Position numbers and translations under genes: made by a program. Shown piece by piece: positions 1 to 64,000 of a stretch of DNA of 64,000 nucleotides. Location: the NCBI GenBank assembly GCA_017305715.1, contig JAFKKG010000011.1:1-64000 (forward strand), given 5' to 3'. This DNA is from Hyphomicrobiales bacterium (lineage in GTDB: Bacteria; Pseudomonadota; Alphaproteobacteria; Rhizobiales; Xanthobacteraceae). Each line of letters starts with the position of its first letter. Within the stretch, counting starts at the first letter, position 1. Below the pieces are notes generated by a model. The model did not search any database and was not told where the DNA came from. It saw nothing but the letters and a program-made list of their open reading frames with translations.

Positions 1-14
1 GCCGTAAAGCCATT

Positions 15-126
15 GCGCAGGGAAGGCCGGGTGTTCTCCGCTGGACCTGTATGCTCATGTGCATTTTGTTTTGTGCACGACGCACATGAGACCGCGGGTG
101 CAGCGCGCACCCGGTCTTCCCTGCGC
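15..126. repeat. Structured intergenic element with nested inverted repeats
   Basis: Positions 15-33 and 108-126 are 19-base arms that pair with a single mismatch (a possible G-U). Inside them, CTCATGTGC (54-62) pairs perfectly with GCACATGAG (82-90), and CGGGTGC (95-101) pairs with GCACCCG (107-113), which would compete with the outer stem. An open frame runs through it, but it has no ribosome-binding site and reads like translated repeat. I recall similar spurious proteins from Bradyrhizobium genomes, so this is probably a dispersed element; I cannot confirm copy number here. It lies downstream of the leftward SDR gene. The rest of 127-256 shows nothing I recognise. Confidence 0.6.
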
Positions 127-256
127 CCTCTGTTTGAAGAGGGCGGGAAGTTTTCCGGCATAACTTCGGGCGCATCGCGCCGCGAGAATGCGAAGGCGTA
201 TTTGCAAAACAACGATGCGATACTAGCGCACCTGTCAAGCTCGGCCATGACAGTCT

Positions 257-1102
257 CTACTCCCCCTTCACGAACCGCGCGAACGCCTCCGCATGATCCT
301 TGTGCCAGCGCGACAGGGCCGGCCGGTTTTCGACGATGTCGCCGGCGGCCCACAGTATCCGCCGTTCGTCGAGTTGCCGCGGCACGTCGTTGTCCGGACA
401 GAGGATGTAGAAATCGCCAGTATCGATGCGTTCAATCATGAAGTCGATGGTTTGCTCCGGCGTCCAGGCGCCCGCGGGTTTTTCGCTGCGGCCCCGCGCG
501 GTAAGGCCGGTGAAGACGTGACCGGGAATCAGCAAATGCGCGCTGATCTTGCAGCCATCTGTGTTGCGCAGTTCGTGCTGCAGCGCTTCGGTGAGCGCCT
601 TCACGCCGGCCTTGGAGACGTTGTAGGCGGGATTGCCGGGCGGCGTCGTGATGCCCTGCTTGGAGCCGGTGTTGATGATGAGCCCGGGCCTGCCGCGTTC
701 GATCATGTGGGGCGCGAAAGCCTGCGAGCCATGGATGATGCCCCAGAGATTGACATTGAGGATGCGCCGCCAGTTTTCCAGCGGCCCAAAACTGTTGCTG
801 TCGGGGCCGATGCCGGCATTGTTCATCAAAATGTCGGTGCCGCCGAAGCGCTTGCGCACCGCGGCCTCGAGCCCAACGACCTGCTCGAAGCTCGAGACAT
901 CGACCTCGGCGGTCATCACATCGGCGCCCCTGGCGGCGGACGACAATTTCGTGGCGGCCTCCGCCAGCCGCTCAGCGCCGATATCGGCAATGCAGACCTT
1001 CATGCCGAAGCCGGCAAACCGCATCGCGGCCGCAAGCCCGATGCCGGACGCGCCTCCGGTGATCACGGCGACATGATGGGCAGACATGGCAGGATGGGGC
1101 AT
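257..1102 (-). CDS. SDR-family NAD(P)-dependent oxidoreductase
   Basis: A 281-residue cytoplasmic classical short-chain dehydrogenase. The cofactor-binding loop TGGASGIG lies at residues 15-22, NNAG at 94-97, and the catalytic Ser147, Tyr160 and Lys164 (YNVSK) are all present. Substrate is unknown; the family oxidises alcohols or reduces ketones with NAD(P)H. The start at 1102 is chosen because GGAGGA sits about 7 bases upstream. The frame stays open further upstream, but that extension reads through a palindromic repeat at 1187-1214 and is not credible. The gene lies downstream of the ModE-like regulator on the same strand, 130 bases away. Family call is firm, specific function open. Confidence 0.9.
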   Translation of the reverse strand: MPHPAMSAHHVAVITGGASGIGLAAAMRFAGFGMKVCIADIGAERLAEAATKLSSAARGADVMTAEVDVSSFEQVVGLEAAVRKRFGGTDILMNNAGIGPDSNSFGPLENWRRILNVNLWGIIHGSQAFAPHMIERGRPGLIINTGSKQGITTPPGNPAYNVSKAGVKALTEALQHELRNTDGCKISAHLLIPGHVFTGLTARGRSEKPAGAWTPEQTIDFMIERIDTGDFYILCPDNDVPRQLDERRILWAAGDIVENRPALSRWHKDHAEAFARFVKGE

Positions 1103-1186
1103 GCGGATTTCCTCCGGACACAAATCGGGCTGGATTATGTATCGGAATTTGCGTGCGAACCACCATGCAAGAAGCGGCATGAGCCA

Positions 1187-1214
1187 CGTCGTCCCGGCGA
1201 AGGCCGGGACGACG
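1187..1214. repeat. Perfect palindromic intergenic element (REP-like hairpin)
   Basis: Twelve-base arms CGTCGTCCCGGC (1187-1198) and GCCGGGACGACG (1203-1214) flank a four-base loop. It sits between the ModE-like gene and the SDR gene, both read leftward. It could act as a terminator or transcript stabiliser. When translated it gives the PAKAGT / PAFAGT-like peptides often seen at spurious protein ends in Bradyrhizobiaceae, which points to a dispersed repeat. Confidence 0.7.
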
Positions 1215-1232
1215 ACCAGTAACAATGGTCAG

Positions 1233-1613
1233 CTAGCCCGCCCGCTTCTTTGGCCGGCTGATCTCGCCCCGCAGCGTCTGCAACTCCTTGCGCACCGCGC
1301 TGGCGGCGTTGCGCTCGATCTTGCGGTAGCGCTTGACCAGCGAGATGCCGAACGGCGTCAGCACCGCGCCGCCGCCATTCTTGCCGCCGGTCTGCGATTC
1401 GACGGCGGTCTGCCGGCAAATGCGGTTGAGCTCGTCGACCAGATCCCATGCACGCTTGTAGGACATCTCCATCTCACGGCCGGCGGCGGAGATCGATCCG
1501 CATCTGTGGATGTTTTCCAGCAGCAGGATTTTGCCAGGTCCGATCCGGCCTTCGGGCTCGAGATCGATACGGATGCTGAGCGAAGGAAGCGGCTTCGCAC
1601 TCGATTTCGCCAT
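1233..1613 (-). CDS. ModE N-terminal-type winged-helix regulator, single domain
   Basis: A 126-residue DNA-binding protein matching the LysR-like helix-turn-helix domain of molybdate regulator ModE. It has the motif GKILLLENIHRCGSISAAGR followed by MSYKRAWDLVDELN, and ends in a basic tail. It lacks the C-terminal molybdate-binding Mop domains of full-length ModE (about 260 residues), so what it senses is not evident. The ATG at 1613 begins MAKSSAKPLP; upstream Met codons add a short arginine-rich piece that looks non-native. It is divergent from the old yellow enzyme gene at 1738, and the 124-base space between them carries a small palindrome that may be its operator. Regulation of that neighbour is inferred. 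Confidence 0.8.
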   Translation of the reverse strand: MAKSSAKPLPSLSIRIDLEPEGRIGPGKILLLENIHRCGSISAAGREMEMSYKRAWDLVDELNRICRQTAVESQTGGKNGGGAVLTPFGISLVKRYRKIERNAASAVRKELQTLRGEISRPKKRAG

Positions 1614-1697
1614 GAAACATCTACTCACTATATCTTTGCGCGCGCAACGGTTGCCGCGCCGCATCAAGCCTTTTACGAACAGACTGAACCGGTTACA

Positions 1698-1711
1698 TAT
1701 TCGTATGAATA
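1698..1711. promoter_or_regulatory. Small palindrome in the divergent regulator/reductase promoter region
   Basis: TATTC-GTAT-GAATA, an inverted repeat with perfect 5-base arms, lies in the AT-rich patch between the divergent ModE-like gene (start 1613) and the old yellow enzyme gene (start 1738). Position and symmetry suit an operator. It includes an in-frame ATG at 1705 that would give an 11-residue longer reductase, but that ATG has no ribosome-binding site. Confidence 0.35.
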
Positions 1712-1737
1712 CGGAGAATTTGGAGTTCCAGTCCCTA

Positions 1738-2865
1738 ATGAAATATCCAGCATTGTTTTCACCGCTGCAGATCGGTCCCTACCAGCTCGAACATCGCGTC
1801 GCCCTGGCCCCCCTGACCCGGATGCGGGCGGAGAAGCCGGGCCTCTCGCCCCGGCCCCTGAATGTGGAATATTACGCCCAGCGCGCGACGCCGGGTGGAT
1901 TGCTCATTGCGGAGGCTTCGCCGGTCACCGCGACCGGTTTTGGCAGCCCCGGCGTACCCGGTATTTATACCGAGCAGCAGATCGCCGGCTGGCGAAAGGT
2001 GGTCGATGCCGTTCATGCCAAGGGCGGCGTGATCTTCCTCCAGCTCTGGCATGTCGGACGCGTTTCGCATTCCTCGTTTCAACCCGGCGGCGTGCTGCCG
2101 GTGGCTCCCTCGGCGGTTGCGATTCCGCCGGATTTGAAGATCGGGACCGCGGACGGCAAGGCCGTGGTGTATGAGACGCCCCGCGCGCTGGAGACGTCGG
2201 AGATTCCAGGCGTCGTCGATGCCTACCGGCAGGCGGCCAGAAATGCGCTCGCCGCCGGCTTCGACGGCGTCGAGATTCATGGCGCCAACGGCTATTTGAT
2301 CGAACAGTTCCTGCAGTCGCACACCAATCTGCGCACCGATCAATATGGCGGCTCCATCGAGAACCGTGCGCGCTTCCTGATGGAAGTGACCAACGCCGTG
2401 GTCGGGGTCTGGGGAGCGAACCGCGTCGGGGTGCGGTTGTCGCCCTATGGCATCGCCAATGGCAGCGGCGAGCCGGATCCGATGCCGCTCTACACGCATG
2501 TCGTGCAATCGCTCAATCCGCTCGGGCTCGCTTATCTGCATTTCATCGAGCCGCGCTCCAGCGGCGCCGGCCGCGCCGAGGTCAACCATCAGAACGTGCC
2601 GTCGGCGATGGTGCTGTTCCGACCCATTTGGAAAGGCGTGCTGATCACGGCCGGCGGCTTCACCGGCGAGACCGCAAATGCCGCGATCGCCGACGGCCAC
2701 GCCGATGCGATTGCGTTCGGGCGGATCTTCATCTCCAATCCGGACCTGCCGCGCCGCCTGCAACGCGGCTTCCCGCTGACGCCCTATAACCGCGCGACGT
2801 TCTATGGCGGCGACGCCGCCGGATATACCGACTATCCCGTCCACGATGAGCTGGCGCAGGCGTGA
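1738..2865 (+). CDS. Old yellow enzyme family alkene reductase (NemA-like)
   Basis: A 375-residue FMN-dependent TIM-barrel NADH:flavin oxidoreductase. It should reduce activated C=C bonds or nitro groups of electrophiles with NAD(P)H in the cytoplasm. Visible hallmarks are the N-terminal PLTRMR strand, LQLWHVGR, and the ligand-binding His181/Asn184 pair in HGANGYLIEQFL, followed by DQYGGSIENR and a C-terminal YTDYP. Start 1738 is preferred because it gives the usual N-terminus MKYPALFSPL; GGAG lies about 13 bases upstream, so the ribosome site is loose and 1705 remains possible. NemA-type genes are commonly repressed by a linked regulator, and a ModE-like regulator is divergent here, though NemR itself is a TetR protein. 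Confidence 0.9.
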   Translation: MKYPALFSPLQIGPYQLEHRVALAPLTRMRAEKPGLSPRPLNVEYYAQRATPGGLLIAEASPVTATGFGSPGVPGIYTEQQIAGWRKVVDAVHAKGGVIFLQLWHVGRVSHSSFQPGGVLPVAPSAVAIPPDLKIGTADGKAVVYETPRALETSEIPGVVDAYRQAARNALAAGFDGVEIHGANGYLIEQFLQSHTNLRTDQYGGSIENRARFLMEVTNAVVGVWGANRVGVRLSPYGIANGSGEPDPMPLYTHVVQSLNPLGLAYLHFIEPRSSGAGRAEVNHQNVPSAMVLFRPIWKGVLITAGGFTGETANAAIADGHADAIAFGRIFISNPDLPRRLQRGFPLTPYNRATFYGGDAAGYTDYPVHDELAQA

Positions 2866-2889
2866 CGTAACGGGCAAAAGGTCCCGCCC

Positions 2890-3402
2890 ATGTTCCCGGA
2901 AGACGAGCCGGAAAAGAAAAGGCCAAAACCGGTAGCGGCGGGCAAACCCGCCGCCGGCCAATGCCTGTGCGGAAAAGTCTGTTTCGAGATCGACGTGCCG
3001 GCACGCTGGGCCTGGCACGATCACACCTCGTCCAGCCGCCGCGCGCATGGCGCGGCCTATGCCACCTATGTCGGAAGCTGGCGCAAGCGTTTTCGAATCA
3101 CCAAGGGCAAGGCGTCGATCACGCGCTATGAAGACAAGGCAACCAAAACCGCACGCAGCTTCTGCGCCAGTTGCGGCACGCCGATCGCTTATGAGCGCCC
3201 GCGCTCGCCGCACATGGTCAACATCCCCCGCGCGCTGTTCACCGGCCGCACCGGCCGCCAGCCGCTCTATCACATCGCGATCGAGGAATTGCAGGAATGG
3301 GCCTACACCGGCGAGCCGCTGGTGCCGCTGAAAGGTTTTCCCGGCGTGGTCTGGCAGCGCTCGAAAAAGAAGAAACGGACCGACCGCGAAGGGATGTTTT
3401 GA
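2890..3402 (+). CDS. GFA / CENP-V fold zinc protein with altered central ligands
   Basis: A 170-residue protein of the glutathione-dependent formaldehyde-activating (GFA) superfamily. The structural zinc ligands are present as CLCG (Cys25, Cys27) and CASC (Cys92, Cys95). The central motif, normally CHCxxCRR and carrying the second zinc site, instead reads HDHTSSSRR at residues 43-51, so those cysteines are missing. Enzymatic formaldehyde or glutathione chemistry is therefore doubtful. The C-terminus is lysine-rich. It lies 24 bases after the old yellow enzyme gene on the same strand and could be cotranscribed. Fold call is good, function unknown. Confidence 0.75.
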   Translation: MFPEDEPEKKRPKPVAAGKPAAGQCLCGKVCFEIDVPARWAWHDHTSSSRRAHGAAYATYVGSWRKRFRITKGKASITRYEDKATKTARSFCASCGTPIAYERPRSPHMVNIPRALFTGRTGRQPLYHIAIEELQEWAYTGEPLVPLKGFPGVVWQRSKKKKRTDREGMF

Positions 3403-3514
3403 TCGTACGCTCTGCCACGCAATGCAGCCATGACCGCGCTCCATTGATCCCGTCATCGCCGGTCGTCATGATGGCCGTATCCCGCAGGGCAACGAGCCGC
3501 GGGCTGGAGGAACT

Positions 3515-5179
3515 ATGAAAAACAAGATCACCGGGCGCTCGGCCTTTCTCGCATTGCTGAAGGACGAGGGCATCACGCATCTGTTCGGCAACCCCGGCAC
3601 CACCGAACTGCCGATCATGCACGCGCTGAAGGATCATCCCGACCTCACCTATGTGATGGCGATGCAGGAAAGCCTGGTGGTCGCGATCGCCGATGGCTAC
3701 AGCCGCGCCTCGGGCAAGCTCGTCGCCTGCAACGTCCATGTCGCGCCCGGCCTCGGCAATGCGATGGGCTCGCTGTTCAACGCGGCCTTCACCGGCACGC
3801 CGATGATCCTGACCGCGGGCCAGCAGGAGCAGGGTCACGGCCTGATGGAGCCGGTGCTGTATGGCCCGCTGGTGCAGATGGCCGAGCCGCTGGTGAAATG
3901 GGCCGTCGAGGTGACGCGGCTGGAGGATCTGCCGCGCATCGTGCGCCGCGCCGCCAAGATCGCGACCACGCCGCCGACCGGGCCGGTGTTCATCTCGCTG
4001 CCGGGCGATATCCTGAACGCCGAAGCCGGCATCGAACTCGGCCGCTCGACCCGCGTCGATACCCGCGTCAAGCCGTCCGACGAAGCGTTGCAGGCGCTGG
4101 TCGCGCGCATCCTCAAGGCCGAGCGGCCGGTAATCATCACCGGCGACGAAATCGTCAAGAGCGACGCGTTGAAGGAAGCGGCCCAATTCGCCGAAGCGAT
4201 CGGCGCGCCCGCCTATCAATGTTCGACGCCCTACGGCGCGCATTTCCTGTCGGAAAGCCCGTGCTTCATGGGCGCATTGTCGCGCCTGCAGAAGCAGGTG
4301 CGTGAGGTGCTGTCGCCCTATGATCTGATGATCGTGCTCGGTGCCGATCCGTTGCGGATGTCGGTCTACAGCGAAGTCGATCCGCTGCCCGATGGACTTG
4401 GGATCGTGCAGATCGGCCTGGTCGATTGGGATCTCGCCAAGAACTACGGCGCCGAGATCGCGCTGAAGGCCGACGTCAAGGAAACCTTGCGGGCGCTGAT
4501 TCCGGCGCTGAAGGCGGCGGGCGGCGGTGCGCTCGAGACGCGTGCCAAACAAGGTGTGGCGGCATTGGCTTCGAAGAACTGGACGGCGAAGCGCAAGCCG
4601 CTGATCGAGCAGATTTCGAAGGCGGCGACCAAATCTCCGATCGATCCGGACTGGCTCGCCTTGCAGGTGGTGGAAGCGATGCCTGACAACGCGATTCTGG
4701 TCGACGAGGGCCTGACGTCGTCGCGGAATCTCATCAACTTGCGGCCGCATCGCGATCGCTATGGCTATCATGCGCTGGCGTCTGGCGGCATCGGCTGGGG
4801 CCTGCCGGCCTCCGTCGGCGTCAGCCTTGCCAACCCGGAGCGGCCGGTAGTGTGCTATTCCGGCGATGGCAGCTCGATGTATTCGATCCAGTCGCTGTGG
4901 ACCGCGGCCAACCACAAGCTGCCGCTCACCTTCATCATCGTCAACAATGGCGGCTACCGCATCATCAAGCAGCGCCTGCTCGCGTTCCACGGCGACGATC
5001 ATTATGTCGGCATGGATTTTGTCGATCCGCCGGTCGATTTCACCGGCGTCGCCAATTCGCTGGGGCTGGAAGCGATCAAGGTCACCGATCCCGGCCAGTT
5101 GAAGTCGGTGCTGTCGTCGGCGATCGGCCGCCCCGGTACCAAGCTGATCGAAGTGGTGGTGAGCAATTCGGTGAATTGA
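3515..5179 (+). CDS. Thiamine-diphosphate-dependent decarboxylase, benzoylformate decarboxylase-like
   Basis: A 554-residue three-domain ThDP enzyme of the acetolactate synthase / benzoylformate decarboxylase superfamily. The N-terminus has FGNPGTTELP, typical of benzoylformate decarboxylases, and catalytic Glu52 in MQES. The C-terminal cofactor motif runs from GDGSSM near residue 450 to NNGGY about 26 residues later. The likely reaction is non-oxidative decarboxylation of an aryl or alkyl 2-oxoacid to an aldehyde; carboligation is also possible. The start is supported by GGAGGAAC a few bases upstream. A palindromic repeat follows at 5197. The exact substrate cannot be read from sequence. Confidence 0.88.
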   Translation: MKNKITGRSAFLALLKDEGITHLFGNPGTTELPIMHALKDHPDLTYVMAMQESLVVAIADGYSRASGKLVACNVHVAPGLGNAMGSLFNAAFTGTPMILTAGQQEQGHGLMEPVLYGPLVQMAEPLVKWAVEVTRLEDLPRIVRRAAKIATTPPTGPVFISLPGDILNAEAGIELGRSTRVDTRVKPSDEALQALVARILKAERPVIITGDEIVKSDALKEAAQFAEAIGAPAYQCSTPYGAHFLSESPCFMGALSRLQKQVREVLSPYDLMIVLGADPLRMSVYSEVDPLPDGLGIVQIGLVDWDLAKNYGAEIALKADVKETLRALIPALKAAGGGALETRAKQGVAALASKNWTAKRKPLIEQISKAATKSPIDPDWLALQVVEAMPDNAILVDEGLTSSRNLINLRPHRDRYGYHALASGGIGWGLPASVGVSLANPERPVVCYSGDGSSMYSIQSLWTAANHKLPLTFIIVNNGGYRIIKQRLLAFHGDDHYVGMDFVDPPVDFTGVANSLGLEAIKVTDPGQLKSVLSSAIGRPGTKLIEVVVSNSVN

Positions 5180-5196
5180 GCCGAGATCCATCAACC

Positions 5197-5274
5197 CGTC
5201 ATTGCGAGCGAAGCGAAGCAACCCAGCCGTGCGTCAAAGAAAGTATGGATTGCCTCGTTGCGTTCGCGATGACG
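5197..5274. repeat. Dispersed intergenic palindrome (CGTCATTGCGA...TCGCGATGACG type)
   Basis: The element starts CGTCATTGCGAGCG and ends CGTTCGCGATGACG, an imperfect inverted repeat about 78 bases long between two convergent genes (stop 5179 on +, stop 5292 on -). It encodes peptides like RHCERSEAT when translated, a familiar false protein tail in Bradyrhizobium and Rhodopseudomonas annotations. It could serve as a bidirectional terminator. Confidence 0.7.
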
Positions 5275-5291
5275 GTGATAGAGCTCGGCCT

Positions 5292-6680
5292 CTACCCGGC
5301 CGCCTTCGCCGGCACACCCGGCCGATACCGGTTCGCCGGATGCTGCGCCGTCAGCCGCGCGCGGCCCGCGCCGAAAAGCTTCTCGCGCAGCGTGCCCTCG
5401 GCATAGGCCTGCTTGTAACGGCCGCGACGCGTCAGTTCGGGCACCAGCATGTCGGTGATATCCTCGAAATCGCCGGGCGAGGTCGCGAACGCGACGTTGA
5501 GGCCGTCGACATCGGTCTGCTCGAACCAGGTCTCGATATCGTCGGCGACCTTCTCGGGCGTACCGACCACGACCGGTCCGGCGCCGCCGATGCCGACATG
5601 TTCGATGACCTCGCGCACGGTCCAGACCCGGTCCGGATCGGCGCGGGTGACATTGTCGAGCGCGGTGCGGCCGGCGTCGTTCTGGACGTGGCGGACCTGC
5701 TGGTCGAGGTCGTAGCCGGAGAAATCGACGCCGGTCCAGCCCGACATCAGCGCCAGCGCGCCTTCGGGATTGATGTGCGTACGGTAGTCGGCGTATTTCG
5801 CCTTCGCCTCCGCCTCGGTACGCCCGAGGATGATCGTCATCATGCTGAACATTAGTATCTCGGCCGGGTTGCGCCCGATCTCGCCTGCCAGCGTGCGGAT
5901 CGCCGCCACGCGCGGCCCGATGATCTTGGCCGACGGCCCCGACATGAACACGCATTCGGCGTGCTGGGCCGCGAACTGCCGGCCGCGCGGCGACGTGCCG
6001 GCCTGGTACAGCACCGGCGTCCGCTGCGGCGACGGCTCGCTCAGGTGAATCGCATTGAGCCGGTAATGATTGCCCTCATGCGAGATCGGATGCACCTTCG
6101 CAGGGTCGGCAAAGATACCCCGCGCCCGGTCGCGCAGCACGGCGGCGTCCTCCCAGCTGCCTTCCCAGAGCTTGTAGACCAGCTCCATATATTCGTCGGC
6201 AATCTCGTAGCGGTCGTCATGCGCGGTCTGCTTGTCCTTGCCGGCGCCGCGCGCGGCGCTGTCGAGATAGCCGGTCACCACGTTCCAGCCGACGCGCCCC
6301 TCGGTGAGATGGTCGAGCGTCGACATTCTTCGAGCGAACGGGTAGGGCGGCTCGAACGACAGATTGCTGGTGACGCCGAAGCCGAGATGCTTGGTCACCG
6401 CCGCCATCGCCGGGATCAGCATCAAAGGCTCGTTCGACGGCGTCTGCGCCGCATTGCGCAGCGCGGCATCGTGGCTGTTGCCGAACACGTCGTAGACGCC
6501 GAGCACGTCGGCGAGAAACAGGCCGTCGAACCGGCCGCGTTCCAGCGTCCTGGCGAGATCGAGCCAGTAGGGCAGGCGGTTATAGCCGAGGGTGCGGTCG
6601 CGCGGATGGGTCCACAACCCGGGCGACTGATGTGCCACGCAGTTCATGGCAAAGGCGTTGAGCCGGATCTGCTTTTTCAT
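5292..6680 (-). CDS. NtaA/SnaA/DszA-family FMN-dependent monooxygenase
   Basis: A 462-residue luciferase-like flavin monooxygenase of the NtaA/SnaA/DszA subclass, which oxygenates chelators, sulfur heterocycles or similar compounds using FMNH2 from a separate reductase. Family signs are the N-terminal MKKQIRLNAF strand, SNLSFEPPYPFARRMSTLDH, GRVGWNVVTGYLDSAARG and QAGTSPRGRQFAA. The length fits the subclass (about 440-470). No flavin reductase is adjacent. No good ribosome site precedes the ATG, but upstream frame gives no better start. It is divergent from the M20 peptidase across 183 bases. A second member of this family lies at 28.4-29.7 kb in this window. Substrate unknown. Confidence 0.88.
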   Translation of the reverse strand: MKKQIRLNAFAMNCVAHQSPGLWTHPRDRTLGYNRLPYWLDLARTLERGRFDGLFLADVLGVYDVFGNSHDAALRNAAQTPSNEPLMLIPAMAAVTKHLGFGVTSNLSFEPPYPFARRMSTLDHLTEGRVGWNVVTGYLDSAARGAGKDKQTAHDDRYEIADEYMELVYKLWEGSWEDAAVLRDRARGIFADPAKVHPISHEGNHYRLNAIHLSEPSPQRTPVLYQAGTSPRGRQFAAQHAECVFMSGPSAKIIGPRVAAIRTLAGEIGRNPAEILMFSMMTIILGRTEAEAKAKYADYRTHINPEGALALMSGWTGVDFSGYDLDQQVRHVQNDAGRTALDNVTRADPDRVWTVREVIEHVGIGGAGPVVVGTPEKVADDIETWFEQTDVDGLNVAFATSPGDFEDITDMLVPELTRRGRYKQAYAEGTLREKLFGAGRARLTAQHPANRYRPGVPAKAAG

Positions 6681-6863
6681 GGTGGTGAGGCCCTGGAGGT
6701 TCCCGGCATACGCCGCAGCGTTGCTTCCGTCAGTTCGCCGAAATTGTTGTATTCCGTGGGTCTTAGCAAGGGCCCATTCGGTCCCGATTCGTGCTACTTC
6801 CAGTAGACGATTTATCTAGCTACACTGACTGGTCGATAGGTCGCGGGTGCAAGAGGAAAACAC

Positions 6864-8249
6864 ATGGTGACGAGAGCCGACGCGATAGAAAACGTGCGTC
6901 AGCATTTTCATTCCGGCGAATTTCTCGCCGAACTCAACCGCCGGGTCGGCTTTCGGACGCAGAGCCAGGAACCGCTGCCGGGCGATCCCTTGCGCGCCTA
7001 TCTCGTGGAAGGATTGCAGCCTGCATTTCAGGAGCTCGGGTTTTCGACCCGCCTGATCGAGTCGCCGATCGGCAAGGGCCCCTATCTGCTGGCCGATTAT
7101 TGCGAGGACCCGTCATTGTTGACCGTGCTTTCCTACGGTCATGGCGATGTCGTCGGCGGCATGGCCGGCGAATGGCGCGACAATCTCAATCCGTGGCAGA
7201 CCACGACCAGGGGCGATCGCGTCTATGGCCGCGGCACCGCCGACAACAAGGGCCAGCACAGCATCAACATGGCGGCGCTCCGTGCCGTCCGCCAGGCCCG
7301 CGGCGGCAAGCTCGGCTTCAATGCCAAGTTCATCATCGAGACCAGCGAGGAGATCGGCTCGCCGGATCTGGCGCAGGTCTGCCAGTCGCTGCAACATGAG
7401 CTTGCGGCCGACCTGCTGCTCGCCTCCGACGGTCCGCGGCTGTCGGCGGACCGGCCCACCATCTTCCTCGGCTGCCGTGGCGGCGTGCGAATCCATCTCG
7501 ACGTCGACCTACGCGAGGGCGGCAATCATTCCGGCAATTGGGGCGGCCTGCTCGCCAATCCCGCCACCATCCTGGCGAACGCCATCGCAGCCCTGGTCGA
7601 TCACAGGGGACGGATGAAGCTGGAGGTGATGAAGCCGCCGCGCATCTCGAACCAGATCCGTGCCGCGTTGGCCGATGTCGAGGTCGTGCCGATGGCGGAC
7701 GAGCCGCAGATTTCCGAGAACTGGGGCGAGGATGGCCTCTCGGCCGCCGAACGGGTCTATGCCTGGAACACGCTGGAAGTGCTGGCGATGTCATCGGGCA
7801 ATATCGAGCAGCCCGCGAATGCCATACCGGGCGTGGCCCGCGCCGTGCTGCAGCTGCGCTTCGTGGTCGGCACCAGATACGAAAAGGTGGTCGACGCTGT
7901 CAGGGCCTATCTGCACGCCAACGGCTTTTCGATGGTTGACGTCAGCGGGCAACAGCGGTTCGGCGCGTCGCGCACCGATTTCGACAGCCCCTGGGTCGGC
8001 TGGGCGGCGAACTCGATCCGCCAGACCACCGGCAAGGCGCCGGCGATCCTGCCGAATATCGGCGGCTCGCTGCCCAACGGCGTGTTCGCGGAAGGGCTCG
8101 GCCTGCCGACGATCTGGATTCCGCATTCCTATCCCGGCTGTTCGCAGCATGCGCCGGACGAACACATTTTGTTGCCGGTCACCGAGGAAGCGCTGGCCAT
8201 CATGGCGGGCCTGTTCTGGGATCTCGGCGAGATGCCGCGCAAATCGTAG
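6864..8249 (+). CDS. M20 family metallopeptidase / amidohydrolase
   Basis: A 461-residue zinc hydrolase of the ArgE/DapE/ACY1/CPG2 family, likely a cytoplasmic deacylase or peptidase. Metal-site motifs are YGHGDVV (His93, Asp95), GRGTADNKGQ (Asp127) and ETSEEIGSP (general base Glu162 and ligand Glu163), with a late HSYPGCSQHAPDEH giving the last histidine. The dimerisation lid domain between is intact by length. GAGGA lies 7 bases before the ATG. It is followed in the same direction by an IclR regulator and faces a carboxylate transporter operon, so import and hydrolysis of an amide-linked acid is a reasonable but unproven role. Confidence 0.9.
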   Translation: MVTRADAIENVRQHFHSGEFLAELNRRVGFRTQSQEPLPGDPLRAYLVEGLQPAFQELGFSTRLIESPIGKGPYLLADYCEDPSLLTVLSYGHGDVVGGMAGEWRDNLNPWQTTTRGDRVYGRGTADNKGQHSINMAALRAVRQARGGKLGFNAKFIIETSEEIGSPDLAQVCQSLQHELAADLLLASDGPRLSADRPTIFLGCRGGVRIHLDVDLREGGNHSGNWGGLLANPATILANAIAALVDHRGRMKLEVMKPPRISNQIRAALADVEVVPMADEPQISENWGEDGLSAAERVYAWNTLEVLAMSSGNIEQPANAIPGVARAVLQLRFVVGTRYEKVVDAVRAYLHANGFSMVDVSGQQRFGASRTDFDSPWVGWAANSIRQTTGKAPAILPNIGGSLPNGVFAEGLGLPTIWIPHSYPGCSQHAPDEHILLPVTEEALAIMAGLFWDLGEMPRKS

Positions 8250-8290
8250 TTCGGGGATGGTTCGTGTGGCGGAATAAGAACGATGCTGCG

Positions 8291-8312
8291 GCGCAAAACC
8301 GATGTTTTGTGC
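8291..8312. terminator. Hairpin between the M20 peptidase and IclR genes
   Basis: GCGCAAAAC (8291-8299) and GTTTTGTGC (8304-8312) pair at 8 of 9 positions with a 4-base loop, the ninth being a possible G-U. It sits 41 bases after the peptidase stop and about 80 bases before the IclR start. A terminator or an operator for the autoregulating IclR protein are both possible; no clear U-tract follows. Confidence 0.35.
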
Positions 8313-8394
8313 GACATAATTTAGCTCGACGTATCGTCAGACGAAACAGTGCCCTGTTGTCCCGCCGACGCTCCCTCTAGGATCAGGGAGCGCG

Positions 8395-9249
8395 ATGCAG
8401 GGGAAGAGGGGCATGAACGCGACGTCAGCCAGGAAGAAGCCGTCATTGTCGGTCGTCGGCCCACCCGGCCATTTCAACGCCATCCAGAAGGTCTGCGCGA
8501 TCCTGCGCGTGCTGGCGCAGAACTCGCCGCTGCGGCTGACCGAGATCGCCGACGCCACCTCGCTGAACAAGGCGACCACGCTGCGGATTCTCGGCTCGCT
8601 GATCGAGGAGGGCTTTGTCAGCCGCGTGACCGGCGCCAAAACCTATGAGCTCGGCCAGGAAGCGCGGGTGATGGCGGTCAGCGCCCGCCGCACCGTCGAC
8701 ATCGCCGAACTGGCGCAGCCGAGCCTGCTGCGGCTCTCGGAGCGATCCGCCGACACATCATTGCTGTCGGTGCGCAGCGGCGTCGAGGCGCTGTATTTGG
8801 CGCGTTCGGTCGGCAGCCATCCGTTGCAGCCCAATTATCTGCAGATCGGCAGCCGGCGTCCGCTCGGCGTCGGCGCCGGCAGCCTTGCGCTGATGGTGTG
8901 GCTGCCGGACGCTGAGATCGACGCGATCATCGAAATCATCATGCCGCGGCTGGCGAAGTCGCCGCGCATCACGCCGAAATATCTGCGCGAGCGGATCGGC
9001 GTGGCCCGCAAGCATGGCCATACCGTGCAACTCGACGCCGCCCTTCCCGGCATGGGCGGCGTCGGCGTGCCGATCCGCGATGACGCCGGACAGGTGATCG
9101 CGGCACTCAGCGTCGGCGCCTCCAGCGACCGGATCAGGCGGCGTGAAGCCGAGCTTGCGGAAATGCTGAAAAAGGAAGCGGTGATCCTGATGCGGGCGAT
9201 GGCGCAGCCGGCCAAGCCGGGCGCGCTGAAGATGATCAAGGCGAGCTAG
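8395..9249 (+). CDS. IclR family transcriptional regulator
   Basis: A 284-residue regulator. The winged helix-turn-helix covers about residues 25-85 (LRLTEIADATSLNKATTLRI is the core), followed by the IclR effector domain with LGVGAGSLALMVWLP and a C-terminal VGVPIRDDAGQVIAALSVG. IclR proteins bind small organic acids and control neighbouring catabolic genes. Two starts are possible: ATG 8395 with GGGAG close upstream, or ATG 8413 (MNATSARKKP) next to a GAGGGG run. It is convergent with the tripartite carboxylate transporter, 13 bases between stops, and follows the M20 peptidase. I expect it to control one or both; the sequence does not decide. Confidence 0.92.
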   Translation: MQGKRGMNATSARKKPSLSVVGPPGHFNAIQKVCAILRVLAQNSPLRLTEIADATSLNKATTLRILGSLIEEGFVSRVTGAKTYELGQEARVMAVSARRTVDIAELAQPSLLRLSERSADTSLLSVRSGVEALYLARSVGSHPLQPNYLQIGSRRPLGVGAGSLALMVWLPDAEIDAIIEIIMPRLAKSPRITPKYLRERIGVARKHGHTVQLDAALPGMGGVGVPIRDDAGQVIAALSVGASSDRIRRREAELAEMLKKEAVILMRAMAQPAKPGALKMIKAS

Positions 9250-9262
9250 GACGCCTGCGGGA

Positions 9263-10771
9263 TCAAGCCCCTTCATCCAGCGCGACGAGCTCGCGCTTCT
9301 TGCGCAATGAGGGCAATAGCGGCCCGACCAGCAGCAGCACGGCGAGCGCGAGGCAAACCGCCGAGATCGGCCGCGTCACGAACGTCGTGAGATCGCCCTG
9401 CGAGAGGATCAGCGACTTGCGCAGATTGTTCTCCAGCATCGGCCCGAGCACGAAGGCGAGCACCAGCGGCGCCGGCTCATAGCCGAGCTTGCGCATGAAA
9501 TAGCCGATGATGCCGAACGCGATCATGACATAGACGTCGAACACGTTGTTGCTGGAGCAATAGACGCCGAGGATCGTGAACAGGATGATCAGCGGGAACA
9601 GGATATTGTACGGCAGCTTCAGGAGCTGGACCCACATCCCGATCATCGGCAGATTGAGCACCAGCAGCATCACATTGCCGATATACATGCTGGCAACGAT
9701 GCCCCAGAACAGGCCGGGATTCTGGGTGATCAAGAGCGGACCGGGCTGCAGGCCGTGGATCACGAACGCGCCGAGCAGCAGCGCCATCACCACGTTCGGC
9801 GGAATGCCGAGCGTCATCAGCGGAATGAAGGCGCCGCCGGCCGCCGCATTGTTGGCGGATTCGGGTCCCGCCACGCCTTCGATCGCGCCGTGGCCAAAGC
9901 GCTCCGGCGTTTTCGACAGCCGCTTCTCCAGCGCGTACGACGCAAACGAGGAGATCACGGCGCCGCCACCCGGCAAAATGCCGAGGAAGAATCCAAGAAC
10001 CGTTCCGCGCCCGATCGGTCCGGCGCTGGCCTTCCAGTCCGCCTTGCTTGGAAGAAGCTGCGTGATCCTGGCGTTGATGATGTCGCGCTTGATGACCTGT
10101 TCGGTGTTGAGCAGCACCTCGGCGACGCCGAACAGGCCCATCACCACGGGGACGAGGCCGATGCCGTCGATCAATTCGATCCGGCCGAAGGTCAGTCGCG
10201 GCTGCGCGGTAATGCTGTCGAGCCCGATCAGGCCGAGCACGATTCCGATGCAGGCCATCAGCAGCGCTTTGGCCATCGACCCCTGCGTCAGGAAGGTCAG
10301 CACCACGAGGCCGAGCGCCATCAGGCTGAAATATTCGGCAGGCCCGAATGCGATCGCGACGCTGGCGAGCGACGGCGCGACCAGCATCAGCGCGATCAGC
10401 GCGAAGGTGCCGGCGATGAACGAGCCGAACGCGGAGATGCCGAGCGCAGGGCCGGCGCGGCCTTGCTTCGCCATCTGGTGGCCGTCGATGCAGGTGACGA
10501 CGGAAGCAGCCTCGCCGGGGATATTGACCAGGATCGACGTCGTCGAGCCGCCATACATCGAGCCGTAATAGATGCCGGCCATCATGATGATGCCGGATTC
10601 CGGCGTTCCCGACAGCGTCACCGGCAGCAGCAGCGACATCGCCGAGATCGGCCCGATGCCGGGCAGCACGCCGACCAGCGTGCCGATGAAGACGCCGATG
10701 AAGCAGTACAGCAGGTTGATCGGCAGCAATGCGACGCCGAAACCATGCGCGACGTTGATGAGCGTATCCAT
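9263..10771 (-). CDS. tctA: Tripartite tricarboxylate transporter large permease (TctA family)
   Basis: A 502-residue inner-membrane protein with about a dozen hydrophobic segments. TctA hallmarks are LLYCFIGVFIGTLVGVLPGI near the N-terminus, YYGSMYGGSTTSILVNIPGE, and GILPGGGAVISSFASYALEK in the second half. It forms the channel of a secondary, ion-driven carboxylate importer together with the small TctB subunit and the periplasmic TctC/Bug protein. It is the last gene of a leftward tctC-tctB-tctA unit, 7 bases after tctB. Gene symbol indicates family, not proven citrate transport. Confidence 0.93.
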   Translation of the reverse strand: MDTLINVAHGFGVALLPINLLYCFIGVFIGTLVGVLPGIGPISAMSLLLPVTLSGTPESGIIMMAGIYYGSMYGGSTTSILVNIPGEAASVVTCIDGHQMAKQGRAGPALGISAFGSFIAGTFALIALMLVAPSLASVAIAFGPAEYFSLMALGLVVLTFLTQGSMAKALLMACIGIVLGLIGLDSITAQPRLTFGRIELIDGIGLVPVVMGLFGVAEVLLNTEQVIKRDIINARITQLLPSKADWKASAGPIGRGTVLGFFLGILPGGGAVISSFASYALEKRLSKTPERFGHGAIEGVAGPESANNAAAGGAFIPLMTLGIPPNVVMALLLGAFVIHGLQPGPLLITQNPGLFWGIVASMYIGNVMLLVLNLPMIGMWVQLLKLPYNILFPLIILFTILGVYCSSNNVFDVYVMIAFGIIGYFMRKLGYEPAPLVLAFVLGPMLENNLRKSLILSQGDLTTFVTRPISAVCLALAVLLLVGPLLPSLRKKRELVALDEGA

Positions 10772-10778
10772 GATGCGG

Positions 10779-11264
10779 TCAGCCGATTTCGAAGATGCCC
10801 GAAGGCAACTGGATCAACAGGAGGCGCTTGAGGACCCACCACATGCCGAGCGGGGCGAGCACGGCAATCGGGATCGTGAGCGACCAGCGCACCGGGTCGA
10901 TCAGGCGCAGCAGCAGCACCATCAGGGGGATCGACGACAGCGGGAAGCCGAACGTATCGAGCGAGAAGGAGAATGCGGTGAGGCAGGCGATGATCAGCAA
11001 TGGCTTGGTCCAGCGCGTGTTCTCCCAGCGCGAGCCGAAGGTCGGTCCACCCTCGGTGAGGGACGCAATGATGATCGACACCGCAAACAGGCTCATCAGA
11101 ATGCCGACATAGAACAGCACGAAACCGGAGCCGGGCTCGTGGATGGTGCCGAGCTTCAGCTTGATCCCGTGCCAGATCACGAAACCACCGAGGGCAAGCC
11201 CGATCAGTCCGCCCCACAATTCGGAATTGTCGAGGCGGAATTTGACGTTGCTGTCATTGCTCAT
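10779..11264 (-). CDS. tctB: Tripartite tricarboxylate transporter small subunit (TctB family)
   Basis: A 161-residue membrane protein with about four hydrophobic segments: WGGLIGLALGGFVIWHGIKL near the start, then SGFVLFYVGILMSLFAVSII and two in the second half. Size, topology and position directly upstream of the large permease identify the small TctB subunit. TctB sequences diverge widely, so context carries much of the call. It is transcribed leftward between tctC and tctA; the tctC stop lies 144 bases upstream, across a palindromic repeat, so tctC and tctBA may be expressed at different levels. Confidence 0.88.
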   Translation of the reverse strand: MSNDSNVKFRLDNSELWGGLIGLALGGFVIWHGIKLKLGTIHEPGSGFVLFYVGILMSLFAVSIIIASLTEGGPTFGSRWENTRWTKPLLIIACLTAFSFSLDTFGFPLSSIPLMVLLLRLIDPVRWSLTIPIAVLAPLGMWWVLKRLLLIQLPSGIFEIG

Positions 11265-11345
11265 GGATTGCTCTCGGTCGTTCCCCCGGCGCGACGCAGC
11301 CCGGAGTGATGCGTTGCAGAACCGGGGTCTATTGCGGTCACTTGG

Positions 11346-11392
11346 GTCCCGGCTCTGCGGAGCGGCACTCCTTACCGCACCGCGTCCGGGAC
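11346..11392. repeat. Palindromic intergenic repeat between tctC and tctB
   Basis: GTCCCGG (11346-11352) and CCGGGAC (11386-11392) enclose a GC-rich interior. The element lies inside the leftward tctC-tctB-tctA unit just after the tctC stop. It resembles other dispersed Bradyrhizobium-type palindromes. It may reduce read-through into tctBA, so that the binding protein is made in excess, a common arrangement in such transporters. Confidence 0.5.
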
Positions 11393-11408
11393 ACGAGGAT
11401 GGTCGGTC

Positions 11409-12374
11409 CTACTTCTTCGCCAGCCCGAGGGAATCGATCACCTTGCGTTCGGACTCGGTGACCTCGACGACGAATTTCTTGTAGTCCTCGGTGTTCTTGT
11501 AGTTCGGCACCATGTCGTATTTGGCAAGCGTAGCGACCACGGCCGGATCTTCCAGCGCCTTCTTGAACGCGTCATGCAGCTTGGCAACGATCTTCGGATC
11601 CATGCCCTTCGGACCGGCGATGCCGAACGGCGAATCGTAGACCATGGGATAGCCGAGTTCCTTCAGCGTCGGCACGTCAGGGAAATTGGGCGAACGCGTT
11701 CCGGTCCACACCATCAGGAGACGGAGTTTGCCGGCGTCGACCAGCGGGCGCCATCCGGTCGAATCCGCCTGCAGCATGGTGTGCTGGCCGAGGACAGCGG
11801 CGTTGGTTTCCGCACCGCCCTTGAACGGCACCTGGGTCAGCTTGACGCCGGCCATGGTTGCGATCTGTTCCATGCCGATATGCAGCGAGGTGCCCGTGCC
11901 GGGTGTCGCGTAGGTCACCTTGCCGGGATTTTGCTTGGCGAAGTCGATCACGTCCTTCCAGGTCTTGAAGGGCGACTCGGCGCTGGTGGTGACGCCGAAG
12001 GTGTAGCCGGTGAGATGGACGATGTAGGAGAAGTCCTTGGACGGATCCCACGAGACTTCCTGCATCAAGGGCAGGCGGAATACGGTGATCGGGAGTTGCG
12101 CGATGGTGTAGCCGTCGGGCTTGGAGGCTGCCGCCATGGTCGCCGGACCGACGGTGCCGCCGCCGCCCGCCTTGTTGTCGATCGCGATCGGCTGGCCGAG
12201 AATCTTCGACGCGCTTTCGGCGATTGCGCGCATCGTGAGGTCGGTCGATCCGCCGGCCGGCCACGGCACGATCAGGGTGATCGGCTTGGTGGGATATTCC
12301 TGCGCGCCGGCGGCGGCGGAAATCAACATGCCGACGGCAGCGACAGCGAACATCAGACGGTTTCGGCTGGACAT
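11409..12374 (-). CDS. tctC: Bug-family periplasmic carboxylate-binding protein (TctC)
   Basis: A 321-residue secreted binding protein. An N-terminal signal peptide with a hydrophobic core (MFAVAAVGMLISAAAGA) is predicted to be cleaved near residue 24, before QEYPTKPITL. Bug-family hallmarks are IVPWPAGGSTDLTMRA, QPIAIDNKAGGGG, and YATPGTGTSLHIGME. It captures a carboxylate in the periplasm for TctBA. GGGGGAG lies 8 bases before the ATG, a strong site suiting high expression. It heads the leftward transporter unit. The space upstream to 12773 separates it from the divergent SCP2-like gene. The ligand cannot be predicted. Confidence 0.93.
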   Translation of the reverse strand: MSSRNRLMFAVAAVGMLISAAAGAQEYPTKPITLIVPWPAGGSTDLTMRAIAESASKILGQPIAIDNKAGGGGTVGPATMAAASKPDGYTIAQLPITVFRLPLMQEVSWDPSKDFSYIVHLTGYTFGVTTSAESPFKTWKDVIDFAKQNPGKVTYATPGTGTSLHIGMEQIATMAGVKLTQVPFKGGAETNAAVLGQHTMLQADSTGWRPLVDAGKLRLLMVWTGTRSPNFPDVPTLKELGYPMVYDSPFGIAGPKGMDPKIVAKLHDAFKKALEDPAVVATLAKYDMVPNYKNTEDYKKFVVEVTESERKVIDSLGLAKK

Positions 12375-12773
12375 CTCAAACTCCCCCTTACGGCCCCGTC
12401 AGAAGCGAGACCTGTTGTTTTCTTCATGCGATCGATCTTCCCCGAAAATGATTGAGAAGAAAAGCTTATTGGCCGCGCTAACGTGCGCAATGGGTTCAGC
12501 AATTAGCTGCAATCGACCGCTGCGACAATTTGGTCTGTTGCAGCATCCCGAGCGGCGGAATTCGGCCATCCGCAGGCCGCGCTTCGCGGCGGGGCGTGCA
12601 AGTCATGCCACAGCCTCCGCGTTCAGTTGGCCTACAGCGATAATCAAGGGATGCTAAAGGTCGAGGCGTCTTGCGAAGGCCGGGCGTTTCAGGCCATCAT
12701 GGTCCCGGCCGGACGGGCTGGTTCCGTTCGGTTTTGCCGATGTGGGCATTGCAGGGACGCCTGCCTGGAGCGC
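12375..12773. other. Divergent intergenic region between tctC and the SCP2-like/hydrolase unit
   Basis: About 400 bases separate the start of tctC (leftward) from the start of the SCP2-like gene (rightward), so promoters for both should lie here. A small hairpin CCGCGCTTCGCGG is visible near 12575. An in-frame extension of the rightward gene reaches back to 12627 but has no family character. I see no convincing promoter consensus or named operator. Confidence 0.4.
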
Positions 12774-13190
12774 ATGAGTTCAGCTTCCAACGCAACCGAC
12801 GCCACGGTCAACAAGGCATTCGCCGCCATCCCCGCGCTTCTCGAACAGGCGCCGGCGTTGATCGGGCGTGGGCGGTTTCTCGACTGCGAGTGCCTGCTCG
12901 GGCCGACCAGCCATCCCTTTCACGCCTCGATCCGTGCCGGCCGTATCGTCGACCTGACGCCGGCACCCGTCCTGATGCGGTCGTGGCGGTTCGCCTACCG
13001 CGCTTCTCCTGCCGCCTGGGCGGCGTATTGGCAGTCCGAACCCCGGCCGGGCTGGCACGATCTGCTCGCCTTGACAAAACGCGGCGAAGCCGTGCTCGAA
13101 GGCGATCTGCATCCCTTCATGGCGCATCTGCAATATTTCAAGGATGTGCTGGCGCTGCCACGGCAGCATTTTGCGATGGCCGCGTCATGA
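12774..13190 (+). CDS. Small SCP2-like domain protein
   Basis: A 138-residue cytoplasmic protein without signal peptide. The pattern, a hydrophobic helical N-terminus, then CECLLGPTSHPFHASIRAGR, RFAYRASPAAWAAYWQ and a closing EGDLHPFMAHLQYFKDVLAL, resembles SCP2 sterol-carrier-like proteins that bind hydrophobic acyl ligands. That call is from memory of the pattern and not certain. The ATG at 12774 has GGAG only 3 bases upstream; a longer frame from 12627 has no similarity I recognise. Its stop overlaps the start of the alpha/beta hydrolase (ATGA), so the two are translationally coupled, suggesting one handles the ligand of the other. Confidence 0.6.
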   Translation: MSSASNATDATVNKAFAAIPALLEQAPALIGRGRFLDCECLLGPTSHPFHASIRAGRIVDLTPAPVLMRSWRFAYRASPAAWAAYWQSEPRPGWHDLLALTKRGEAVLEGDLHPFMAHLQYFKDVLALPRQHFAMAAS

Positions 13191-14077
13191 GCGCCTATAT
13201 CGAGCCGATCATCGGCCGCTATGTCCATGTCGACATCGGCGGCGAGGCGCACCGGATCTATTTCGAGGAGAACGGCCAAGGAAACAACGATGCCATTCCG
13301 CTGGTCTGTCTGCACACCGCGGGCTCCGATGCGCGGCAATGGCGGCATCTGCTCGCCGATGCCGAGTTCGCCAAAAACTTCCGCATCATCGCCTTCGACA
13401 TGCCCTGGCATGGCAAGTCCAATCCGCCGGCCAGTTGGACTGGCGGGGAATATCAGCTCACCACCGCGCGCTACACCGAGACCATCCGGGCGTTCTGCAA
13501 GGCGCTGAAGCTCGACAAGCCGGTGGTGATGGGCTGTTCGATCGGTGGCCGCATCGTCCTCAACCTCGCGATCGATCACGCTGCCGAGTTCCGCGCACTG
13601 ATTGGTTTGGAGGCCGCCGATTTCCAGGCGCCCTGGTATGACACCACCTGGCTGAACCGGCCGGACGTCCATGGTGGCGAGGTCTGCGCGGCGCTGGTAT
13701 CGGGCCTCATCGCCCCGCAGAGTCCGGATGTCTCCCGAACCGAGACATTATGGGGCTACAAGCAGGGCGGACCGGGCGTCTTCAAGGGCGATCTGTATTT
13801 CTATCGGGTGGATGGCGATCTGCGCGGCCGGGTCGAGACAATCGATACTAAAGTATGTCCGCTGTTTTTGCTGACGGGCGAGTATGATTTCTCCTGCACG
13901 CCGGAAGATACGAAACGGACCGCCGCCGCCATCGGGGGCGCCAGTGTCACGATCATGGAGCAACTCGGTCATTTTCCGATGAGCGAGAACCCCGAACAGT
14001 TTCGCCGCTACATTTCGCCGGTGCTCGGCGAAATCCTCAAGCAATCGATGCAACACAGACAAGGAATTAAAGTATGA
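13187..14077 (+). CDS. Alpha/beta fold hydrolase
   Basis: A 296-residue serine hydrolase. The nucleophile elbow is GCSIGG with Ser118; the oxyanion stretch is HTAGSDARQW; DMPWHGKS follows strand 4; a late LLTGEYDFSC supplies the acid and LGHFPMSENP the catalytic His. No signal peptide, so cytoplasmic. The start overlaps the preceding SCP2-like stop by 4 bases and its own stop overlaps the gltI start by 4 bases (ATGA at 14074), so a hydrolase is translationally coupled to an amino-acid binding protein. This suggests hydrolysis of an ester or amide of the transported compound, an inference. Could alternatively be a haloperoxidase-like or C-C bond hydrolase. Confidence 0.88.
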   Translation: MSAYIEPIIGRYVHVDIGGEAHRIYFEENGQGNNDAIPLVCLHTAGSDARQWRHLLADAEFAKNFRIIAFDMPWHGKSNPPASWTGGEYQLTTARYTETIRAFCKALKLDKPVVMGCSIGGRIVLNLAIDHAAEFRALIGLEAADFQAPWYDTTWLNRPDVHGGEVCAALVSGLIAPQSPDVSRTETLWGYKQGGPGVFKGDLYFYRVDGDLRGRVETIDTKVCPLFLLTGEYDFSCTPEDTKRTAAAIGGASVTIMEQLGHFPMSENPEQFRRYISPVLGEILKQSMQHRQGIKV

Positions 14078-14985
14078 AACGCACCTACATGATCGGCTAT
14101 GCGCTGGTGGCCGCTTTCTGCGCCACGCCGGTGATGGCGCAAGAGCTGACCGGCACGCTGAAGAACATCAAGGAAACCGGCGCGATCACGCTCGGTTACC
14201 GCGACACTTCGATTCCCTTTTCCTACCTCGACGACAGCCAGAAGCCGATCGGCTACGCCATGGACATCTGTTACAAGATCGTCGATGCCGTGAAGAAGGA
14301 ACTCAAGCTCGACAAGCTCGAGGTCAAGCTCAATCCGGTGACGTCATCGACCCGCATCCCCTTGCTGGCCAACGGCACCATCGATCTTGAGTGCGGTTCG
14401 ACCACCAACAATGCCGATAGGCAGAAGCAGATTTCCTTCACCAATACCCACTTCCTGACCGCCAGCCGCTACGTCTCGAAGAAGTCGAGCAAGATCAACG
14501 CAATCGACGATCTCAAGGGCAAGCCGGTGGTATCGACCTCGGGTACCACCAATATCAAGCAGCTCACTGAAGCAAATGCTGCCCGTGGCCTCAACGTCAA
14601 CATCATCCCGGCCAAGGACCACGCCGAAGCCTTCCTGATGGTCGAGACCGACCGCGCGGTGGCATTCGTGATGGACGATATCCTGCTGGCAAGCCTGGTC
14701 GCCGGCTCGAAGTCGCCGGACGATTATGTGATCTCCAAGGATGCGTTCTCCAAGCCGGAGCCCTATGGCATCATGCTGCGAAAGGACGACCCGGCCTTCA
14801 AGAAGGTGGTCGATGCCGCCACATCCGCGCTCTATACGGGTGGCGAGGGCCAGAAGATCTACGACAAATGGTTTACCCAGAAGATCCCGCCCAAGGGCCT
14901 GAACCTCAATACGCCGATCAGCCCGGAATTGAAGAACGAGTTCGCCAAGCCGTCGGACTCGCCGGATCCTGATTCCTACAAATAG
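14074..14985 (+). CDS. Glutamate/aspartate-type ABC transporter binding protein, copy 1
   Basis: A 303-residue periplasmic amino-acid binding protein of the GltI type. A signal peptide (hydrophobic core about residues 6-20) ends at VMA-QE, followed by LTGTLKNIKETGAITLGYRD. The family signature SSTRIPLLANGTIDLECGST and TNTHFLTASRYV are clear. It is nearly a duplicate of the next gene: most of the length is identical or conservative, including the C-terminal KIPPKGLNLNTPI. AAGGA precedes the ATG by 8 bases. It is coupled to the hydrolase upstream. A strong hairpin separates it from copy 2, so the two binding proteins may be expressed differently while sharing one permease. Confidence 0.92.
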   Translation: MKRTYMIGYALVAAFCATPVMAQELTGTLKNIKETGAITLGYRDTSIPFSYLDDSQKPIGYAMDICYKIVDAVKKELKLDKLEVKLNPVTSSTRIPLLANGTIDLECGSTTNNADRQKQISFTNTHFLTASRYVSKKSSKINAIDDLKGKPVVSTSGTTNIKQLTEANAARGLNVNIIPAKDHAEAFLMVETDRAVAFVMDDILLASLVAGSKSPDDYVISKDAFSKPEPYGIMLRKDDPAFKKVVDAATSALYTGGEGQKIYDKWFTQKIPPKGLNLNTPISPELKNEFAKPSDSPDPDSYK

Positions 14986-15054
14986 GATTTCCGAAGATAA
15001 CGGCTTTCCGAGCGATACAATGGCCCGGTCATTGCATGGACGAGGGCAAGACGT

Positions 15055-15084
15055 ATGGGCCGAAACTGATGTGTTTCGGCCCAT
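15055..15084. terminator. Strong hairpin between the two binding-protein genes
   Basis: Perfect 11-base arms ATGGGCCGAAA (15055-15065) and TTTCGGCCCAT (15074-15084) with an 8-base loop, midway in the 138-base gap. Only a weak T-rich stretch follows on the + strand, so partial termination or 3' mRNA protection is more likely than full termination. It would let copy 1 transcript be trimmed and stabilised separately from the copy 2-permease transcript. Confidence 0.55.
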
Positions 15085-15123
15085 TTCATGCATAGTTGAA
15101 TTTGTCCAAGCGAGGAGAGACGA

Positions 15124-16041
15124 ATGAAAAGCCTGGGTATGATGAGCCTTGTGGTTGCAGCCGCAGCCTTTGCGACGCAGGTCGGCGCCCAGGAGCTCAC
15201 CGGGACGCTGAAGAAGGTCAAGGAAACCGGCACGATCACGATCGGCTATCGTGATTCGTCGATTCCGTTCTCCTATCTCGACGACAACCAGAAGCCGATC
15301 GGCTTTGCGATCGATATCTGCCGCGTCATCGTCGATGGCGTGAAGTCCGAACTCAAGCTCGACAAGCTGCAAATCGAATTCACGCCGGTGACGTCATCGA
15401 CCCGCATTCCCTTGCTGGCCAACGGCACCATCGACCTCGAATGCGGCTCGACCACCAATAATCCCGAGCGCCTCAAGCAGGTCGCTTTCACCAACACCCA
15501 TTTTCTCACCGCGACCCGCTTCGTCTCGAAGAAGGCAAACAAGCTCGACTCGATCGACGCCCTGAAAGGCAAGTCGGTGGCGTCGAGTTCGGGCACCACC
15601 AATATCAAGCAGCTCACCGAAGCCAATGCTGCCCGCAACCTCGGCATCAACATCATCCCGGCCAAGGAACACGCTGAATCCTTCCTGATGGTCGAGACCG
15701 ATCGCGCCGTTGCGGCGGTGCTCGACGATATCCTGCTGGCGAGCTTCGTTGCCGGATCGAAGGATCCCGGCGCCTATGTCATCTCCAAGGATGCGTTCTC
15801 GAAGCCTGAGCCCTACGGGATCATGTTGCGCAAGGACGATCCGGCGTTCAAGAAGGTGGCCGATGCCGCGACAGCCGCCCTCTACAAGAGCGCGGAAGGC
15901 CAGAAGCTGTACGACAAATGGTTCATGCAGAAGATCCCGCCGAAGGGACTCAATCTCAACACCCCGATCGGCGCGGAGCTGAAATATGAATTTGCCAACC
16001 CTTCCGATTCTTCCGATCCAGATTCCTACAAGGCGATGTGA
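15124..16041 (+). CDS. gltI: Glutamate/aspartate-type ABC transporter binding protein, copy 2
   Basis: A 305-residue periplasmic binding protein, paralogue of the preceding gene. The signal peptide ends at VGA-QE; then LTGTLKKVKETGTITIGYRD, SSTRIPLLANGTIDLECGST, TNNPERLKQ and a C-terminal SDPDSYKAM. GAGGAGAG lies about 5 bases before the ATG. It is followed 37 bases later by the first permease, so this copy is the one positioned as the cognate binding protein of GltJKL. Differences from copy 1 lie in scattered positions, for example NNPERLKQ against NNADRQKQ, compatible with a changed ligand preference. Confidence 0.93.
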   Translation: MKSLGMMSLVVAAAAFATQVGAQELTGTLKKVKETGTITIGYRDSSIPFSYLDDNQKPIGFAIDICRVIVDGVKSELKLDKLQIEFTPVTSSTRIPLLANGTIDLECGSTTNNPERLKQVAFTNTHFLTATRFVSKKANKLDSIDALKGKSVASSSGTTNIKQLTEANAARNLGINIIPAKEHAESFLMVETDRAVAAVLDDILLASFVAGSKDPGAYVISKDAFSKPEPYGIMLRKDDPAFKKVADAATAALYKSAEGQKLYDKWFMQKIPPKGLNLNTPIGAELKYEFANPSDSSDPDSYKAM

Positions 16042-16078
16042 ATCCAACACAGCTTAGCTCGGGCGAACGGGACTCTCC

Positions 16079-16810
16079 GTGAACTATAACTGGAACTGGC
16101 GAATCTTCTTCGAGCCGGCCCCGAACGGGACCGGCACCTATCTGGATATGCTGCTTTCCGGCCTGGTCCTGACCATCGAGACCGCGCTGGTGGCGTGGAT
16201 CATCGCGCTGGTCACCGGTTCGATCATCGGGGTGTTTCGCACCTTGCCGTCGAAGGCGGCGAACCGGATCGCGTTTGCCTATGTCGAATTTTTCCGCAAC
16301 ATGCCGCTTCTGGTGCAACTGTTCCTGTGGTTCTTCGTGCTGCCGGAATTGCTGCCACGGACGGCGGGACTCTGGCTGAAGCAATTGCCAAATGCGCCGT
16401 TTTATACAGCGGCGATCGGGATCGGGCTGTTCATGTCGGCGCGTGTGGCCGTGCAACTGGCGGCGGGCATCGGTTCGCTGCCGCGCGGCCAGAAGCAGGC
16501 CGCCACCGCGCTCGGCCTGACGACGGCGCAGAGCTATCGCTACGTGCTGCTGCCGATGGCGTTTCGCATCGTGCTGCCGCCGCTGACCTCGGAATTTCTC
16601 TCGACCATCAAGAATACGTCCGTCGCCATCACCATCGGCCTGATTGAGCTCACCGGCCAGGCCCGGGCCATGCAGGAGTTTTCGTTTCAGGTGTTCGAGG
16701 CCTTCACGGGTGCGACAGTGTTGTACCTTCTCATCAATATCGTGGTTGTCATCGGCATGCGCTTTCTGGAGCGCGCGGTGGCGGTCCCCGGCTATATCAC
16801 GGGGAAATAA
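16079..16810 (+). CDS. gltJ: Amino-acid ABC transporter permease (GltJ-like)
   Basis: A 243-residue inner-membrane permease of the HAAP family with an N-terminal amphipathic stretch and about five to six membrane spans. The ATPase-coupling loop reads AATALGLTTAQSYRYVLLPM, and EFFRNMPLLVQLFLWFF is typical of GltJ. The start is GTG at 16079, giving MNYNWNWRIFFEP, as in GltJ homologues; its ribosome site is weak. The stop is 3 bases before the next permease, so the two half-permeases are cotranscribed and probably coupled. Together they form the channel for acidic amino acids. Confidence 0.93.
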   Translation: MNYNWNWRIFFEPAPNGTGTYLDMLLSGLVLTIETALVAWIIALVTGSIIGVFRTLPSKAANRIAFAYVEFFRNMPLLVQLFLWFFVLPELLPRTAGLWLKQLPNAPFYTAAIGIGLFMSARVAVQLAAGIGSLPRGQKQAATALGLTTAQSYRYVLLPMAFRIVLPPLTSEFLSTIKNTSVAITIGLIELTGQARAMQEFSFQVFEAFTGATVLYLLINIVVVIGMRFLERAVAVPGYITGK

Positions 16811-16813
16811 GCC

Positions 16814-17506
16814 ATGTTCGCCAATTTCGATTTCGACGTCATCCGGCGCTCCCTTGGCTATCTGTTCCTCGACGGCATGACCTTCACGCTGACGCTGACG
16901 GCGCTCGGCGCGCTCGGCGGCTTGATCTTCGGGACGCTGATCGCGCTGATGCGGCTGTCCGGCTACCGACTGCTGGGGCGCATCGCCGGCCTCTACGTCG
17001 ACCTGATGCGCTCGCTGCCGCTGGTGCTGGTGATCTTCTGGTTCTACTTCCTGGTGCCCTATATCGGGCAATGGCTGACGGGCGCGTCGCGGCCAGTTCG
17101 GGTCGGCGCGTTCACGTCCTGCCTCGTGACCTTCATTCTGTTCGAGGCGGCATATTTCTCCGAAATCATGCGCGCGGGCATCCAGTCGATCTCCAAGGGC
17201 CAGCCTGCAGCGGCCAGCGCCCTCGGCATGACCTACAGCCAGACCATGCGCTACGTCGTGTTGCCGCAGGCGTTCCGGAACATGCTGCCGGTGCTGCTGA
17301 CCCAGACCATCGTGCTGTTCCAGGACACCTCGCTGGTCTACGTGCTCTCGATCCCCGACTTCCTCGGCGCCGCCAGCAAGGTGGCGCAGCGCGACGGGCG
17401 GCTGGTCGAGATGTATCTGTTTGCCGCGATCGTCTATTTCGCGATTTCCTGTTTCGCGTCCTATGGCGTCCGGCGCCTGCAGGCACGCATTGCCATCGTC
17501 CGCTAG
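16814..17506 (+). CDS. gltK: Amino-acid ABC transporter permease (GltK-like)
   Basis: A 230-residue second permease half, with about five membrane spans. EAA-type coupling loop AASALGMTYSQTMRYVVLPQ and the conserved MRSLPLVLVIFWFYFLVPYI are present, with LFQDTSLVYVLSIPDFLGAA near the C-terminus, all usual for GltK. It lies between gltJ (3 bases upstream) and the ATPase gene (9 bases downstream). GGGGAA precedes the ATG. No sign of damage. Confidence 0.93.
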   Translation: MFANFDFDVIRRSLGYLFLDGMTFTLTLTALGALGGLIFGTLIALMRLSGYRLLGRIAGLYVDLMRSLPLVLVIFWFYFLVPYIGQWLTGASRPVRVGAFTSCLVTFILFEAAYFSEIMRAGIQSISKGQPAAASALGMTYSQTMRYVVLPQAFRNMLPVLLTQTIVLFQDTSLVYVLSIPDFLGAASKVAQRDGRLVEMYLFAAIVYFAISCFASYGVRRLQARIAIVR

Positions 17507-17515
17507 CGAGGCCGC

Positions 17516-18247
17516 ATGATCGAGATCAATCACGTCGACAAATGGTACGGGCCGAGTTTCCAGGCGTTGAAGGATTGCACCACCAAGGTCGCCAAGGGCG
17601 AAGTGGTCGTGGTGTGCGGCCCGTCGGGCTCGGGCAAGTCGACGCTGATCAAATGCGTCAACGCGCTGGAGCCGATCCAGCAAGGCGAGATCATCCTCGA
17701 CGGCATCAAGGTCAACGATCCCAAGACCGATCTGCCGAAACTGCGCGCCCGCGTCGGCATGGTGTTCCAGCACTTTGAGCTGTTTCCGCATTTGAAGATC
17801 ATCCAGAATCTGTGCCTGGCGCAGGAGAAGGTGCTGGGCCGCTCGCATGACGAGGCGATGGCCAAGGGCGCCAAGCTGCTCGACCGCGTCGGGCTCAAGG
17901 TCCATGCCGACAAATACCCGGCGGAATTGTCCGGCGGACAGCAGCAGCGCGTCGCGATTGCACGGGCGCTGGCGATGGACCCGATCGCGATGCTGTTCGA
18001 CGAGCCGACCTCGGCGCTCGATCCCGAAATGATCAGCGAAGTGCTTGATGTGATGGTCGACCTTGCCCGTGAGGGCATGACCATGATGGTGGTGACGCAT
18101 GAAATGGGTTTTGCCCGCAAGGTCGCCCACCGCGTAATCTTCATGGACCAGGGCGAGATCGTCGAGGATGCGCCGAAGGACGACTTCTTCGGCAGCCCCC
18201 GCAGTGACCGTGCGCAGAAGTTCTTGTCGAAGATCCTGTCGCACTAG
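17516..18247 (+). CDS. gltL: Amino-acid ABC transporter ATP-binding protein (GltL-like)
   Basis: A 243-residue ATPase. Walker [10 protein letters not shown] at residues 35-43, Q-loop [14 protein letters not shown], signature LSGGQQQR, Walker [15 protein letters not shown] and switch histidine VVTHEM are all intact. It energises the GltJK permease at the cytoplasmic face. GAGG lies 5 bases before the ATG. It ends the transporter operon; a duplicated double-hairpin element follows 8 bases after the stop and probably ends or stabilises the message. Confidence 0.95.
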
Positions 18248-18255
18248 GCCCCGAC

Positions 18256-18393
18256 GTCATTCCGGGATGATCCGAAGGACCAGACCCGGAATCTCGGGAT
18301 TCCGGGTTCGCCTCTTCGGGGCGCCCCGGAATGAGGACCAGACCCGGAATCTCGGGATTCCGGGTTCGCCTCTTCGGGGCGCCCCGGAATGAC
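18256..18393. repeat. Palindromic element with an exact 58-bp internal tandem duplication
   Basis: Outer arms GTCATTCCGGG (18256-18266) and CCCGGAATGAC (18383-18393) are perfect 11-base inverted repeats. Inside, 18276-18333 is repeated exactly as 18334-18391. Each unit carries a perfect 9-base stem, CCCGGAATC / GATTCCGGG (18285-18293 with 18298-18306, and again 58 bases on), followed by a CGCC / GGCG hairpin. It lies directly after the gltL stop and before the aminotransferase gene on the same strand. Its likely effect is transcription termination or 3' end protection. Confidence 0.8.
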
Positions 18394-18467
18394 CCATGAG
18401 GGTTTATCCGCATTAACAAATTGCCTATAACGTTCGCCGCTACCGCTTCGCCCTCAGGAGACTTCGC

Positions 18468-19325
18468 GTGGAACAGATCGCTTACGTCAACGGTTCATTC
18501 GTGCCCATGGCGGACGCCAAGGTCTCGATCCTCGACCGCGGCTTCCTGTTCGCCGACGGCATTTACGAGGTCGCCGCGGTGCTCGACGGCAAACTGATCG
18601 ACAACGCCTCGCATCTGGCGCGGCTGGAGCGTTCGGTCGGCGAGATCGAACTGGCGCTGCCGGAGAGCGTTGCGCGGATCGAGGAGATCCAGAAGGAACT
18701 GGTGGCGCGCAACAACCTCGTCAATGGCATGGTCTATCTGGAAGTGACGCGCGGCGCCGACACCGGGCGCGACTTTGCGTTTCCCAAGGGCGTTAAGCCG
18801 ACGCTGATCATGTTCACCTCGGTCAAGGACATCATCAACGCGCCGTCAGCCAGGACCGGCATCGCCGTGATCACGGTGCCGGATCTGCGCTGGACCCGCC
18901 GCGACATCAAGAGCGTGGCGCTCCTGGCGCAGGTGCTGGCAAAACAGGCGGCCGCGGTGGCCGGCGCCGGCGAGGCCTGGATGATCGAGGACGGCAAGGT
19001 GACCGAAGGCGGCTCGTCCTCGGCGTTCATCCTGACACAGGACGACATACTGGTGACGCGGCAGAACGGCAGCGAGATCCTGCCAGGCTGCACCCGCAAG
19101 GCGGTGGTCAAGCTCGCCGAAGAACGCCAGCTTAGGATCGAGGAACGGGCGTTCACGGTGGAAGAGGCGCTGGCCGCCAAGGAAGCCTTCATCACCAGCG
19201 CCACCGTGTTCGTGCAGGGCGTCGTTTCGATCGACGGCAAGAAGGTCGGCAGCGGCAAGCCGGGCCCGATGACCGATCGCCTGCGCGAGATCTATATCGA
19301 CTTCGCGAAAGCGACCGCGGTTTAA
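18468..19325 (+). CDS. dat: D-amino-acid aminotransferase-like class IV PLP enzyme
   Basis: A 285-residue fold-type IV aminotransferase. The start reads YVNGSFVPMADAKVSILDRG, as in D-alanine aminotransferases; the Schiff-base lysine is Lys148 in RRDIKSVALL; EGGSSSAFIL binds cofactor phosphate. It should interconvert D-amino acids and 2-oxoacids. 4-amino-4-deoxychorismate lyase and branched-chain aminotransferases share the fold, but the RRDIKS motif favours the D-amino-acid group. Start is GTG at 18468 with AGGAG 7 bases upstream. Its TAA overlaps the stop of the convergent AhpD-like gene by 4 bases. Location behind an amino-acid transporter fits amino-acid use. Confidence 0.85.
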   Translation: MEQIAYVNGSFVPMADAKVSILDRGFLFADGIYEVAAVLDGKLIDNASHLARLERSVGEIELALPESVARIEEIQKELVARNNLVNGMVYLEVTRGADTGRDFAFPKGVKPTLIMFTSVKDIINAPSARTGIAVITVPDLRWTRRDIKSVALLAQVLAKQAAAVAGAGEAWMIEDGKVTEGGSSSAFILTQDDILVTRQNGSEILPGCTRKAVVKLAEERQLRIEERAFTVEEALAAKEAFITSATVFVQGVVSIDGKKVGSGKPGPMTDRLREIYIDFAKATAV

Positions 19326-19783
19326 GCCACCGCGGCCTGCGCCTTCACCGGATGAACCGCGCGGAAAGAGATCGCGATCCTGTTCCACGCGTTGATGGCG
19401 CCGATCAGCATGGTCAGGTTGACCGTCTCGGATTCCGAGAAATTGGCGCGGACGGCTTCGTAGAGATCGTCCGGCGCGTGGGTCTCGGCGATCAGCGTCA
19501 CTGCTTCGGTCCACGCCAGCGCGGCACGCTCGCGGTCGGTGTAGAGCGGGGACTCGCGCCATGCGCTCAGCAAATAAAGCCGCTGCTCGGTCTCGCCCTG
19601 CTTGCGGGCGTCCGCGGTGTGCATGTTGATGCAATAGGCGCAGCCATTGATCTGCGAGGCGCGCGTCTTGACCAGTTCGATCAGTGATTTTTCCAGGCCC
19701 GAGGCCTGGATCTGCGCTTCCAGCGCGACCAGCGCTTTGATGGTCTCGGGGGCCGCCTGGTAGAAGTTCATCCGGGGTTTCAT
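19322..19783 (-). CDS. AhpD-like carboxymuconolactone decarboxylase family protein
   Basis: A 153-residue helical protein of the CMD/AhpD family. The redox pair Cys48/Cys51 and His55 (CAYCINMH) matches the alkylhydroperoxidase AhpD core, followed by LLSAWRESPLYTDRERAALA. Peroxidase or thiol-oxidoreductase activity is likely, lactone decarboxylation unlikely because of the CxxC. AAGGAGA lies 6 bases before the ATG. It is downstream of the emrB-like gene (35 bases) on the same strand, so it is probably the third gene of the efflux operon, and its stop overlaps that of the aminotransferase. Confidence 0.88.
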   Translation of the reverse strand: MKPRMNFYQAAPETIKALVALEAQIQASGLEKSLIELVKTRASQINGCAYCINMHTADARKQGETEQRLYLLSAWRESPLYTDRERAALAWTEAVTLIAETHAPDDLYEAVRANFSESETVNLTMLIGAINAWNRIAISFRAVHPVKAQAAVA

Positions 19784-19818
19784 GGTCGTTCTCCTTACTC
19801 TGGGTTAAATCGGTGATC

Positions 19819-21441
19819 CTAATGTGCGCCGCCGCTTTCAAGGTGGTCCGGCTTCTTCAGGAGCAGGGCAGCCATCAGCGCGACAATCAGCGCAAGGCCG
19901 AGCAGATAAAACGTGTCGCTGAAGGCCAGGATATAGGCCTGCTTCTGAATGATCTTGCCGATCGCGACCAGCGCGCGACTGGTCGCCGCGGCCTGGTCGG
20001 CAACGCCGTGGTTCATGAAATACTGCGTCAGTTGTTCGATCCGCGTCCGCGTGGCCTGCTCCAGCAGTGAAACGGACTGCGTCAGCACGTTGGAGTGATA
20101 CTGCTCGCGCTTGGTCAGGAAGGTTTGCAGCATCGCGATTCCGATGGCGCCGCCCAAATTGCGCATCATGTTGAACAGGCCGGAGGCCGAACCGGCATTT
20201 TCGATTTCGATACCGGCCGTGGCGACGGCCGATAGCGGCGCCATCACCAGCGCCTGGCCGAGCGCGCGAACGACGTTCGGCCAAAACAGCTGGTCGTTGC
20301 CGTAGTTGCTGGTCATATAGATGTTCATGAAGTTGGAGGCCGCGAACAGCGAAAAGCCGATGCCGATAATGATGCGGGGGTCGAAGCGCTTCATCAGCCG
20401 CGGCACCAGCGGGATCAGCAGCAGTTGCGGCAATCCCGTCCATGCCAGCACCATGCCGATCTGCTCGGAATTATAGCCCTGAATGCGTGAGAGATATTGC
20501 GGCAGGATGAACACCGAGCCGTACAGCGCGATGCCGAGCAGGAAGTTGGCGAGCATGCCGAACCCGAAATTGCGCCGCGCCAGGAGCCGCAGGTTCAACA
20601 GGGGCTTCCTGGTCGTCAGTTCGATCCACAGGAAGGCGACGAGCGAGAGGGCGGCGATGGCTGACAGCTTGACGATGAAGGGCGAGCCGAACCAGTCGTC
20701 CTTGTTGCCTTCCTCCAGCACGGTCTGCAGTGCGGCGAGGCCGATCGCCATGGTGATGATGCCGTACCAGTCGCCCTCGCGCAGCATCGACAGTTTCATC
20801 GGCTTGGATTCCAGCGAGAACCACAGCATGGCGATCATGATCGCGCCCGGCACGAGGTTGACGTAGAAGATGAATTGCCAGCCCCAGTTCTCGGTGAGGT
20901 ACCCGCCGATGGTCGGCCCGATCGCCGGCGCGAAGGTGGCCGACAGCGCGAACAGCGCGAGGCCGACCGGCTGCTTGGCCTTCGGCAGCAGCGTGATGAT
21001 CAGCGTGAACGCCAGCGGGATCAGCACGCCGCCGGTAAAGCCCTGGATCGCGCGCAGCACGATCATCTGCGGCAGGGTTTGCGCGAAGGCGCAGGCGACC
21101 GAGAGCGTGAGGAACAGGATCGCGTTGGTGAGGAGATAGATGCGAACCGAGAACACCTGTGCGAGCCAGCCGCTGAGCGGGATCACGACGATCTCGGCGA
21201 TCAGATAGGAGGTCGAGATCCAGCCGCCGTCGTCGATCCCGGCACCGATCGCGCCCTGGATGTCGGCGAGCGAGGCGTTGACGATCTGGATGTTGAGCAC
21301 CGCCATGAAGGCGCCGAGCGTCGCGCCGAACACCGCGAGCCAGGTCTTGGCCGAAACCACCGGCGCGGCTGACATGGCCGGTGCGCGGTCGGTGCCGAGG
21401 TGGGCGGATGCGGCGTTGATCGTCGGCTGGAGCGTGGTCAT
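19819..21441 (-). CDS. emrB: DHA2-family multidrug efflux MFS transporter (EmrB-like)
   Basis: A 540-residue inner-membrane drug:H+ antiporter with about 14 predicted spans. Hallmarks are NIQIVNASLADIQGAIGAGI, WISTSYLIAEIVVIPLSGWL, and RAIQGFTGGVLIPLAFTLI. It pairs with the membrane-fusion protein encoded 115 bases upstream to export compounds across both membranes; no TolC gene is present, so a distant outer-membrane factor is needed. GAGGAC precedes the ATG. The pair is divergent from a LysR regulator that probably controls it. Confidence 0.92.
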   Translation of the reverse strand: MTTLQPTINAASAHLGTDRAPAMSAAPVVSAKTWLAVFGATLGAFMAVLNIQIVNASLADIQGAIGAGIDDGGWISTSYLIAEIVVIPLSGWLAQVFSVRIYLLTNAILFLTLSVACAFAQTLPQMIVLRAIQGFTGGVLIPLAFTLIITLLPKAKQPVGLALFALSATFAPAIGPTIGGYLTENWGWQFIFYVNLVPGAIMIAMLWFSLESKPMKLSMLREGDWYGIITMAIGLAALQTVLEEGNKDDWFGSPFIVKLSAIAALSLVAFLWIELTTRKPLLNLRLLARRNFGFGMLANFLLGIALYGSVFILPQYLSRIQGYNSEQIGMVLAWTGLPQLLLIPLVPRLMKRFDPRIIIGIGFSLFAASNFMNIYMTSNYGNDQLFWPNVVRALGQALVMAPLSAVATAGIEIENAGSASGLFNMMRNLGGAIGIAMLQTFLTKREQYHSNVLTQSVSLLEQATRTRIEQLTQYFMNHGVADQAAATSRALVAIGKIIQKQAYILAFSDTFYLLGLALIVALMAALLLKKPDHLESGGAH

Positions 21442-21556
21442 TGGGGTGTCCTCTTGCTTGCAGAGGCAGGATGCATTGGGGAGACGGTTTCGATCATCGG
21501 CGGAGCAGCAGAAGGATCATTCGGCCGGGCTTGATAATGCCCGGCCGGATCAGTGG

Positions 21557-22744
21557 TCAGTCGCCGCTTGCATGCGCCGGAGCGGGATCGGCTGCCAGCC
21601 GCGTCCTGGTTTGCTGTTCGGCCAGCACGGTCGCCTTGGTGTTGACGACGGGCACCGCCGACATGCCGGGCCGCAGCAGGCCGCGCAGGTCCTGATCGTC
21701 GAGCACGATCTTCACCGGCACGCGCTGCACGATCTTGGTGAAATTGCCGGTGGCGTTGTCGGGCGGCAGCAGCGCGAATTCGAGCCCGCTGGCCGGCGAC
21801 AGGCTGTCGACATGGCCCTTCAGCGTCGTGCCGTGAAAACTGTCGATGCGGATTTCGACCGGCTGGCCGCCCCGCACATAAGTGAGCTGGGTCTCCTTGA
21901 AATTCGCCACCACATAGACCGCATCCAGCGGCACAACCGCCATCAGTTGTGTTCCGGCCTGCACGAATTGCCCGACCCGCAGCGACCGTGCCCCGACGGT
22001 GCCGTCAACGGGTGCCGAAATCTTCGTGTAGGAAAGATTCAGCGCGGCCTGCTGCTCGACCGCGCGGGCGCGATCGAGTTGCGCCACGGCTCTGGCGCGC
22101 TCGGTGGTGAGCACGTCGACCTTTCGTTGCGCCGCCCGCAGACCCGATTTGCCGCTCTGCAATTGCGCGGTCTTCTCGCGCAGCGTCGCGTCGGTCTGCT
22201 GCGCGCGTTGAAGGGTGCCGGAGCCGGACTTCATCAGGCCGTCGTAACGGGTCTGTTCTTCCTGCGCGAATTGCAGCGTGGCTTCGGCGGCGGCGACATC
22301 CGCGGTGCCCTGTTCGATCAGGGATTGCTGCAGGGCGATCTGGGCATCGAGATTGCGCACCGAAGCTTCAGCCGCCGCGACATCCGCATCCGCCTGGTTC
22401 AGCGCCGCGCGGAAATCGCGATCGTCGATCCGCGCCAGCAACTGTCCGGCCTTGACCGGCTGGTTGTCGCCAACCAGCACCTGGGCGATGTAGCCCGACA
22501 CCTTGGGGGCGACGATCGTGGAGTCGGCCTTCACATAGGCGTCATCGGTGGATTCGAGATAGCGCCCTGATGTCCAGTAGTCATGGCCGTAATAGGCGCC
22601 GGCGGCCGTCCCGGCCAGCAGCGCCAGCACCAGCCCGATCCGCCGCAACCGTGCGCGGGGCGAGCGAGGCGCCTGGACGGCGGGATTTTCCTGAGGGATT
22701 TGAGTGGCTTGCAGGAATGTCTCGGCTCGCGGCCTCTCGGTCAT
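21557..22744 (-). CDS. emrA: EmrA-like membrane fusion protein (HlyD family)
   Basis: A 395-residue periplasmic adaptor anchored by one N-terminal span (IGLVLALLAGTAAGAYYG). The lipoyl half-motifs around STIVAPKVSGYIAQVLVGDN and LSYTKISAPVDGTVGARSLR flank a long coiled-coil of alternating alanine, glutamine and arginine-rich helices. The C-terminal barrel includes PVEIRIDSFHGTTLKGHVDS. Start 22744 is supported by GGGAGAA 6 bases upstream; the frame extends further but into the promoter. It heads the leftward emrA-emrB-ahpD unit. Bridges EmrB to an outer-membrane channel. Confidence 0.92.
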   Translation of the reverse strand: MTERPRAETFLQATQIPQENPAVQAPRSPRARLRRIGLVLALLAGTAAGAYYGHDYWTSGRYLESTDDAYVKADSTIVAPKVSGYIAQVLVGDNQPVKAGQLLARIDDRDFRAALNQADADVAAAEASVRNLDAQIALQQSLIEQGTADVAAAEATLQFAQEEQTRYDGLMKSGSGTLQRAQQTDATLREKTAQLQSGKSGLRAAQRKVDVLTTERARAVAQLDRARAVEQQAALNLSYTKISAPVDGTVGARSLRVGQFVQAGTQLMAVVPLDAVYVVANFKETQLTYVRGGQPVEIRIDSFHGTTLKGHVDSLSPASGLEFALLPPDNATGNFTKIVQRVPVKIVLDDQDLRGLLRPGMSAVPVVNTKATVLAEQQTRTRLAADPAPAHASGD

Positions 22745-22810
22745 CACGTTCTCCCGTCGGGAATTGCGTCGCTTCCGGGGGCATATGAACCTTTGCGTTG
22801 AAGCTGATAA

Positions 22811-22826
22811 TCCATTCAAATATGGA
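22811..22826. promoter_or_regulatory. Candidate LysR operator in the emrA/LysR divergent region
   Basis: TCCAT-TCAAAT-ATGGA is an inverted repeat with perfect 5-base arms, in the AT-rich centre of the 119-base region between emrA (start 22744) and the LysR gene (start 22864). Dyads with A/T-rich centres in this position are usual binding sites for LysR proteins. Not tested by any comparison. Confidence 0.4.
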
Positions 22827-22863
22827 AGGATCATCAAGCGTAAGCGGATAATCGGAGACCGCG

Positions 22864-23772
22864 ATGGACCGGCTGACCAGTCTGACGGCCTTTGTCCGGG
22901 TGGTGGATAGCGGCGGGTTTTCGGCCGCCGGGCGCCGCCTCAACATGTCCACGACGATGGTGAGCAACCACGTCCAGTCGCTCGAAGATCGGCTCGGCGC
23001 GCGCCTGCTTCAGCGCACCACCCGAAAAGTCAGCCTCACCGAAGTCGGCAAGGCCTATTACGACCGCTGCGTCCAGATCCTCGCCGATCTCGAACAGGCC
23101 GACGACATCGCCGGTGCGTTGCAGTCGACGCCGCGAGGCACGCTGCGGATCTACACCGCCACCCATATCGTGCAGTTCGTTGCACCTGTTGTCGCGCAGT
23201 TCCTGGCGCTGTATCCGGACGTCAAGGTCGATCTGACGATGGGCGAGCGCACCATCGACATCATCGACGAAGGCTTTGACATCGCGGTCCGGCTGACGCC
23301 GCCGCCGGATTCGAGTCTGATCGTTCGCAGCCTCGCGACCTGGCGGCACGTGCTGTGCTGTTCGCATGACTATATCGAGAAGCACGGGCGACCCCAGCAA
23401 TTGGCCGAACTCGCCGGGCGCAACTGCCTGCGCCATGTCAACTATCCCTATGACGAGTGGCGGTTCATGGATCGCAAGGGCGCGCCGGCGTCGGTGCGGG
23501 TGGCCGGAAATCTGTTGACCAACAGTGGCGAGACCTTGCGGATGACGGCGCTGCAGGGCGGTGGCATCTCGCTTGCTGCCGGCTTTCTGGTTCATGACGA
23601 TCTCGAAGCCGGCCGTCTGGTTCGTCTGCTGCCGGAATACCGGCCGATCGAATTGTCGATGAATGCGGTGTATCCGCACCGCCATCATCTGTCGGTCAAG
23701 GTGCGAACCTTCATCGATATGCTGGCGCATCACAGCGCCGAGCAGCAGAAGCTCATCAATCCGTATTCCTGA
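22864..23772 (+). CDS. LysR family transcriptional regulator
   Basis: A 302-residue regulator. The winged helix-turn-helix occupies about residues 1-60 (GGFSAAGRRLNMSTTMVSNH is the core helix pair), followed by the two-lobed effector domain (LRIYTATHIVQFVAPVVAQF onward). It belongs by pattern to the CrgA/AaeR-like group often found next to efflux pumps. CGGAG precedes the ATG by 6 bases. Divergent from the EmrAB-type operon, which it probably controls in response to an exported aromatic or acid. Effector unknown. Confidence 0.92.
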   Translation: MDRLTSLTAFVRVVDSGGFSAAGRRLNMSTTMVSNHVQSLEDRLGARLLQRTTRKVSLTEVGKAYYDRCVQILADLEQADDIAGALQSTPRGTLRIYTATHIVQFVAPVVAQFLALYPDVKVDLTMGERTIDIIDEGFDIAVRLTPPPDSSLIVRSLATWRHVLCCSHDYIEKHGRPQQLAELAGRNCLRHVNYPYDEWRFMDRKGAPASVRVAGNLLTNSGETLRMTALQGGGISLAAGFLVHDDLEAGRLVRLLPEYRPIELSMNAVYPHRHHLSVKVRTFIDMLAHHSAEQQKLINPYS

Positions 23773-23789
23773 AGCTGGTGGATTCACAC

Positions 23790-24773
23790 ATGCACATTCG
23801 GCGCGATACCAGAAGCCTGTTCGCGCTGTTGGCGCTTGCTGCGGGCGCCGTGCTGGCGAGCCCGTACGCTTTCGCAGCCTATCCCGACCGGGTCATCAGG
23901 ATCGTGGTGCCGTTTGCGCCGGGCGGCGGCACCGATGTGGTGGCGCGGACGCTGGCGCAGGAGATGGCAAAAGATCTCGGCGCCTCCGTCATCATCGAGA
24001 ACAAGCCGGGGGCAGGCACCATCATCGGCACCCAGTCGGTGGCGACCAGCGCGCCCGACGGTTACACGCTGCTGATGGGGACCTTTGCCAATGCGGTCAA
24101 TCCCAGCCTGCAGGCGAAATTGCCTTACGACGCCCATAACGACTTTGCGGCGGTGGCGCTGATCGCGCGTTCCTTCAATCTGGTCGTGGTCAACACGGCC
24201 TCGCCGATCAAGTCGATTGCCGATCTGCTCGCGGCGGCCAGGGCCGAGCCGGATAGATTGTCGTATGGCACCTACGGTACCGGCACCTCGGCGCATCTGG
24301 CGGGTGAATTGTTCAAGCACATGGCCAAGGTCAATCTTACCACGGTGCCGTACAAGGGTGCCGCGCCCGCCATCACCGACCTGCTCGGCGGGCAGATCCA
24401 GGTCATCTTCACCACGGTCGCCAGCGCCGCATCGCTAGTGGCCGCCGGCCAGTTGCGCGCCCTTGCCGTGACCTCGGCGGAGCGCTCGCCGGCCTTTCCG
24501 GACCTGCCGACAGTGTCGGAAGCTGGCGTTCCCGGCTATGCCGCCGAAGCCTGGTACGGCCTCTATGCGCCCGCCAGGACGCCGCCCGAGATCATCGACC
24601 GCCTCAACAAATCGGCGGCCAGGGCCGTGCGGTCGGAGGCTTTCAAGAAGCTCGGGGTCAATGAAGGTCTCGTGATGGTGGCCGAGCCGCCCGCAGCGCT
24701 CGACCGCTATTTCAGCGTCGAGGAAGCGCGCTGGCGCAAGGTGATCCAGGACGCCGGGATCAAGCCCGAATAA
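23790..24773 (+). CDS. Bug-family periplasmic binding protein, orphan
   Basis: A 327-residue secreted binding protein. A twin-arginine-free signal peptide (core LFALLALAAGAVLASPYAFA) precedes AYPDRVIRIVVPFAPGGGTD; VIIENKPGAGTIIGTQ and YGTYGTGTSAHLAGELFK are the Bug hallmarks. An upstream GTG at 23778 would add four residues; ATG 23790 with GGTGGA about 8 bases upstream is preferred. No TctA or TctB genes are next to it; it is 17 bases after the LysR gene and convergent with a second Bug gene. Orphan Bug proteins are abundant in proteobacteria and may share permeases or act as sensors. Ligand unknown. Confidence 0.9.
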   Translation: MHIRRDTRSLFALLALAAGAVLASPYAFAAYPDRVIRIVVPFAPGGGTDVVARTLAQEMAKDLGASVIIENKPGAGTIIGTQSVATSAPDGYTLLMGTFANAVNPSLQAKLPYDAHNDFAAVALIARSFNLVVVNTASPIKSIADLLAAARAEPDRLSYGTYGTGTSAHLAGELFKHMAKVNLTTVPYKGAAPAITDLLGGQIQVIFTTVASAASLVAAGQLRALAVTSAERSPAFPDLPTVSEAGVPGYAAEAWYGLYAPARTPPEIIDRLNKSAARAVRSEAFKKLGVNEGLVMVAEPPAALDRYFSVEEARWRKVIQDAGIKPE

Positions 24774-24818
24774 AGGGGATGTCTGCCAGCGTCCCGATAC
24801 GGCGCGGCCGCCAGGGCG

Positions 24819-25811
24819 CTACTGTTCGATCCAGATATTGGCCGCCTTGGCGACTTCGCCCCACCGCGCGATGTCGGCGTCGAGAATTTTGGCAAACTCG
24901 TCCGACGAATTGCCGACGGTATCGATGCCGAGCGGTTTCAGGCGGGCGATCACATCAGGCAGCTTGGCGATGCGCATGAATTCGGCCTCGAGCTTCTTGA
25001 CGATGGCTGGTGGCGTGGCCTTGGGCATGAAGATGCCGCTCCACAACACCGCGTCGACATCGGCGCCCGCCTCCTTCAGCGTCGGCACATCGGGCAGGTC
25101 TTCCATCCGCTTGGGGGCGGCGATCGCCAGCGCCCGCACCGTGCCGCTCTTCACTTGCGGAAGCACCGGACCCGCATCGGCAATGGTCGTGGTGACCTGA
25201 CCGGAAACCACCGCCAGCACCGATTCGTTGGCGCTCTTGTAGGGAATGACCTGCATCGGCGCGCCGGTCTTCTGCTTGAACAATTCCGTCACGAGCTGGA
25301 ACGAGGCGGACGAACTGGCGTAATTCATCTTGTCCGGATGGGCCTTGGCGTAACTGACGAGGTCCGCCACCGATTTGATCGGCGATGATGCGTTGACGAT
25401 CATGATCAGCGGAAACGAGGCGAGTTCGGAGACCGCGACGAAATCCTTGATCGCATCGTAAGGCAGCTTGGCGTAGACGGCGGGATTGATCGATATGCCG
25501 CTGGCGCTCATCAACAGTGTGTAGCCGTCAGGTGCGGATTTCGCGACATAGTCGGTCGCAACGATCGCGCCGCCGCCCGGCTTGTTCTCCACGATGACGG
25601 GTTGGCCGAGGCTTTCGGACAATTTCTGCCCGAACACGCGTGCGATGATGTCATTGCCGCCGCCCGCCGCGAAACCGACGATGAGGTGGATCGGCCGGCC
25701 CGGATATTTGGCCGGGTCCTCTTGAGCGCGGGCAGGGGCGGCCAAGCCGGCGGCAACAACGAACCAGCCAAGGCTGGCGGCCAGCAGAGAATATCGGTTC
25801 GGTATTCTCAT
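24819..25811 (-). CDS. Bug-family periplasmic binding protein of the five-gene catabolic operon
   Basis: A 330-residue secreted binding protein with a signal peptide ending at ARA-QE and a mature start DPAKYPGRPIHLIVGFAAGG. QPVIVENKPGGGAIVATDYV is the Bug hallmark. Start 25811 (MRIPNRYSLL) has GAGGGG about 6 bases upstream; the frame runs 8 residues further into the end of the neighbour. It is the last gene of a leftward operon with an Ldh-type dehydrogenase, a flavin monooxygenase, an FAH-type hydrolase and a ThDP enzyme. I infer it binds the carboxylate that this pathway breaks down; no permease is linked. Confidence 0.9.
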   Translation of the reverse strand: MRIPNRYSLLAASLGWFVVAAGLAAPARAQEDPAKYPGRPIHLIVGFAAGGGNDIIARVFGQKLSESLGQPVIVENKPGGGAIVATDYVAKSAPDGYTLLMSASGISINPAVYAKLPYDAIKDFVAVSELASFPLIMIVNASSPIKSVADLVSYAKAHPDKMNYASSSASFQLVTELFKQKTGAPMQVIPYKSANESVLAVVSGQVTTTIADAGPVLPQVKSGTVRALAIAAPKRMEDLPDVPTLKEAGADVDAVLWSGIFMPKATPPAIVKKLEAEFMRIAKLPDVIARLKPLGIDTVGNSSDEFAKILDADIARWGEVAKAANIWIEQ

Positions 25812-25831
25812 AGAGGCCCCTCTGTCAGCGA

Positions 25832-27562
25832 TCAAAGCCGTGTAACGAGAACATGCAACACGGCTGCCCTGCCGTCATCCAGCGCGGCGAAAGCGCGGTC
25901 GATTGCGGCGCCAAGCTGGTCCGGCTCGGCGACGCATTCGCCATGGGCGCCAAAGGCCTTCGCCACGTCGGAAAAATCCCGCCGGTCGCCCTGACGGCCG
26001 GACGTCAGCCGCGACTGGAATTGATCGGTCTCGGCGGCGATGCCCTTCGGATAGACCCGCTGCACCGCCGACTTCACCGCCTGCCAGCCGCCATTGTCCA
26101 GCACGATGGTCAGGATCGGAATCTGGTACTGCTGCGCCACCGCATAGACGCTGTCGGCCGATGAGAAATGAAAACCGCCGTCGCCGATCACCTGCACGAT
26201 GCGGCGGCCGGGTTCGGCGAGTTTCAGTCCCAGCGCCATGCCGCCGGAGAATCCAAGCCCGCCGCCGGCGAGGCCGACATAGCTCTTTGGCTGCGTGCGC
26301 ACGAGATGTTCCTGCAGGACCGGTCCGTTGCGGATCGCCTCATTGAGCACGACGTCGGCTTGCGACAACTTTTCGCTCAGCATTGCGAACACGAAGGCCG
26401 GGTTCAGCGCGCCCGAGACGCCCTTGTTGGCGCTGGCCGTGGCGCGGCGCTTTGCCGATGCCTCACGTGCGCCGTCCCAGCTCGCGATGCGATCGCGGAT
26501 GCGCTTCCGATAAGCGTCGTCGGCGCGGGCTTCGACCACGTCGAGCACCTGCTGCAGCACGGTGGCGCAATCGCCCTGGATGCGCATGTCGGTCGGAAAT
26601 CCCCACATCGGAAAATCCGCCTTCAGGGGATCGACATCGATCTGGATCCATTTCATGGCATTCGCCCGCTTGGCATATTGCGGCACGAACGGCACATCGG
26701 AATCGAGCAGCAGGCCGAGATCGGCCCGTTCCAGCAACGGGAGCGGGTCGGAGCCGGCGAAGCACGGCGAGTCCTGCGGGATATTGAGGTCGATCGCGTT
26801 GAATTCTGCGACGCGAATGCCGGTCGCGCGTGCCAGCCGGTCGAGCGCGGCGACCGCCTGCGGCTTGCGGCCGAGATAGGCGGTAAACGCCACCGGGTTT
26901 TCCGCCGCCATCAAGGCGTTCGCGATGGCCTCCGCCCGCGCCGGCTCGACGCCGCCGGCCTGCACGCTGCCGTAGCGTGAAGGCGGATAGGATGGCATGG
27001 CCGCCTCGTCCCACTCTTCCGCAAGGGTTTCGCGTGGCAGCATCATGTAGACCGGACCGGGCGGATCGCTGTGCGCAAAGGCGCCGGCGCGCGCCAGCGC
27101 TTCCTTCACGACGACGCCTGACGGGAGTGAATATTCCCATTTGACGTAAGGGCGGACGATGCTGGCGATATCGAAGGGGTCCTGCACGAAATGCACATAG
27201 GTGTCGCGCGAGCCGGTCAACTCGCCGTGCAGCGTGTGCGGGGCGCGTCCGGCGAACAGCAGCACGGGCAGGCGGTAGCGAAACAGGTTCTGGATCGCCA
27301 TGCAGGCATTGGCCGTGCCGGCATCGACATGCACCAGCACCGCCTGCGCCCGTCCCGTCGCCAGCGCATAGCCGCCGGCCATGTGCACGGCTACGACCTC
27401 ATGCGGGCACAGGATCATTTCGGGATGTTTGCGGCCGTCTCTGTCCCAGCGCGCCAGCTCCTCGATCAGCGATACGTGGTCGGTACCGAGATTGGCGAAA
27501 ATATACTCAACACCGAGATCGACCAGGCCTTCCAGGAAATAATGCGCGGTTGAGCGGCCCAT
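25832..27562 (-). CDS. Thiamine-diphosphate-requiring enzyme (acetolactate synthase-like)
   Basis: A 576-residue ThDP enzyme. The N-terminal domain carries the catalytic glutamate in ILCPHEVVAVHMAGGYALAT; the central domain is present; the cofactor motif runs VIGDGGFHFSSADS to VLDNGGW in the C-terminal domain. The asparagine-asparagine pair of the consensus is replaced by Asp-Asn, which still supplies a metal ligand. It is not obviously a classical acetolactate synthase: it is alone, without a regulatory subunit gene. It lies 3 bases after the FAH-type gene and 20 bases before the Bug gene. Probably a 2-oxoacid decarboxylase or lyase of this operon. Confidence 0.85.
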   Translation of the reverse strand: MGRSTAHYFLEGLVDLGVEYIFANLGTDHVSLIEELARWDRDGRKHPEMILCPHEVVAVHMAGGYALATGRAQAVLVHVDAGTANACMAIQNLFRYRLPVLLFAGRAPHTLHGELTGSRDTYVHFVQDPFDIASIVRPYVKWEYSLPSGVVVKEALARAGAFAHSDPPGPVYMMLPRETLAEEWDEAAMPSYPPSRYGSVQAGGVEPARAEAIANALMAAENPVAFTAYLGRKPQAVAALDRLARATGIRVAEFNAIDLNIPQDSPCFAGSDPLPLLERADLGLLLDSDVPFVPQYAKRANAMKWIQIDVDPLKADFPMWGFPTDMRIQGDCATVLQQVLDVVEARADDAYRKRIRDRIASWDGAREASAKRRATASANKGVSGALNPAFVFAMLSEKLSQADVVLNEAIRNGPVLQEHLVRTQPKSYVGLAGGGLGFSGGMALGLKLAEPGRRIVQVIGDGGFHFSSADSVYAVAQQYQIPILTIVLDNGGWQAVKSAVQRVYPKGIAAETDQFQSRLTSGRQGDRRDFSDVAKAFGAHGECVAEPDQLGAAIDRAFAALDDGRAAVLHVLVTRL

Positions 27563-27565
27563 ATC

Positions 27566-28351
27566 CTAACGCTTCTCGGCCACGAATGTGTTGCGCAGCG
27601 TGCCGATGCCGGTGATGTCGATCTCGACGACGTCGCCGGCCTTGATATCCGGCGAGGCGCCGTCGGTGCCCATCCAGATCACGTCACCCGGCCAAAGCGT
27701 GAAATATTTGGTCAGTTCGACGATGAAGGGCACGATGCCGAAGATCATCTCGTTGGTATGAAAACGTCCGGTCTCTTTGCCGTTGACCCGGATGATCGTT
27801 TCCATCTTGTCGAGGTCGACATCGGTCTCGATCCACGGACCCATCGGCTTGAACGTATCGGCATTCTTGGAACGCCACAGCGAGCGGTCGGCCTTCTGCC
27901 AGGTGCGTTCGCTGACGTCATTGCCGATGGTGTAGCCGAACACGCAGGACATCGCGTTGTCGGCGGTGAGATGTTTTGCCTTCTTGCCGATCACGACGAC
28001 GAGTTCGCCTTCGTAATGGATTTTCTCGGTCGCGGTCGCCGGGATCACCACGTCCTCGTCATGGGCGATCAGCGCGTTCTGGGCACGGTAGCCGATCTCC
28101 GGCCGGTCCGGCACGTTGGGGACGGTGCCGGCCTTGTCGGCGGCTTCCTTTAGATGCTTCAGATAATTCAGGCCGACGCAATAGAAGGTGCGTGGAATCA
28201 GCGGCAGTTCGATCTTCACATCCTTCAGCGCGTGTGACTGCGCGGAGCGCTGCCACTCGCCGAAGGGATCGCCGGTGACCGTGATGACCTTGTCGCCCTC
28301 GACGAGGCCCCAGGAGGTCTTGCCGGCGGCGGTGAATTTGAGCCAACGCAT
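27566..28351 (-). CDS. Fumarylacetoacetate hydrolase family protein
   Basis: A 261-residue enzyme of the FAH fold. The metal-binding motif is IHYEGELVVVIGK, with FYCVGLNYLKHLKEA upstream and YTIGNDVSERTWQ, MGPWIET and PGDVIWMGTDG downstream, all in the usual order for 2-hydroxyhepta-2,4-diene-1,7-dioate isomerase-like members. It should hydrolyse or decarboxylate a diketo or enol acid. AGGAAA precedes the ATG by 6 bases. Third gene of the leftward operon, 24 bases after the flavin monooxygenase and 3 bases before the ThDP gene. Exact substrate unknown. Confidence 0.9.
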   Translation of the reverse strand: MRWLKFTAAGKTSWGLVEGDKVITVTGDPFGEWQRSAQSHALKDVKIELPLIPRTFYCVGLNYLKHLKEAADKAGTVPNVPDRPEIGYRAQNALIAHDEDVVIPATATEKIHYEGELVVVIGKKAKHLTADNAMSCVFGYTIGNDVSERTWQKADRSLWRSKNADTFKPMGPWIETDVDLDKMETIIRVNGKETGRFHTNEMIFGIVPFIVELTKYFTLWPGDVIWMGTDGASPDIKAGDVVEIDITGIGTLRNTFVAEKR

Positions 28352-28375
28352 GGTGTTTCCTGTTGTTGCTTGTTC

Positions 28376-29743
28376 TTATTCGGCGGCGGTCTGTGCCGGG
28401 GTTTTCCACGCGCCGGCAGCGGGGCGCCGCAAGCCGAGATTCTCGCGCAGCGTCTTGCCGGCATAATCCCTGTGAAACAGCCCGCGGCGCTGCAATTCCG
28501 GCACCACATGCTTGACGAAGTCGGCGTAGGAACCGGGCACGATGGTGGCGGCGATGACAAAGCCGTCGCAGCCGCGCTCGACGAACATCTCTTCCAGCTT
28601 GTCCGCGATCTCCTTCGGGCCGCCGACGATCGCGTCATGGACCTGGCCGCGGCCGGAGAAGGTGACGAAGTCGCGGGCGCTGGGATTGGTCTTGCCCGAG
28701 TTCTTGAGCACGCCGTCGCGAATGCCGAGGATGCCCTGCATGCTCTTGAGATCGTCCGTTGTCAGGGGCTCGTCGAGCGGCTTGGAAGCGAAGTCGTAGT
28801 TCAGCGCTTCGGCGAGCAGCGACAGCGCATCGATTTCCAGCGGCAGCTTGTTGATAACAGCCATCTTGTCCTCGGCCTCGCTCTTGGTCGCGGCGCAGAC
28901 GGGCGTGGTGAGGTTGCAGAGGCGCATCTGGTCGGGATCGCGGCCGACCTTCGCGGCTTCGTTGCGGACCGCGGCATAGCCTTCCTTGGCGGCGGCCACG
29001 TTGCGCGCGGCGGTGAATATCACCTCGCCCCATCGGCCCGCAAAGCGCTGGCCGCGGCCGGACGCGCCGGCCTGGATGATGACGGGATGGCCCTGCGCCG
29101 AGCGCGGCACGGTGAAGGGACCGCGCGACTTGAAGAACTCGCCCCTATGGTCGAGCCGCTTGACCTTGGCCGGATCGGCGAAGCGGCCGCTCTTCTTGTC
29201 CATGATCAGCGAGCCGTCTTCCCAGGTGTCCCAGTGGCCGAGCACGATTTCCATGAATTCGTCGGCGCGATCGTAGCGGTAGTCGTGTTCGAGATGGGCA
29301 TCCTTGCCCATGTTGTGGGCCTCGCCGTCATTGAGCGAGGTGACGACGTTCCACCCGGCGCGTCCGCCCGACATCAGATCGAGGGTGGCGAAGCGGCGGG
29401 CGACGTCGAACGGCTCGAAATAGGTCGTAGACGCCGTCGAGCCCAGCCCGAGCTTCGTCGTGACCATGCCCATCGTGGTGAGCACGATCAGCGGGTCCAT
29501 CTTCACGCAGCGGATGCCGTATTCGACGGTGTGGGCGTGGTCGCTGCCATAGCGGTCGGGCATCGCGAGGCGATCGTCGAAGAACGCCATGTGGAATTTC
29601 CCGGCCTCGAGGATCCGGGCGATCTCCTGATAGTAATCGGCCGACATCGAATCGTCGCGCGATTCCGGGTGCCGCCAGGAACTCGGCAGATTGGTGCAGT
29701 TCTGCGCCTGCAAAAAGCCGACCATCGCCATTTGCCGTGTCAT
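28376..29743 (-). CDS. NtaA/SnaA-family FMN-dependent monooxygenase
   Basis: A 455-residue luciferase-like flavin monooxygenase. Visible are FFDDRLAMPDRYG, TYFEPFDVARRFATLDLMSG, GRAGWNVVTSLNDGEAHNMG and IIQAGASGRGQRFAGRWGE. It belongs to the same broad family as the gene at 5292-6680 but differs clearly in sequence. It needs reduced FMN from an unlinked reductase. GGGAGAA lies 5 bases before the ATG. Second gene of the leftward operon. Oxygenation of an N- or S-containing carboxylate before C-C cleavage by the FAH and ThDP enzymes is an inference from the neighbours. Confidence 0.88.
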   Translation of the reverse strand: MTRQMAMVGFLQAQNCTNLPSSWRHPESRDDSMSADYYQEIARILEAGKFHMAFFDDRLAMPDRYGSDHAHTVEYGIRCVKMDPLIVLTTMGMVTTKLGLGSTASTTYFEPFDVARRFATLDLMSGGRAGWNVVTSLNDGEAHNMGKDAHLEHDYRYDRADEFMEIVLGHWDTWEDGSLIMDKKSGRFADPAKVKRLDHRGEFFKSRGPFTVPRSAQGHPVIIQAGASGRGQRFAGRWGEVIFTAARNVAAAKEGYAAVRNEAAKVGRDPDQMRLCNLTTPVCAATKSEAEDKMAVINKLPLEIDALSLLAEALNYDFASKPLDEPLTTDDLKSMQGILGIRDGVLKNSGKTNPSARDFVTFSGRGQVHDAIVGGPKEIADKLEEMFVERGCDGFVIAATIVPGSYADFVKHVVPELQRRGLFHRDYAGKTLRENLGLRRPAAGAWKTPAQTAAE

Positions 29744-29774
29744 ATCGTTCTCCCTGTCGCGGCTCGGCGCGGCT

Positions 29775-30827
29775 TCATTTCAGATCGAGTTCGGCGGCGA
29801 GCTTGTATTCGCCGGCCAGCGCGCGAAGTTTGTCCCAGGTCGCGTCCTCGATCTCGATGCCGGAAATGCGGCGTTCGCGCTCGCGGATATGTTCGACCTC
29901 GCCGGGATAGAACACGCCGGTGGACCCCTCGGATGGCGGCGTCGATTTCAGATAGCGCGCGAACTCGGCGACCTCTTTCTTGAAATCTTTCAGCGGCCGG
30001 AACGCGGCGACGTTGAACACCGCCATGAAGCATCCGTCATTATGGCGCCCGGTCGGCTCGACACCGAAACCCAGTCCGGTGAGCAGCCCGCACAATACCT
30101 CGACCATCGCGGCCAGGCCGCTGCCCTTGTAACCTTCGCTGCCGCCGAGCGGGAGCAGGGCGCCACCCTTCTTGTATTCCCTGGGATCGGTGGTGTGCCG
30201 GCCTTCGCTGTCGACGATCCACCCGGTCGGGATTTCCTCGTTGCGGGACACGGCGAGGGCAATCTTGCCGGCGGCGACCGCCGAAGTCGCCATGTCCAGA
30301 TAGAACGGCGCACCGAGATCCGAGGGTACGGCGATCGAGATCGGATTGGTGCCGAGCCGGGCCTCGCGGCCACCGAACGGCGCCACGATCTTGGGCGACC
30401 GGCCGGAATCGGCGGTCGCAATGCCGATCATGCCGGCCTCGATCGCCATCAGGGGGTAGGCGGCGAGCCGTCCGACATGGCTCTGGCGAAACACCGTGCA
30501 GGCCGCGACATTGGCGGTCCTGGCCTTCTCGATCGTCAGGGCCATCGCCTTGGCGTTGACGTGGAAGCCGAACCCCCAATGGCCGTCGATGACGGTCGTG
30601 GTCGGCGATTCCTGCACGATGGTCCACTTTGCGCCCGGCACGATGTGCCCGGCCTTGATGCGGTCGATATAGGTCGGGATCGCGATGATGCCGTGGGAAT
30701 CGTGGCCGGCGAGATTGGCATTGACGCAGCCGATGGCGACCGCGCGCGCTTCCTCGTCCGACGCGCCGGCGGCCCGGAGCAGCGCCGTACCGATGCGTGT
30801 GAGACGGTCGGCCTGGACGATCGGCAT
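29775..30827 (-). CDS. Ldh-type (YiaK/malate-lactate family) NAD(P)-dependent dehydrogenase
   Basis: A 350-residue oxidoreductase of the Ldh_2 family, which is unrelated to classical LDH. Signs are DSHGIIAIPTYIDRI near the N-terminus with the catalytic His, RQSHVGRLAAYPLMAIEAGM, RLGTNPISIAVPS and GGSEGYKGSGLAAMVEVLCG. It oxidises 2-hydroxy acids (malate, lactate, sulfolactate, ureidoglycolate and 2,3-diketogulonate enzymes belong here). GAGGAA lies 6 bases before the ATG. It is the first gene of the leftward five-gene operon, so oxidation of a hydroxy acid to an oxoacid for the ThDP enzyme is a likely step. Confidence 0.88.
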   Translation of the reverse strand: MPIVQADRLTRIGTALLRAAGASDEEARAVAIGCVNANLAGHDSHGIIAIPTYIDRIKAGHIVPGAKWTIVQESPTTTVIDGHWGFGFHVNAKAMALTIEKARTANVAACTVFRQSHVGRLAAYPLMAIEAGMIGIATADSGRSPKIVAPFGGREARLGTNPISIAVPSDLGAPFYLDMATSAVAAGKIALAVSRNEEIPTGWIVDSEGRHTTDPREYKKGGALLPLGGSEGYKGSGLAAMVEVLCGLLTGLGFGVEPTGRHNDGCFMAVFNVAAFRPLKDFKKEVAEFARYLKSTPPSEGSTGVFYPGEVEHIRERERRISGIEIEDATWDKLRALAGEYKLAAELDLK

Positions 30828-31207
30828 GCGCGTTCCTCTTGTCTTGCCCGGGCGAAACAGCGGGTCTTGTTTGTTGATGTCGGCAGCATGGTCGCAAAGC
30901 GGTGGCTAGGGAGCAAGGGCAGAATATCCGTACCGGCATGCCCGCGAGGCGGTCTCGCACCGCTCTCATTTCACCTGACGAAAATTGGAGACCTGCCGCG
31001 CAAGGAATGGGGCGCTGGAAGCGCCCCGGCCATCATGGCTGATAAATCGTGAATGGAACCGTAGTTTTTCGGAGCGCCGCGAAACAAAAATTGGTCGGGC
31101 ATTTACTCTGAATCACAACTTCCGGTCGCCAATAACGTCCGTTTAGGCGTCTGCCGCGCATAAAATCCCGGGGCAGGCCGCTATCGCCTGTTGGGGGAGC
31201 CCGAGTC
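30828..31207. other. Divergent intergenic region between the catabolic operon and the GAF/GGDEF/EAL gene
   Basis: About 380 bases that should hold promoters for both directions. A perfect 8-base hairpin, GGGGCGCT (31009-31016) with AGCGCCCC (31020-31027), lies in the middle. The part nearest the GGDEF gene, about 31050-31150, is AT-richer than its surroundings. GGGGGAG at 31193-31199 is the ribosome site for the GTG start at 31208. No named operator seen. Confidence 0.5.
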
Positions 31208-34200
31208 GTGAAGACCAGTATCGCGCGTACATTTGCGGCATTGAACGCGACCAACGAGGCGATTCTATACGCAAAATCGCCGGAAGAGCTGTACGAAAAG
31301 GTCTGCGAAGCCGCGTTTTCCAGCGGAGACTTCCTGGCGACGGCTGTCTTCCTGCTGGAGCCGGATACCCATCTGCTGCGGTTTGCGGCCGGTTTTGGTG
31401 AAGACACCGCAAGGCTGCGTGGGATCGATATCTCGATCGTCGCCGATACCCCCGAAGGCTCGGGCGTTTGCGGGCGGGCGTTTCGCGATCAGAAGCTGTG
31501 CATCAGCAACGACTACCTCAACGACGCGCATTCGCTGGCCTGGCGCCAGGGCGCGGCGGCCGGACAGGTCGGAGCGGCGGCAGGCCTGCCGCTGACCTGC
31601 AACGGCCGCAGCGTCGGCGTCTTCCTCGTCACGCGGCGCGAGGCCGGGTCGATCGACGCCCGGATGGTGGCGCTGCTGGAGCGGATGTCGGCGAACATTT
31701 CATTCGCCCTCGATAATTTCGATCATGAAGCCTCGCGCAAGGGTGGCGAGCGGGCGATGCGGCGGCTGAACCGCATGTTCGGCGCCATCAGCGCAACCAA
31801 TGAAGCGATCCTTCGCGCCAAGACCGTCGAGGAGCTTTACCAGCGGGTTTGCGATGCCGCCGTCTACAGCGGCAAATCCGTCGCGACCGTCGTCCTGCTG
31901 TCTGAACCCGGTTCGATCTGGCTGAAGCCAGCCGCCGGCAGCGGCGAGAGCCTCGATCTGCTGACCCGGACGCGTTTCTCGATCGACCCGGACAATGAAT
32001 ACGGCAAGGGGATTGCCGGGGAGGCCTTCCGGACCCGACAACTCTGCATCAACCACGATATCCCCACGACAACGGGTCCGTGGCAGCAGGTCGGGCGCGA
32101 CACCGGTGTTTTCGCCTGCGTTGCGGTGCCCCTGATCAAGGTCGGACAAACCGTCGGCGTCGTGATGTTCTTTGTCGGCAAATCATGGGCGGCAGATGAG
32201 GAGATCGTCGCGCTGCTGGCGCGGATCGGCGAGAACGTCTCCTTCGCGCTCGACAATTTCGAACGAGCGAGCGCAAAGGCCAAGGCCGACGAACAAAAAG
32301 AACGCCTGACGCGGATGTTCGCGGCGCTCAGCGCCACCAACGAAGCGATCATGCGGGCGAAGTCGCGCACCGAAATGTTCGAACTGGTCTGCGCGGCCGC
32401 CGCACAGGGTGGCCGGTTCAATTCGACCAGCATCCTGATCGTCAGACCCGATAGCGACGCCTTCAACATGGTTGCCTCGGCCGGGCCGACGGCGGACAAC
32501 GCCCGTCGCCTGGAAGTCTCGATCAGTGAGGCCGTTCCGGGAGGGCGTGGAATCTGCGGAACGGCGTTGCGCTCGCGGCAGGCCTGCATCAACAACGATT
32601 TCCTTGCCGGTCCGGGCAATAGCGCGTTCGATCAGGTCATTCAAAGCCAAGGGGCGAGGTCAGGCGCCGGGTTTCCCCTCCTGGTCGATGGGAAACCCGT
32701 CGGCGTGATGCTGTTCATCTCCTCGGAAAGAGAGACTTTTACGGCGGAGTTTGCCGAACTGCTGCAACGTCTGGCCGACAACGTGTCCTTTGCGCTCGGA
32801 AGCTTCGACCGCGCCGATGAGAAGGCGAAGACCGAGGAACAGAAAGAGCGCTTGACGCGGATGTTCGCCGCGCTGGGCGCTACCAACGAAGCGATCATGC
32901 GGGCCAGGTCCAGGGCCGAGCTGTTCGAATTGGTGTGCGATGCTGCGGCCGTTGGCGGCAATTTCACCTCAACGGCGATCGTGCTGGAACGGCCCGGGGC
33001 CGAATTCCTGGAGAACGTCGCATCGGCCGGACCCGATCGAGTGCGGGCCAGCAAGGTAAAACTATCGACTGACGCCGGAAGGCTCGAAGGACAGGGGATC
33101 ACGGGTATCGCATTCCGGACGCGGCGGCCTTGCATCACCAATGACTACCTGGGCGAATTCGGCGCCACGGCGCATTTCTACAACGTGGTTCGGGACAGCG
33201 GCACCCGGTCGGGCGCGGCGTTGCCATTGCTGAAGAACGGCAAGGCCATTGGCGTCATCATATTTCTTTCGAGCGAACTCGGCGCGTTCAGCCCCGAACT
33301 GATCGAGCTGTTGCAGCGCCTCGCGGACAACATCTCGTTCGCCCTGGACAATTTCGACAGCGACGACGAGAAGGCGAAGACCGAGGAGCAGAAGGAGCGC
33401 CTGACACGCATGCTCGCGGCGCTCAGCGCGACCAACGAGGCGATCGTGCGGGCAACCACCCGTAGCGAGCTGTTCGATCTGGTGTGTCAGGCCACCGCAA
33501 GCGGCGGCAAGTTCACGGCCACCTCCATTGCGCTGATACGGCCCGACAGCGACTATCTCGACGTGGTCGCAGCCGCCGGGCCGACCGCCGCCAGTTCGCT
33601 GCAAACGCTTGTGTCGGTCAATGAGGCGCATCCGGAAGGACGCGGGTCCTCGGGCATGGCGATCCGCTCGGGCAAGGCCTGCATCATCAACGATTACCTC
33701 TCCGACCCGCGTTGCCAGGCGTTTCATGAGCGCGCCCTCAGGGACGGCACCCGCGCCGGCGCGGCTTACCCCCTGCTGGTGCGGGGACGCGTCGTCGGCG
33801 TCCTGATCTTTGTTGCGCTCGAGAAGGACACGTTCACGCCGGAATTCTCCGAACTGCTGCAGCGGCTCATCGACAACGTATCGCTGGCGCTGGAGAATTT
33901 CGATCGCGCCGACGAAAAGACCAGGGCGGACGAGCGGATCGAGTATCTCGCCTCGCACGACAGCCTGACCAATTTGCCGAACCGGGAGATGTTCAACGGG
34001 TTGCTGCGCCGGACGATCGATGCCGCGGAGCGGTACCGGCGGCCGTTTGCGGTGCTGTTCATCGATCTCGACAGGTTCAAGATCATCAACGATTCGCTGG
34101 GCCATGACGCCGGCGACATGCTGCTGGTGGAGATCGGAGGCAGGCTGCGCAACGCCTTGCGTTCCAGCGACGTCGTGGCGCGGCTTGGCGGCGATGAATT

Positions 34201-35317
34201 CGTCGTGATCCTGGAGGAGGCCGCCGAGCGCGACGAGGTCGAGCGCATCGCCGGCGAGTTGTTGTCCGTGCTGAGCCAGCCCCTGCAACTCAGCGGGCAC
34301 GAATGCCATACCACGGCATCGATCGGCATCGCGATGTATCCGTCCGACGGCGCCGACATGCAGACGCTGACCAAGAATGCCGACATGGCGATGTATCTCG
34401 CCAAGGAAGACGGCAAGAACGGCTTCCGCTTCTTCACCAAGGAGATCAAGGCGCAGTCGATCGAGCGGCTGACGCTGGAATCCGCCCTTCGCCGCGCGCT
34501 GGAGCGCGACCAGTTCTCGCTGCATTATCAGCCGAAGGTCGACATGGTGAGCGGACAGATCACCGGCGTCGAGGCGCTGCTGCGCTGGAACCATCCCGAA
34601 CTCGGCCTGGTGTCGCCGGGGCAATTCATTCCGCTGGCGGAAGAAACCGGGCTGATCGTGCCGATCGGACGCTGGGTGCTCAAGGAAGCCTGCGCGCAGA
34701 ACATGGCCTGGCAGCGCCGCGGATTGCGGCCGGTGACGATGGCGGTCAACCTTTCGCCGCGGCAGTTCGCCGATGCCAATCTGTTGCACGATGTCGACGA
34801 GGCGCTGCTGGCAAGCGGCATGTCGCCGGTGCTGCTGCAACTCGAAGTCACCGAGAGCATGGTGATGCGCAACGTGTCGCGGGCGATCAAGGTGCTGGAT
34901 GCGATCCAGAGCCGCGGCATCCGCCTTGCGATCGACGATTTCGGCACCGGCTATTCATCGATGTCGCTGATGAAACAGTTTCCGATCGACACCATCAAGA
35001 TCGACCGCTCCTTTGTCCGCGATCTGCCGGTCGATTCCGAGGATCAGGCCATCGCGCAGGCGATCATCAGCATGGGCAAGGCGCTGGGGATGACCGTCAT
35101 CGCCGAAGGCGTCGAGACCGTGGAGCAGCAGACGTTCCTGCGCGATCATGCCTGCGATGAAATGCAGGGCTTCCTGTTTTCAAAGCCGCTGCCGCCGCAG
35201 CAGATGGCGGATATGCTTCGGGCCGCGCCAGTGCTCGCTTCGCCGCCGCTGCAACCCGAAGCCGGCGATGCCGTTCAGCAGGCCTCGCCGTCAAGGCTGA
35301 AAGGCGCTGTCATCTGA
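31208..35317 (+). CDS. Five-GAF diguanylate cyclase / phosphodiesterase (GGDEF-EAL)
   Basis: A 1369-residue cytoplasmic cyclic-di-GMP enzyme with no signal peptide or membrane span. Five GAF-type repeats, each opening with a variant of RLTRMFAALSATNEAI, begin near residues 7, 186, 366, 548 and 731, with a spacing of 179-183, and are joined by short charged linkers (EKAKTEEQKE). The GGDEF domain (about 915-1080) has an intact RLGGDEF, and the EAL domain (about 1095-1345) has GVEALLRW, NLSPRQFAD, DFGTGYSSM and EGVET, so both synthesis and breakdown look possible. GTG start with GGGGGAG 8 bases upstream. The nearby polysaccharide locus is a plausible target. Its 3' end overlaps the convergent small gene by 27 bases. 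Confidence 0.93.
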   Translation: MKTSIARTFAALNATNEAILYAKSPEELYEKVCEAAFSSGDFLATAVFLLEPDTHLLRFAAGFGEDTARLRGIDISIVADTPEGSGVCGRAFRDQKLCISNDYLNDAHSLAWRQGAAAGQVGAAAGLPLTCNGRSVGVFLVTRREAGSIDARMVALLERMSANISFALDNFDHEASRKGGERAMRRLNRMFGAISATNEAILRAKTVEELYQRVCDAAVYSGKSVATVVLLSEPGSIWLKPAAGSGESLDLLTRTRFSIDPDNEYGKGIAGEAFRTRQLCINHDIPTTTGPWQQVGRDTGVFACVAVPLIKVGQTVGVVMFFVGKSWAADEEIVALLARIGENVSFALDNFERASAKAKADEQKERLTRMFAALSATNEAIMRAKSRTEMFELVCAAAAQGGRFNSTSILIVRPDSDAFNMVASAGPTADNARRLEVSISEAVPGGRGICGTALRSRQACINNDFLAGPGNSAFDQVIQSQGARSGAGFPLLVDGKPVGVMLFISSERETFTAEFAELLQRLADNVSFALGSFDRADEKAKTEEQKERLTRMFAALGATNEAIMRARSRAELFELVCDAAAVGGNFTSTAIVLERPGAEFLENVASAGPDRVRASKVKLSTDAGRLEGQGITGIAFRTRRPCITNDYLGEFGATAHFYNVVRDSGTRSGAALPLLKNGKAIGVIIFLSSELGAFSPELIELLQRLADNISFALDNFDSDDEKAKTEEQKERLTRMLAALSATNEAIVRATTRSELFDLVCQATASGGKFTATSIALIRPDSDYLDVVAAAGPTAASSLQTLVSVNEAHPEGRGSSGMAIRSGKACIINDYLSDPRCQAFHERALRDGTRAGAAYPLLVRGRVVGVLIFVALEKDTFTPEFSELLQRLIDNVSLALENFDRADEKTRADERIEYLASHDSLTNLPNREMFNGLLRRTIDAAERYRRPFAVLFIDLDRFKIINDSLGHDAGDMLLVEIGGRLRNALRSSDVVARLGGDEFVVILEEAAERDEVERIAGELLSVLSQPLQLSGHECHTTASIGIAMYPSDGADMQTLTKNADMAMYLAKEDGKNGFRFFTKEIKAQSIERLTLESALRRALERDQFSLHYQPKVDMVSGQITGVEALLRWNHPELGLVSPGQFIPLAEETGLIVPIGRWVLKEACAQNMAWQRRGLRPVTMAVNLSPRQFADANLLHDVDEALLASGMSPVLLQLEVTESMVMRNVSRAIKVLDAIQSRGIRLAIDDFGTGYSSMSLMKQFPIDTIKIDRSFVRDLPVDSEDQAIAQAIISMGKALGMTVIAEGVETVEQQTFLRDHACDEMQGFLFSKPLPPQQMADMLRAAPVLASPPLQPEAGDAVQQASPSRLKGAVI

Positions 35318-35632
35318 CGGTTGCGCATGCAGATCGCGTACATCGGAATCGGTGGACTTCACCTTGCGCGAAAAATCATAGGGCCATGGCTGAATGAACT
35401 GGCCGGCCAGGGAATGGAACAGGACGCCGGCGCCGTCAGCGTAGGTCGCGCCGTCGGGCAGGCCGAGCCGGGCGCTCCAGCGGGCCGGCAGCTCCAGGGT
35501 AACATCCCGGACCTCGACCGCCGGTCCCCACCACCATGCCGGCGCGGGCGGCCGGTCCTCGCCGGTGAGTGACCGCCATCGCGCGAATTCGACGACAACG
35601 CGCTCAAATTGCAGTTTCGCGGCAGGGTGCAT
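35291..35632 (-). CDS. Hypothetical protein, 113 residues
   Basis: A small soluble protein of unknown function starting MHPAAKLQFE, rich in tryptophan and proline (PAPAWWWGPAVEVRDV), with no membrane span or signal peptide. ATG 35632 is chosen because GAGGAA lies 6 bases upstream; the frame extends 16 residues further. It is convergent with, and overlaps by 27 bases, the cyclic-di-GMP gene. A CtrA-like site (35691-35709) lies about 60 bases upstream of its start. Plausibly real because of the ribosome site, but unproven. Confidence 0.6.
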   Translation of the reverse strand: MHPAAKLQFERVVVEFARWRSLTGEDRPPAPAWWWGPAVEVRDVTLELPARWSARLGLPDGATYADGAGVLFHSLAGQFIQPWPYDFSRKVKSTDSDVRDLHAQPSDDSAFQP

Positions 35633-35690
35633 CGAAATTCCTCGCTCTGGCGATGATATCCGCATGGGCGGCCAGCGCAATGAGCGCTGG

Positions 35691-35709
35691 TTAACTATTC
35701 GATAACCAT
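35691..35709. promoter_or_regulatory. CtrA-like site, TTAA-N7-ATAACCAT
   Basis: TTAACTATTCGATAACCAT matches the CtrA consensus TTAA-N7-TTAA at seven of eight specified bases, and its second half resembles the half-site TTAACCAT. It lies in the divergent region between the small hypothetical gene (start 35632) and the DUF6492 gene (start 35969). CtrA is the conserved alphaproteobacterial cell-cycle and surface regulator. Match seen by eye only. Confidence 0.4.
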
Positions 35710-35781
35710 ACCGCTACATGGGCCCTGCCGCGCCGAAATCCGGCATCGTTTCCACGAAATACACCCGTTGGGATGTCGTCG

Positions 35782-35814
35782 GTGCTTCACGGTTTTGAGT
35801 GCTTCACGGTTTTG
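35782..35814. repeat. 16-base direct repeat with a distal inverted copy
   Basis: GTGCTTCACGGTTTTG occurs at 35782-35797 and again at 35799-35814, one base apart. AACGGTGAAGCA at 35877-35888 is complementary to its core with one mismatch, so either copy could form a stem with it in RNA. The whole 336-base gap 35633-35968 otherwise shows only the CtrA-like site at its left end. Confidence 0.5.
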
Positions 35815-35968
35815 TCTCAAGCGGTCCAAGGCCCGTTCGATAAAATGGGCGGGCCCGACCAAGCGCCGTTTATCATAACGGTGAAGCAGTGTTTGAGGCG
35901 CTGGAGCGATCATCTAATATACGGGCCTTAATCGGGGTCGGGTTCGATCGCCGGCAGCACGGGATATC

Positions 35969-36916
35969 ATGACGGGAAGTGGCGTGATCAAGAACGTAGC
36001 ATTGATGACCCCGACCTATCGTGGCGACCTCGAGCGCTTCGAATTGCTGTGCGAGAGCATCGATCGGTTCGTCTCCGGATATGAGCGGCACTACGTCATC
36101 GTCAATGACGACGAGCTGTCGTTTTTCGCGCGGTTCGAGAGCAGCCGCCGCACCGTGTTGCCGAGTTCGCGCTTCCTGCCGCCCTGGCTGAGGGCGCTGC
36201 CGCCGTTTGTTTCGCGCAAGGGGCGCAGGACGTGGTGGTCGTTCCGCTCGGGTCCGCTTCACGGCTGGCATATCCAGCAATTGCTGAAGATCTCGGGCAT
36301 ATTGCAGCTGCCCCAACAGCGCTACTGCATCGTTGATTCCGACAATGTCTTTTTCCGGCCATTCGACGTCGCAGCCTACGCCGGCGCTGAAATCATTCCC
36401 CTTTACATCGAGCGTCAGGTCATCCGCGCCGAGGCGCCGTTGCATGCGGTCTGGGTCAGGAACAGCGACCGCCTGTTGGGCGGAGGCCCGACGGCCTTCC
36501 CCGCCGACGATTATATCGGCAACGGGCTGGTGTGGGACAAATCGACGGTGCGCGACATGACCGCGACGATCGAAGCGGTGACGGGAACGCCCTGGGCGGT
36601 GGCGCTCGGCAAGGCGCGCTCATTTTCCGAATACATCCTCTATGGGTACTTTGTGAGCCAGTCGCCGACCCATCGGGCAAAGCACCGGCTGACCACGCAA
36701 AGCCTGGCCACGTCGCATTGGGAACACGATACGCTGGACGAAGCGGAGCTGATCGCCATGGTCGACAGGTCGCCGGCGGAGGTCGTCGCGCTCTGCATCG
36801 AGTCGTTCTCGTCGACTCCGGTGTCGCTGATCCGGAAGGTCGCCGGTTTTGCTGACAACGGCACGCCGTCGCACGGTTCCGCGCCGACCCAAGGCGCGAT
36901 CAGGGAAGCGGTCTGA
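35969..36916 (+). CDS. DUF6492 family protein (glycosyltransferase-like)
   Basis: A 315-residue soluble protein. It opens NVALMTPTYRGDLERFELLC, continues HYVIVNDDELSFF, and has CIVDSDNVFFRPFD, a DxD-like motif typical of nucleotide-sugar enzymes of the GT-A fold. These features match DUF6492 as I know it. Predicted role is sugar transfer in surface polysaccharide synthesis; not demonstrated. The ATG at 35969 has only a weak ribosome site; Met13 (MTPTYRG) is an alternative. Its neighbours are the cyclic-di-GMP gene and, 3 kb on, the polysaccharide locus, which supports the role. Confidence 0.7.
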   Translation: MTGSGVIKNVALMTPTYRGDLERFELLCESIDRFVSGYERHYVIVNDDELSFFARFESSRRTVLPSSRFLPPWLRALPPFVSRKGRRTWWSFRSGPLHGWHIQQLLKISGILQLPQQRYCIVDSDNVFFRPFDVAAYAGAEIIPLYIERQVIRAEAPLHAVWVRNSDRLLGGGPTAFPADDYIGNGLVWDKSTVRDMTATIEAVTGTPWAVALGKARSFSEYILYGYFVSQSPTHRAKHRLTTQSLATSHWEHDTLDEAELIAMVDRSPAEVVALCIESFSSTPVSLIRKVAGFADNGTPSHGSAPTQGAIREAV

Positions 36917-36958
36917 AGCCGTCGTTCGTTACGATGGCCGGCGCATCCCGCGATCTTG

Positions 36959-38068
36959 CTAGACTTTTGCCGGCAACCCCAACAGCCGCGCGGCATTGCC
37001 GCCGGCCACCAGCGCCATGTCCTTGTCGCTAACGCCCTTGACCCGGCCGAGGAAGCCGACGGGATCGGGTTCGGCCATATCGAACGGATAATCGGTGCCG
37101 AGCATGATGTGGTCCGCACCCCAGATCTCGATCAGATGTCGGAGCTCGCGCTCATCGAACACGACCGTGTCGAAATAAAGCTTCTTCAGATATTCCGACG
37201 GCTTCTTCCTGATGGTGACGCGGCAGTCCTCGCGGTGCGCGAAGGCATGGTCGAAGCGGCCCCAATAGCCGGGAATATAACCGCCGCCATGGGCGATGCA
37301 GATCTTCAGTTTGGGAAAGCGTTCGAGATAGCCGTCGAACACCAACTGCCCGACGCAGAGTGCGGAATCCAGCGGATGGCCGATGGTGTTCGGGAAATAA
37401 TGATCCTCCATGCGCCCGACCAGGCTGGTGCCGAACGGATGCAGGAAGATCATCACGTCGAGTTCCTCGACGCGGGCAAAGAATTGTTCCAGGCCGGCGC
37501 GGGTGAGATCGACACCCCGGACATTGGTGCAGAGCTCGACGCCGCGGAAGCCGAGTTCCTTGACCGTGCGGTCGAGTTCGGCGACGGCCATGCCGGGATC
37601 CTGCAACGGCACCGTGCCCATGCCCATCAGCCGGTCGGGATGGCTGGCGACCAGGCCTGCGATATGGTCGTTGACCATATGACAGGAGTCGCGCGCCACT
37701 TCGGGCGGCGCGGCATAGACGAAATGGCCGGGATAGGGCGAGATCACCTGCACGTCGATGCCGTCGCGGTCCATGTCGGCAAGCCGGGTGTTGACGTCGG
37801 TCAGTTTCGGAAAGTCGATCTTGCCGCGCTGGGGCTGAATGCTTTTGGTCAGGCTGTTGACATGCGCATTGGCGTTTGGCGTTTCGCCGCCGCCTTGAAT
37901 GCCGGTGGCCTTCAGCACCATCGCATTCGCCTCGGGCACCATGCAGTGGCAATGGATGTCGATGGTGCGCCACGGCTTTGCCTTGCCGGGGCGGGTCGGC
38001 GCGCTGCCGTGATCGGTCGCGGGGCCGCAGACTTTGCATTGGAACAGCATGGGCAGGGTGCTTTCCAT
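36959..38068 (-). CDS. Amidohydrolase 2 (ACMSD-like) family protein
   Basis: A 369-residue TIM-barrel metal-dependent hydrolase or decarboxylase (PF04909 type, as in aminocarboxymuconate-semialdehyde decarboxylase). Metal ligands are visible as DIHCHCMVP, FLHPFG, IAHGGGYIPG and LGTDYPFDM. The N-terminus carries an unusual CKVC pair about 30 residues before the first metal motif. Start 38068 is tentative; 38050 (MLFQCKVCG) has a slightly better ribosome site. The frame stays open far upstream, but that part overlaps the secreted cupin gene and is not protein-like. It lies 44 bases after that cupin gene and is probably cotranscribed. Substrate unknown, perhaps an aromatic ring-cleavage acid. 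Confidence 0.85.
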   Translation of the reverse strand: MESTLPMLFQCKVCGPATDHGSAPTRPGKAKPWRTIDIHCHCMVPEANAMVLKATGIQGGGETPNANAHVNSLTKSIQPQRGKIDFPKLTDVNTRLADMDRDGIDVQVISPYPGHFVYAAPPEVARDSCHMVNDHIAGLVASHPDRLMGMGTVPLQDPGMAVAELDRTVKELGFRGVELCTNVRGVDLTRAGLEQFFARVEELDVMIFLHPFGTSLVGRMEDHYFPNTIGHPLDSALCVGQLVFDGYLERFPKLKICIAHGGGYIPGYWGRFDHAFAHREDCRVTIRKKPSEYLKKLYFDTVVFDERELRHLIEIWGADHIMLGTDYPFDMAEPDPVGFLGRVKGVSDKDMALVAGGNAARLLGLPAKV

Positions 38069-38112
38069 CCTGGGCGAAAAATAATTGCTGGAATAGATTC
38101 GCAGCGCCGGGG

Positions 38113-38580
38113 TTACTTCTGTTCCGCGCCGGTCGAAGTCGCCGGACCCTCGCCCATGATCAGGAGCACCGCATCCTCTTCCTTGGCGCCATCCCAATGC
38201 ACCTGCTTGCCGAAATGCGTAACGAAGCTGCCGGCCGGCATCGGCGTGGTATTGGCGGGATCGAATTTCGGGCCCGAACCGACCCACCAGGTGCCTTGCA
38301 GCACCACGATGTAACGGTCGTTGGGATGGAAGTGCGGCCGGCCGAAATGATTGCCCTTGGTCCATCTATTGTAGACCGCGTAGAAGCCGGGCTTTGCCGG
38401 ATCCCCAACAACGACGGCACTTTGTGCGCCCGCTTCGTTGACCGGGCCCCACGGAATCTGGTCGGGCAATTTGTAGGTCACGGCGGCGGGATTGAGTTCC
38501 GCGGCGGAAGAGATGCTCAGCATCCCCGCGAGAGCGATTGGCGTCACAAGGTATCGCCAAGACCGGTTGGTCGCCTTCAT
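38113..38580 (-). CDS. Secreted cupin-domain protein
   Basis: A 155-residue protein with a signal peptide (core YLVTPIALAGMLSISSA, cleaved after the alanine pair) and one cupin barrel. Metal-site residues appear in HFGRPHFHPNDRYIVVLQGT and in the second motif FGKQVHWDGAKEEDA. The final HWDGAKEEDAVLLIMGEG is usual for periplasmic ChrR-like cupins. GGGAGGAC lies 5 bases before the ATG. It heads a leftward two-gene unit with the amidohydrolase and is divergent from the secreted DUF1080 protein. A role as a periplasmic dioxygenase or sugar-binding protein is possible. Confidence 0.85.
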   Translation of the reverse strand: MKATNRSWRYLVTPIALAGMLSISSAAELNPAAVTYKLPDQIPWGPVNEAGAQSAVVVGDPAKPGFYAVYNRWTKGNHFGRPHFHPNDRYIVVLQGTWWVGSGPKFDPANTTPMPAGSFVTHFGKQVHWDGAKEEDAVLLIMGEGPATSTGAEQK

Positions 38581-38804
38581 GGTGTCCTCCCTGTTGTGAT
38601 GCCGTGAGCTGAAATGCGCTCATCTTGCAGCAATGCTAGCCGGCCGCGTTCCCGTTGGGCAAGGCGCGCATGTGCATGCGTGACACGCGACAAGCGACAG
38701 CAACGACATTCCACAACGCAACTGCAGCATGAAAAACGCGTTTACGTCACCCATCCCGGTGATAGGTTGCGGCCAATCAAAAACGGAGAGGGAGGACGAC
38801 ATCC

Positions 38805-39407
38805 ATGAAGCGTTGGTCGACACTTGCGGCAGGCTTGTTGATGGGCGCCGCCGCCCTTCAATTTTCGAGCATGGCTTCCGGCCAGAGCGACGGCTGGATC
38901 ACGTTGCTGGACGGCACCAAGATGGGCGATTGGACCGAGGTCGGCAAAGCCAATTGGGCGATGAAGGACGGCGCCTTGGTCGCCGACAAGCTCGATGGCA
39001 AGGATTTGTCCTATCTCGTGAGCAAGGATTCCTACAAGGATTTCCAGATCAAGGCCGAGTTCTGGACCGACGAGGATGCCAATAGCGGCATCTTCATCCG
39101 CTGCGATGTCAGGGACAAGATCGATTCCAAGATCTGCTACGAGGTCAATATCTTCGACAAGCGGCCGGACCCAAGTTACGGCACCGGTGCGATTGTCGAC
39201 GTTGGCAAGGTCGATCCGATGCCGAAGGCGGCCGGAAAATGGAACACCTTTGAAATCACCGCGCAGGGCTCGCATCTCGTCGTCGTGCTGAATGGCCAGA
39301 AGACCGTCGATGCGCAGGACAGCAAGCACAATGCCGGCGGGCCGTTGGCGCTGCAATACGGCTCAGGCGTGGTCAAATTCCGAAAGGTGCAGATCAAGCC
39401 GCTGTAG
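38805..39407 (+). CDS. Secreted DUF1080 (3-keto-disaccharide hydrolase-like) protein
   Basis: A 200-residue exported protein. The signal peptide has the core LAAGLLMGAAALQFSSMASG; the rest is a single concanavalin-like beta-sandwich of the DUF1080 type: LLDGTKMGDWTEVGKANWAM, DFQIKAEFWTDEDANSGIFI, KWNTFEITAQGSHLVVVLNG and PLALQYGSGVVKFRKVQIKP. Family members act on 3-keto-glycosides or bind carbohydrate. GGGAGGA precedes the ATG. It is convergent with galE, the end of the polysaccharide locus, and divergent from the secreted cupin. Confidence 0.88.
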   Translation: MKRWSTLAAGLLMGAAALQFSSMASGQSDGWITLLDGTKMGDWTEVGKANWAMKDGALVADKLDGKDLSYLVSKDSYKDFQIKAEFWTDEDANSGIFIRCDVRDKIDSKICYEVNIFDKRPDPSYGTGAIVDVGKVDPMPKAAGKWNTFEITAQGSHLVVVLNGQKTVDAQDSKHNAGGPLALQYGSGVVKFRKVQIKPL

Positions 39408-39436
39408 CGAGCGTTGTTGGCTTCACCCGCGAAGCA

Positions 39437-39464
39437 GGCTCACCCCGTCTTCAGCGGGTGAGCC
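39437..39464. terminator. Hairpin at the convergent DUF1080/galE 3' ends
   Basis: GGCTCACCC (39437-39445) pairs perfectly with GGGTGAGCC (39456-39464), a 9-base stem with a 10-base loop that includes the galE stop region. It is 30 bases after the DUF1080 stop, so it could end transcription from both sides. No long U-tract in either direction. Confidence 0.45.
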
Positions 39465-40450
39465 TTGCTGTGCCAGGCCCAGGCGGTGCGGATGATGGTC
39501 GCAAGGTCTGAATAGGCCGGGCGGAATTTCAAGGTCTCGCGCGCGGCGGAAGCATCGGCGACCAGATAGGTCGGGTCGCCGGCGCGGCGTGGCTTCACGA
39601 CATGCGGCACTTCACGCCCGGTCTCGGCCGCGATCGCCGCGAGGATCTCGCGCACCGAAAAACCGGTGCCGGTGCCGAGATTGAAGACGCCGCCGGAATG
39701 CCCCGCCATCAGCAGTTTCAGCGCCAGCACGTGGGCGGCGGCCAGATCGGTGACATGGATGTAATCGCGGATCGCGGTGCCGTCCGGCGTCGCGTAATCG
39801 TCGCCGAACACGGCGAAATCCGGCACGTGGCCCTGCAGGGCCATCATCGCCCGGGGAATGAGGTGGGTTTCCACGTCGCGCTGCTCGCCGATGCCGCCGG
39901 CCGGATCGGCGCCGCTGGCGTTGAAATAGCGCAGCGCGAACGAGTTGAACCCGTAGGCCGAGCGATAATCGGCCAGCACGCGCTCGATCATCCATTTCGA
40001 AGCGCCATAGGGATTGATCGGCGCGCAGGGATAGTCCTCGGGCAGCGCCTTGCTGTCGGCATTGCCATAGACCGCGCCGGTCGAGGAGAACACCAGGCGG
40101 CTGCAGCCGGCCTCGCGCATCGCATCCAGCAGCACCAGGGTGCCGGCGAGGTTGTTGAGGTAGTATTTCTGCGGATCGACCACGGATTCGCCGACCAGGC
40201 TCGATGCGGCAAAATGCATGACCGCGACGATGTCGTGCTCGGCAAAGGCACGCGAGAGCGTAGCCTTGTCGGCGATGTCGCCGGTGACCAGCGCGCCCGT
40301 GACGAAGCTCGGGTGGCCGGTCGAGAAATTGTCGTAGCAGACGGGGCGATAGCCGGCAGCGTCCAGCGCCCGGCAGCAATGCGAGCCGATATAGCCGGCG
40401 CCACCCGTGACCAGGACGGCGGGACGATCTGCGGTCGGAGCGGCGTTCAT
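39440..40450 (-). CDS. galE: UDP-glucose 4-epimerase
   Basis: A 336-residue extended short-chain dehydrogenase. NAD-binding TGGAGYIG at residues 15-22, SSTGAVYG with Ser123/Thr124, and catalytic Tyr148/Lys152 (YGASK) are intact. It makes UDP-galactose from UDP-glucose for the polysaccharide. The start at 40450 overlaps the stop of the upstream glycosyltransferase by one base (TGATG coupling). A longer frame reaches 40675 but lies inside that gene. Last gene of the leftward exoP unit. Confidence 0.93.
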   Translation of the reverse strand: MNAAPTADRPAVLVTGGAGYIGSHCCRALDAAGYRPVCYDNFSTGHPSFVTGALVTGDIADKATLSRAFAEHDIVAVMHFAASSLVGESVVDPQKYYLNNLAGTLVLLDAMREAGCSRLVFSSTGAVYGNADSKALPEDYPCAPINPYGASKWMIERVLADYRSAYGFNSFALRYFNASGADPAGGIGEQRDVETHLIPRAMMALQGHVPDFAVFGDDYATPDGTAIRDYIHVTDLAAAHVLALKLLMAGHSGGVFNLGTGTGFSVREILAAIAAETGREVPHVVKPRRAGDPTYLVADASAARETLKFRPAYSDLATIIRTAWAWHSKAHPLKTG

Positions 40451-41271
40451 CAGTCTTGCGTCCTGTCGGTGACCGACGGCTGGCTCTTGTTCAACAAGAG
40501 ATAGAGCGCGCGCGGATTGGTGGTGAGATAGCGCCAGAACAGGCGGCGCGGCTCCAGCCAGATTCGCCAGGCCCATTCGAGCGAGGCTTTCTGCATCCAT
40601 TTCGGAGCGCGGACGCGGCTGCCGGACAGGAAGTTGAACAGTCCGCCGGAGGTCTTGATCACGCCGACATTGCACAGATGCGAGGTATATTCCTCGACGA
40701 AGGCCTGTTCATAGGGAATGCCGAGCGAAACCCAGAGGTAATCCGGCGCCAGGGCGTTGATTTCATCGACCTTGGCCCAGAGCGCCTCGCCACGGTGAAA
40801 GCCGTGCGAATGCCCGACGATCTTCAGATCCGGATAGAGCTTGCGAACGTTGGCGACGGCAGCGGTGTTTTCCGCCTCATCGGCGCCGAACAGGTAGAAG
40901 GACAATCCAGCCGCCTGCGCCTTGCGGGCGACGACGTGGAACAGGTCGGTGGTGGCGACGCGCTCGGGAAGCGGCGTCGCTGATTTGAACCGCGACACGG
41001 TCACGAGGGGCTGGCCGTCGGCATTGATCAGATCGGCGGCGCGAAACAGCCGGTCGGTCATCGGCTCGGTCGAGCAGCGTGCCAGCACCTCGCCGTTGGC
41101 GGAGGTCAGATAGAGCGGGCGCGGAAGCCGGCGTTGCGGGAACACCATATCGATCATGAAATCCGCGGTCTGCTCGAGATCGAGTACGGCAAGCCGCAGC
41201 CCGCCCAATGTAATGCGGGGCACGCCGGCAGTCGCGGCTCTCCCGACGGGATTTAAGCGACGTTCACGCAT
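40450..41271 (-). CDS. WecB/TagA/CpsF-family glycosyltransferase
   Basis: A 273-residue family GT26 enzyme. The region YLTSANGEVLARCSTEPM to INADGQPLVTVSRF, FYLFGADEAENTAAVANVRK and PDYLWVSLGIPYEQAFVEEY follow the GT26 order (usual Asn-Ala-Asp-Gly motif is INADG). It transfers N-acetylmannosaminuronate, glucose or N-acetylmannosamine to a lipid-linked acceptor in characterised members. The gene overlaps the preceding exoP-like stop by 8 bases and is coupled to galE downstream. Probably adds an early sugar of the repeat unit. Donor not predictable. Confidence 0.9.
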   Translation of the reverse strand: MRERRLNPVGRAATAGVPRITLGGLRLAVLDLEQTADFMIDMVFPQRRLPRPLYLTSANGEVLARCSTEPMTDRLFRAADLINADGQPLVTVSRFKSATPLPERVATTDLFHVVARKAQAAGLSFYLFGADEAENTAAVANVRKLYPDLKIVGHSHGFHRGEALWAKVDEINALAPDYLWVSLGIPYEQAFVEEYTSHLCNVGVIKTSGGLFNFLSGSRVRAPKWMQKASLEWAWRIWLEPRRLFWRYLTTNPRALYLLLNKSQPSVTDRTQD

Positions 41272-43591
41272 ATTGTTTGTCTCGCTGACGATGGACGTCC
41301 GTGGGCTGGAGTTCGTTGATGACGACGCCGACCAGCTTGCGCTCGGTCTCGCCGAGCGTGGCGATGATGTCTTCCATGCAGTCGTTGATGTCGAGCTCGA
41401 TCGGCAGCACCGCGACCAGTCCGTCGGCGATGTCGAACAGCTTGTGGTCGGCCGGGCTCCAGGGCATCGCGGGGCCGTCGACGACCACCAGGTCGTAGCC
41501 GCCGGCCCGCTGCGCCTGCGCGATCGCCTTGCGGATGGTGTCAGATGCCCTGGTGTCGGGAGTTTTGGCGTCGGCAGTCCGGGTGGCCGGCAGGATCGAA
41601 ATTCCGTTTGCGGTCTCGATCGTTCGCGCAGTCTTATCCATCGCCCTGGCGGCGATATTGAACCAGCCGAGACGGCCGGTCGCTTCCTTGCTCGGATGAG
41701 CGACCTTGTCAGACAGCGAATGGGTCGTTTGATCGGCGTCGATCAGCAGCACCCTGGCGCCATCGCGGGCGGCCGAGAGCGCGATGTTCAGCACGGCAAC
41801 GCTGCGATCCGCGCTATTGCCGCCGCCAATTACGGCCATGACGGGCGTGGTGTCCTTTGCCGCGCGCGTTGCCAGCGCGGTTCGTATTTCGCGCATGGTG
41901 TTGAGGAACGGCATCAGCGGGAAGCCGGCACGCAATGTCGGCCAGCCGAACCCGGTGACATCAGGTGCGCCGCCGCCCGCCATGATGCCGCCGAGGGTGC
42001 GGACCACATCGGCTTCCTGCAGCCGTGCGATCGGCGGCTTTGCGATCAGGCTGGCGACGGGCTGCGCGCGGGTTTGCGCGCCCGGCGGCTGCATGGCGAC
42101 CACGGGCGTCCGCCGTTCGGCGGTGGGTTCAGACGGAACCGGCATCCGTTCGGGTCGAACCGGGTTTGCGCCGGAAACCAGCTGGTCGGCAGCGATGATC
42201 CAGGCGGCCGCGGCGAGCCCACCCAGGACAAATCCGATCATCGCGAACAGGCTCATGCCCGGCGGGAAGGTGCGGCGCTGCGGCACCGTGGCGTCGCCGA
42301 TGATGCGCGCGCTCGATGTGTTCAGCGTCTCCTGCTCTTCGGTCTCGCGCGAGCGCTTGAGGAACGACTGATAGACGTCGCGGCTGGCTTCCACGTCGCG
42401 CTCGAGCTCGCGCAGCCGGACCGCGGCCTGGCTCATCTGGACGCTCTGGCGCTTTTGGTCGTCGAGCGCCTTGTTGAGGGAGGCTTCGTAATCCCGGGCG
42501 CGGGTCAGGTCGTTTTTCGACGCCTGCAGAAAGCGGTCGGTTTCCTCGCCGATGCTCCGGCGCAGGTCCTCGACCTGCTGCTCCATCTGGCGCAGCGCGG
42601 GATGGCGTGGTCCCAATTCACTGCGCAATTCGGCCTGGCGTTTCTTGGCCTCGGCATATTGCGAACGCAGATTGGCGATGGTCGGCGATTGCAGTGCCTC
42701 GGGAATGGCGCCGGCGTCCGCCGACGTCTTGCGGCTGGCTGCGATCTGGTCGTATTTGGCCTGCGCGTCCAGCGTCAGCGCCCGCGCCGCGGCGAGCCGC
42801 TGGTTGCTGGCGGAGAGCTGCTGGTCGCTGATCAGGGTGTCCTGGGTGCCGACGAAGTTGTTCTGGCTCTTGTAGACCGCGAGCGTGTTCTCGGCGTTGC
42901 GAAGCCGTTCCTGCAATTCCGCCAGCCGGCTCGACAGGTCGTTGGTGGCGCGCCGGACCCTTGCGGCCTGCGATTGCGAGGACTCGGCCAGATAGGCCTT
43001 GGCGATCGCGTTCGAGAGCATCGCTGCCTTTGCCGGATCGGTCGACCAGACGTCGATGTCGACGATGAAGGTCTTGTCGGTCTTCTTGACGTTGACGTGG
43101 CGGAGCAGGGTTTCCAGCGCCGCGACCTGAATGAGCCTCTGCTGCTCGGCGGTGGGCTTCAGATCGATCCCGAACAGCCCCAGCAGCGTTGCGAACAGGC
43201 TCTTGCCGTCGCCGCCGCCGAATTCAGGATCCTTTTCGAGATGGGTCTCGCGGATCACCTGCAGCAGCACATTGTTCGACGTGATCACGCGCGCCTGGCT
43301 TTCGACCACCATCGCGAGGCCGTTGAGATCAGGTGCTCGCGGCGTGAGTTCGCGATCGACCAGCTGCAATTCGCGGGGATCGACGTAAAGCTGGGCGCTT
43401 GCGGTGTATTTCGGTGTCAGGCTCTTGCCGATGGCCACGGCGGCGCAGGCGCAGATCAACGCCGCCGAAGCGATCGCGACCTTCCGCCGCCACAGCAGCT
43501 GGATCAGATCGAGCACGCTGAAGCCACCCGGCATTGCGGCGGGCCTGCGATCAGGCTTGGCCTGATTTATCGGCTCGTCATAGATCAGCAT
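41264..43591 (-). CDS. exoP: ExoP-like Wzz / BY-kinase, degenerate nucleotide site
   Basis: A 775-residue inner-membrane chain-length regulator. Wzz domain: TM1 about residues 37-57, a long periplasmic coiled coil, TM2 about 440-465. The cytoplasmic BY-kinase-like domain (about 545-775) has Walker A' VLLIDADQ near 612 and VVVDGPA near 698, but the Walker A reads GGGNSADRSV at about 586-595, missing the canonical GK(S/T) lysine. There is no tyrosine-rich tail; the only C-terminal tyrosine is in DKQYA. ATP hydrolysis and autophosphorylation are doubtful. Starts with ATG after GGGG. It leads the leftward exoP-GT26-galE unit; a TTAACCAT site lies 108 bases upstream. Confidence 0.85.
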   Translation of the reverse strand: MLIYDEPINQAKPDRRPAAMPGGFSVLDLIQLLWRRKVAIASAALICACAAVAIGKSLTPKYTASAQLYVDPRELQLVDRELTPRAPDLNGLAMVVESQARVITSNNVLLQVIRETHLEKDPEFGGGDGKSLFATLLGLFGIDLKPTAEQQRLIQVAALETLLRHVNVKKTDKTFIVDIDVWSTDPAKAAMLSNAIAKAYLAESSQSQAARVRRATNDLSSRLAELQERLRNAENTLAVYKSQNNFVGTQDTLISDQQLSASNQRLAAARALTLDAQAKYDQIAASRKTSADAGAIPEALQSPTIANLRSQYAEAKKRQAELRSELGPRHPALRQMEQQVEDLRRSIGEETDRFLQASKNDLTRARDYEASLNKALDDQKRQSVQMSQAAVRLRELERDVEASRDVYQSFLKRSRETEEQETLNTSSARIIGDATVPQRRTFPPGMSLFAMIGFVLGGLAAAAWIIAADQLVSGANPVRPERMPVPSEPTAERRTPVVAMQPPGAQTRAQPVASLIAKPPIARLQEADVVRTLGGIMAGGGAPDVTGFGWPTLRAGFPLMPFLNTMREIRTALATRAAKDTTPVMAVIGGGNSADRSVAVLNIALSAARDGARVLLIDADQTTHSLSDKVAHPSKEATGRLGWFNIAARAMDKTARTIETANGISILPATRTADAKTPDTRASDTIRKAIAQAQRAGGYDLVVVDGPAMPWSPADHKLFDIADGLVAVLPIELDINDCMEDIIATLGETERKLVGVVINELQPTDVHRQRDKQYA

Positions 43592-43698
43592 CGGCCCCAG
43601 CTTCCATCACGCCTGCCGCACACGTCGGCCGAGGGATTTCTGTTCGCCTTACGTCACGCGCGCCGGACTGCAATACGACATCAACGCAACAGGGAAAA

Positions 43699-43706
43699 TT
43701 AACCAT
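43699..43706. promoter_or_regulatory. TTAACCAT half-site upstream of exoP
   Basis: TTAACCAT, the CtrA half-site, lies 108 bases upstream of the exoP-like start in an AT-rich patch of the 156-base gap after the deacetylase gene. It is on the + strand while the gene is leftward. The recurrence of TTAACC near other polysaccharide genes in the window gives it weight. Confidence 0.35.
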
Positions 43707-43747
43707 ACTCATTGAGGGACTATTCACCGAAATGGCAAAGAAAGCGT

Positions 43748-44500
43748 TTATGGGCGGGCGCATCGCATTGCCTCCGCCATGGTCAAAACCGGAATTTTCC
43801 GGCGGGCTGCCGCCTTGAGGGCATGATCGAGCAGGGCCGGCGAGCAGCCCCACGGACTGGGCTTTCCGGTCACGTCGTGGCCGTAGAAAATTAACCATCC
43901 ATTATTGGTTTCGGCCGCGTCGAACGCGCGCTCGATCCCGACACGGTCCATCTGGCGGTCGATCAGCGGCATGGCGCGGAGGAACTGCAAATCGACATCG
44001 CCGCTGTTGATGCCCGGCACGATGCTGCGGCAGGTCTGGAATTGATCCTTGAGCTGGTGCTTGCGGCCGAACGAACCGTAGCCGAAAGGATATGCGAACG
44101 TCTGGGTCTCGATCGAGGCGTCCAGTGCGCGGAAATACCGCCGATTGCGCATGATTTCATTGGCAAGCGATGCGACGCCGAGATCGCAGGCACGCTGGTG
44201 CGAGAACGTATGACAGCCGATCTCATGGCCGCGGCGATACAGCGAAAGCACGTCAGTGGCATCGCCGGCCGTCCAGTAGGGCGTCCCGACCCCGACCAGG
44301 CCTCCCGATACATAGAACGTGCCGCGCGCGCCATGCGCCTCGAGCAGTTCCGCGCCCGTTGTCACGGCGCTCTTTGGAAGGTCGTCGAAGGTAAAGCTGA
44401 CCATTGGCGTGGCATTGCGCATCCGGAACGGACCGGCGTGCAGGTGCATCGCCAGCCGATGGCTGACCTTCACCCTTGCCTCTGAGAACATCTCGTTCAT
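43748..44500 (-). CDS. NodB-type polysaccharide deacetylase
   Basis: A 250-residue carbohydrate esterase family 4 protein without signal peptide. Metal and base residues are Asp39/Asp40 in SFTFDDLPK and His97/His101 in GCHTFSH, followed by AYPFGYG. It should remove acetyl groups from amino sugars of the lipid-linked unit or polymer. Being cytoplasmic by sequence, it may act before export. Its start overlaps the methyltransferase stop by 4 bases (ATGA coupling). Upstream neighbour is the flippase, downstream is exoP after a 156-base gap. Confidence 0.9.
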   Translation of the reverse strand: MNEMFSEARVKVSHRLAMHLHAGPFRMRNATPMVSFTFDDLPKSAVTTGAELLEAHGARGTFYVSGGLVGVGTPYWTAGDATDVLSLYRRGHEIGCHTFSHQRACDLGVASLANEIMRNRRYFRALDASIETQTFAYPFGYGSFGRKHQLKDQFQTCRSIVPGINSGDVDLQFLRAMPLIDRQMDRVGIERAFDAAETNNGWLIFYGHDVTGKPSPWGCSPALLDHALKAAARRKIPVLTMAEAMRCARP

Positions 44501-45312
44501 TTCAGCGCCTTCCGCAGGATCACGTGATAGTCGCCGTGCCGCACGTCGGCCTTTCCCGGCAGGAAGAAATTCATCACCTTCGCCGCAGCGTCGACCAGCG
44601 CGGCGAGAACCGGCTTCTTGCGGCGCATCTCCGGATAGCGCGGGCTCTCATATTGCCTGCGATAGATCATCTGCAGCCCGTGCCTTTTGGCGAAGGCTTC
44701 CAGGTTGGAAAGCGTGACCAGCGGATGGAACAGGGTCGGGAACGGCGCGCAGCCGGGCAGCCCGGCGTGCTTTTCGCCGCGGACATAGCGGTAGAACCAG
44801 ACGTGGAACCAGTGCGGCGAGTATTTGGTGACGACGCCGGACAATGACCTCGGATTCGGCGCACCGATCAGGATCATCCCGTTGTCCTTCAGCGACTGGC
44901 AGAAGCCGAGCAACGCGGCTTCGACGTCGGGTACGTGCTCGATCACATTGTAGCAGATCACGAGGTCGAAACTGCCGGGCGCGAAGCGATGGGTCTGGAT
45001 GTCGCCGAGGATGGCCTCCTGCGCATAGTCGTTGTTGCGGATCTGGTCCTCGTCGATATCGACAACGGTGACATGGGCGCGCTCGAGCACCTTGAGCGGC
45101 AGGAAACTGGTCGAGCCGCCGCCCGCCTCGTAGATCCTGAGATCGCTTGTGGGCAATTTCGCCTCGAGAATGCTGTGCACGGTCAGCAGGCTTTGGCGGG
45201 CCTCGCCGGGCGGCAGCAGCAACAGCGACTGCGGGTACACCGCGGCCGCCGCCGGATCGGAGGGCCCGGCAAACGCCGACAGAAGGGGATCGAGGGCAAA
45301 TGTCTTGGTCAT
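44497..45312 (-). CDS. Class I SAM-dependent methyltransferase
   Basis: A 271-residue cytoplasmic methyltransferase. Motif I is EAGGGSTSF at residues 62-70, motif II VTVVDIDED, and VICYNVIEHVPDVEAALLGF is the post-motif. Within a polysaccharide locus it probably methylates a sugar hydroxyl of the repeat unit; Bradyrhizobium exopolysaccharides are known to contain O-methyl galactose, which makes that attractive but unproven here. Start at 45312 (GGATAAG about 7 bases upstream), 6 bases after the flippase gene; overlaps the deacetylase by 4 bases. Confidence 0.88.
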   Translation of the reverse strand: MTKTFALDPLLSAFAGPSDPAAAAVYPQSLLLLPPGEARQSLLTVHSILEAKLPTSDLRIYEAGGGSTSFLPLKVLERAHVTVVDIDEDQIRNNDYAQEAILGDIQTHRFAPGSFDLVICYNVIEHVPDVEAALLGFCQSLKDNGMILIGAPNPRSLSGVVTKYSPHWFHVWFYRYVRGEKHAGLPGCAPFPTLFHPLVTLSNLEAFAKRHGLQMIYRRQYESPRYPEMRRKKPVLAALVDAAAKVMNFFLPGKADVRHGDYHVILRKALK

Positions 45313-45318
45313 TTGTTC

Positions 45319-46758
45319 TTATCCGTTGATATCTGCGAGTTTGGTACGGAACATCGCGAAGGCGGCTTTCAGGCGGCTGCGCAGCCGCGCGATATCGAAC
45401 AGCCAGCACAGCGCGGCGTAGGTGACGAAGCCGGCGGCGGCCAGCGCGATGCAGGCGGTGAGATCGGCGACCTGCAGGTTTCTGTCGAGGGCCGCGACCG
45501 TCAACGCCATGACGAGGCCGGCGATCATGATCAACGCCAGCCGGCCAAGCGGCAGCGGAATCTTGAATGCAAACCGGCTGAGCACCAGCGCGCAGGCAAA
45601 TCCGATTCCGTCGGCGCCGAGCCGCGCCCAGGCCGCGCCTAGCGTGCCGTAATGGCTGATCAGGACATAGGACAGGATCAGATTGGCGACGATGATGGTG
45701 GCGGTATTGATCAGGTAGAAGGAATTGCGGCCCGACAGCAGGAAGCTGGCGTGCAGATATTGCTGGGTCAGGATCTGGAACACCACGGCCACCGCGATGA
45801 TCGGCATGGTCTGCGCGGCGGTTTCGCGGAAATCCGCGCCGAGGATGATATTGGCGACATGGGCGGAAATCATCGCAAAGCCGAGGCAGGCCGGCAGCGT
45901 GATGCTGAGCAACAACTCGACGCAATCGGAGAGATGCGATCGCACGGCGGCGTCACCCTCGCTGGCGCGAATCTGAACCGCCATCGGAAAGAACGCGGCG
46001 GCGGCGCTCATCGCCGGCAGCATCAGCGTCTGACGGACGAGGTCGAGGCCGGCAACATATTTGCCGGCGTCGGCGGCGCCGACCAGATTGGCGATCATGA
46101 AGCGATCGGTCACGGTGGAGATGCCGAGCAGGAAGATCGACAGCGTGAGCGGCAGGCCGGTTTTTGCCACCGCCAGCAGGCCGGCGCGGTCGAAACGGAG
46201 TACCGTCCCCCGCCAAGCCTTGCGCGACTGGACCAGCGCCGCCAGCAAATAGGCCGCCGCGGACGATAGCAGCAGCCAAAATCCGGTGGGACTGACAAAG
46301 GCGACGAGACCACCGAGGCAGAGCACGCCGACGGCGCGCACCAGCGTCGCCTTCATGACCGCAACGGCCATCAGCCGGGCACGGATCAGGTCCTGGGTCA
46401 ATTCGAACAGGCCGATCGCGATCGCCAGCACCACAGCGGCCAACGCGGTGGTGTTGTCGAGCCCGACCAGGCGCGCCGCACCGTAGGCGATTGGCGCGCT
46501 GAGGCAGCAGATGAAATAGCCCGACAGGACGAGCCCGCGAACATCAGCCCCGTCGCTCCGGGCGTGCTCGCTGAGGATCAGGTTGCGAAACCAGCTGACC
46601 AGACAGACGCAGAACACGGACGCAAAGCCGACACCGAGCAGGTACACGCCATAATCATGCGGCGAAAACAGCCGCGTGAAGATGAACACGCTCAATAACC
46701 CCAGCAACGCCGAGAGGGCGTTGGCGGCGAGATTGATACTGGCTTGACCGATCAGCAT
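45319..46758 (-). CDS. wzx: Polysaccharide flippase (Wzx / MATE-like)
   Basis: A 479-residue inner-membrane protein with 12-14 predicted spans of the polysaccharide-transporter superfamily. N-terminus ASINLAANALSALLGLLSVF and FTRLFSPHDYGVYLLGVGFA, then GISTVTDRFMIANLVGAADA are typical. It should flip the undecaprenyl-linked unit outward. ATG 46758 is preferred (AAGGGA 11 bases upstream); the frame extends 17 residues into the divergent region. First gene of the leftward wzx-methyltransferase-deacetylase unit. A TTAACC inverted pair lies 80-105 bases upstream. Confidence 0.9.
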   Translation of the reverse strand: MLIGQASINLAANALSALLGLLSVFIFTRLFSPHDYGVYLLGVGFASVFCVCLVSWFRNLILSEHARSDGADVRGLVLSGYFICCLSAPIAYGAARLVGLDNTTALAAVVLAIAIGLFELTQDLIRARLMAVAVMKATLVRAVGVLCLGGLVAFVSPTGFWLLLSSAAAYLLAALVQSRKAWRGTVLRFDRAGLLAVAKTGLPLTLSIFLLGISTVTDRFMIANLVGAADAGKYVAGLDLVRQTLMLPAMSAAAAFFPMAVQIRASEGDAAVRSHLSDCVELLLSITLPACLGFAMISAHVANIILGADFRETAAQTMPIIAVAVVFQILTQQYLHASFLLSGRNSFYLINTATIIVANLILSYVLISHYGTLGAAWARLGADGIGFACALVLSRFAFKIPLPLGRLALIMIAGLVMALTVAALDRNLQVADLTACIALAAAGFVTYAALCWLFDIARLRSRLKAAFAMFRTKLADING

Positions 46759-47157
46759 TGGACACGGAATCCCTTTTGGCGGACCATGAGCAAGATCGGT
46801 GCCGGGCAAGCGCGGAAACCGCCGCGGTGAGGTGGGGTGGTTAATTCCGCGAGCGCCTTAACCATCGCGATCCCTTTGATCGCGCGCGGTAACCACGATG
46901 CAAGCGCCAGACGTGCGCGTGGCGGCGCTTTCGCCGAACTTGCCCGGATATTGCTAGGCCGGATCCCGCATCGCCGATGCTCTTCGGCGTGGGTGTTGGC
47001 GTATGGCGAATGACAGGCATTTCGGCTTCGATCTCCCGGCGTCCGGGCGAGGTGCCGGTGCGTTAGCCCGTTTCGGCACACATCGATTGTTCGGGTTGTC
47101 CGGTTTTGGGACGGGGATGGCGCAACATCATTACCGCCACGGTTCGAGGCGTTTGCC
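46759..47157. other. Divergent promoter region in the polysaccharide locus
   Basis: About 400 bases between the flippase gene (leftward) and the acyltransferase gene (rightward). Near the flippase it holds an inverted TTAACC pair (46839-46863). The rest is GC-rich and I see no terminator, small gene with a ribosome site, or named operator. The acyltransferase starts with GTG at 47158 without a strong ribosome site. Confidence 0.5.
46839..46865. promoter_or_regulatory. Inverted TTAACC pair upstream of wzx
   Basis: GGTTAA at 46839-46844 and TTAACCAT at 46858-46865 form an inverted pair with 13 bases between the arms; TTAA at 46841 and 46858 are separated by 13 bases rather than the 7 of the full CtrA consensus. 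Located 81-107 bases upstream of the flippase start, the same distance range as the exoP and GT2 examples. Confidence 0.35.
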
Positions 47158-49047
47158 GTGAAGTACCGTGCGGATATTGACGGTCTGCGGGCGCTCGCTG
47201 TCGTTCCAGTGGTGCTCTATCACGTCGGCGTTCCCGGCTTCGGCGGCGGCTTCGTCGGCGTGGACATCTTCTTTGTCATTTCCGGCTATCTGATCTGCGG
47301 CATGATCGATGCGGACATCCGCGACGGATCGTTCTCGCTCGGAAATTTCTACCAGCGCCGGATCCTGCGCATCCTGCCGGCGCTGTTCGTGATGCTGCTG
47401 GTCACGAGCGTGCTGGCCTATGTCTATTGCCTGCCGGTCGAACTGGTCGATTTTTCAAAAAGCCTCGCCAGCGCCGTCGGTTCGGTCGCCAACGTCTACT
47501 TCGCGCAGACCGCGGGCTATTTCGATGGCCCTGCGGAAACCATGCCCCTGCTGCACACCTGGTCGCTCGGTGTGGAGGAGCAGTTCTATTTCATCGCACC
47601 GCTGTTGATGCTTCTGGTCTATCGGCTTGTGCCCCGGCGCGCGAAGCTCCTGTTCGCGGTCGTCGCCGTCCTTTCTCTCGCGGCGGCGATCGCCATGACC
47701 ACCCGGAACCTGACCTTTGCATTCTATCTCGCGCCGTTTCGCGCCTGGGAACTGGCGCTGGGCGCGATGCTGGCGGTCGGATTCGTTCCGGTGCCGGAAA
47801 GCTCGTTCTGGAAGAATTGCTGCGGCATCGCCGGTCTGCTGCTGCTGTTTGGCGTCATCCTGCTCGGCTCGGCCACCGTGCCGCTGCTGGTGATGACGTC
47901 GCTCGCCAGCGTCGGCGCCGCGCTGGTGATCGCCTCCAGCGAAAGCGGGCCCTCGATGGCCGGGCGGCTGCTGTCGCTGCCGTCGCTGGTCGCGATCGGG
48001 CTGATCTCCTATTCGTGGTATCTGTGGCACTGGCCGCTGATCGTATTTCAGCGCACCGACATGCTGTTCGGCCTGGAGCAGACGGGGTCCGTCAAGCTGA
48101 CGCTGATCACGCTGTCGGTGGGCATCGCCTACCTGTCCTGGAAACTGATCGAGCTGCCATTCCGCTCGCTCGCGCGCAGAACGTCCAGGGCCGTCATCTT
48201 CGGGGCGGCGTCGGCCTCGATGGCCTCGGTGTTTGTGCTGTGCGGGCTGGTATTTGTCCTGAAAGGGGCGCCATCGCGCTTCCCGGGCCGGGTGGTGCAG
48301 ATCGGCGCGTATCTAAATTATGATTCGTCGGCGGAGTTTCGCACCGGACGCTGCTTCCTGTTGACGCATCGTCAGCAATTCGACGCCGAGACGTGCCTGA
48401 AGGTCGATCCGGCGCGGCCGAACTATCTGCTGGTCGGCGACAGTCATGCGGCGCATCTGTGGTTCGGGCTAGCCGCCGCCCTCCCGGACGTGAACGTCAT
48501 GCAGGCGACCGCGAGCCTTTGCCGGCCGGCCGTTTTGCCGGGGTCGCGGCACGATACCAGCACGTGCCGGCGGCTGATGGAGCGCGTGTTCAACGACTTC
48601 CTCGTCAACAACAAGGTCGACAAGGTCCTGCTCGCCGCATCATGGAAGGACGAGGATCTGCCGATCCTGTCCACCACGCTGGCTATCCTGAAATCGAGGG
48701 GCGTCGACGTCACCGTGCTTGGACCGATCGTCGAGTACGACACGGCCCTGCCGCGGCTTCTGGTCGACGAAATCCTGCTTGATAATCCTTCGCACGCCAG
48801 GGCCCGTCGCAGGCCGGGCATCCGCGAACGCGATCTGGCCATGAGCCGGCTGGTGACCGCGCAGGGGGCGACGTACCTCTCGGTCTATGATGCGATGTGC
48901 CGCGACGACCGTTGCGATGAATTTGCCGAAGCTGACGTTCCGATGCAGTTCGACGCGGGCCATCTCACCGCCAAGGGGGCGGCCGAACTGGGCCGGCGGC
49001 TTGCGGTCGCGTTTGGCAAGAAGCTGGCGAGGGCGAATGATATTTAG
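47158..49047 (+). CDS. Acyltransferase-3/SGNH (OafA-like) polysaccharide acetyltransferase
   Basis: A 629-residue two-domain membrane protein. The N-terminal acyltransferase-3 domain (about residues 1-350, about ten spans) begins RADIDGLRALAVVPVVLYHV and contains FVGVDIFFVISGYLI and HTWSLGVEEQFYF. The C-terminal SGNH esterase-like domain has GDSHAAHLW near residue 427 and DAGHLT near 598. It O-acetylates surface polysaccharide in the periplasm. GTG start. It overlaps the next gene by 11 bases and is the first of a rightward unit with a glycanase, a GT2 and a polymerase/ligase. Confidence 0.92.
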   Translation: MKYRADIDGLRALAVVPVVLYHVGVPGFGGGFVGVDIFFVISGYLICGMIDADIRDGSFSLGNFYQRRILRILPALFVMLLVTSVLAYVYCLPVELVDFSKSLASAVGSVANVYFAQTAGYFDGPAETMPLLHTWSLGVEEQFYFIAPLLMLLVYRLVPRRAKLLFAVVAVLSLAAAIAMTTRNLTFAFYLAPFRAWELALGAMLAVGFVPVPESSFWKNCCGIAGLLLLFGVILLGSATVPLLVMTSLASVGAALVIASSESGPSMAGRLLSLPSLVAIGLISYSWYLWHWPLIVFQRTDMLFGLEQTGSVKLTLITLSVGIAYLSWKLIELPFRSLARRTSRAVIFGAASASMASVFVLCGLVFVLKGAPSRFPGRVVQIGAYLNYDSSAEFRTGRCFLLTHRQQFDAETCLKVDPARPNYLLVGDSHAAHLWFGLAAALPDVNVMQATASLCRPAVLPGSRHDTSTCRRLMERVFNDFLVNNKVDKVLLAASWKDEDLPILSTTLAILKSRGVDVTVLGPIVEYDTALPRLLVDEILLDNPSHARARRRPGIRERDLAMSRLVTAQGATYLSVYDAMCRDDRCDEFAEADVPMQFDAGHLTAKGAAELGRRLAVAFGKKLARANDI

Positions 49048-50020
49048 TCGAACCATGCGCCGCCGTCAGAGCAAGCTGAAGCGGCTGGTGTGCTTCCTGG
49101 CGGCGTTTGGGCTGAGCGTGTTGCTGCTGGCGCGTGCCGACACCAACGCGGCCCAGCGCGTCAATTCGAGTCCAGCGAAGTTTGCCGGCGCGTTCGTCAA
49201 TTGGGGCGCTGACGGGCGCGAGCGCATGCTGCAGACCTGGGAAAAATGGCTGAAGCAGCCGCCATCGTCGGTGTTGGGCGTCGATTTCTATGGCCAGACG
49301 ACATGGGATGATTTCCACAAGCTCGACTGGGTGCCGGGGCTCTGGAAAAAGCTCAATCCGTCACGGAACGTCGTCTGGTCGGTCCCGCTTACGGTCGCAG
49401 GAACGCCGCTGGCGGACGTCGCCAACGGCCTGCATGACGGCGAGTTCGAAGCGGCCGCGCGCGCGATCGCGGCGGCGCAACCCAAAGCGATCATTCGTCT
49501 GGGCTGGGAAATGAATATTTCGATGGCGTGGTTTGCCAAGGGCCATGAAGCCGACTACATCGCGGCGTTCCGGCGCGTGGTCGGCATCTTTCGGCGTCAT
49601 TCCAGCGAGTTCAAATATGACTGGTGTCCGGGATGGGGGGCGCAGGAGATGCCTGCGGATATCGCCTATCCCGGCGATGACGTGGTCGATTACATCGGTC
49701 TCGACGTTTATGATTACAAATATGAGGGCTCCCCGGAGGAGCGCTGGAATGCCTTCTATCTGAAGGCGCCGTTTGGACTGGAATGGCATCGCGACTTTGC
49801 CGCCAAACATGGCAAGCGGATGAGTTACCCCGAATGGGGCGTCGGCCAGTTCGGCGACAATCCGTATTTCATCCAGCAGATGCACGACTGGTTCGTGAAG
49901 AACCGGGACAACATCGCCTACGCGGCCTATTTCGACGTCGACGGATTATGGCCGACGCAGATCGACAACGGCCGGTTTCCCAAATCCCAGGAACTGTTCA
50001 GGAAGCTGTTCAGCCGGTGA
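49037..50020 (+). CDS. GH26-like glycoside hydrolase
   Basis: A 327-residue protein with an N-terminal signal or anchor (core LVCFLAAFGLSVLLLARA) and a TIM-barrel of the beta-mannanase/GH26 type. Likely acid/base is Glu158 in RLGWEMN; likely nucleophile is Glu266 in YPEWGVGQF. It may cut the polymer in the periplasm, setting chain length or releasing material. ATG 49037 with GAGGG just upstream is preferred over 49055; the longer upstream frame is inside the acyltransferase. Overlap of 11 bases suggests coupled translation. GH26-like families also include lichenases, so the target sugar is unknown. Confidence 0.82.
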   Translation: MIFSRTMRRRQSKLKRLVCFLAAFGLSVLLLARADTNAAQRVNSSPAKFAGAFVNWGADGRERMLQTWEKWLKQPPSSVLGVDFYGQTTWDDFHKLDWVPGLWKKLNPSRNVVWSVPLTVAGTPLADVANGLHDGEFEAAARAIAAAQPKAIIRLGWEMNISMAWFAKGHEADYIAAFRRVVGIFRRHSSEFKYDWCPGWGAQEMPADIAYPGDDVVDYIGLDVYDYKYEGSPEERWNAFYLKAPFGLEWHRDFAAKHGKRMSYPEWGVGQFGDNPYFIQQMHDWFVKNRDNIAYAAYFDVDGLWPTQIDNGRFPKSQELFRKLFSR

Positions 50021-50049
50021 GTTCGGGCCTGAAGGTGATTCAATCAGGA

Positions 50050-50068
50050 TTAACCCCGTCCATTAACC
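50050..50068. promoter_or_regulatory. Two TTAACC half-sites upstream of the GT2 gene
   Basis: TTAACC occurs at 50050-50055 and again at 50063-50068 in direct orientation, 106-124 bases upstream of the glycosyltransferase start at 50174. TTAA to TTAA is N9, not the N7 of the CtrA consensus, so binding would be by half-sites. Part of a recurring set in this locus. Confidence 0.3.
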
Positions 50069-50173
50069 GTCGGGAGCAATTCGGCGCCGCCAGGCATGCT
50101 GCCGGACCGGATATTGCAGCAATGCTCTTGTATCGTCGGGCCATGCGCCAGAATTTGACCGGATTGCCGCAAG

Positions 50174-51178
50174 ATGGAAACCGCTGACAACACGCCGAAG
50201 GCCTCCCGCGCATTGGCGGCGATCTCGCCGGCGCTCGATCCGTCCCGGATCGGGATCGTGGTCTGCATTCCCTGCTTCCGCCGGCCGCAGCATCTGCGGC
50301 AGACGCTGCAATCGCTCGCCGGCCAGCGCACCGGGCGCCGCTTTGCCGTGGTCGTGGTCGAGAACGATGCCGAGCGCAGCGAGAGCGTCCCGGTTGCCGC
50401 CGAGTTCCTGGCATCGGGAAAATTGCAGGGGCTGTGCGTGGTCGAACCGCAGCAGGGCAATTGCCACGCGATCAATGCCGCGTTCGAGACGGCATTGGAT
50501 ACGTTTCCGGCCGCGGCCAGTTTCCTGATGATCGACGATGATGAAATCGCCTCGCCCGACTGGCTGGAGCGGATGATCTGCGCGGCCGAGGCCACCGGCG
50601 CCGATATTGTCGGCGGGCCGGTGAAGCCTCACTTCGACGACGCGCGCAAGCGTGGGCTGCGCCGTCATCCGGCATTCGCGCCGGCCTACGCGGAGTCGGG
50701 CCCGGTGCGGGTTATCTATGGCTGCGGCAATTGCCTGATCCGGCGTCCGGTATTCGCGCGCGCGGGCACCCCGGCGTTCGACCTGCGTTTCAATTTCCTG
50801 GGGGGAGGCGATACCGATTTCTTCTACCGGTGTCTGCGCCTCGGCATGCGGTTTCACTGGGTAGCGGAGGCCACGATCAGCGAAACGGTGCCGCCGAGCC
50901 GGACCAAGCTGAGCTGGCTCATCATCCGGGGCCTGCGGATCGGCGCCATCAATTATCACGTCCAGCGCAAGGCGACGCCGACGGCCTGGCTGCGCGCCAG
51001 GCTGACGCTCAAATTGCTGGCGGCATTGCCGCTTTCGCTGGTCCACGCCACCCATGCCGCATTGACCGAACGCGAACGGACCATCGCGATGCACCCGATG
51101 ACGGTTGCGATCGGCAGCCTGCTGGCCGCGATCGGCATCGAACCGCAACCCTACAAAGCCTCGAAGATATCAGCGTGA
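50174..51178 (+). CDS. Family 2 glycosyltransferase
   Basis: A 334-residue GT-A fold enzyme. Nucleotide-sugar motifs are VVCIPCFRRPQHLRQTLQSL near the N-terminus and LMIDDDEIASPDWLERM (DxD type) mid-domain; FNFLGGGDTDFFYRC is the acceptor-side acidic motif. A hydrophobic C-terminal patch (TLKLLAALPLSLVHATHA) suggests membrane attachment. It should add a sugar to the lipid-linked intermediate. The ribosome site is weak. Its TGA overlaps the GTG of the following polymerase-like gene by 4 bases. Confidence 0.92.
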   Translation: METADNTPKASRALAAISPALDPSRIGIVVCIPCFRRPQHLRQTLQSLAGQRTGRRFAVVVVENDAERSESVPVAAEFLASGKLQGLCVVEPQQGNCHAINAAFETALDTFPAAASFLMIDDDEIASPDWLERMICAAEATGADIVGGPVKPHFDDARKRGLRRHPAFAPAYAESGPVRVIYGCGNCLIRRPVFARAGTPAFDLRFNFLGGGDTDFFYRCLRLGMRFHWVAEATISETVPPSRTKLSWLIIRGLRIGAINYHVQRKATPTAWLRARLTLKLLAALPLSLVHATHAALTERERTIAMHPMTVAIGSLLAAIGIEPQPYKASKISA

Positions 51179-52488
51179 GCCAGTACGCCATCACCTCGGA
51201 AGTCCACGCCGTCGTCGGCGAGATCCGGCGTCAGCAGGTGATCGATATCGTCCACGCCGTCACTTTCATCGGCGTCATCCTGCTGGCCTGGCTGTCACTG
51301 CACCCGTTCGAAGATTTGAGCAACATGCAGATCGGCGACGTCAGCACGGGCAACGAACTGCCGACCTATGCGATCTTTGGCGGCCTTGCGGTGCTGACCA
51401 CGGCCTTGACCATGCGCGACAACATGCGCGGGCTCGCGACATTGCTGACGCCGTCATTCGTGCTGTTCATCGGCTGGCTATGTGTCACCGTCCTGTTGTC
51501 GTTCGATCCGAGCACCTCGATCCGCCGCTTCAGCCTGACGGCCTGCGTGATCGCGGTCACCGCGGGGATGCCGCTGCTGGCGCGGTCGCAGCACGAGCTG
51601 CTGCGCTGGCTGAGCATTGCCGCCCTGGTACTACTGGCGGCGTGCTATCTCGGACTGCTGCTGGCGCCGCATCTGACCATCCATCTGGCGACCGACCCGC
51701 AGGAGCCCGGCCTTGCCGGAAACTGGCGCGGGTCGTTTGCCCACAAGAACGTCGCGGCGGCGATCATGGTGACGCTGCTGTTCTTCGGCATCGCTTTCAT
51801 TCGCTCGGGTAAGTGGATATCCGGCGTGGCGGTGATCGCCCTGTCGTCGCTGTTTCTGTTCTTTGCCGCGGGCAAGAGTTCGCTGGCGCTTTGCATTGCC
51901 GTGCTGGTGCTGACGTCCCTGACGTCGCTGATCCGCTCGTTTCCCGGCCGTGCCTTGCTGCTGCTGACGCCGCTATTGCTGTTGAACCTGTTCAGCGTCG
52001 GTACGGTCATAAGCGACAGCCTGGCGGCGATCGGAAAATTGTTGCCGCTGGATTCGAGCTTCACCGGCCGCACGGATATCTGGGCCTTTGCCCTGCAGTC
52101 GTTGCAGCCGAAATTGGCGACCGGCTATGGCTTCGCTGCGTTCTGGGGCAGCAGCGCGATCCAGGGGCTCCCCGAGGGCAAGGAATGGGCGGCTTTCGCT
52201 TCGCACAGCCACAATGGTTATCTCGATACGGCGCTCGGCACGGGCCTGCCCGGCCTCGCGCTGCTGATTGTTGTGCTCGTGATAAAGCCGCTGCGCGATT
52301 TCCAGAACGCGGACGAAGGCGGCAACAACGGGCCGCTGACGATGGCATTCCTGCGCGTCTGGCTGTTCGGCATTTATCTATCCTCGATGGAGACCTTCTT
52401 CCTCGACCGTGCCGATACCATCTGGATCACGTTCCTACTCGCGGTGTTCGGCCTGCACTATCTGGCGCGGTTTCGCGCAACAGCATGA
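51175..52488 (+). CDS. O-antigen ligase / Wzy-type polymerase
   Basis: A 437-residue inner-membrane protein with about ten to twelve spans and the Wzy_C-type periplasmic loop, seen as GNWRGSFAHKNVAAAIMVTL and FTGRTDIWAFALQSL followed by FASHSHNGYLDTALGTGLPG. This protein family includes O-antigen ligases and Wzy polymerases; with Wzx and Wzz nearby, polymerase is the better guess. The start is GTG 51175, overlapping the GT2 stop (GTGA). The frame remains open upstream through the GT2 gene in another phase, which is not real. Last gene of the rightward unit. Confidence 0.88.
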   Translation: MSQYAITSEVHAVVGEIRRQQVIDIVHAVTFIGVILLAWLSLHPFEDLSNMQIGDVSTGNELPTYAIFGGLAVLTTALTMRDNMRGLATLLTPSFVLFIGWLCVTVLLSFDPSTSIRRFSLTACVIAVTAGMPLLARSQHELLRWLSIAALVLLAACYLGLLLAPHLTIHLATDPQEPGLAGNWRGSFAHKNVAAAIMVTLLFFGIAFIRSGKWISGVAVIALSSLFLFFAAGKSSLALCIAVLVLTSLTSLIRSFPGRALLLLTPLLLLNLFSVGTVISDSLAAIGKLLPLDSSFTGRTDIWAFALQSLQPKLATGYGFAAFWGSSAIQGLPEGKEWAAFASHSHNGYLDTALGTGLPGLALLIVVLVIKPLRDFQNADEGGNNGPLTMAFLRVWLFGIYLSSMETFFLDRADTIWITFLLAVFGLHYLARFRATA

Positions 52489-52522
52489 TCCGAGGAGTGG
52501 AATGACGATTCGTCATCCCGCT

Positions 52523-53659
52523 CTAAGGCATGAGCGCACGTATCGCTCCAGCGACGTCCTTCCACCAGCCGTCGAAATCGAACGGTGCCTGTACCTTGGG
52601 CGATTTCAACGCCGCGACGATACCGTCGGCATAGGCTTCGCCGTCCGAGCCGCGCGCGACCAGCACGATGGCGCCGCGGTCGATCAGTTCCCGGAAGCGG
52701 GGATGATGATCGAACTCTTCCGCCAGCACGGGCCCGGTGACGATTAGCGGCTTGCCCGATTGCACGCAGGCCAGGACGCTGGAACGGCGAGCCGTAAGCC
52801 CTTCATCCAGCGGGTAGCAGAACGCGTCGACCGCGCCGAACAGGCCGAACACCTCGTGATCGGAGGCGACGAAGCCGGAGACGATCACATCTCCGGCGAT
52901 ATCGAGTTCGCGGGCGCGCGCATAGAAGTCCTGCTCGACGGTGTCGACACCGCGGATGAAGGAGCCGATATAGACGATCAGCGGCTTGAGGCCCCGTCGC
53001 TTCAGGATCGCGCCGATCTCGAGCAGCGCATTGGGTTGCTTGGCCGGATAGATCGACCCGAAATGGCCGATCACCAGCCGGCCGTCGTGCCGCGCAGCCA
53101 CGAGCCGGTGCCGCAACTCCGAATCTGCGATTCCTGCCGAGGCCTCGATGTTCGGGGGCAACGGCGCCAGCACGCATTTTTTTGCGGTCCAGCCGACCAG
53201 GGGAGCTTCGGACAATTCACGGCGCACCAGCGGCGAGAACATGACGATGGTATCGGCCAATAGCAGGGCCGGCATATAGGTGATGCGGCGCATCCAGTGC
53301 AGGCCGGACCATTCGTGCTGAATCAAGACAGCCTTGCGCCGCCGCAGCCGAGCGATGGCCAGCGCCAGCAGCGGCGCGAACATCACGCGCTTCCAGGCGA
53401 CGATCGGAAAATTGCAGACCACGCTCTGCGCCGAGCCGACGGCGCGCCAGATATCGCGAACCGATCCTTCTGATCGCGTCAGGGTTAACGTCGTGCAACT
53501 GCCTGGTTCGATCTTTTCGACCGTCTCGCCCAGCAGCCGCGTGAATTGCCCGACGCCACACTGCATTTGCGGTCCCGCGCCGAGAAACAGCGCCCGATAT
53601 CGGGGATCTGACGTCATCGTATCGCGGCGGTCTTTCCAGGGAATGTCGCCGTTAGCCAT
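52523..53659 (-). CDS. Glycosyltransferase, GT-B fold
   Basis: A 378-residue soluble GT4-like enzyme. Early GAGPQMQCGVGQFTRLL and a mid-protein GHFGSIYPAKQPNALLEIGA begin the two Rossmann domains; the GT4 E-x7-E signature appears loosely as DAFCYPLDEGLTARRSSVLA. It would add a sugar from a nucleotide donor. Start 53659 (MANGDIP) has GGGA nearby; 53617 (MTSDPRY) is an alternative. It is the only leftward gene between two rightward units, so it has its own promoter in 53660-53858, shared with the divergent cupin-like gene. Confidence 0.85.
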   Translation of the reverse strand: MANGDIPWKDRRDTMTSDPRYRALFLGAGPQMQCGVGQFTRLLGETVEKIEPGSCTTLTLTRSEGSVRDIWRAVGSAQSVVCNFPIVAWKRVMFAPLLALAIARLRRRKAVLIQHEWSGLHWMRRITYMPALLLADTIVMFSPLVRRELSEAPLVGWTAKKCVLAPLPPNIEASAGIADSELRHRLVAARHDGRLVIGHFGSIYPAKQPNALLEIGAILKRRGLKPLIVYIGSFIRGVDTVEQDFYARARELDIAGDVIVSGFVASDHEVFGLFGAVDAFCYPLDEGLTARRSSVLACVQSGKPLIVTGPVLAEEFDHHPRFRELIDRGAIVLVARGSDGEAYADGIVAALKSPKVQAPFDFDGWWKDVAGAIRALMP

Positions 53660-53858
53660 ACATCCCAGACATTAGCTTCCGGTAAGCGGCAGGGCCGATC
53701 CGGCGGCACCGTTCTTGCCAATCTGACGGCGAAGACCGCCGGGCCGTCTCATAACGGGACATCGGGCGATCAAGCCATTCGCGGCGCGTGCTGATTTCGG
53801 GACATCCGGAACGGCGCCGTCGAAAAAACGAACTGTAAGCCAGCAGGAGAGCGCGACC

Positions 53859-54794
53859 ATGACAGGCCAGATCTTCACCAAATGGGACGAAACGCATTCC
53901 GAATTGTGGAGCCGTCAGCCAATCCGGCTCGAGCACGAGATGCACAAGTCACCGGCTTTCTCGATGGATGATCTCGCCAGACTGATCGAGGGTTATCCGC
54001 GCGAGCATTACAGCCTGGTGCAGACCGGCGCCCGCGGCTCCAAGAAGCTGTGGCGCGAAGGCGACATCGGCAATCTCAGCGGCGGCGAAGTGATCGAGGC
54101 GATCTCCCGCGGCGGGCTTTGGCTCAACATGCGCGACGTCGGTTCGGTCGACAGCCGCTATCGCAAGCTGGTCGACAAGATGTTCGAGGAAATCCACGCC
54201 AAGATGCCCAGCTTCGCCATTCCGAAGGGCCATCAGGAGAGCATCCTGATTTCCGCGCCGGATGCGCAGGTCTATTATCACGCCGACATGCCGGGCCAGA
54301 GCCTGGTCCAGATCGCCGGCCGCAAGCGGGTCTATGTCTATCCGAACACGGCGCCGTTCATCACGCCGGAGCATCTCGAGGACATCGCGCTGTTCAACGT
54401 CGAAGTCGATCTGCCCTACAAGGAATGGTACGACGACCACGCCAAGGTGCTCGACATCGGACCCGGCCAGATGCTCGGCTGGCAGATGAACGCTCCGCAC
54501 CGGGTCGAGAACCTCGACACGTTCAGCGTCTCGATGACGATTTCCTATACCAATGACGAGATTCGCCGCTCCGAGATCGTCCACCTCGCCAACGGCATGC
54601 TGCGGCATCGCTTCGGTTACACGCCGAAGAGCCGTAACCTTCGCGGGCCGGCCTTTTTCGCCAAGGCTGTCATGCAGAAGCTGCTGCGCGACGGCAAATG
54701 GGTCAAGCGCGAGCGCAGCGCCCGCCGTCCGATCGACTTCCGTCTCGACAAGGCCCAGCCCGGCAAGCTCGTCGATTTGCCGAAGGCGGCCTGA
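53859..54794 (+). CDS. Cupin-like (JmjC-fold) protein, possible Fe(II)/2-oxoglutarate oxygenase
   Basis: A 311-residue cytoplasmic protein. YYHADMPGQSL supplies His141 and Asp143, GRKRVYVYP a substrate-binding arginine region, and MNAPHRVEN supplies His214. This spacing, HxD then a histidine about 70 residues later, is the iron triad of cupin-like/JmjC oxygenases. AGGAG lies about 8 bases before the ATG. It precedes the GNAT/CelD gene by 17 bases. A hydroxylation of a sugar, lipid or protein side chain in polysaccharide assembly is possible; target unknown. Confidence 0.75.
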   Translation: MTGQIFTKWDETHSELWSRQPIRLEHEMHKSPAFSMDDLARLIEGYPREHYSLVQTGARGSKKLWREGDIGNLSGGEVIEAISRGGLWLNMRDVGSVDSRYRKLVDKMFEEIHAKMPSFAIPKGHQESILISAPDAQVYYHADMPGQSLVQIAGRKRVYVYPNTAPFITPEHLEDIALFNVEVDLPYKEWYDDHAKVLDIGPGQMLGWQMNAPHRVENLDTFSVSMTISYTNDEIRRSEIVHLANGMLRHRFGYTPKSRNLRGPAFFAKAVMQKLLRDGKWVKRERSARRPIDFRLDKAQPGKLVDLPKAA

Positions 54795-54811
54795 GCGGGA
54801 TTGTCATTGTC

Positions 54812-56002
54812 ATGACGGTGCTGGCGACAAATGCCGGGAAACTGGACGCGCGGGCAAAGACCCGCGCGGCCGGATACCGCATCGAACTGGTCGCCGACTG
54901 GAAACAGGCTGTGGCGCGCTGGAGCGATGTCAGCCCGTCGACGCCGTTCCAGCATCCGCAATGGTATGCGGCCTGGTACGACGCCTTCGCCGTCGCCGAT
55001 GGTGTCGAGCCCTTGATTGCCATCGTCACCGATGCCTCGACCGGCGAGCAGGCCGCCCTGCTGCCGCTGATCCGCCGCCGGCAGAGCAATATTTCGATCG
55101 TCGAATTCGCCGATCTCGATCTCACCGATTACAACGCCCCGATCCTGGGCCCCGCGGCGCCACGCGACGCCGGCGCGGCGCGCGCGTTGTGGCGCGATCT
55201 GCGATCCGCGCTGCGCCGGATGCAAGGCGGCGCCGACCTCATCCGGCTGCGCAAGGTCCCGCTTGATTGCGACGGCCGGCCCAATCCGCTGGCATTGCTC
55301 GGCGATGCCGGCTCGTGCGCGCTCAACGGCAATGTCGCCGTCACCGGCGAGGATTACGACGCTTGGCGCTACACGCTCGAAAAGACCGTGCGCAAGGAGC
55401 TGGAGCGCAGCTGGCGCGTTTTCACGCGCGACCCGGCCGCTTCGTTTCAGATCGTCACCGACAAGGCGGCGGCGCTGCGGATTCTCGCGACCACGGAGGT
55501 CCAGCAGGGCACGCGGATGCGGAGCCTCGGGCTCAATTTCATCCTCAATGACGAGACCTGCGCCACGTTCTACCGCAACCTGGTGCGCGACGGCGTCGGC
55601 AGCGGCTATGCTGTGGTGACGGCGCTCAGGGTCGGCGACGAAATCGTCGCGACGCTGCTGGGGATTCGCTGCGGCGCGCGCTACGTGATGATCCGCATCA
55701 GCAATGCCGGCGAGAAATGGTCGAACTGTTCGCCCGGCCGGCTGATCATCGAACGCACGATGGCGGCGCTGCACGGGGACGGCGTGCGGGAATTCGACTT
55801 TTCCGTCGGCAATTACGCCTACAAGCGCCGCTTCGGCGTCGCGTCCTTGCCGCTGGTCGATATCAGCGCCGCACTGGGTTGGCGCGGTCTGCCCCATGCC
55901 TTGCGCGACCGCGCCGCGCGCGAACTGCGCAACTATCCGAAGCTTTCGGCGCGCTTGAAGCGCGCGCTCGGCAAGCCGCCGTCGCGCGAAGAGGTCCACT
56001 GA
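54812..56002 (+). CDS. GNAT / CelD-BcsL-like acyltransferase
   Basis: A 396-residue protein of the Acetyltransf_6 (CelD, FemAB-like) group. Typical pieces are STPFQHPQWYAAWYDAF near the N-terminus, ALLPLIRRRQSNISIVEFAD, and in the catalytic half ATLLGIRCGARYVMIRISNA then WSNCSPGRLIIERTMAAL, EFDFSVGNYAYKRRFG. Members act in cellulose and other polysaccharide biosynthesis and in exosortase-linked systems. ATG 54812 chosen because it begins right after the cupin gene (17 bases). Same unit as the cupin-like protein and the methyltransferase. Confidence 0.88.
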   Translation: MTVLATNAGKLDARAKTRAAGYRIELVADWKQAVARWSDVSPSTPFQHPQWYAAWYDAFAVADGVEPLIAIVTDASTGEQAALLPLIRRRQSNISIVEFADLDLTDYNAPILGPAAPRDAGAARALWRDLRSALRRMQGGADLIRLRKVPLDCDGRPNPLALLGDAGSCALNGNVAVTGEDYDAWRYTLEKTVRKELERSWRVFTRDPAASFQIVTDKAAALRILATTEVQQGTRMRSLGLNFILNDETCATFYRNLVRDGVGSGYAVVTALRVGDEIVATLLGIRCGARYVMIRISNAGEKWSNCSPGRLIIERTMAALHGDGVREFDFSVGNYAYKRRFGVASLPLVDISAALGWRGLPHALRDRAARELRNYPKLSARLKRALGKPPSREEVH

Positions 56003-56056
56003 TCGAGAGCCGCCTGTCCTTATTGAACCAATGCGACGCAAATTCCGGAGTGCCCC

Positions 56057-56878
56057 ATGAATCCCGCCCACGTCCACGCCGTCAAGCGCGCCATCTCGAC
56101 CTATGCGCCCGCCCTGTTCAGCGCGATCCGCTACGGCCGGAGCGTGGCGCACCGCCGGCGGAATGTGCGCCTGCAATCGAGGCTGACGCCCTGGAAGGAA
56201 GCCTTCGTCCGCAAGTTCGGCTCGGTGGTGCAGGGCGGCCCGTTCGCCGGCATGACATTCCATGCGCGCAAACTCGAACACGTCTATCTGCCGCTACTGA
56301 CCGGCAGCTACGAGGCCGAGATCCACGGCTTCATCGAAACCGCGCTGCAGCGCGGACCGAAAGTCATCGCCGACGTCGGTTGCGAGGATGGATTCGTTGC
56401 GGTCGGCCTCGCGCTGCGGGCTCCGGGCGCCAAGGTATTTGCCTATGACATCCTCAGCGTTGCGCGTGACCTGTGCCGCGAACTCGCCCGTCTCAACAAG
56501 GTCGAGGACCGCGTGATCGTCGGGGGCGAGTGCACGCCCGAGACGTTGAACACGATCTGCAGCGAGCGCTCGCTGGTGTTCTCCGATTGCGAGAGTTACG
56601 AACTCGAACTGCTCGACCCCGACAAGGTTCCGGCGTTGAGGAACGCGGACATCATTGTCGAACTGCACGATTTCATGCGCACCGATATCGCGATCACGCC
56701 GACGGTGCTGGCGCGGTTCGAGGCAACGCATGACATCACGGTGACCGGCCTGAAACGCCGGTCGGCCGACGACTTTGCAAGCCTTGCGATGCTGCCGAAG
56801 GAAGTGCGCGCCCAGGCGCTTCACGAGGACCGCGTCGAATATCAGCAATGGGCCTATCTGAAGGCGAAGAACTGGTAA
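56057..56878 (+). CDS. SAM-dependent methyltransferase-like protein
   Basis: A 273-residue protein with a Rossmann-fold motif VIADVGCEDGFVAVGLAL at residues 103-120 and FAYDILSVARDLC as the second acidic strand. This resembles FkbM-type or class I methyltransferases acting on sugars. The N-terminal 100 residues are basic and lack a signal peptide. GGAGT precedes the ATG by 6 bases. Third gene of the rightward unit 53.9-57.3 kb. Substrate unknown; it may instead be an inactive SAM-binding protein. Confidence 0.75.
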   Translation: MNPAHVHAVKRAISTYAPALFSAIRYGRSVAHRRRNVRLQSRLTPWKEAFVRKFGSVVQGGPFAGMTFHARKLEHVYLPLLTGSYEAEIHGFIETALQRGPKVIADVGCEDGFVAVGLALRAPGAKVFAYDILSVARDLCRELARLNKVEDRVIVGGECTPETLNTICSERSLVFSDCESYELELLDPDKVPALRNADIIVELHDFMRTDIAITPTVLARFEATHDITVTGLKRRSADDFASLAMLPKEVRAQALHEDRVEYQQWAYLKAKNW

Positions 56879-57086
56879 GCGGTACTGCTCGCTAAGCCAT
56901 TGTCACACGAAGAGAACTGAGCGCCTTGTGGCAGCGACGACACGGTCGTGCAAAACTGTCACACGCGCCGGCATTGTGCGCCTGTTCTTCCTGTGTTCGC
57001 AAGAGTTCATGATCGTATTCGCAGCCCGGGCGTATGCTGGCTGTCGGGTCAAGGGCTACTGGTGAATGCTTGCGTGGGAGACCGAT

Positions 57087-57269
57087 ATGCCAGCCTATAT
57101 CCATCATCACGACGACATCGAGCCCGCCTTCATCATTTGTCCGAGCTGCGTCGGGCTGCCGATGTTCGTGCGCGACGTCGAGCCGCATTGGAGCATGGCG
57201 AAGATCTACTTCACCTATGAATGCTCGGACTGCGGCGCCGAGATTCGTCACACGGTCGTGAAGCACTAG
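57087..57269 (+). CDS. Small zinc-ribbon-like protein, 60 residues
   Basis: A short protein with CPSC (Cys18, Cys21) and CSDC (Cys46, Cys49), enough for one zinc ribbon, plus a His-rich N-terminus (HHHDD). ATG 57087 has GGGAG 6 bases upstream. The 208-base gap before it contains no gene I can support. It is convergent with the PLP decarboxylase gene, 38 bases between ends. Small ribbons of this kind are found singly in many alphaproteobacteria; function unknown. Confidence 0.7.
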   Translation: MPAYIHHHDDIEPAFIICPSCVGLPMFVRDVEPHWSMAKIYFTYECSDCGAEIRHTVVKH

Positions 57270-57307
57270 CGTTCGGGTGGGCAGAGGCGCGCTTGCGCCG
57301 TTGCGGC

Positions 57308-58609
57308 TCACGACGCGTCGCGCAGGTGAATGATTTCGATATTGCCGTTCTCGACCAGGATTTCGCTGGGCAATGGATGGCTTAGAAATCCGACGGGGCT
57401 TGCCGTCCTGCCGTAAGCCCCCGATTGCAGCACGGCGATAAGATCGCCTGCGGCAAGGTCCGGCATCTCGGCCTTCCGGGCCAGCGTATCCAGCGGCGTG
57501 CAGAGGGGACCGACGATCGTTGCCGGCGATCCCTCGCCCGCATTCATGCGAGCGGGCGCAAGAATCGGATAATCCCGCTTGATGACCTGACCGAGGTTGC
57601 CGGAGGCTGCAAGATGGTGATGCATGCCGCCGTCGGTGATCAGGAAGCGGATGCCGCGCGAGATCTTCGCAGCATTGATCCCGGCCACATAGATTCCGGC
57701 CGGACCGACCAGAAAGCGGCCGGGCTCCACCACGATGCGGGCGCCGGCAAGCCGCGGGGCGGACTTCAACCGCTGGCGAAGCAAGGCCAGGCCGCGCGAC
57801 AGCTTCGCCAGATCGAGTTCGCCATCGCCCGCGAAATAGGGAATGCCGAGCCCGCCGCCGAGGTCGATGGTCTTGAGCGGATGTGCGGCGATGTCAGCCA
57901 CGCGTTCGGCCACGTCGATGCCATGCCGCCATTGCGCAAGCAGCACCGCCTCATCGAGGATCTGCGTGCCGGCGAAAAGATGTATGCCACACAGATCCAG
58001 TCCGGGCGCGGACTGCACCTGGCCGACGACCTCGGCGATGGTTTCTTCGTCAAAGCCGAACGGCGCCGGCTTGCCGCCCATGCGCATGGCGCCGCCTTGC
58101 GCCGAGGCCACCGGATTGACTCGGATCGCGACCGGCACCGTGACGTCGAGGCGCGCGGCGATCGCCTTCAGCCTGTCGATCTCCTCAAAACTCTCGAGGT
58201 GAATTTCGCCGATGCCGCCGGCGACGCTCTCAAGTTCATGGGCGCTCTTGGCCGGTCCGGCGAACAGAATATCCTCAGGGCTGACACCGGCGGCTCGAGC
58301 GGCGCGGTATTCGCCGAGCGAGGCGATCTCGACGCCCGCGCCCTCGTCGCGGAGCAGGCGGATGATTGCCGCGGCAGGGTTGGCCTTGACCGAATAATGG
58401 ACCCTCGCAAAGCCTGACAGCGCCCCGGCAAGCGCACGGTAATTGCGGCGTATCACGCCGCCGTCATAGACAAACATCGGCGTGCCGTAGCGCGCCGCGA
58501 GCTCGCGGAGCGGGATGCCGCCGGCCAAAAGGTCCGCGCCGGCGACGCCGAACTGACGTGATGCCAGCGCGTTGGCGAAGCCGGATGGATCTGGCTCAGG
58601 CCGGTGCAT
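57308..58609 (-). CDS. PLP-dependent decarboxylase, exosortase-A-associated type
   Basis: A 433-residue fold-type III PLP enzyme related to diaminopimelate/ornithine decarboxylases. Lys75 in HYSVKANP binds PLP; DLGGGLGIPYF, EPGRFLVGPAG and GPLCTPLDTLAR (with the catalytic Cys) and YGRTASPVGFL complete the family order. This version resembles the decarboxylase found next to an AMP ligase in exosortase-A gene sets. Its start overlaps the ligase stop by 14 bases. It may decarboxylate an amino acid carried on the adjacent carrier protein, an inference. Confidence 0.85.
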   Translation of the reverse strand: MHRPEPDPSGFANALASRQFGVAGADLLAGGIPLRELAARYGTPMFVYDGGVIRRNYRALAGALSGFARVHYSVKANPAAAIIRLLRDEGAGVEIASLGEYRAARAAGVSPEDILFAGPAKSAHELESVAGGIGEIHLESFEEIDRLKAIAARLDVTVPVAIRVNPVASAQGGAMRMGGKPAPFGFDEETIAEVVGQVQSAPGLDLCGIHLFAGTQILDEAVLLAQWRHGIDVAERVADIAAHPLKTIDLGGGLGIPYFAGDGELDLAKLSRGLALLRQRLKSAPRLAGARIVVEPGRFLVGPAGIYVAGINAAKISRGIRFLITDGGMHHHLAASGNLGQVIKRDYPILAPARMNAGEGSPATIVGPLCTPLDTLARKAEMPDLAAGDLIAVLQSGAYGRTASPVGFLSHPLPSEILVENGNIEIIHLRDAS

Positions 58610-60158
58610 GCTTGCTTCGTTGCTGCGCCAGCAGTGGGTAATCGAGCTTGCCGTTCGGCGTCGTTGGCAGCGCATCGACCAGTTCGATCATGCGTGGCAT
58701 CATGAACGCCGGCAGTCGATGCGAAATGCTCTGCAGAATGTCGTGAACGCCGGCTTCCTTTTCCAGCGGCACGGCGACGGCATGAACCTTCTGCCCGGCC
58801 AGCGGGTCGGGCAGTCCAATGACCGCGACCTGCCGGAACGCCCCGGTCGCCATCAAGACCTCTTCGACTTCGGTCGGGCTGATCCGATAGCCTGACGACT
58901 TGATCATGGCGTCCGCCCGGCCGACAAAGCTGAAAAAGCCTTCCTCGTCCTCAACGACGAGGTCGCCGGAATAGCACACGATCTCGCCGCCTTGGGCTGC
59001 GCTCCTGAAGGGGTGCGGACGCAGCACCGTCGCGGTATCTTCGGGCCGGCTCCAGTATCCCAATGAGACGGTCGGCCCACGATGAACCAGAATTCCGGGC
59101 TCGCCCGGCCTGGCGCGCCGTCCGTCCGGTGTGACGGCGAACACCTCGCACTCGGGAATGGCCTTGCCGATCGACATCGGCCGCCGGTCGATTTCGTCGG
59201 GAGGCAAATAGGTCGAACGAAACGCTTCCGTCAGGCCGTACATCAGGAAGATGCGCGTGTCGGCCAGCATCTCGCGCAACCGTCGCACCGTCTCCGTCGG
59301 GACCGCGCCGCCCGAATTGGTGATGTAGCGCAGGGTCGGAAGCCTGGTGTGGCGAAGCAACGGCGACGCCTTCGTCAAAATCGCCCAAATCGTGGGGACG
59401 CCCGCAAGTCCGGTGATCGCATGATCGCTGATGGCGCGGACGATTTCGTCGCCGAGCTGAAACGAGAACAGGACCGTGACGGCGCGCTGCTGGATTGCGG
59501 TCAGCAATTGATTGAGGCCGTAGTCGAAGCTGAACGGCAGAAGGGACAGGATGCGGTCCTGGTCCGTGATCCCGAGGTAATTGACGACGATCCGCGAACC
59601 CGCAAGCAGATTGCGGTGGCTGAGCATGACGCCCTTTGGCAGACCGGTAGAGCCGGACGTATAGAGGATCGCCGCGAGATCTTCGCCGATCGCAAGATCG
59701 CGTCTGGCAGAAGCGGCTGCGGTCGCCGCGTCGCTTGTGATCGCCGCGTCGCCTGCGATCGCCTCGGCGCGCAGAATGGTCAAATGTTCGAGGCCCGCCA
59801 GCGCCTCGGATATCGCTTCGAACAGCGCGCTCGAACAGATCACCATCCGCGCGCCGCAATCTTCCACGATGTGGCGTATCTGGTGCGCGCGCAGAACACT
59901 GTTGACCGGCACGAAGACGCCCGCCGCCAGACTGACGCCGAGTATCGCCCAGCACTCCTCGATGCTCTTCGGGAGCACGATCGCGACACGATCACCAGGC
60001 GACAGGCCGTGGGCTGCAAGCGATGCGGCGCATCGCGTGGCGAGCTGCGAGAAGGCATGGTAACTGACCCACCGCGGGCCATCGATCAGCGCAACCCTGT
60101 CGGCATCACCCTCGCGCGGTGCGAGCAGGTGATGAACGAGATAGGGCGAATGGATCAC
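58596..60158 (-). CDS. AMP-forming acyl/aminoacyl ligase, exosortase-A-associated type
   Basis: A 520-residue ANL-superfamily enzyme. P-loop YTSGSTGLPKG at residues 166-176, YGLTEAFRS with the adenylate motif, SGD, GYRISPTEVEE and a C-terminal catalytic lysine in PNGKLDY are intact. It activates a carboxylate as adenylate and transfers it to a thiol, here most likely the phosphopantetheine arm of the adjacent carrier protein. GTG start overlaps the carrier-protein stop by 4 bases (GTGA). Exosortase-A-associated ligases form a distinct subgroup that this matches by partner genes and pattern. Confidence 0.85.
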   Translation of the reverse strand: MIHSPYLVHHLLAPREGDADRVALIDGPRWVSYHAFSQLATRCAASLAAHGLSPGDRVAIVLPKSIEECWAILGVSLAAGVFVPVNSVLRAHQIRHIVEDCGARMVICSSALFEAISEALAGLEHLTILRAEAIAGDAAITSDAATAAASARRDLAIGEDLAAILYTSGSTGLPKGVMLSHRNLLAGSRIVVNYLGITDQDRILSLLPFSFDYGLNQLLTAIQQRAVTVLFSFQLGDEIVRAISDHAITGLAGVPTIWAILTKASPLLRHTRLPTLRYITNSGGAVPTETVRRLREMLADTRIFLMYGLTEAFRSTYLPPDEIDRRPMSIGKAIPECEVFAVTPDGRRARPGEPGILVHRGPTVSLGYWSRPEDTATVLRPHPFRSAAQGGEIVCYSGDLVVEDEEGFFSFVGRADAMIKSSGYRISPTEVEEVLMATGAFRQVAVIGLPDPLAGQKVHAVAVPLEKEAGVHDILQSISHRLPAFMMPRMIELVDALPTTPNGKLDYPLLAQQRSKHAPA

Positions 60159-60430
60159 AGTTTGCGCTCGACGAATTCTGCGAGCTTGCCTGCCGTTGCG
60201 AGATTGCCGGCATCGAAATCCTCGTCTTCGAGCGTGATGCCGAATTCTTCGCTAAGGAACGTCATCAGCTCCAGAAATCCCAGGGAATCGATCGCCCCGC
60301 TGTGAAGCAGGGGAGTTGTCGCCTCGACCTCCGCGAGTGCCGGGAACCGGTTCCGCAGATAGCCGCGGATGGTTCGCAAAATGTCGGTCTTCTCCAGGCC
60401 CGCGGCGCTGTTGTCCACGTCAGACTCCAT
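60155..60430 (-). CDS. Acyl carrier protein
   Basis: A 91-residue four-helix carrier protein. The phosphopantetheine site is Ser49 in GAIDSLGFLELM, close to the DSL consensus, followed by FGITLEDEDFDA. Acidic overall, as usual. The ATG at 60430 (MESDVDN) is preferred; the frame extends further upstream but without likeness to a carrier protein. It sits between a GNAT gene (19 bases upstream) and the ligase (4-base overlap), forming a ligase-carrier unit in the manner of the DltA/DltC pair. Confidence 0.85.
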   Translation of the reverse strand: MESDVDNSAAGLEKTDILRTIRGYLRNRFPALAEVEATTPLLHSGAIDSLGFLELMTFLSEEFGITLEDEDFDAGNLATAGKLAEFVERKL

Positions 60431-60449
60431 TGATTCAGGGCCTTGGAGT

Positions 60450-61286
60450 CTATCCGAGAAAAACCAGTTCGGAGTAGGTGTGGTCGATCCCGCTTCGATC
60501 TGTCGCGCCTTTGACATAGGTTGGCGCGGACCATCGCGAGATGCTGCTGCGAATTGTCGCATCTGCGCGATTGGCGTCCATCTGCAGGAAGAAGAGCCGG
60601 TTCCGGAGCAGGAACCGCGAAATGACCGCCAGGTGATCGACGACCAGCCGCTTGCTGCTGGTCAGGATGATGCGAACGCCGGGAAGGCCCCGGCGCCTCA
60701 TTCTGGAAAAGATCAGCGGATGCTGATCTGCGCCGTTGCGCAACACGCCCACGAGGCATCCGAGCCTCGCATGATGGTCGAGCGTGGCGCGGGTAGCATC
60801 CGCCAAACCTGCCTCGTCGGGGGAAATGATCCGCGCCTGCGTGCGTGCCCGCAGCGCCGTCCAGGGCAGCGGAAACACCTGAAATCCCTCATTCAGAATT
60901 TCGAACCCCAGACGTTGATTGATCTTTTGCACGGTCGAACTCGGCGTCAGGTCGGTGAAGACGCTCGCCTCCCGCGCGACGACCTTTTGCAACATGCGCG
61001 CGGCCAGCCAGCGATGCGGTTCATCGACGTACCATGCCGCCAGATTGACGACGTCTCGTGTGCCGCTTGGTCCCGTTTTCCGGCCTGGAATGGTCAGGAC
61101 GATGCCGACGTCGTCGTGACCGACAGCCATCAAAAATCCGATCGGCTCGGCGTCGCGCCGGCTTGGAGAGGACAGGATTTTCCGGAGGGCATTGGCCCAG
61201 AACGATTCCGTTTTCTCCGGAAAGCCGCGCTTCAGGACGGCGAGGGCCTCGGCCGAATTGCAATCATCGATCGCGCGTAGTTTCAT
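60450..61286 (-). CDS. GNAT-fold acyltransferase
   Basis: A 278-residue protein with GNAT features: an N-terminal acceptor half (MKLRAIDDCNSAEALAVLKR), a cofactor loop region around AAWYVDEPHRWLAARMLQKV and NQRLGFEILNEGFQVF, typical of N-acetyltransferases. The start at 61286 (ATG, weak ribosome site) is preferred; the longer frame from 61328 starts with TTG. First gene of the leftward GNAT-carrier-ligase-decarboxylase unit. It could transfer the group carried by the ACP onto an amino sugar. Not characterised. Confidence 0.7.
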   Translation of the reverse strand: MKLRAIDDCNSAEALAVLKRGFPEKTESFWANALRKILSSPSRRDAEPIGFLMAVGHDDVGIVLTIPGRKTGPSGTRDVVNLAAWYVDEPHRWLAARMLQKVVAREASVFTDLTPSSTVQKINQRLGFEILNEGFQVFPLPWTALRARTQARIISPDEAGLADATRATLDHHARLGCLVGVLRNGADQHPLIFSRMRRRGLPGVRIILTSSKRLVVDHLAVISRFLLRNRLFFLQMDANRADATIRSSISRWSAPTYVKGATDRSGIDHTYSELVFLG

Positions 61287-61407
61287 GATCCCGGTACTGA
61301 TCGAGCGGTGTCCCTCCCGTCGCGTCAAACGACGATGTTAAACCGAACGGGAACCTCCCGATATCGGGCGTTCCGTCGCATGCGGGGTATCGATGCAAGC
61401 AGGTGCG

Positions 61408-62355
61408 TCAGATTTGCCGCACCACGCCAGGCCTGCCTGTCGCGCATTCCAGCGCGTCGCGGTCCCACTTCGCGGCGTTGGCGGCCGCTTCATAGGTCGT
61501 TTGCAGGAAATCGAGCAAGGCGCGGTCCGGGTCCGCGGCGGTGCGCACGGCATCGTAAGGCAAAACGAATTCGCCCAGCGCCTCGCTGAAGAACGCCGCA
61601 TCGGGACGCACCCTGGTCGCGCGAAAGCCCGCCGGCTCCGGATAGGCATAGCAATAGAACGCGGGATAATCGATCGCGCCGCTTCCCGGCCAGAAGCCGG
61701 CGCTGCTGACCTCGTGCGAATAGGCCTCGTGGGCCACCGCGTCGGGCAGATTGGGCACGCCGCCCGGATGGCGCGGCGCCCGTCGGCCGGAGAAACGCGT
61801 TACCGCGAGATCAAAGCTGCCCCAGAAGAAATGCACCGGGCTCGCCTTGCCGAGGAAGCCGGTGCGGAATTGTTTGAAGATTCGATCGCAATTGACGAGG
61901 ATTTGCAGGAAGCGCCCGACCGCTTCGGGATCGTAGCTGGCATGAACGGTGTCCTGCGGAAACGGAATTGGGTCCGGCAGTTCGTTCGGCATTTCGTCGA
62001 TAGCGGCGGCAATGCCGAGTTCCGCCAGCGCGGCCATCGTCGCGGCGTAGAAACTGGCAACGGATTGTCCTGGAAGCGCGAACTGGCGCTGCGCGCCGTC
62101 GCTGGTCGAGATGCGCAGGACGTGATCGATGAAGTCGAAATCGACCTGGAACGTCCGTGTGCCGTCCGGCACCGGCGACGTCGTCAGGCCGCGTGGCGTG
62201 ACATAGAGCGTCACGTGCCAGGAATGATTGAGCCAGGGCGCTTTCGTCAACCGGATCTTGCCGACGATCTGGGTCCACAAATGCAGCGTGGCATAGCTGT
62301 CGCGCCACGCCGCGGTCGGCAATTCCGGCCAGGGAGTTTGCGCGATGTTGCTCAT
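61408..62355 (-). CDS. DUF5996 family protein
   Basis: A 315-residue cytoplasmic protein of unknown function, widespread in bacteria, recognised by LPTAAWRDSYATLHLWTQIV and KIRLTKAPWLNHSWHVTLYV at the N-terminus and HEAYSHEVSSAGFWPGSG then AFYCYAYPEP in the C-terminal half. No signal peptide or membrane span. GGAGT precedes the ATG by 6 bases. It follows the polysaccharide locus and precedes wrbA on the same strand with a 138-base gap; no functional link is visible. Confidence 0.85.
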   Translation of the reverse strand: MSNIAQTPWPELPTAAWRDSYATLHLWTQIVGKIRLTKAPWLNHSWHVTLYVTPRGLTTSPVPDGTRTFQVDFDFIDHVLRISTSDGAQRQFALPGQSVASFYAATMAALAELGIAAAIDEMPNELPDPIPFPQDTVHASYDPEAVGRFLQILVNCDRIFKQFRTGFLGKASPVHFFWGSFDLAVTRFSGRRAPRHPGGVPNLPDAVAHEAYSHEVSSAGFWPGSGAIDYPAFYCYAYPEPAGFRATRVRPDAAFFSEALGEFVLPYDAVRTAADPDRALLDFLQTTYEAAANAAKWDRDALECATGRPGVVRQI

Positions 62356-62493
62356 GGCTGGACTCCGTGTCGCGGAAAAGTGGATCGGCGACTTCGTAGC
62401 ACGAAACGTTTCGTATCTCGATGCAGTCAGGCGATAGCAACCGGAGCGGCATTCCGGAATGGGAATGCCGCTCCGATCATGTCAGCCATGGAG

Positions 62494-63093
62494 TTAGCCA
62501 TGGAGTTTTTTGGCGGTCTCGGCGATCACGCGTCCTTGATATCGCGCACCCGCCAGTTCGTTCTCGCTGGGCTGGCGGCTGCCGTCGCCGCCGGTGATCG
62601 TGGTGGCGCCATAGGGCGCGCCGCCGGTCACCTCATCGAGCTTCATCTGGCCGGCAAAGCCGTAATTGAGGCCGACGATGGTCATGCCAAAATGGAGGAG
62701 GTTGGTGATGATCGAAAACAGCGTGGTCTCCTGGCCGCCATGTTGCGTGGCGGTCGCGGTGAAGGCGCCGCCGACCTTGCCGTGCAACGCGCCCTTGGCC
62801 CAGAGGCCGCCGGCCTGATCGAGGAAGTTCGCCATCTGCGATGACATGCGGCCGAAGCGGGTGCCGGTGCCGACGATGATGGCGTCGTAATTGGCAAGCT
62901 CCTCCACCTTCGCGACCGGGGCCGCCTGATCGACCTTGTAATAGGATGCCTTGGCGACTTCCGCGGGCACCAGCTCGGGTACGCGCTTGATATCGACGGT
63001 GGCGCCGGCTTCGCGCGCGCCTTCGGCGACGGCGTTCGCCATGGTTTCGATGTGACCGTAAGCGGAATAATAGAGCACGAGTACTTTGGCCAT
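62494..63093 (-). CDS. wrbA: NAD(P)H:quinone oxidoreductase, WrbA type IV
   Basis: A 199-residue flavodoxin-like FMN enzyme. Cofactor loop [34 protein letters not shown], and [14 protein letters not shown] are the WrbA motifs, and the chain length matches. It reduces quinones by two electrons. AGGAGA lies close before the ATG. Same strand as the pirin gene, separated from it by a palindromic repeat. Function assigned with good confidence. Confidence 0.95.
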
Positions 63094-63146
63094 GATGGTT
63101 CTCCTGTGAGTTTGGGTTTGAGGTGAGGTGTTCGAGAAAAATCAGC

Positions 63147-63229
63147 CGTCATGCCCGGCCTTGTGCCGGGTATCCACGTCTTTCTTCGCGGCCAAGGCGT
63201 GGATGGCCGGGACGAGCCCGGCCATGACG
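63147..63229. repeat. Dispersed palindromic element between wrbA and pirin genes
   Basis: Outer arms CGTCATGCCCGGC (from 63147) and GCCCGGCCATGACG (to 63229) are largely complementary, and inner arms ATCCACG (63172-63178) and CGTGGAT (63198-63204) pair perfectly. It begins CGTCAT like the elements near 5.2 and 18.3 kb and may belong to the same family. It sits between the stop of the pirin gene and the start of wrbA. Confidence 0.7.
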
Positions 63230-63246
63230 GGGGGGGAGCTGGACGA

Positions 63247-63945
63247 CTACGCCGCGTCGACCAGCACCAGTTCGCTGTCTTCCAGCGCGGTGATCGTCAG
63301 TTTTCCCTCGTCGCGGATCGCCGCACCGTCGCGGGCGTTGACGCGCACACCGTTGACTTCGACGCTGCCGGCCGCCGGCACCAGATAGAGGTTGCGCGTC
63401 TTGCCGGCCGCATATTCCGCGCTCTCACCGGCCTTCAGCGTGGTGGCGAGCACACGGGCATCGGCGCGGATCGGCAGCGCATCCTGGTCGCCGGCGATGC
63501 CGCTGGCGATGGTGACGAGCTTGCCGGAGCGATCCGACTTCGGAAACGGCTTGGCGCCCCAGGTCGGCTGGCCACCCTTGGTGGTCGGCTCGATCCAGAT
63601 CTGGAAGATCCGCGTATTGGTCGGCTCCAGATTATACTCGGAGTGACGAATACCGGATCCCGCGCTCATCACCTGCACGTCGCCCGCCTCGGTGCGTCCC
63701 TTGTTGCCAAGCGAGTCCTGATGGGTGATCGCGCCTTCGCGGACATAGGTGATGATTTCCATGTTGGCGTGGGGATGGGCGGGAAAGCCGGTGTTCGGGG
63801 CGATCTCGTCGTCGTTCCACACCCGCAATGCGCCGTGACCCATATTGTCGGGGTCGTAATGGCTGCCGAACGAGAAGTGGTGCTTCGCCTTCAGCCAGCC
63901 ATGGTCGGCGCCGCCGAGTTTTGCAAAGGGCCTGAGTTCGATCAT
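63247..63945 (-). CDS. Pirin family protein (quercetinase-like)
   Basis: A 232-residue bicupin. Metal ligands His57 and His59 in FPAHPHANME, His101 and Glu103 in GIRHSEYN are intact, as in YhhW-type pirins that open flavonoids. GGAGAA precedes the ATG by about 5 bases. Cytoplasmic. It lies upstream of wrbA in the same direction; both are often stress related. The exact substrate is unknown, as for most pirins. The bases 63946-64000 hold only its upstream region. Confidence 0.92.
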   Translation of the reverse strand: MIELRPFAKLGGADHGWLKAKHHFSFGSHYDPDNMGHGALRVWNDDEIAPNTGFPAHPHANMEIITYVREGAITHQDSLGNKGRTEAGDVQVMSAGSGIRHSEYNLEPTNTRIFQIWIEPTTKGGQPTWGAKPFPKSDRSGKLVTIASGIAGDQDALPIRADARVLATTLKAGESAEYAAGKTRNLYLVPAAGSVEVNGVRVNARDGAAIRDEGKLTITALEDSELVLVDAA

Positions 63946-64000
63946 GGGATTTCTCCGTTGCTTGAATTCCGTTGACCCTTGGATATGCCTCCCGATGTGG

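Follow-up and report, generated by a model that had tools for sequence, protein, structure and literature searches.

A VinN-like ligase and BtrK-like decarboxylase module with its own carrier in a genome without exosortase, and its possible role in decorating a surface polysaccharide

In butirosin biosynthesis (BtrI/BtrJ/BtrK), the decarboxylase BtrK acts on a glutamyl-carrier protein, BtrJ belongs to the ATP-grasp superfamily, unlike the ligase of the module studied here, and an aminoglycoside amine serves as acceptor. In the available text on the Burkholderia lipopeptide AFC-BC11, AfcQ activates L-Asp, AfcP decarboxylates L-Asp on the carrier AfcK, and a docked model led to the proposal that AfcQ Arg311 (VinN Arg331) binds the alpha-carboxylate (PMC12186527). 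By that description, the Afc system resembles the module studied here in its stand-alone VinN-type ligase, single carrier, carrier-acting PLP decarboxylase and alpha-carboxylate arginine. It differs in its iterative peptide, 25-gene lipopeptide cluster and KAS III-like acyltransferase (PMC12186527). VinN, VinL and VinO of the vicenistatin pathway likewise perform adenylation, loading and decarboxylation on a stand-alone carrier; as described in the text available, however, their substrate is 3-methylaspartate, and the product passes to VinM and VinK and then to a polyketide synthase (PMC11284099). For the Caulobacter holdfast, a deacetylase (HfsH) and a tandem-GNAT acyltransferase (HfsK) are proposed to act in succession, HfsK acylating the freed amine, and no ligase/carrier/decarboxylase module is described in the available text of that source (PMC5362036).

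In many bacteria, exosortase A has the same two core enzymes alongside it as the module studied here, and solving the module would help to explain both. Their NCBIfam models, TIGR03098 and TIGR03099, are both typed 'hypothetical equivalog', and no paper tying these proteins to a substrate was found in the open-licence literature.

The module lies in a 64-kb window (the whole stretch of DNA analysed, to which all coordinates refer) of a 7.45 Mb genome listed as 100% complete. Four leftward genes follow each other in the order GNAT, carrier, ligase and decarboxylase (Table 1). A gap of 19 bases separates the GNAT and carrier genes, carrier and ligase overlap by 4 bases, and ligase and decarboxylase by 14, all at the positions given in the earlier note. 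The frames are intact, with a GC3 of 0.74-0.77.

Table 1. Features of the module and candidate members in the 64-kb window
Feature	Coordinates	Strand	Basis
Acyltransferase with tandem-GNAT fold, probably transferring the amino acid from the carrier	60450..61286	-	AlphaFold model and Foldseek; homologue in 16/20 branch loci
Acyl/aminoacyl carrier protein, DSL phosphopantetheine serine Ser49	60155..60430	-	PF00550; 19/20 branch loci
VinN-like ANL adenylation ligase, TIGR03098-like; D212, R314, K504	58596..60158	-	Profile, sequence search, alignments
BtrK-like PLP decarboxylase, TIGR03099-like; carrier-bound amino acid is the predicted substrate	57308..58609	-	Profile, sequence search, alignments
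CelD/FemAB-like acyltransferase, possible alternative transferase (candidate member)	54698..56002	+	PF13480
Cupin-like protein, possible hydroxylase (candidate member)	53859..54794	+	Weak PF13621, 19.2 bits vs gathering score 27.4
HfsH-like polysaccharide deacetylase, could expose amine acceptor (candidate member)	43748..44500	-	PF01522; NF050820 187.2 bits vs cut-off 400

The earlier note had likened the ligase and decarboxylase to the exosortase-A pair and suggested a search with the two models. TIGR03098 and TIGR03099 were indeed the best NCBIfam models, although both matches fell under the curated cut-offs (574.8 vs 592.35 bits for the ligase; 418.8 vs 478.45 bits for the decarboxylase). 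Like the exosortase-A pair, the two genes are adjacent and their products have active-site residues in common with it. Beyond its scores, the module differs from that pair in belonging to a separate branch, in having its own carrier in the operon and a tandem-GNAT protein, and in the lack of an exosortase in the genome.

The best stand-alone solved relative of the ligase was VinN (3wvn, 193.9 bits), and only a multi-domain gramicidin synthase scored higher. VinN was also the top match for the 91-residue specificity segment. In that segment R314, a VinN-type arginine after the A5 motif, pairs without gaps with chain Arg347, which we read as VinN Arg331 on the assumption of a 16-residue tag. The aspartate of the amino-acid-binding motif was placed at D212 by alignment to gramicidin synthase (five best alignments). 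Both residues were present in 85/85 aligned ligases of the module's kind and in 0/7 of the genome's other ligases, which resemble acyl-CoA ligases, so the contrast is not one with other amino-acid-activating enzymes. Of the 85 ligases, 75 come from loci of an 80-locus set, one from the window, six from the family (L016-L021) and three from plasmids (L111-L113); L029, L070, L082, L087 and L088 were left out, having no ligase above 400 bits. When the ligase model was compared by Foldseek, MatB-type ligases headed the list, and VinN was not among the 50 matches listed. Judged from its sequence, the window ligase is most likely a VinN-type enzyme activating a side-chain carboxylate.

For the decarboxylase, the closest solved sequences were those of BtrK (7ru7, 2j66; 281 bits), the next being a diaminopimelate decarboxylase 100 bits lower. 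The window enzyme and BtrK have DGGMHHH and GPLCTP in common, where diaminopimelate decarboxylase has DAGMND and GPICE. The enzyme thus shows the features of the BtrK-like class, being nearer to BtrK than to diaminopimelate decarboxylase and carrying the GPLCTP and HHH motifs. Residues C370, T371, P372, L373 and D374 were found in 90/90 aligned members and the three histidines in 86, 88 and 79 of the 90, whereas M329 was kept in only 32/90.

The carrier matched PF00550 (E 1.4e-6). Its nearest NCBIfam model was AmcB (44.3 bits vs a cut-off of 80), and the phosphopantetheine serine was invariant in 5/5 aligned sequences. Profile scans gave no Pfam or NCBIfam match for the 'GNAT' protein. Its AlphaFold model (mean pLDDT 88.5) matched GNAT acetyltransferases in the PDB over the full length (Foldseek; best E 3.9e-9, TM 0.58), so that a GNAT fold is predicted for this product. 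Eis structures were among the matches. The Eis family acts on small amines.

The module's ligase and decarboxylase belong to a separate branch, which the sequence tree divides from the exosortase-associated sequences with support 100/100. Carrier, ligase and decarboxylase occurred in that order at 19 of the 20 branch loci. The earlier reading of a thiotemplate-like module is supported. A GNAT-fold gene was nearby at 16 of the 20 and was not found at L025, L030 and L032. Two of the loci, L149 and L150, were assigned to the branch by similarity (58-61% identity) and not by the tree. Since the same gene set is found again in distant genomes, the module is not a chance grouping.

No exosortase was detected in the whole source genome with TIGR02602 or PF09721, which extends to the genome what had been noticed for the window and rules out an exosortase just beyond its edge. 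Relatives were tested at 46 loci, leaving out L093, L148-L150 and 40 of the 80 loci of the 80-locus set. Genomes with these genes and without exosortase, which the earlier note had proposed to count, do exist: the exosortase was absent from all 12 alphaproteobacterial branch genomes tested. The pattern did not extend to the five branch genomes from other phyla, all of which had one. None was found in the three plasmid records L111-L113, for which the plasmid record alone was searched. Related ligase and decarboxylase genes were also found in actinobacterial loci, in genomes without an exosortase over the cut-off.

The scanned neighbours in the window included Wzx-like, Wzy_C, Wzz/ExoP-like, glycosyltransferase and deacetylase genes. 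The window resembles the holdfast system in its HfsH- and HfsF-like genes and in its combination of a tandem-GNAT protein with a deacetylase. Polysaccharide-type neighbours were present at eight of the 20 branch loci (window, L020, L027, L032, L033, L113, L149, L150). Nine had no polysaccharide gene among the scanned neighbours (L018, L019, L021, L023, L024, L025, L026, L031, L034), and three (L028, L029, L030), scanned in part, were placed in neither class; these counts rest on scans of chosen neighbours rather than of every gene. The L018 copy sits between ccr and mutase genes, the L019 copy is beside the mutase, and Rhizobium/Agrobacterium copies are beside ADH, TGT or QueA genes. Module genes were also found in polysaccharide loci on plasmids of Shinella (two), Rhizobium, Sinorhizobium and Aureimonas, with a deacetylase in 4/5 of these stretches. 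The CelD-like and cupin-like genes each have a homologue adjoining the module in L020; in Planctomycetaceae L030, a gene of the same Pfam family as the former is upstream of the carrier gene and a Cupin_8 protein is encoded beside it. As module markers, the CelD-like gene was rejected, being found in 7/10 same-genus genomes where no decarboxylase was found, and so was the HfsH-like deacetylase (7/12 module genomes vs 7/10 same-genus genomes without a decarboxylase found).

The BtrK-like decarboxylase and the VinN-like ligase with its arginine point to Asp (or Glu) as the most likely substrate of the module, activated at its side-chain carboxylate. Sequence and model show the families, the active-site residues, the recurrence of the gene set and the absence of exosortase; a substrate, a reaction order and an acceptor are what we infer. 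The ligase would adenylate an acidic alpha-amino acid, most likely L-Asp and possibly L-Glu, at its side-chain carboxylate and then load it on the neighbouring carrier. Once bound to the carrier, the amino acid would lose its alpha-carboxylate to the PLP enzyme, leaving a beta-alanyl- (or GABA-) S-carrier, from which the tandem-GNAT protein would pass the acyl group to an amine. This amine, in the window and in several relatives, most likely belongs to an amino sugar of the surface polysaccharide that the adjacent holdfast-like locus produces, the HfsH-like deacetylase presumably freeing it. We regard this scheme as a whole as reasonably probable. It would be a new combination of known chemistry, as the carrier chemistry itself has been described in other pathways. 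The earlier proposal that an amino acid is loaded, possibly decarboxylated, and placed on a polysaccharide is thereby sharpened to a likely order of side-chain adenylation, loading, decarboxylation on the carrier and transfer, after the pattern of VinN/VinL/VinO and AfcQ/AfcK/AfcP. The polysaccharide acceptor is less secure, as nine of the 20 loci lie among unrelated genes.

Those nine loci are also consistent with a different acceptor: with the same carrier chemistry, a soluble amine or a lipid could receive the beta-amino acid from the GNAT, making a small diffusible compound or aminolipid, and the polysaccharide neighbours would be incidental. The resemblance of the GNAT model to Eis and the actinobacterial loci in genomes without exosortase over the cut-off fit this as well. 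However, glycosyltransferase, deacetylase and often flippase genes are repeatedly associated with the module in separate genomes, and no exporter or regulator was common to the copies in the scanned neighbours. We consider such a product rather unlikely and favour a surface polysaccharide as acceptor.

The name 'acyl-CoA ligase' for TIGR03098, the likeness of the ligase model to MatB and feruloyl-CoA ligases in Foldseek, and a match of the lysA model to the decarboxylase (265.9 bits) might suggest that the family names hold: the ligase would make an acyl-CoA and the decarboxylase would act on a free, diaminopimelate-like amino acid, in separate pathways whose genes stay together by chance. This is improbable, given the overlap of carrier and ligase genes, the recurrence of the gene set across phyla, the lack of D212 and R314 in the seven other ligases and a BtrK score far above those of diaminopimelate decarboxylases. 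Still harder to credit is decay from an exosortase A locus in which the exosortase was lost. That the two enzymes are homologous to the exosortase-A pair, and that the branch genomes from other phyla have an exosortase, would agree with it, but the separate, fully supported branch, the intact frames and their GC3, the retained carrier and GNAT and the consistent absence of exosortase in the tested Alphaproteobacteria argue against decay.

A broader and more tentative possibility is that all TIGR03098/TIGR03099 pairs, with or without exosortase, make carrier-bound beta-alanyl or GABA groups for amino sugars of surface polysaccharides, using exchangeable acyltransferases (tandem-GNAT, FemAB/CelD-like, perhaps MBOAT). 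Such polysaccharide aminoacylation would be a counterpart of teichoic acid D-alanylation. Where exosortase A is present, the installed amine could then act as nucleophile towards the sorted protein or serve to anchor it. The scheme favoured above predicts a role for the exosortase-A pair and, if right, would identify a substituent that gives bacterial surface polymers a positive charge, as well as an amine that could take part in the exosortase reaction.

The Burkholderia cenocepacia plasmid locus L111 encodes a ligase, a decarboxylase and a weak carrier match. We do not claim it as afc, because its Arg and Lys, numbered from the first start, fall at 324 and 515 instead of 311 and 503. In the search for AfcQ/AfcP sequences, the decarboxylase was found in 121 of 294 genomes of another family.

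The four module genes (Table) run leftward with the gap of 19 and overlaps of 4 and 14 bases that had been described from the sequence. The earlier note had also likened the ligase and decarboxylase to the exosortase A pair, a likeness borne out by their best matches, TIGR03098 and TIGR03099, both under the cut-off. Its observation that the window lacks an exosortase held genome-wide, where TIGR02602 and PF09721 searches gave no match.

Table. Coordinates of module genes and other features
Location	Feature	Coordinates	Strand	Remark
Window	GNAT	61286-60450	-	No family match in profile searches
Window	Carrier protein	60430-60155	-	PF00550 match
Window	Ligase	60158-58596	-	TIGR03098, 574.8 bits (cut-off 592.35)
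Window	Decarboxylase	58609-57308	-	TIGR03099, 418.8 bits (cut-off 478.45)
Window	CelD-like gene	54698-56002	+	
Window	Wzy-like protein	50731-52488		Weak match (35.3 bits against a cut-off of 188.1) to TIGR03097, an exosortase A-system model for a putative O-glycosylation ligase
Window	HfsH-like deacetylase	43748-44500	-	
L149, plasmid copy, Rhizobium sp. CC-CFT758	Carrier and ligase	7181-8972		Carrier across two frames, ligase across three; Shinella copy differs
L112, Sinorhizobium meliloti ml45 pSymB	Likely carrier-protein gene downstream of decarboxylase	16208-16511		Two frames, unannotated; searched piecewise
L049, Aromatoleum locus with exosortase-type ligase and decarboxylase	DltB-like protein	15194-16837		TIGR04091, 178.2 bits (cut-off 375)

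Quite probably, the ligase loads an acidic amino acid on the carrier and the decarboxylase acts on the carrier-bound amino acid. The closest stand-alone solved relative of the ligase is VinN, outranked only by the multi-domain gramicidin synthase, and VinN also ranks first, in a gapless alignment, when the stretch surrounding the A5 motif is searched by itself. Here, R314 aligns to VinN chain residue Arg347, beside Lys346, which would be VinN Arg331 assuming a 16-residue tag. According to PMC12186527, the equivalent Arg311 of AfcQ most likely acts by holding the alpha-carboxylate and orienting the side-chain carboxylate toward the catalytic lysine; L-Asp is activated by AfcQ whereas beta-alanine is not, and AfcP decarboxylates Asp on the carrier AfcK. 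The same activation, loading and decarboxylation of 3-methylaspartate by VinN, VinL and VinO is described in PMC11284099. D212 and R314 are both present in 85 of 85 TIGR03098-type ligases, and neither occurs in any of the genome's seven next best ligases; these seven resemble acyl-CoA ligases, however, and do not control for other enzymes that activate amino acids. Against the VinN reading, MatB-type enzymes top the Foldseek list for the predicted ligase model, and VinN is absent among the 50 matches listed.

The two top solved sequences for the decarboxylase are BtrK (E 2e-82), whose PDB name is L-glutamyl-[BtrI acyl-carrier protein] decarboxylase, with the first diaminopimelate decarboxylase at 5e-52. 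In the alignment, DGGMHHH and GPLCTP are shared with BtrK; DAGMND and GPICE stand at these places in the diaminopimelate enzyme. Together with the PDB name, this likeness points to a carrier-bound substrate. C370, T371, P372, L373 and D374 are present in 90 of 90 decarboxylase rows and the three histidines in 86, 88 and 79, while M329 is found in only 32 (L in 58).

For the named-genome scan, the best 80 of 560 confirmed loci were taken. A 90-row decarboxylase tree, its bootstrap not fully settled and its root for drawing only, places the window within an 18-row branch (support 100/100) of alphaproteobacteria, Nitrospira, Planctomycetes and Acidobacteria. Apart from it stand 72 rows containing the exosortase A-associated proteobacteria (the main branch), inside which one cluster (97/90) joins actinobacteria, Melainabacteria, S. 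meliloti, a Burkholderia plasmid locus (L111) and two genomes of the window's family. With two plasmid copies (L149 and L150) added by similarity rather than by the tree, the window's branch comprises 20 loci. All have the ligase (one partial, one split over frames), 19 the carrier and 16 the GNAT, which lies upstream of the carrier in 13 (one in pieces) and downstream of the decarboxylase in three (L027, L028 and L033). The GNAT was not found in L025, L030 or L032, and L029 is a 3.7-kb contig too short to reveal carrier or GNAT.

None of the seven family genomes with a TIGR03099 match (E <= 1e-90; 198 genomes) had an exosortase match. Among 385 class genomes, 15 had the decarboxylase (E <= 1e-90), 51 an exosortase (E <= 0.001) and 11 both; four (G000, G811, G760 and G834) had the decarboxylase alone. 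An exosortase was present in nine of the 10 class genomes above the decarboxylase cut-off against two of the five below it, so the association with exosortase is genuine in the main branch but weak among genes like those of the window. By group, across 46 genomes, exosortases were found in 20 of 22 main-branch proteobacteria, 0 of 12 alphaproteobacteria of the window's branch, all five of that branch's genomes from other phyla (counted genome-wide, irrespective of distance to the module), none over cut-off in five actinobacterial and Melainabacteria genomes (one weak match, Saccharothrix) and neither of two further genomes, G040 and G150.

Whether the acceptor is a polysaccharide is about evenly balanced, because nine of the 20 loci had no polysaccharide genes among the scanned neighbours and neither the deacetylase nor the CelD-like gene tracks the module. 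The deacetylase occurs in 7/12 module genomes, 7/10 same-genus genomes lacking the decarboxylase and 1/6 other family genomes; the CelD-like gene is likewise in 7/10 of those lacking the decarboxylase. The window does contain a holdfast-like polysaccharide locus, with an HfsH-like deacetylase and an HfsF-like flippase, both well under cut-offs; in Caulobacter, HfsK is the proposed acyltransferase for amines that HfsH exposes (PMC5362036). Polysaccharide genes also surround the module genes in two Shinella plasmid loci and one from a Rhizobium plasmid (window's branch), as they do main-branch-type genes on Sinorhizobium and Aureimonas plasmids, with a deacetylase in four of these five stretches within the part read.

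The simplest candidate for the transferase is the tandem-GNAT protein, whose gene lies upstream of the carrier in most copies. Its AlphaFold model matches two-unit GNAT acetyltransferases, Eis included, over the full length. An Acetyltransf_6/FemAB-family gene and a gene weakly matched to the Cupin_8 family also lie near the module in the window, and genes of both types adjoin it in the family locus L020. In L030, an Acetyltransf_6/FemAB-like, an unassigned and a Cupin_8 gene run ahead of the carrier.

The chemistry itself is already known; the new points are its pairing with a tandem-GNAT where the genome encodes no exosortase, and the prediction for the role of the exosortase A ligase/decarboxylase pair, for which no paper naming a substrate was found in the open-licence literature. 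Two family loci, L016 and L017, whose genomes have no exosortase, combine GNAT, ligase and decarboxylase with very long open frames, and PrtD/HlyD type I secretion genes lie alongside (scan of L016 only). A methylmalonyl-CoA-mutase-family gene adjoins the module in L019, and in L018 the module lies between such a gene and a crotonyl-CoA carboxylase/reductase gene.
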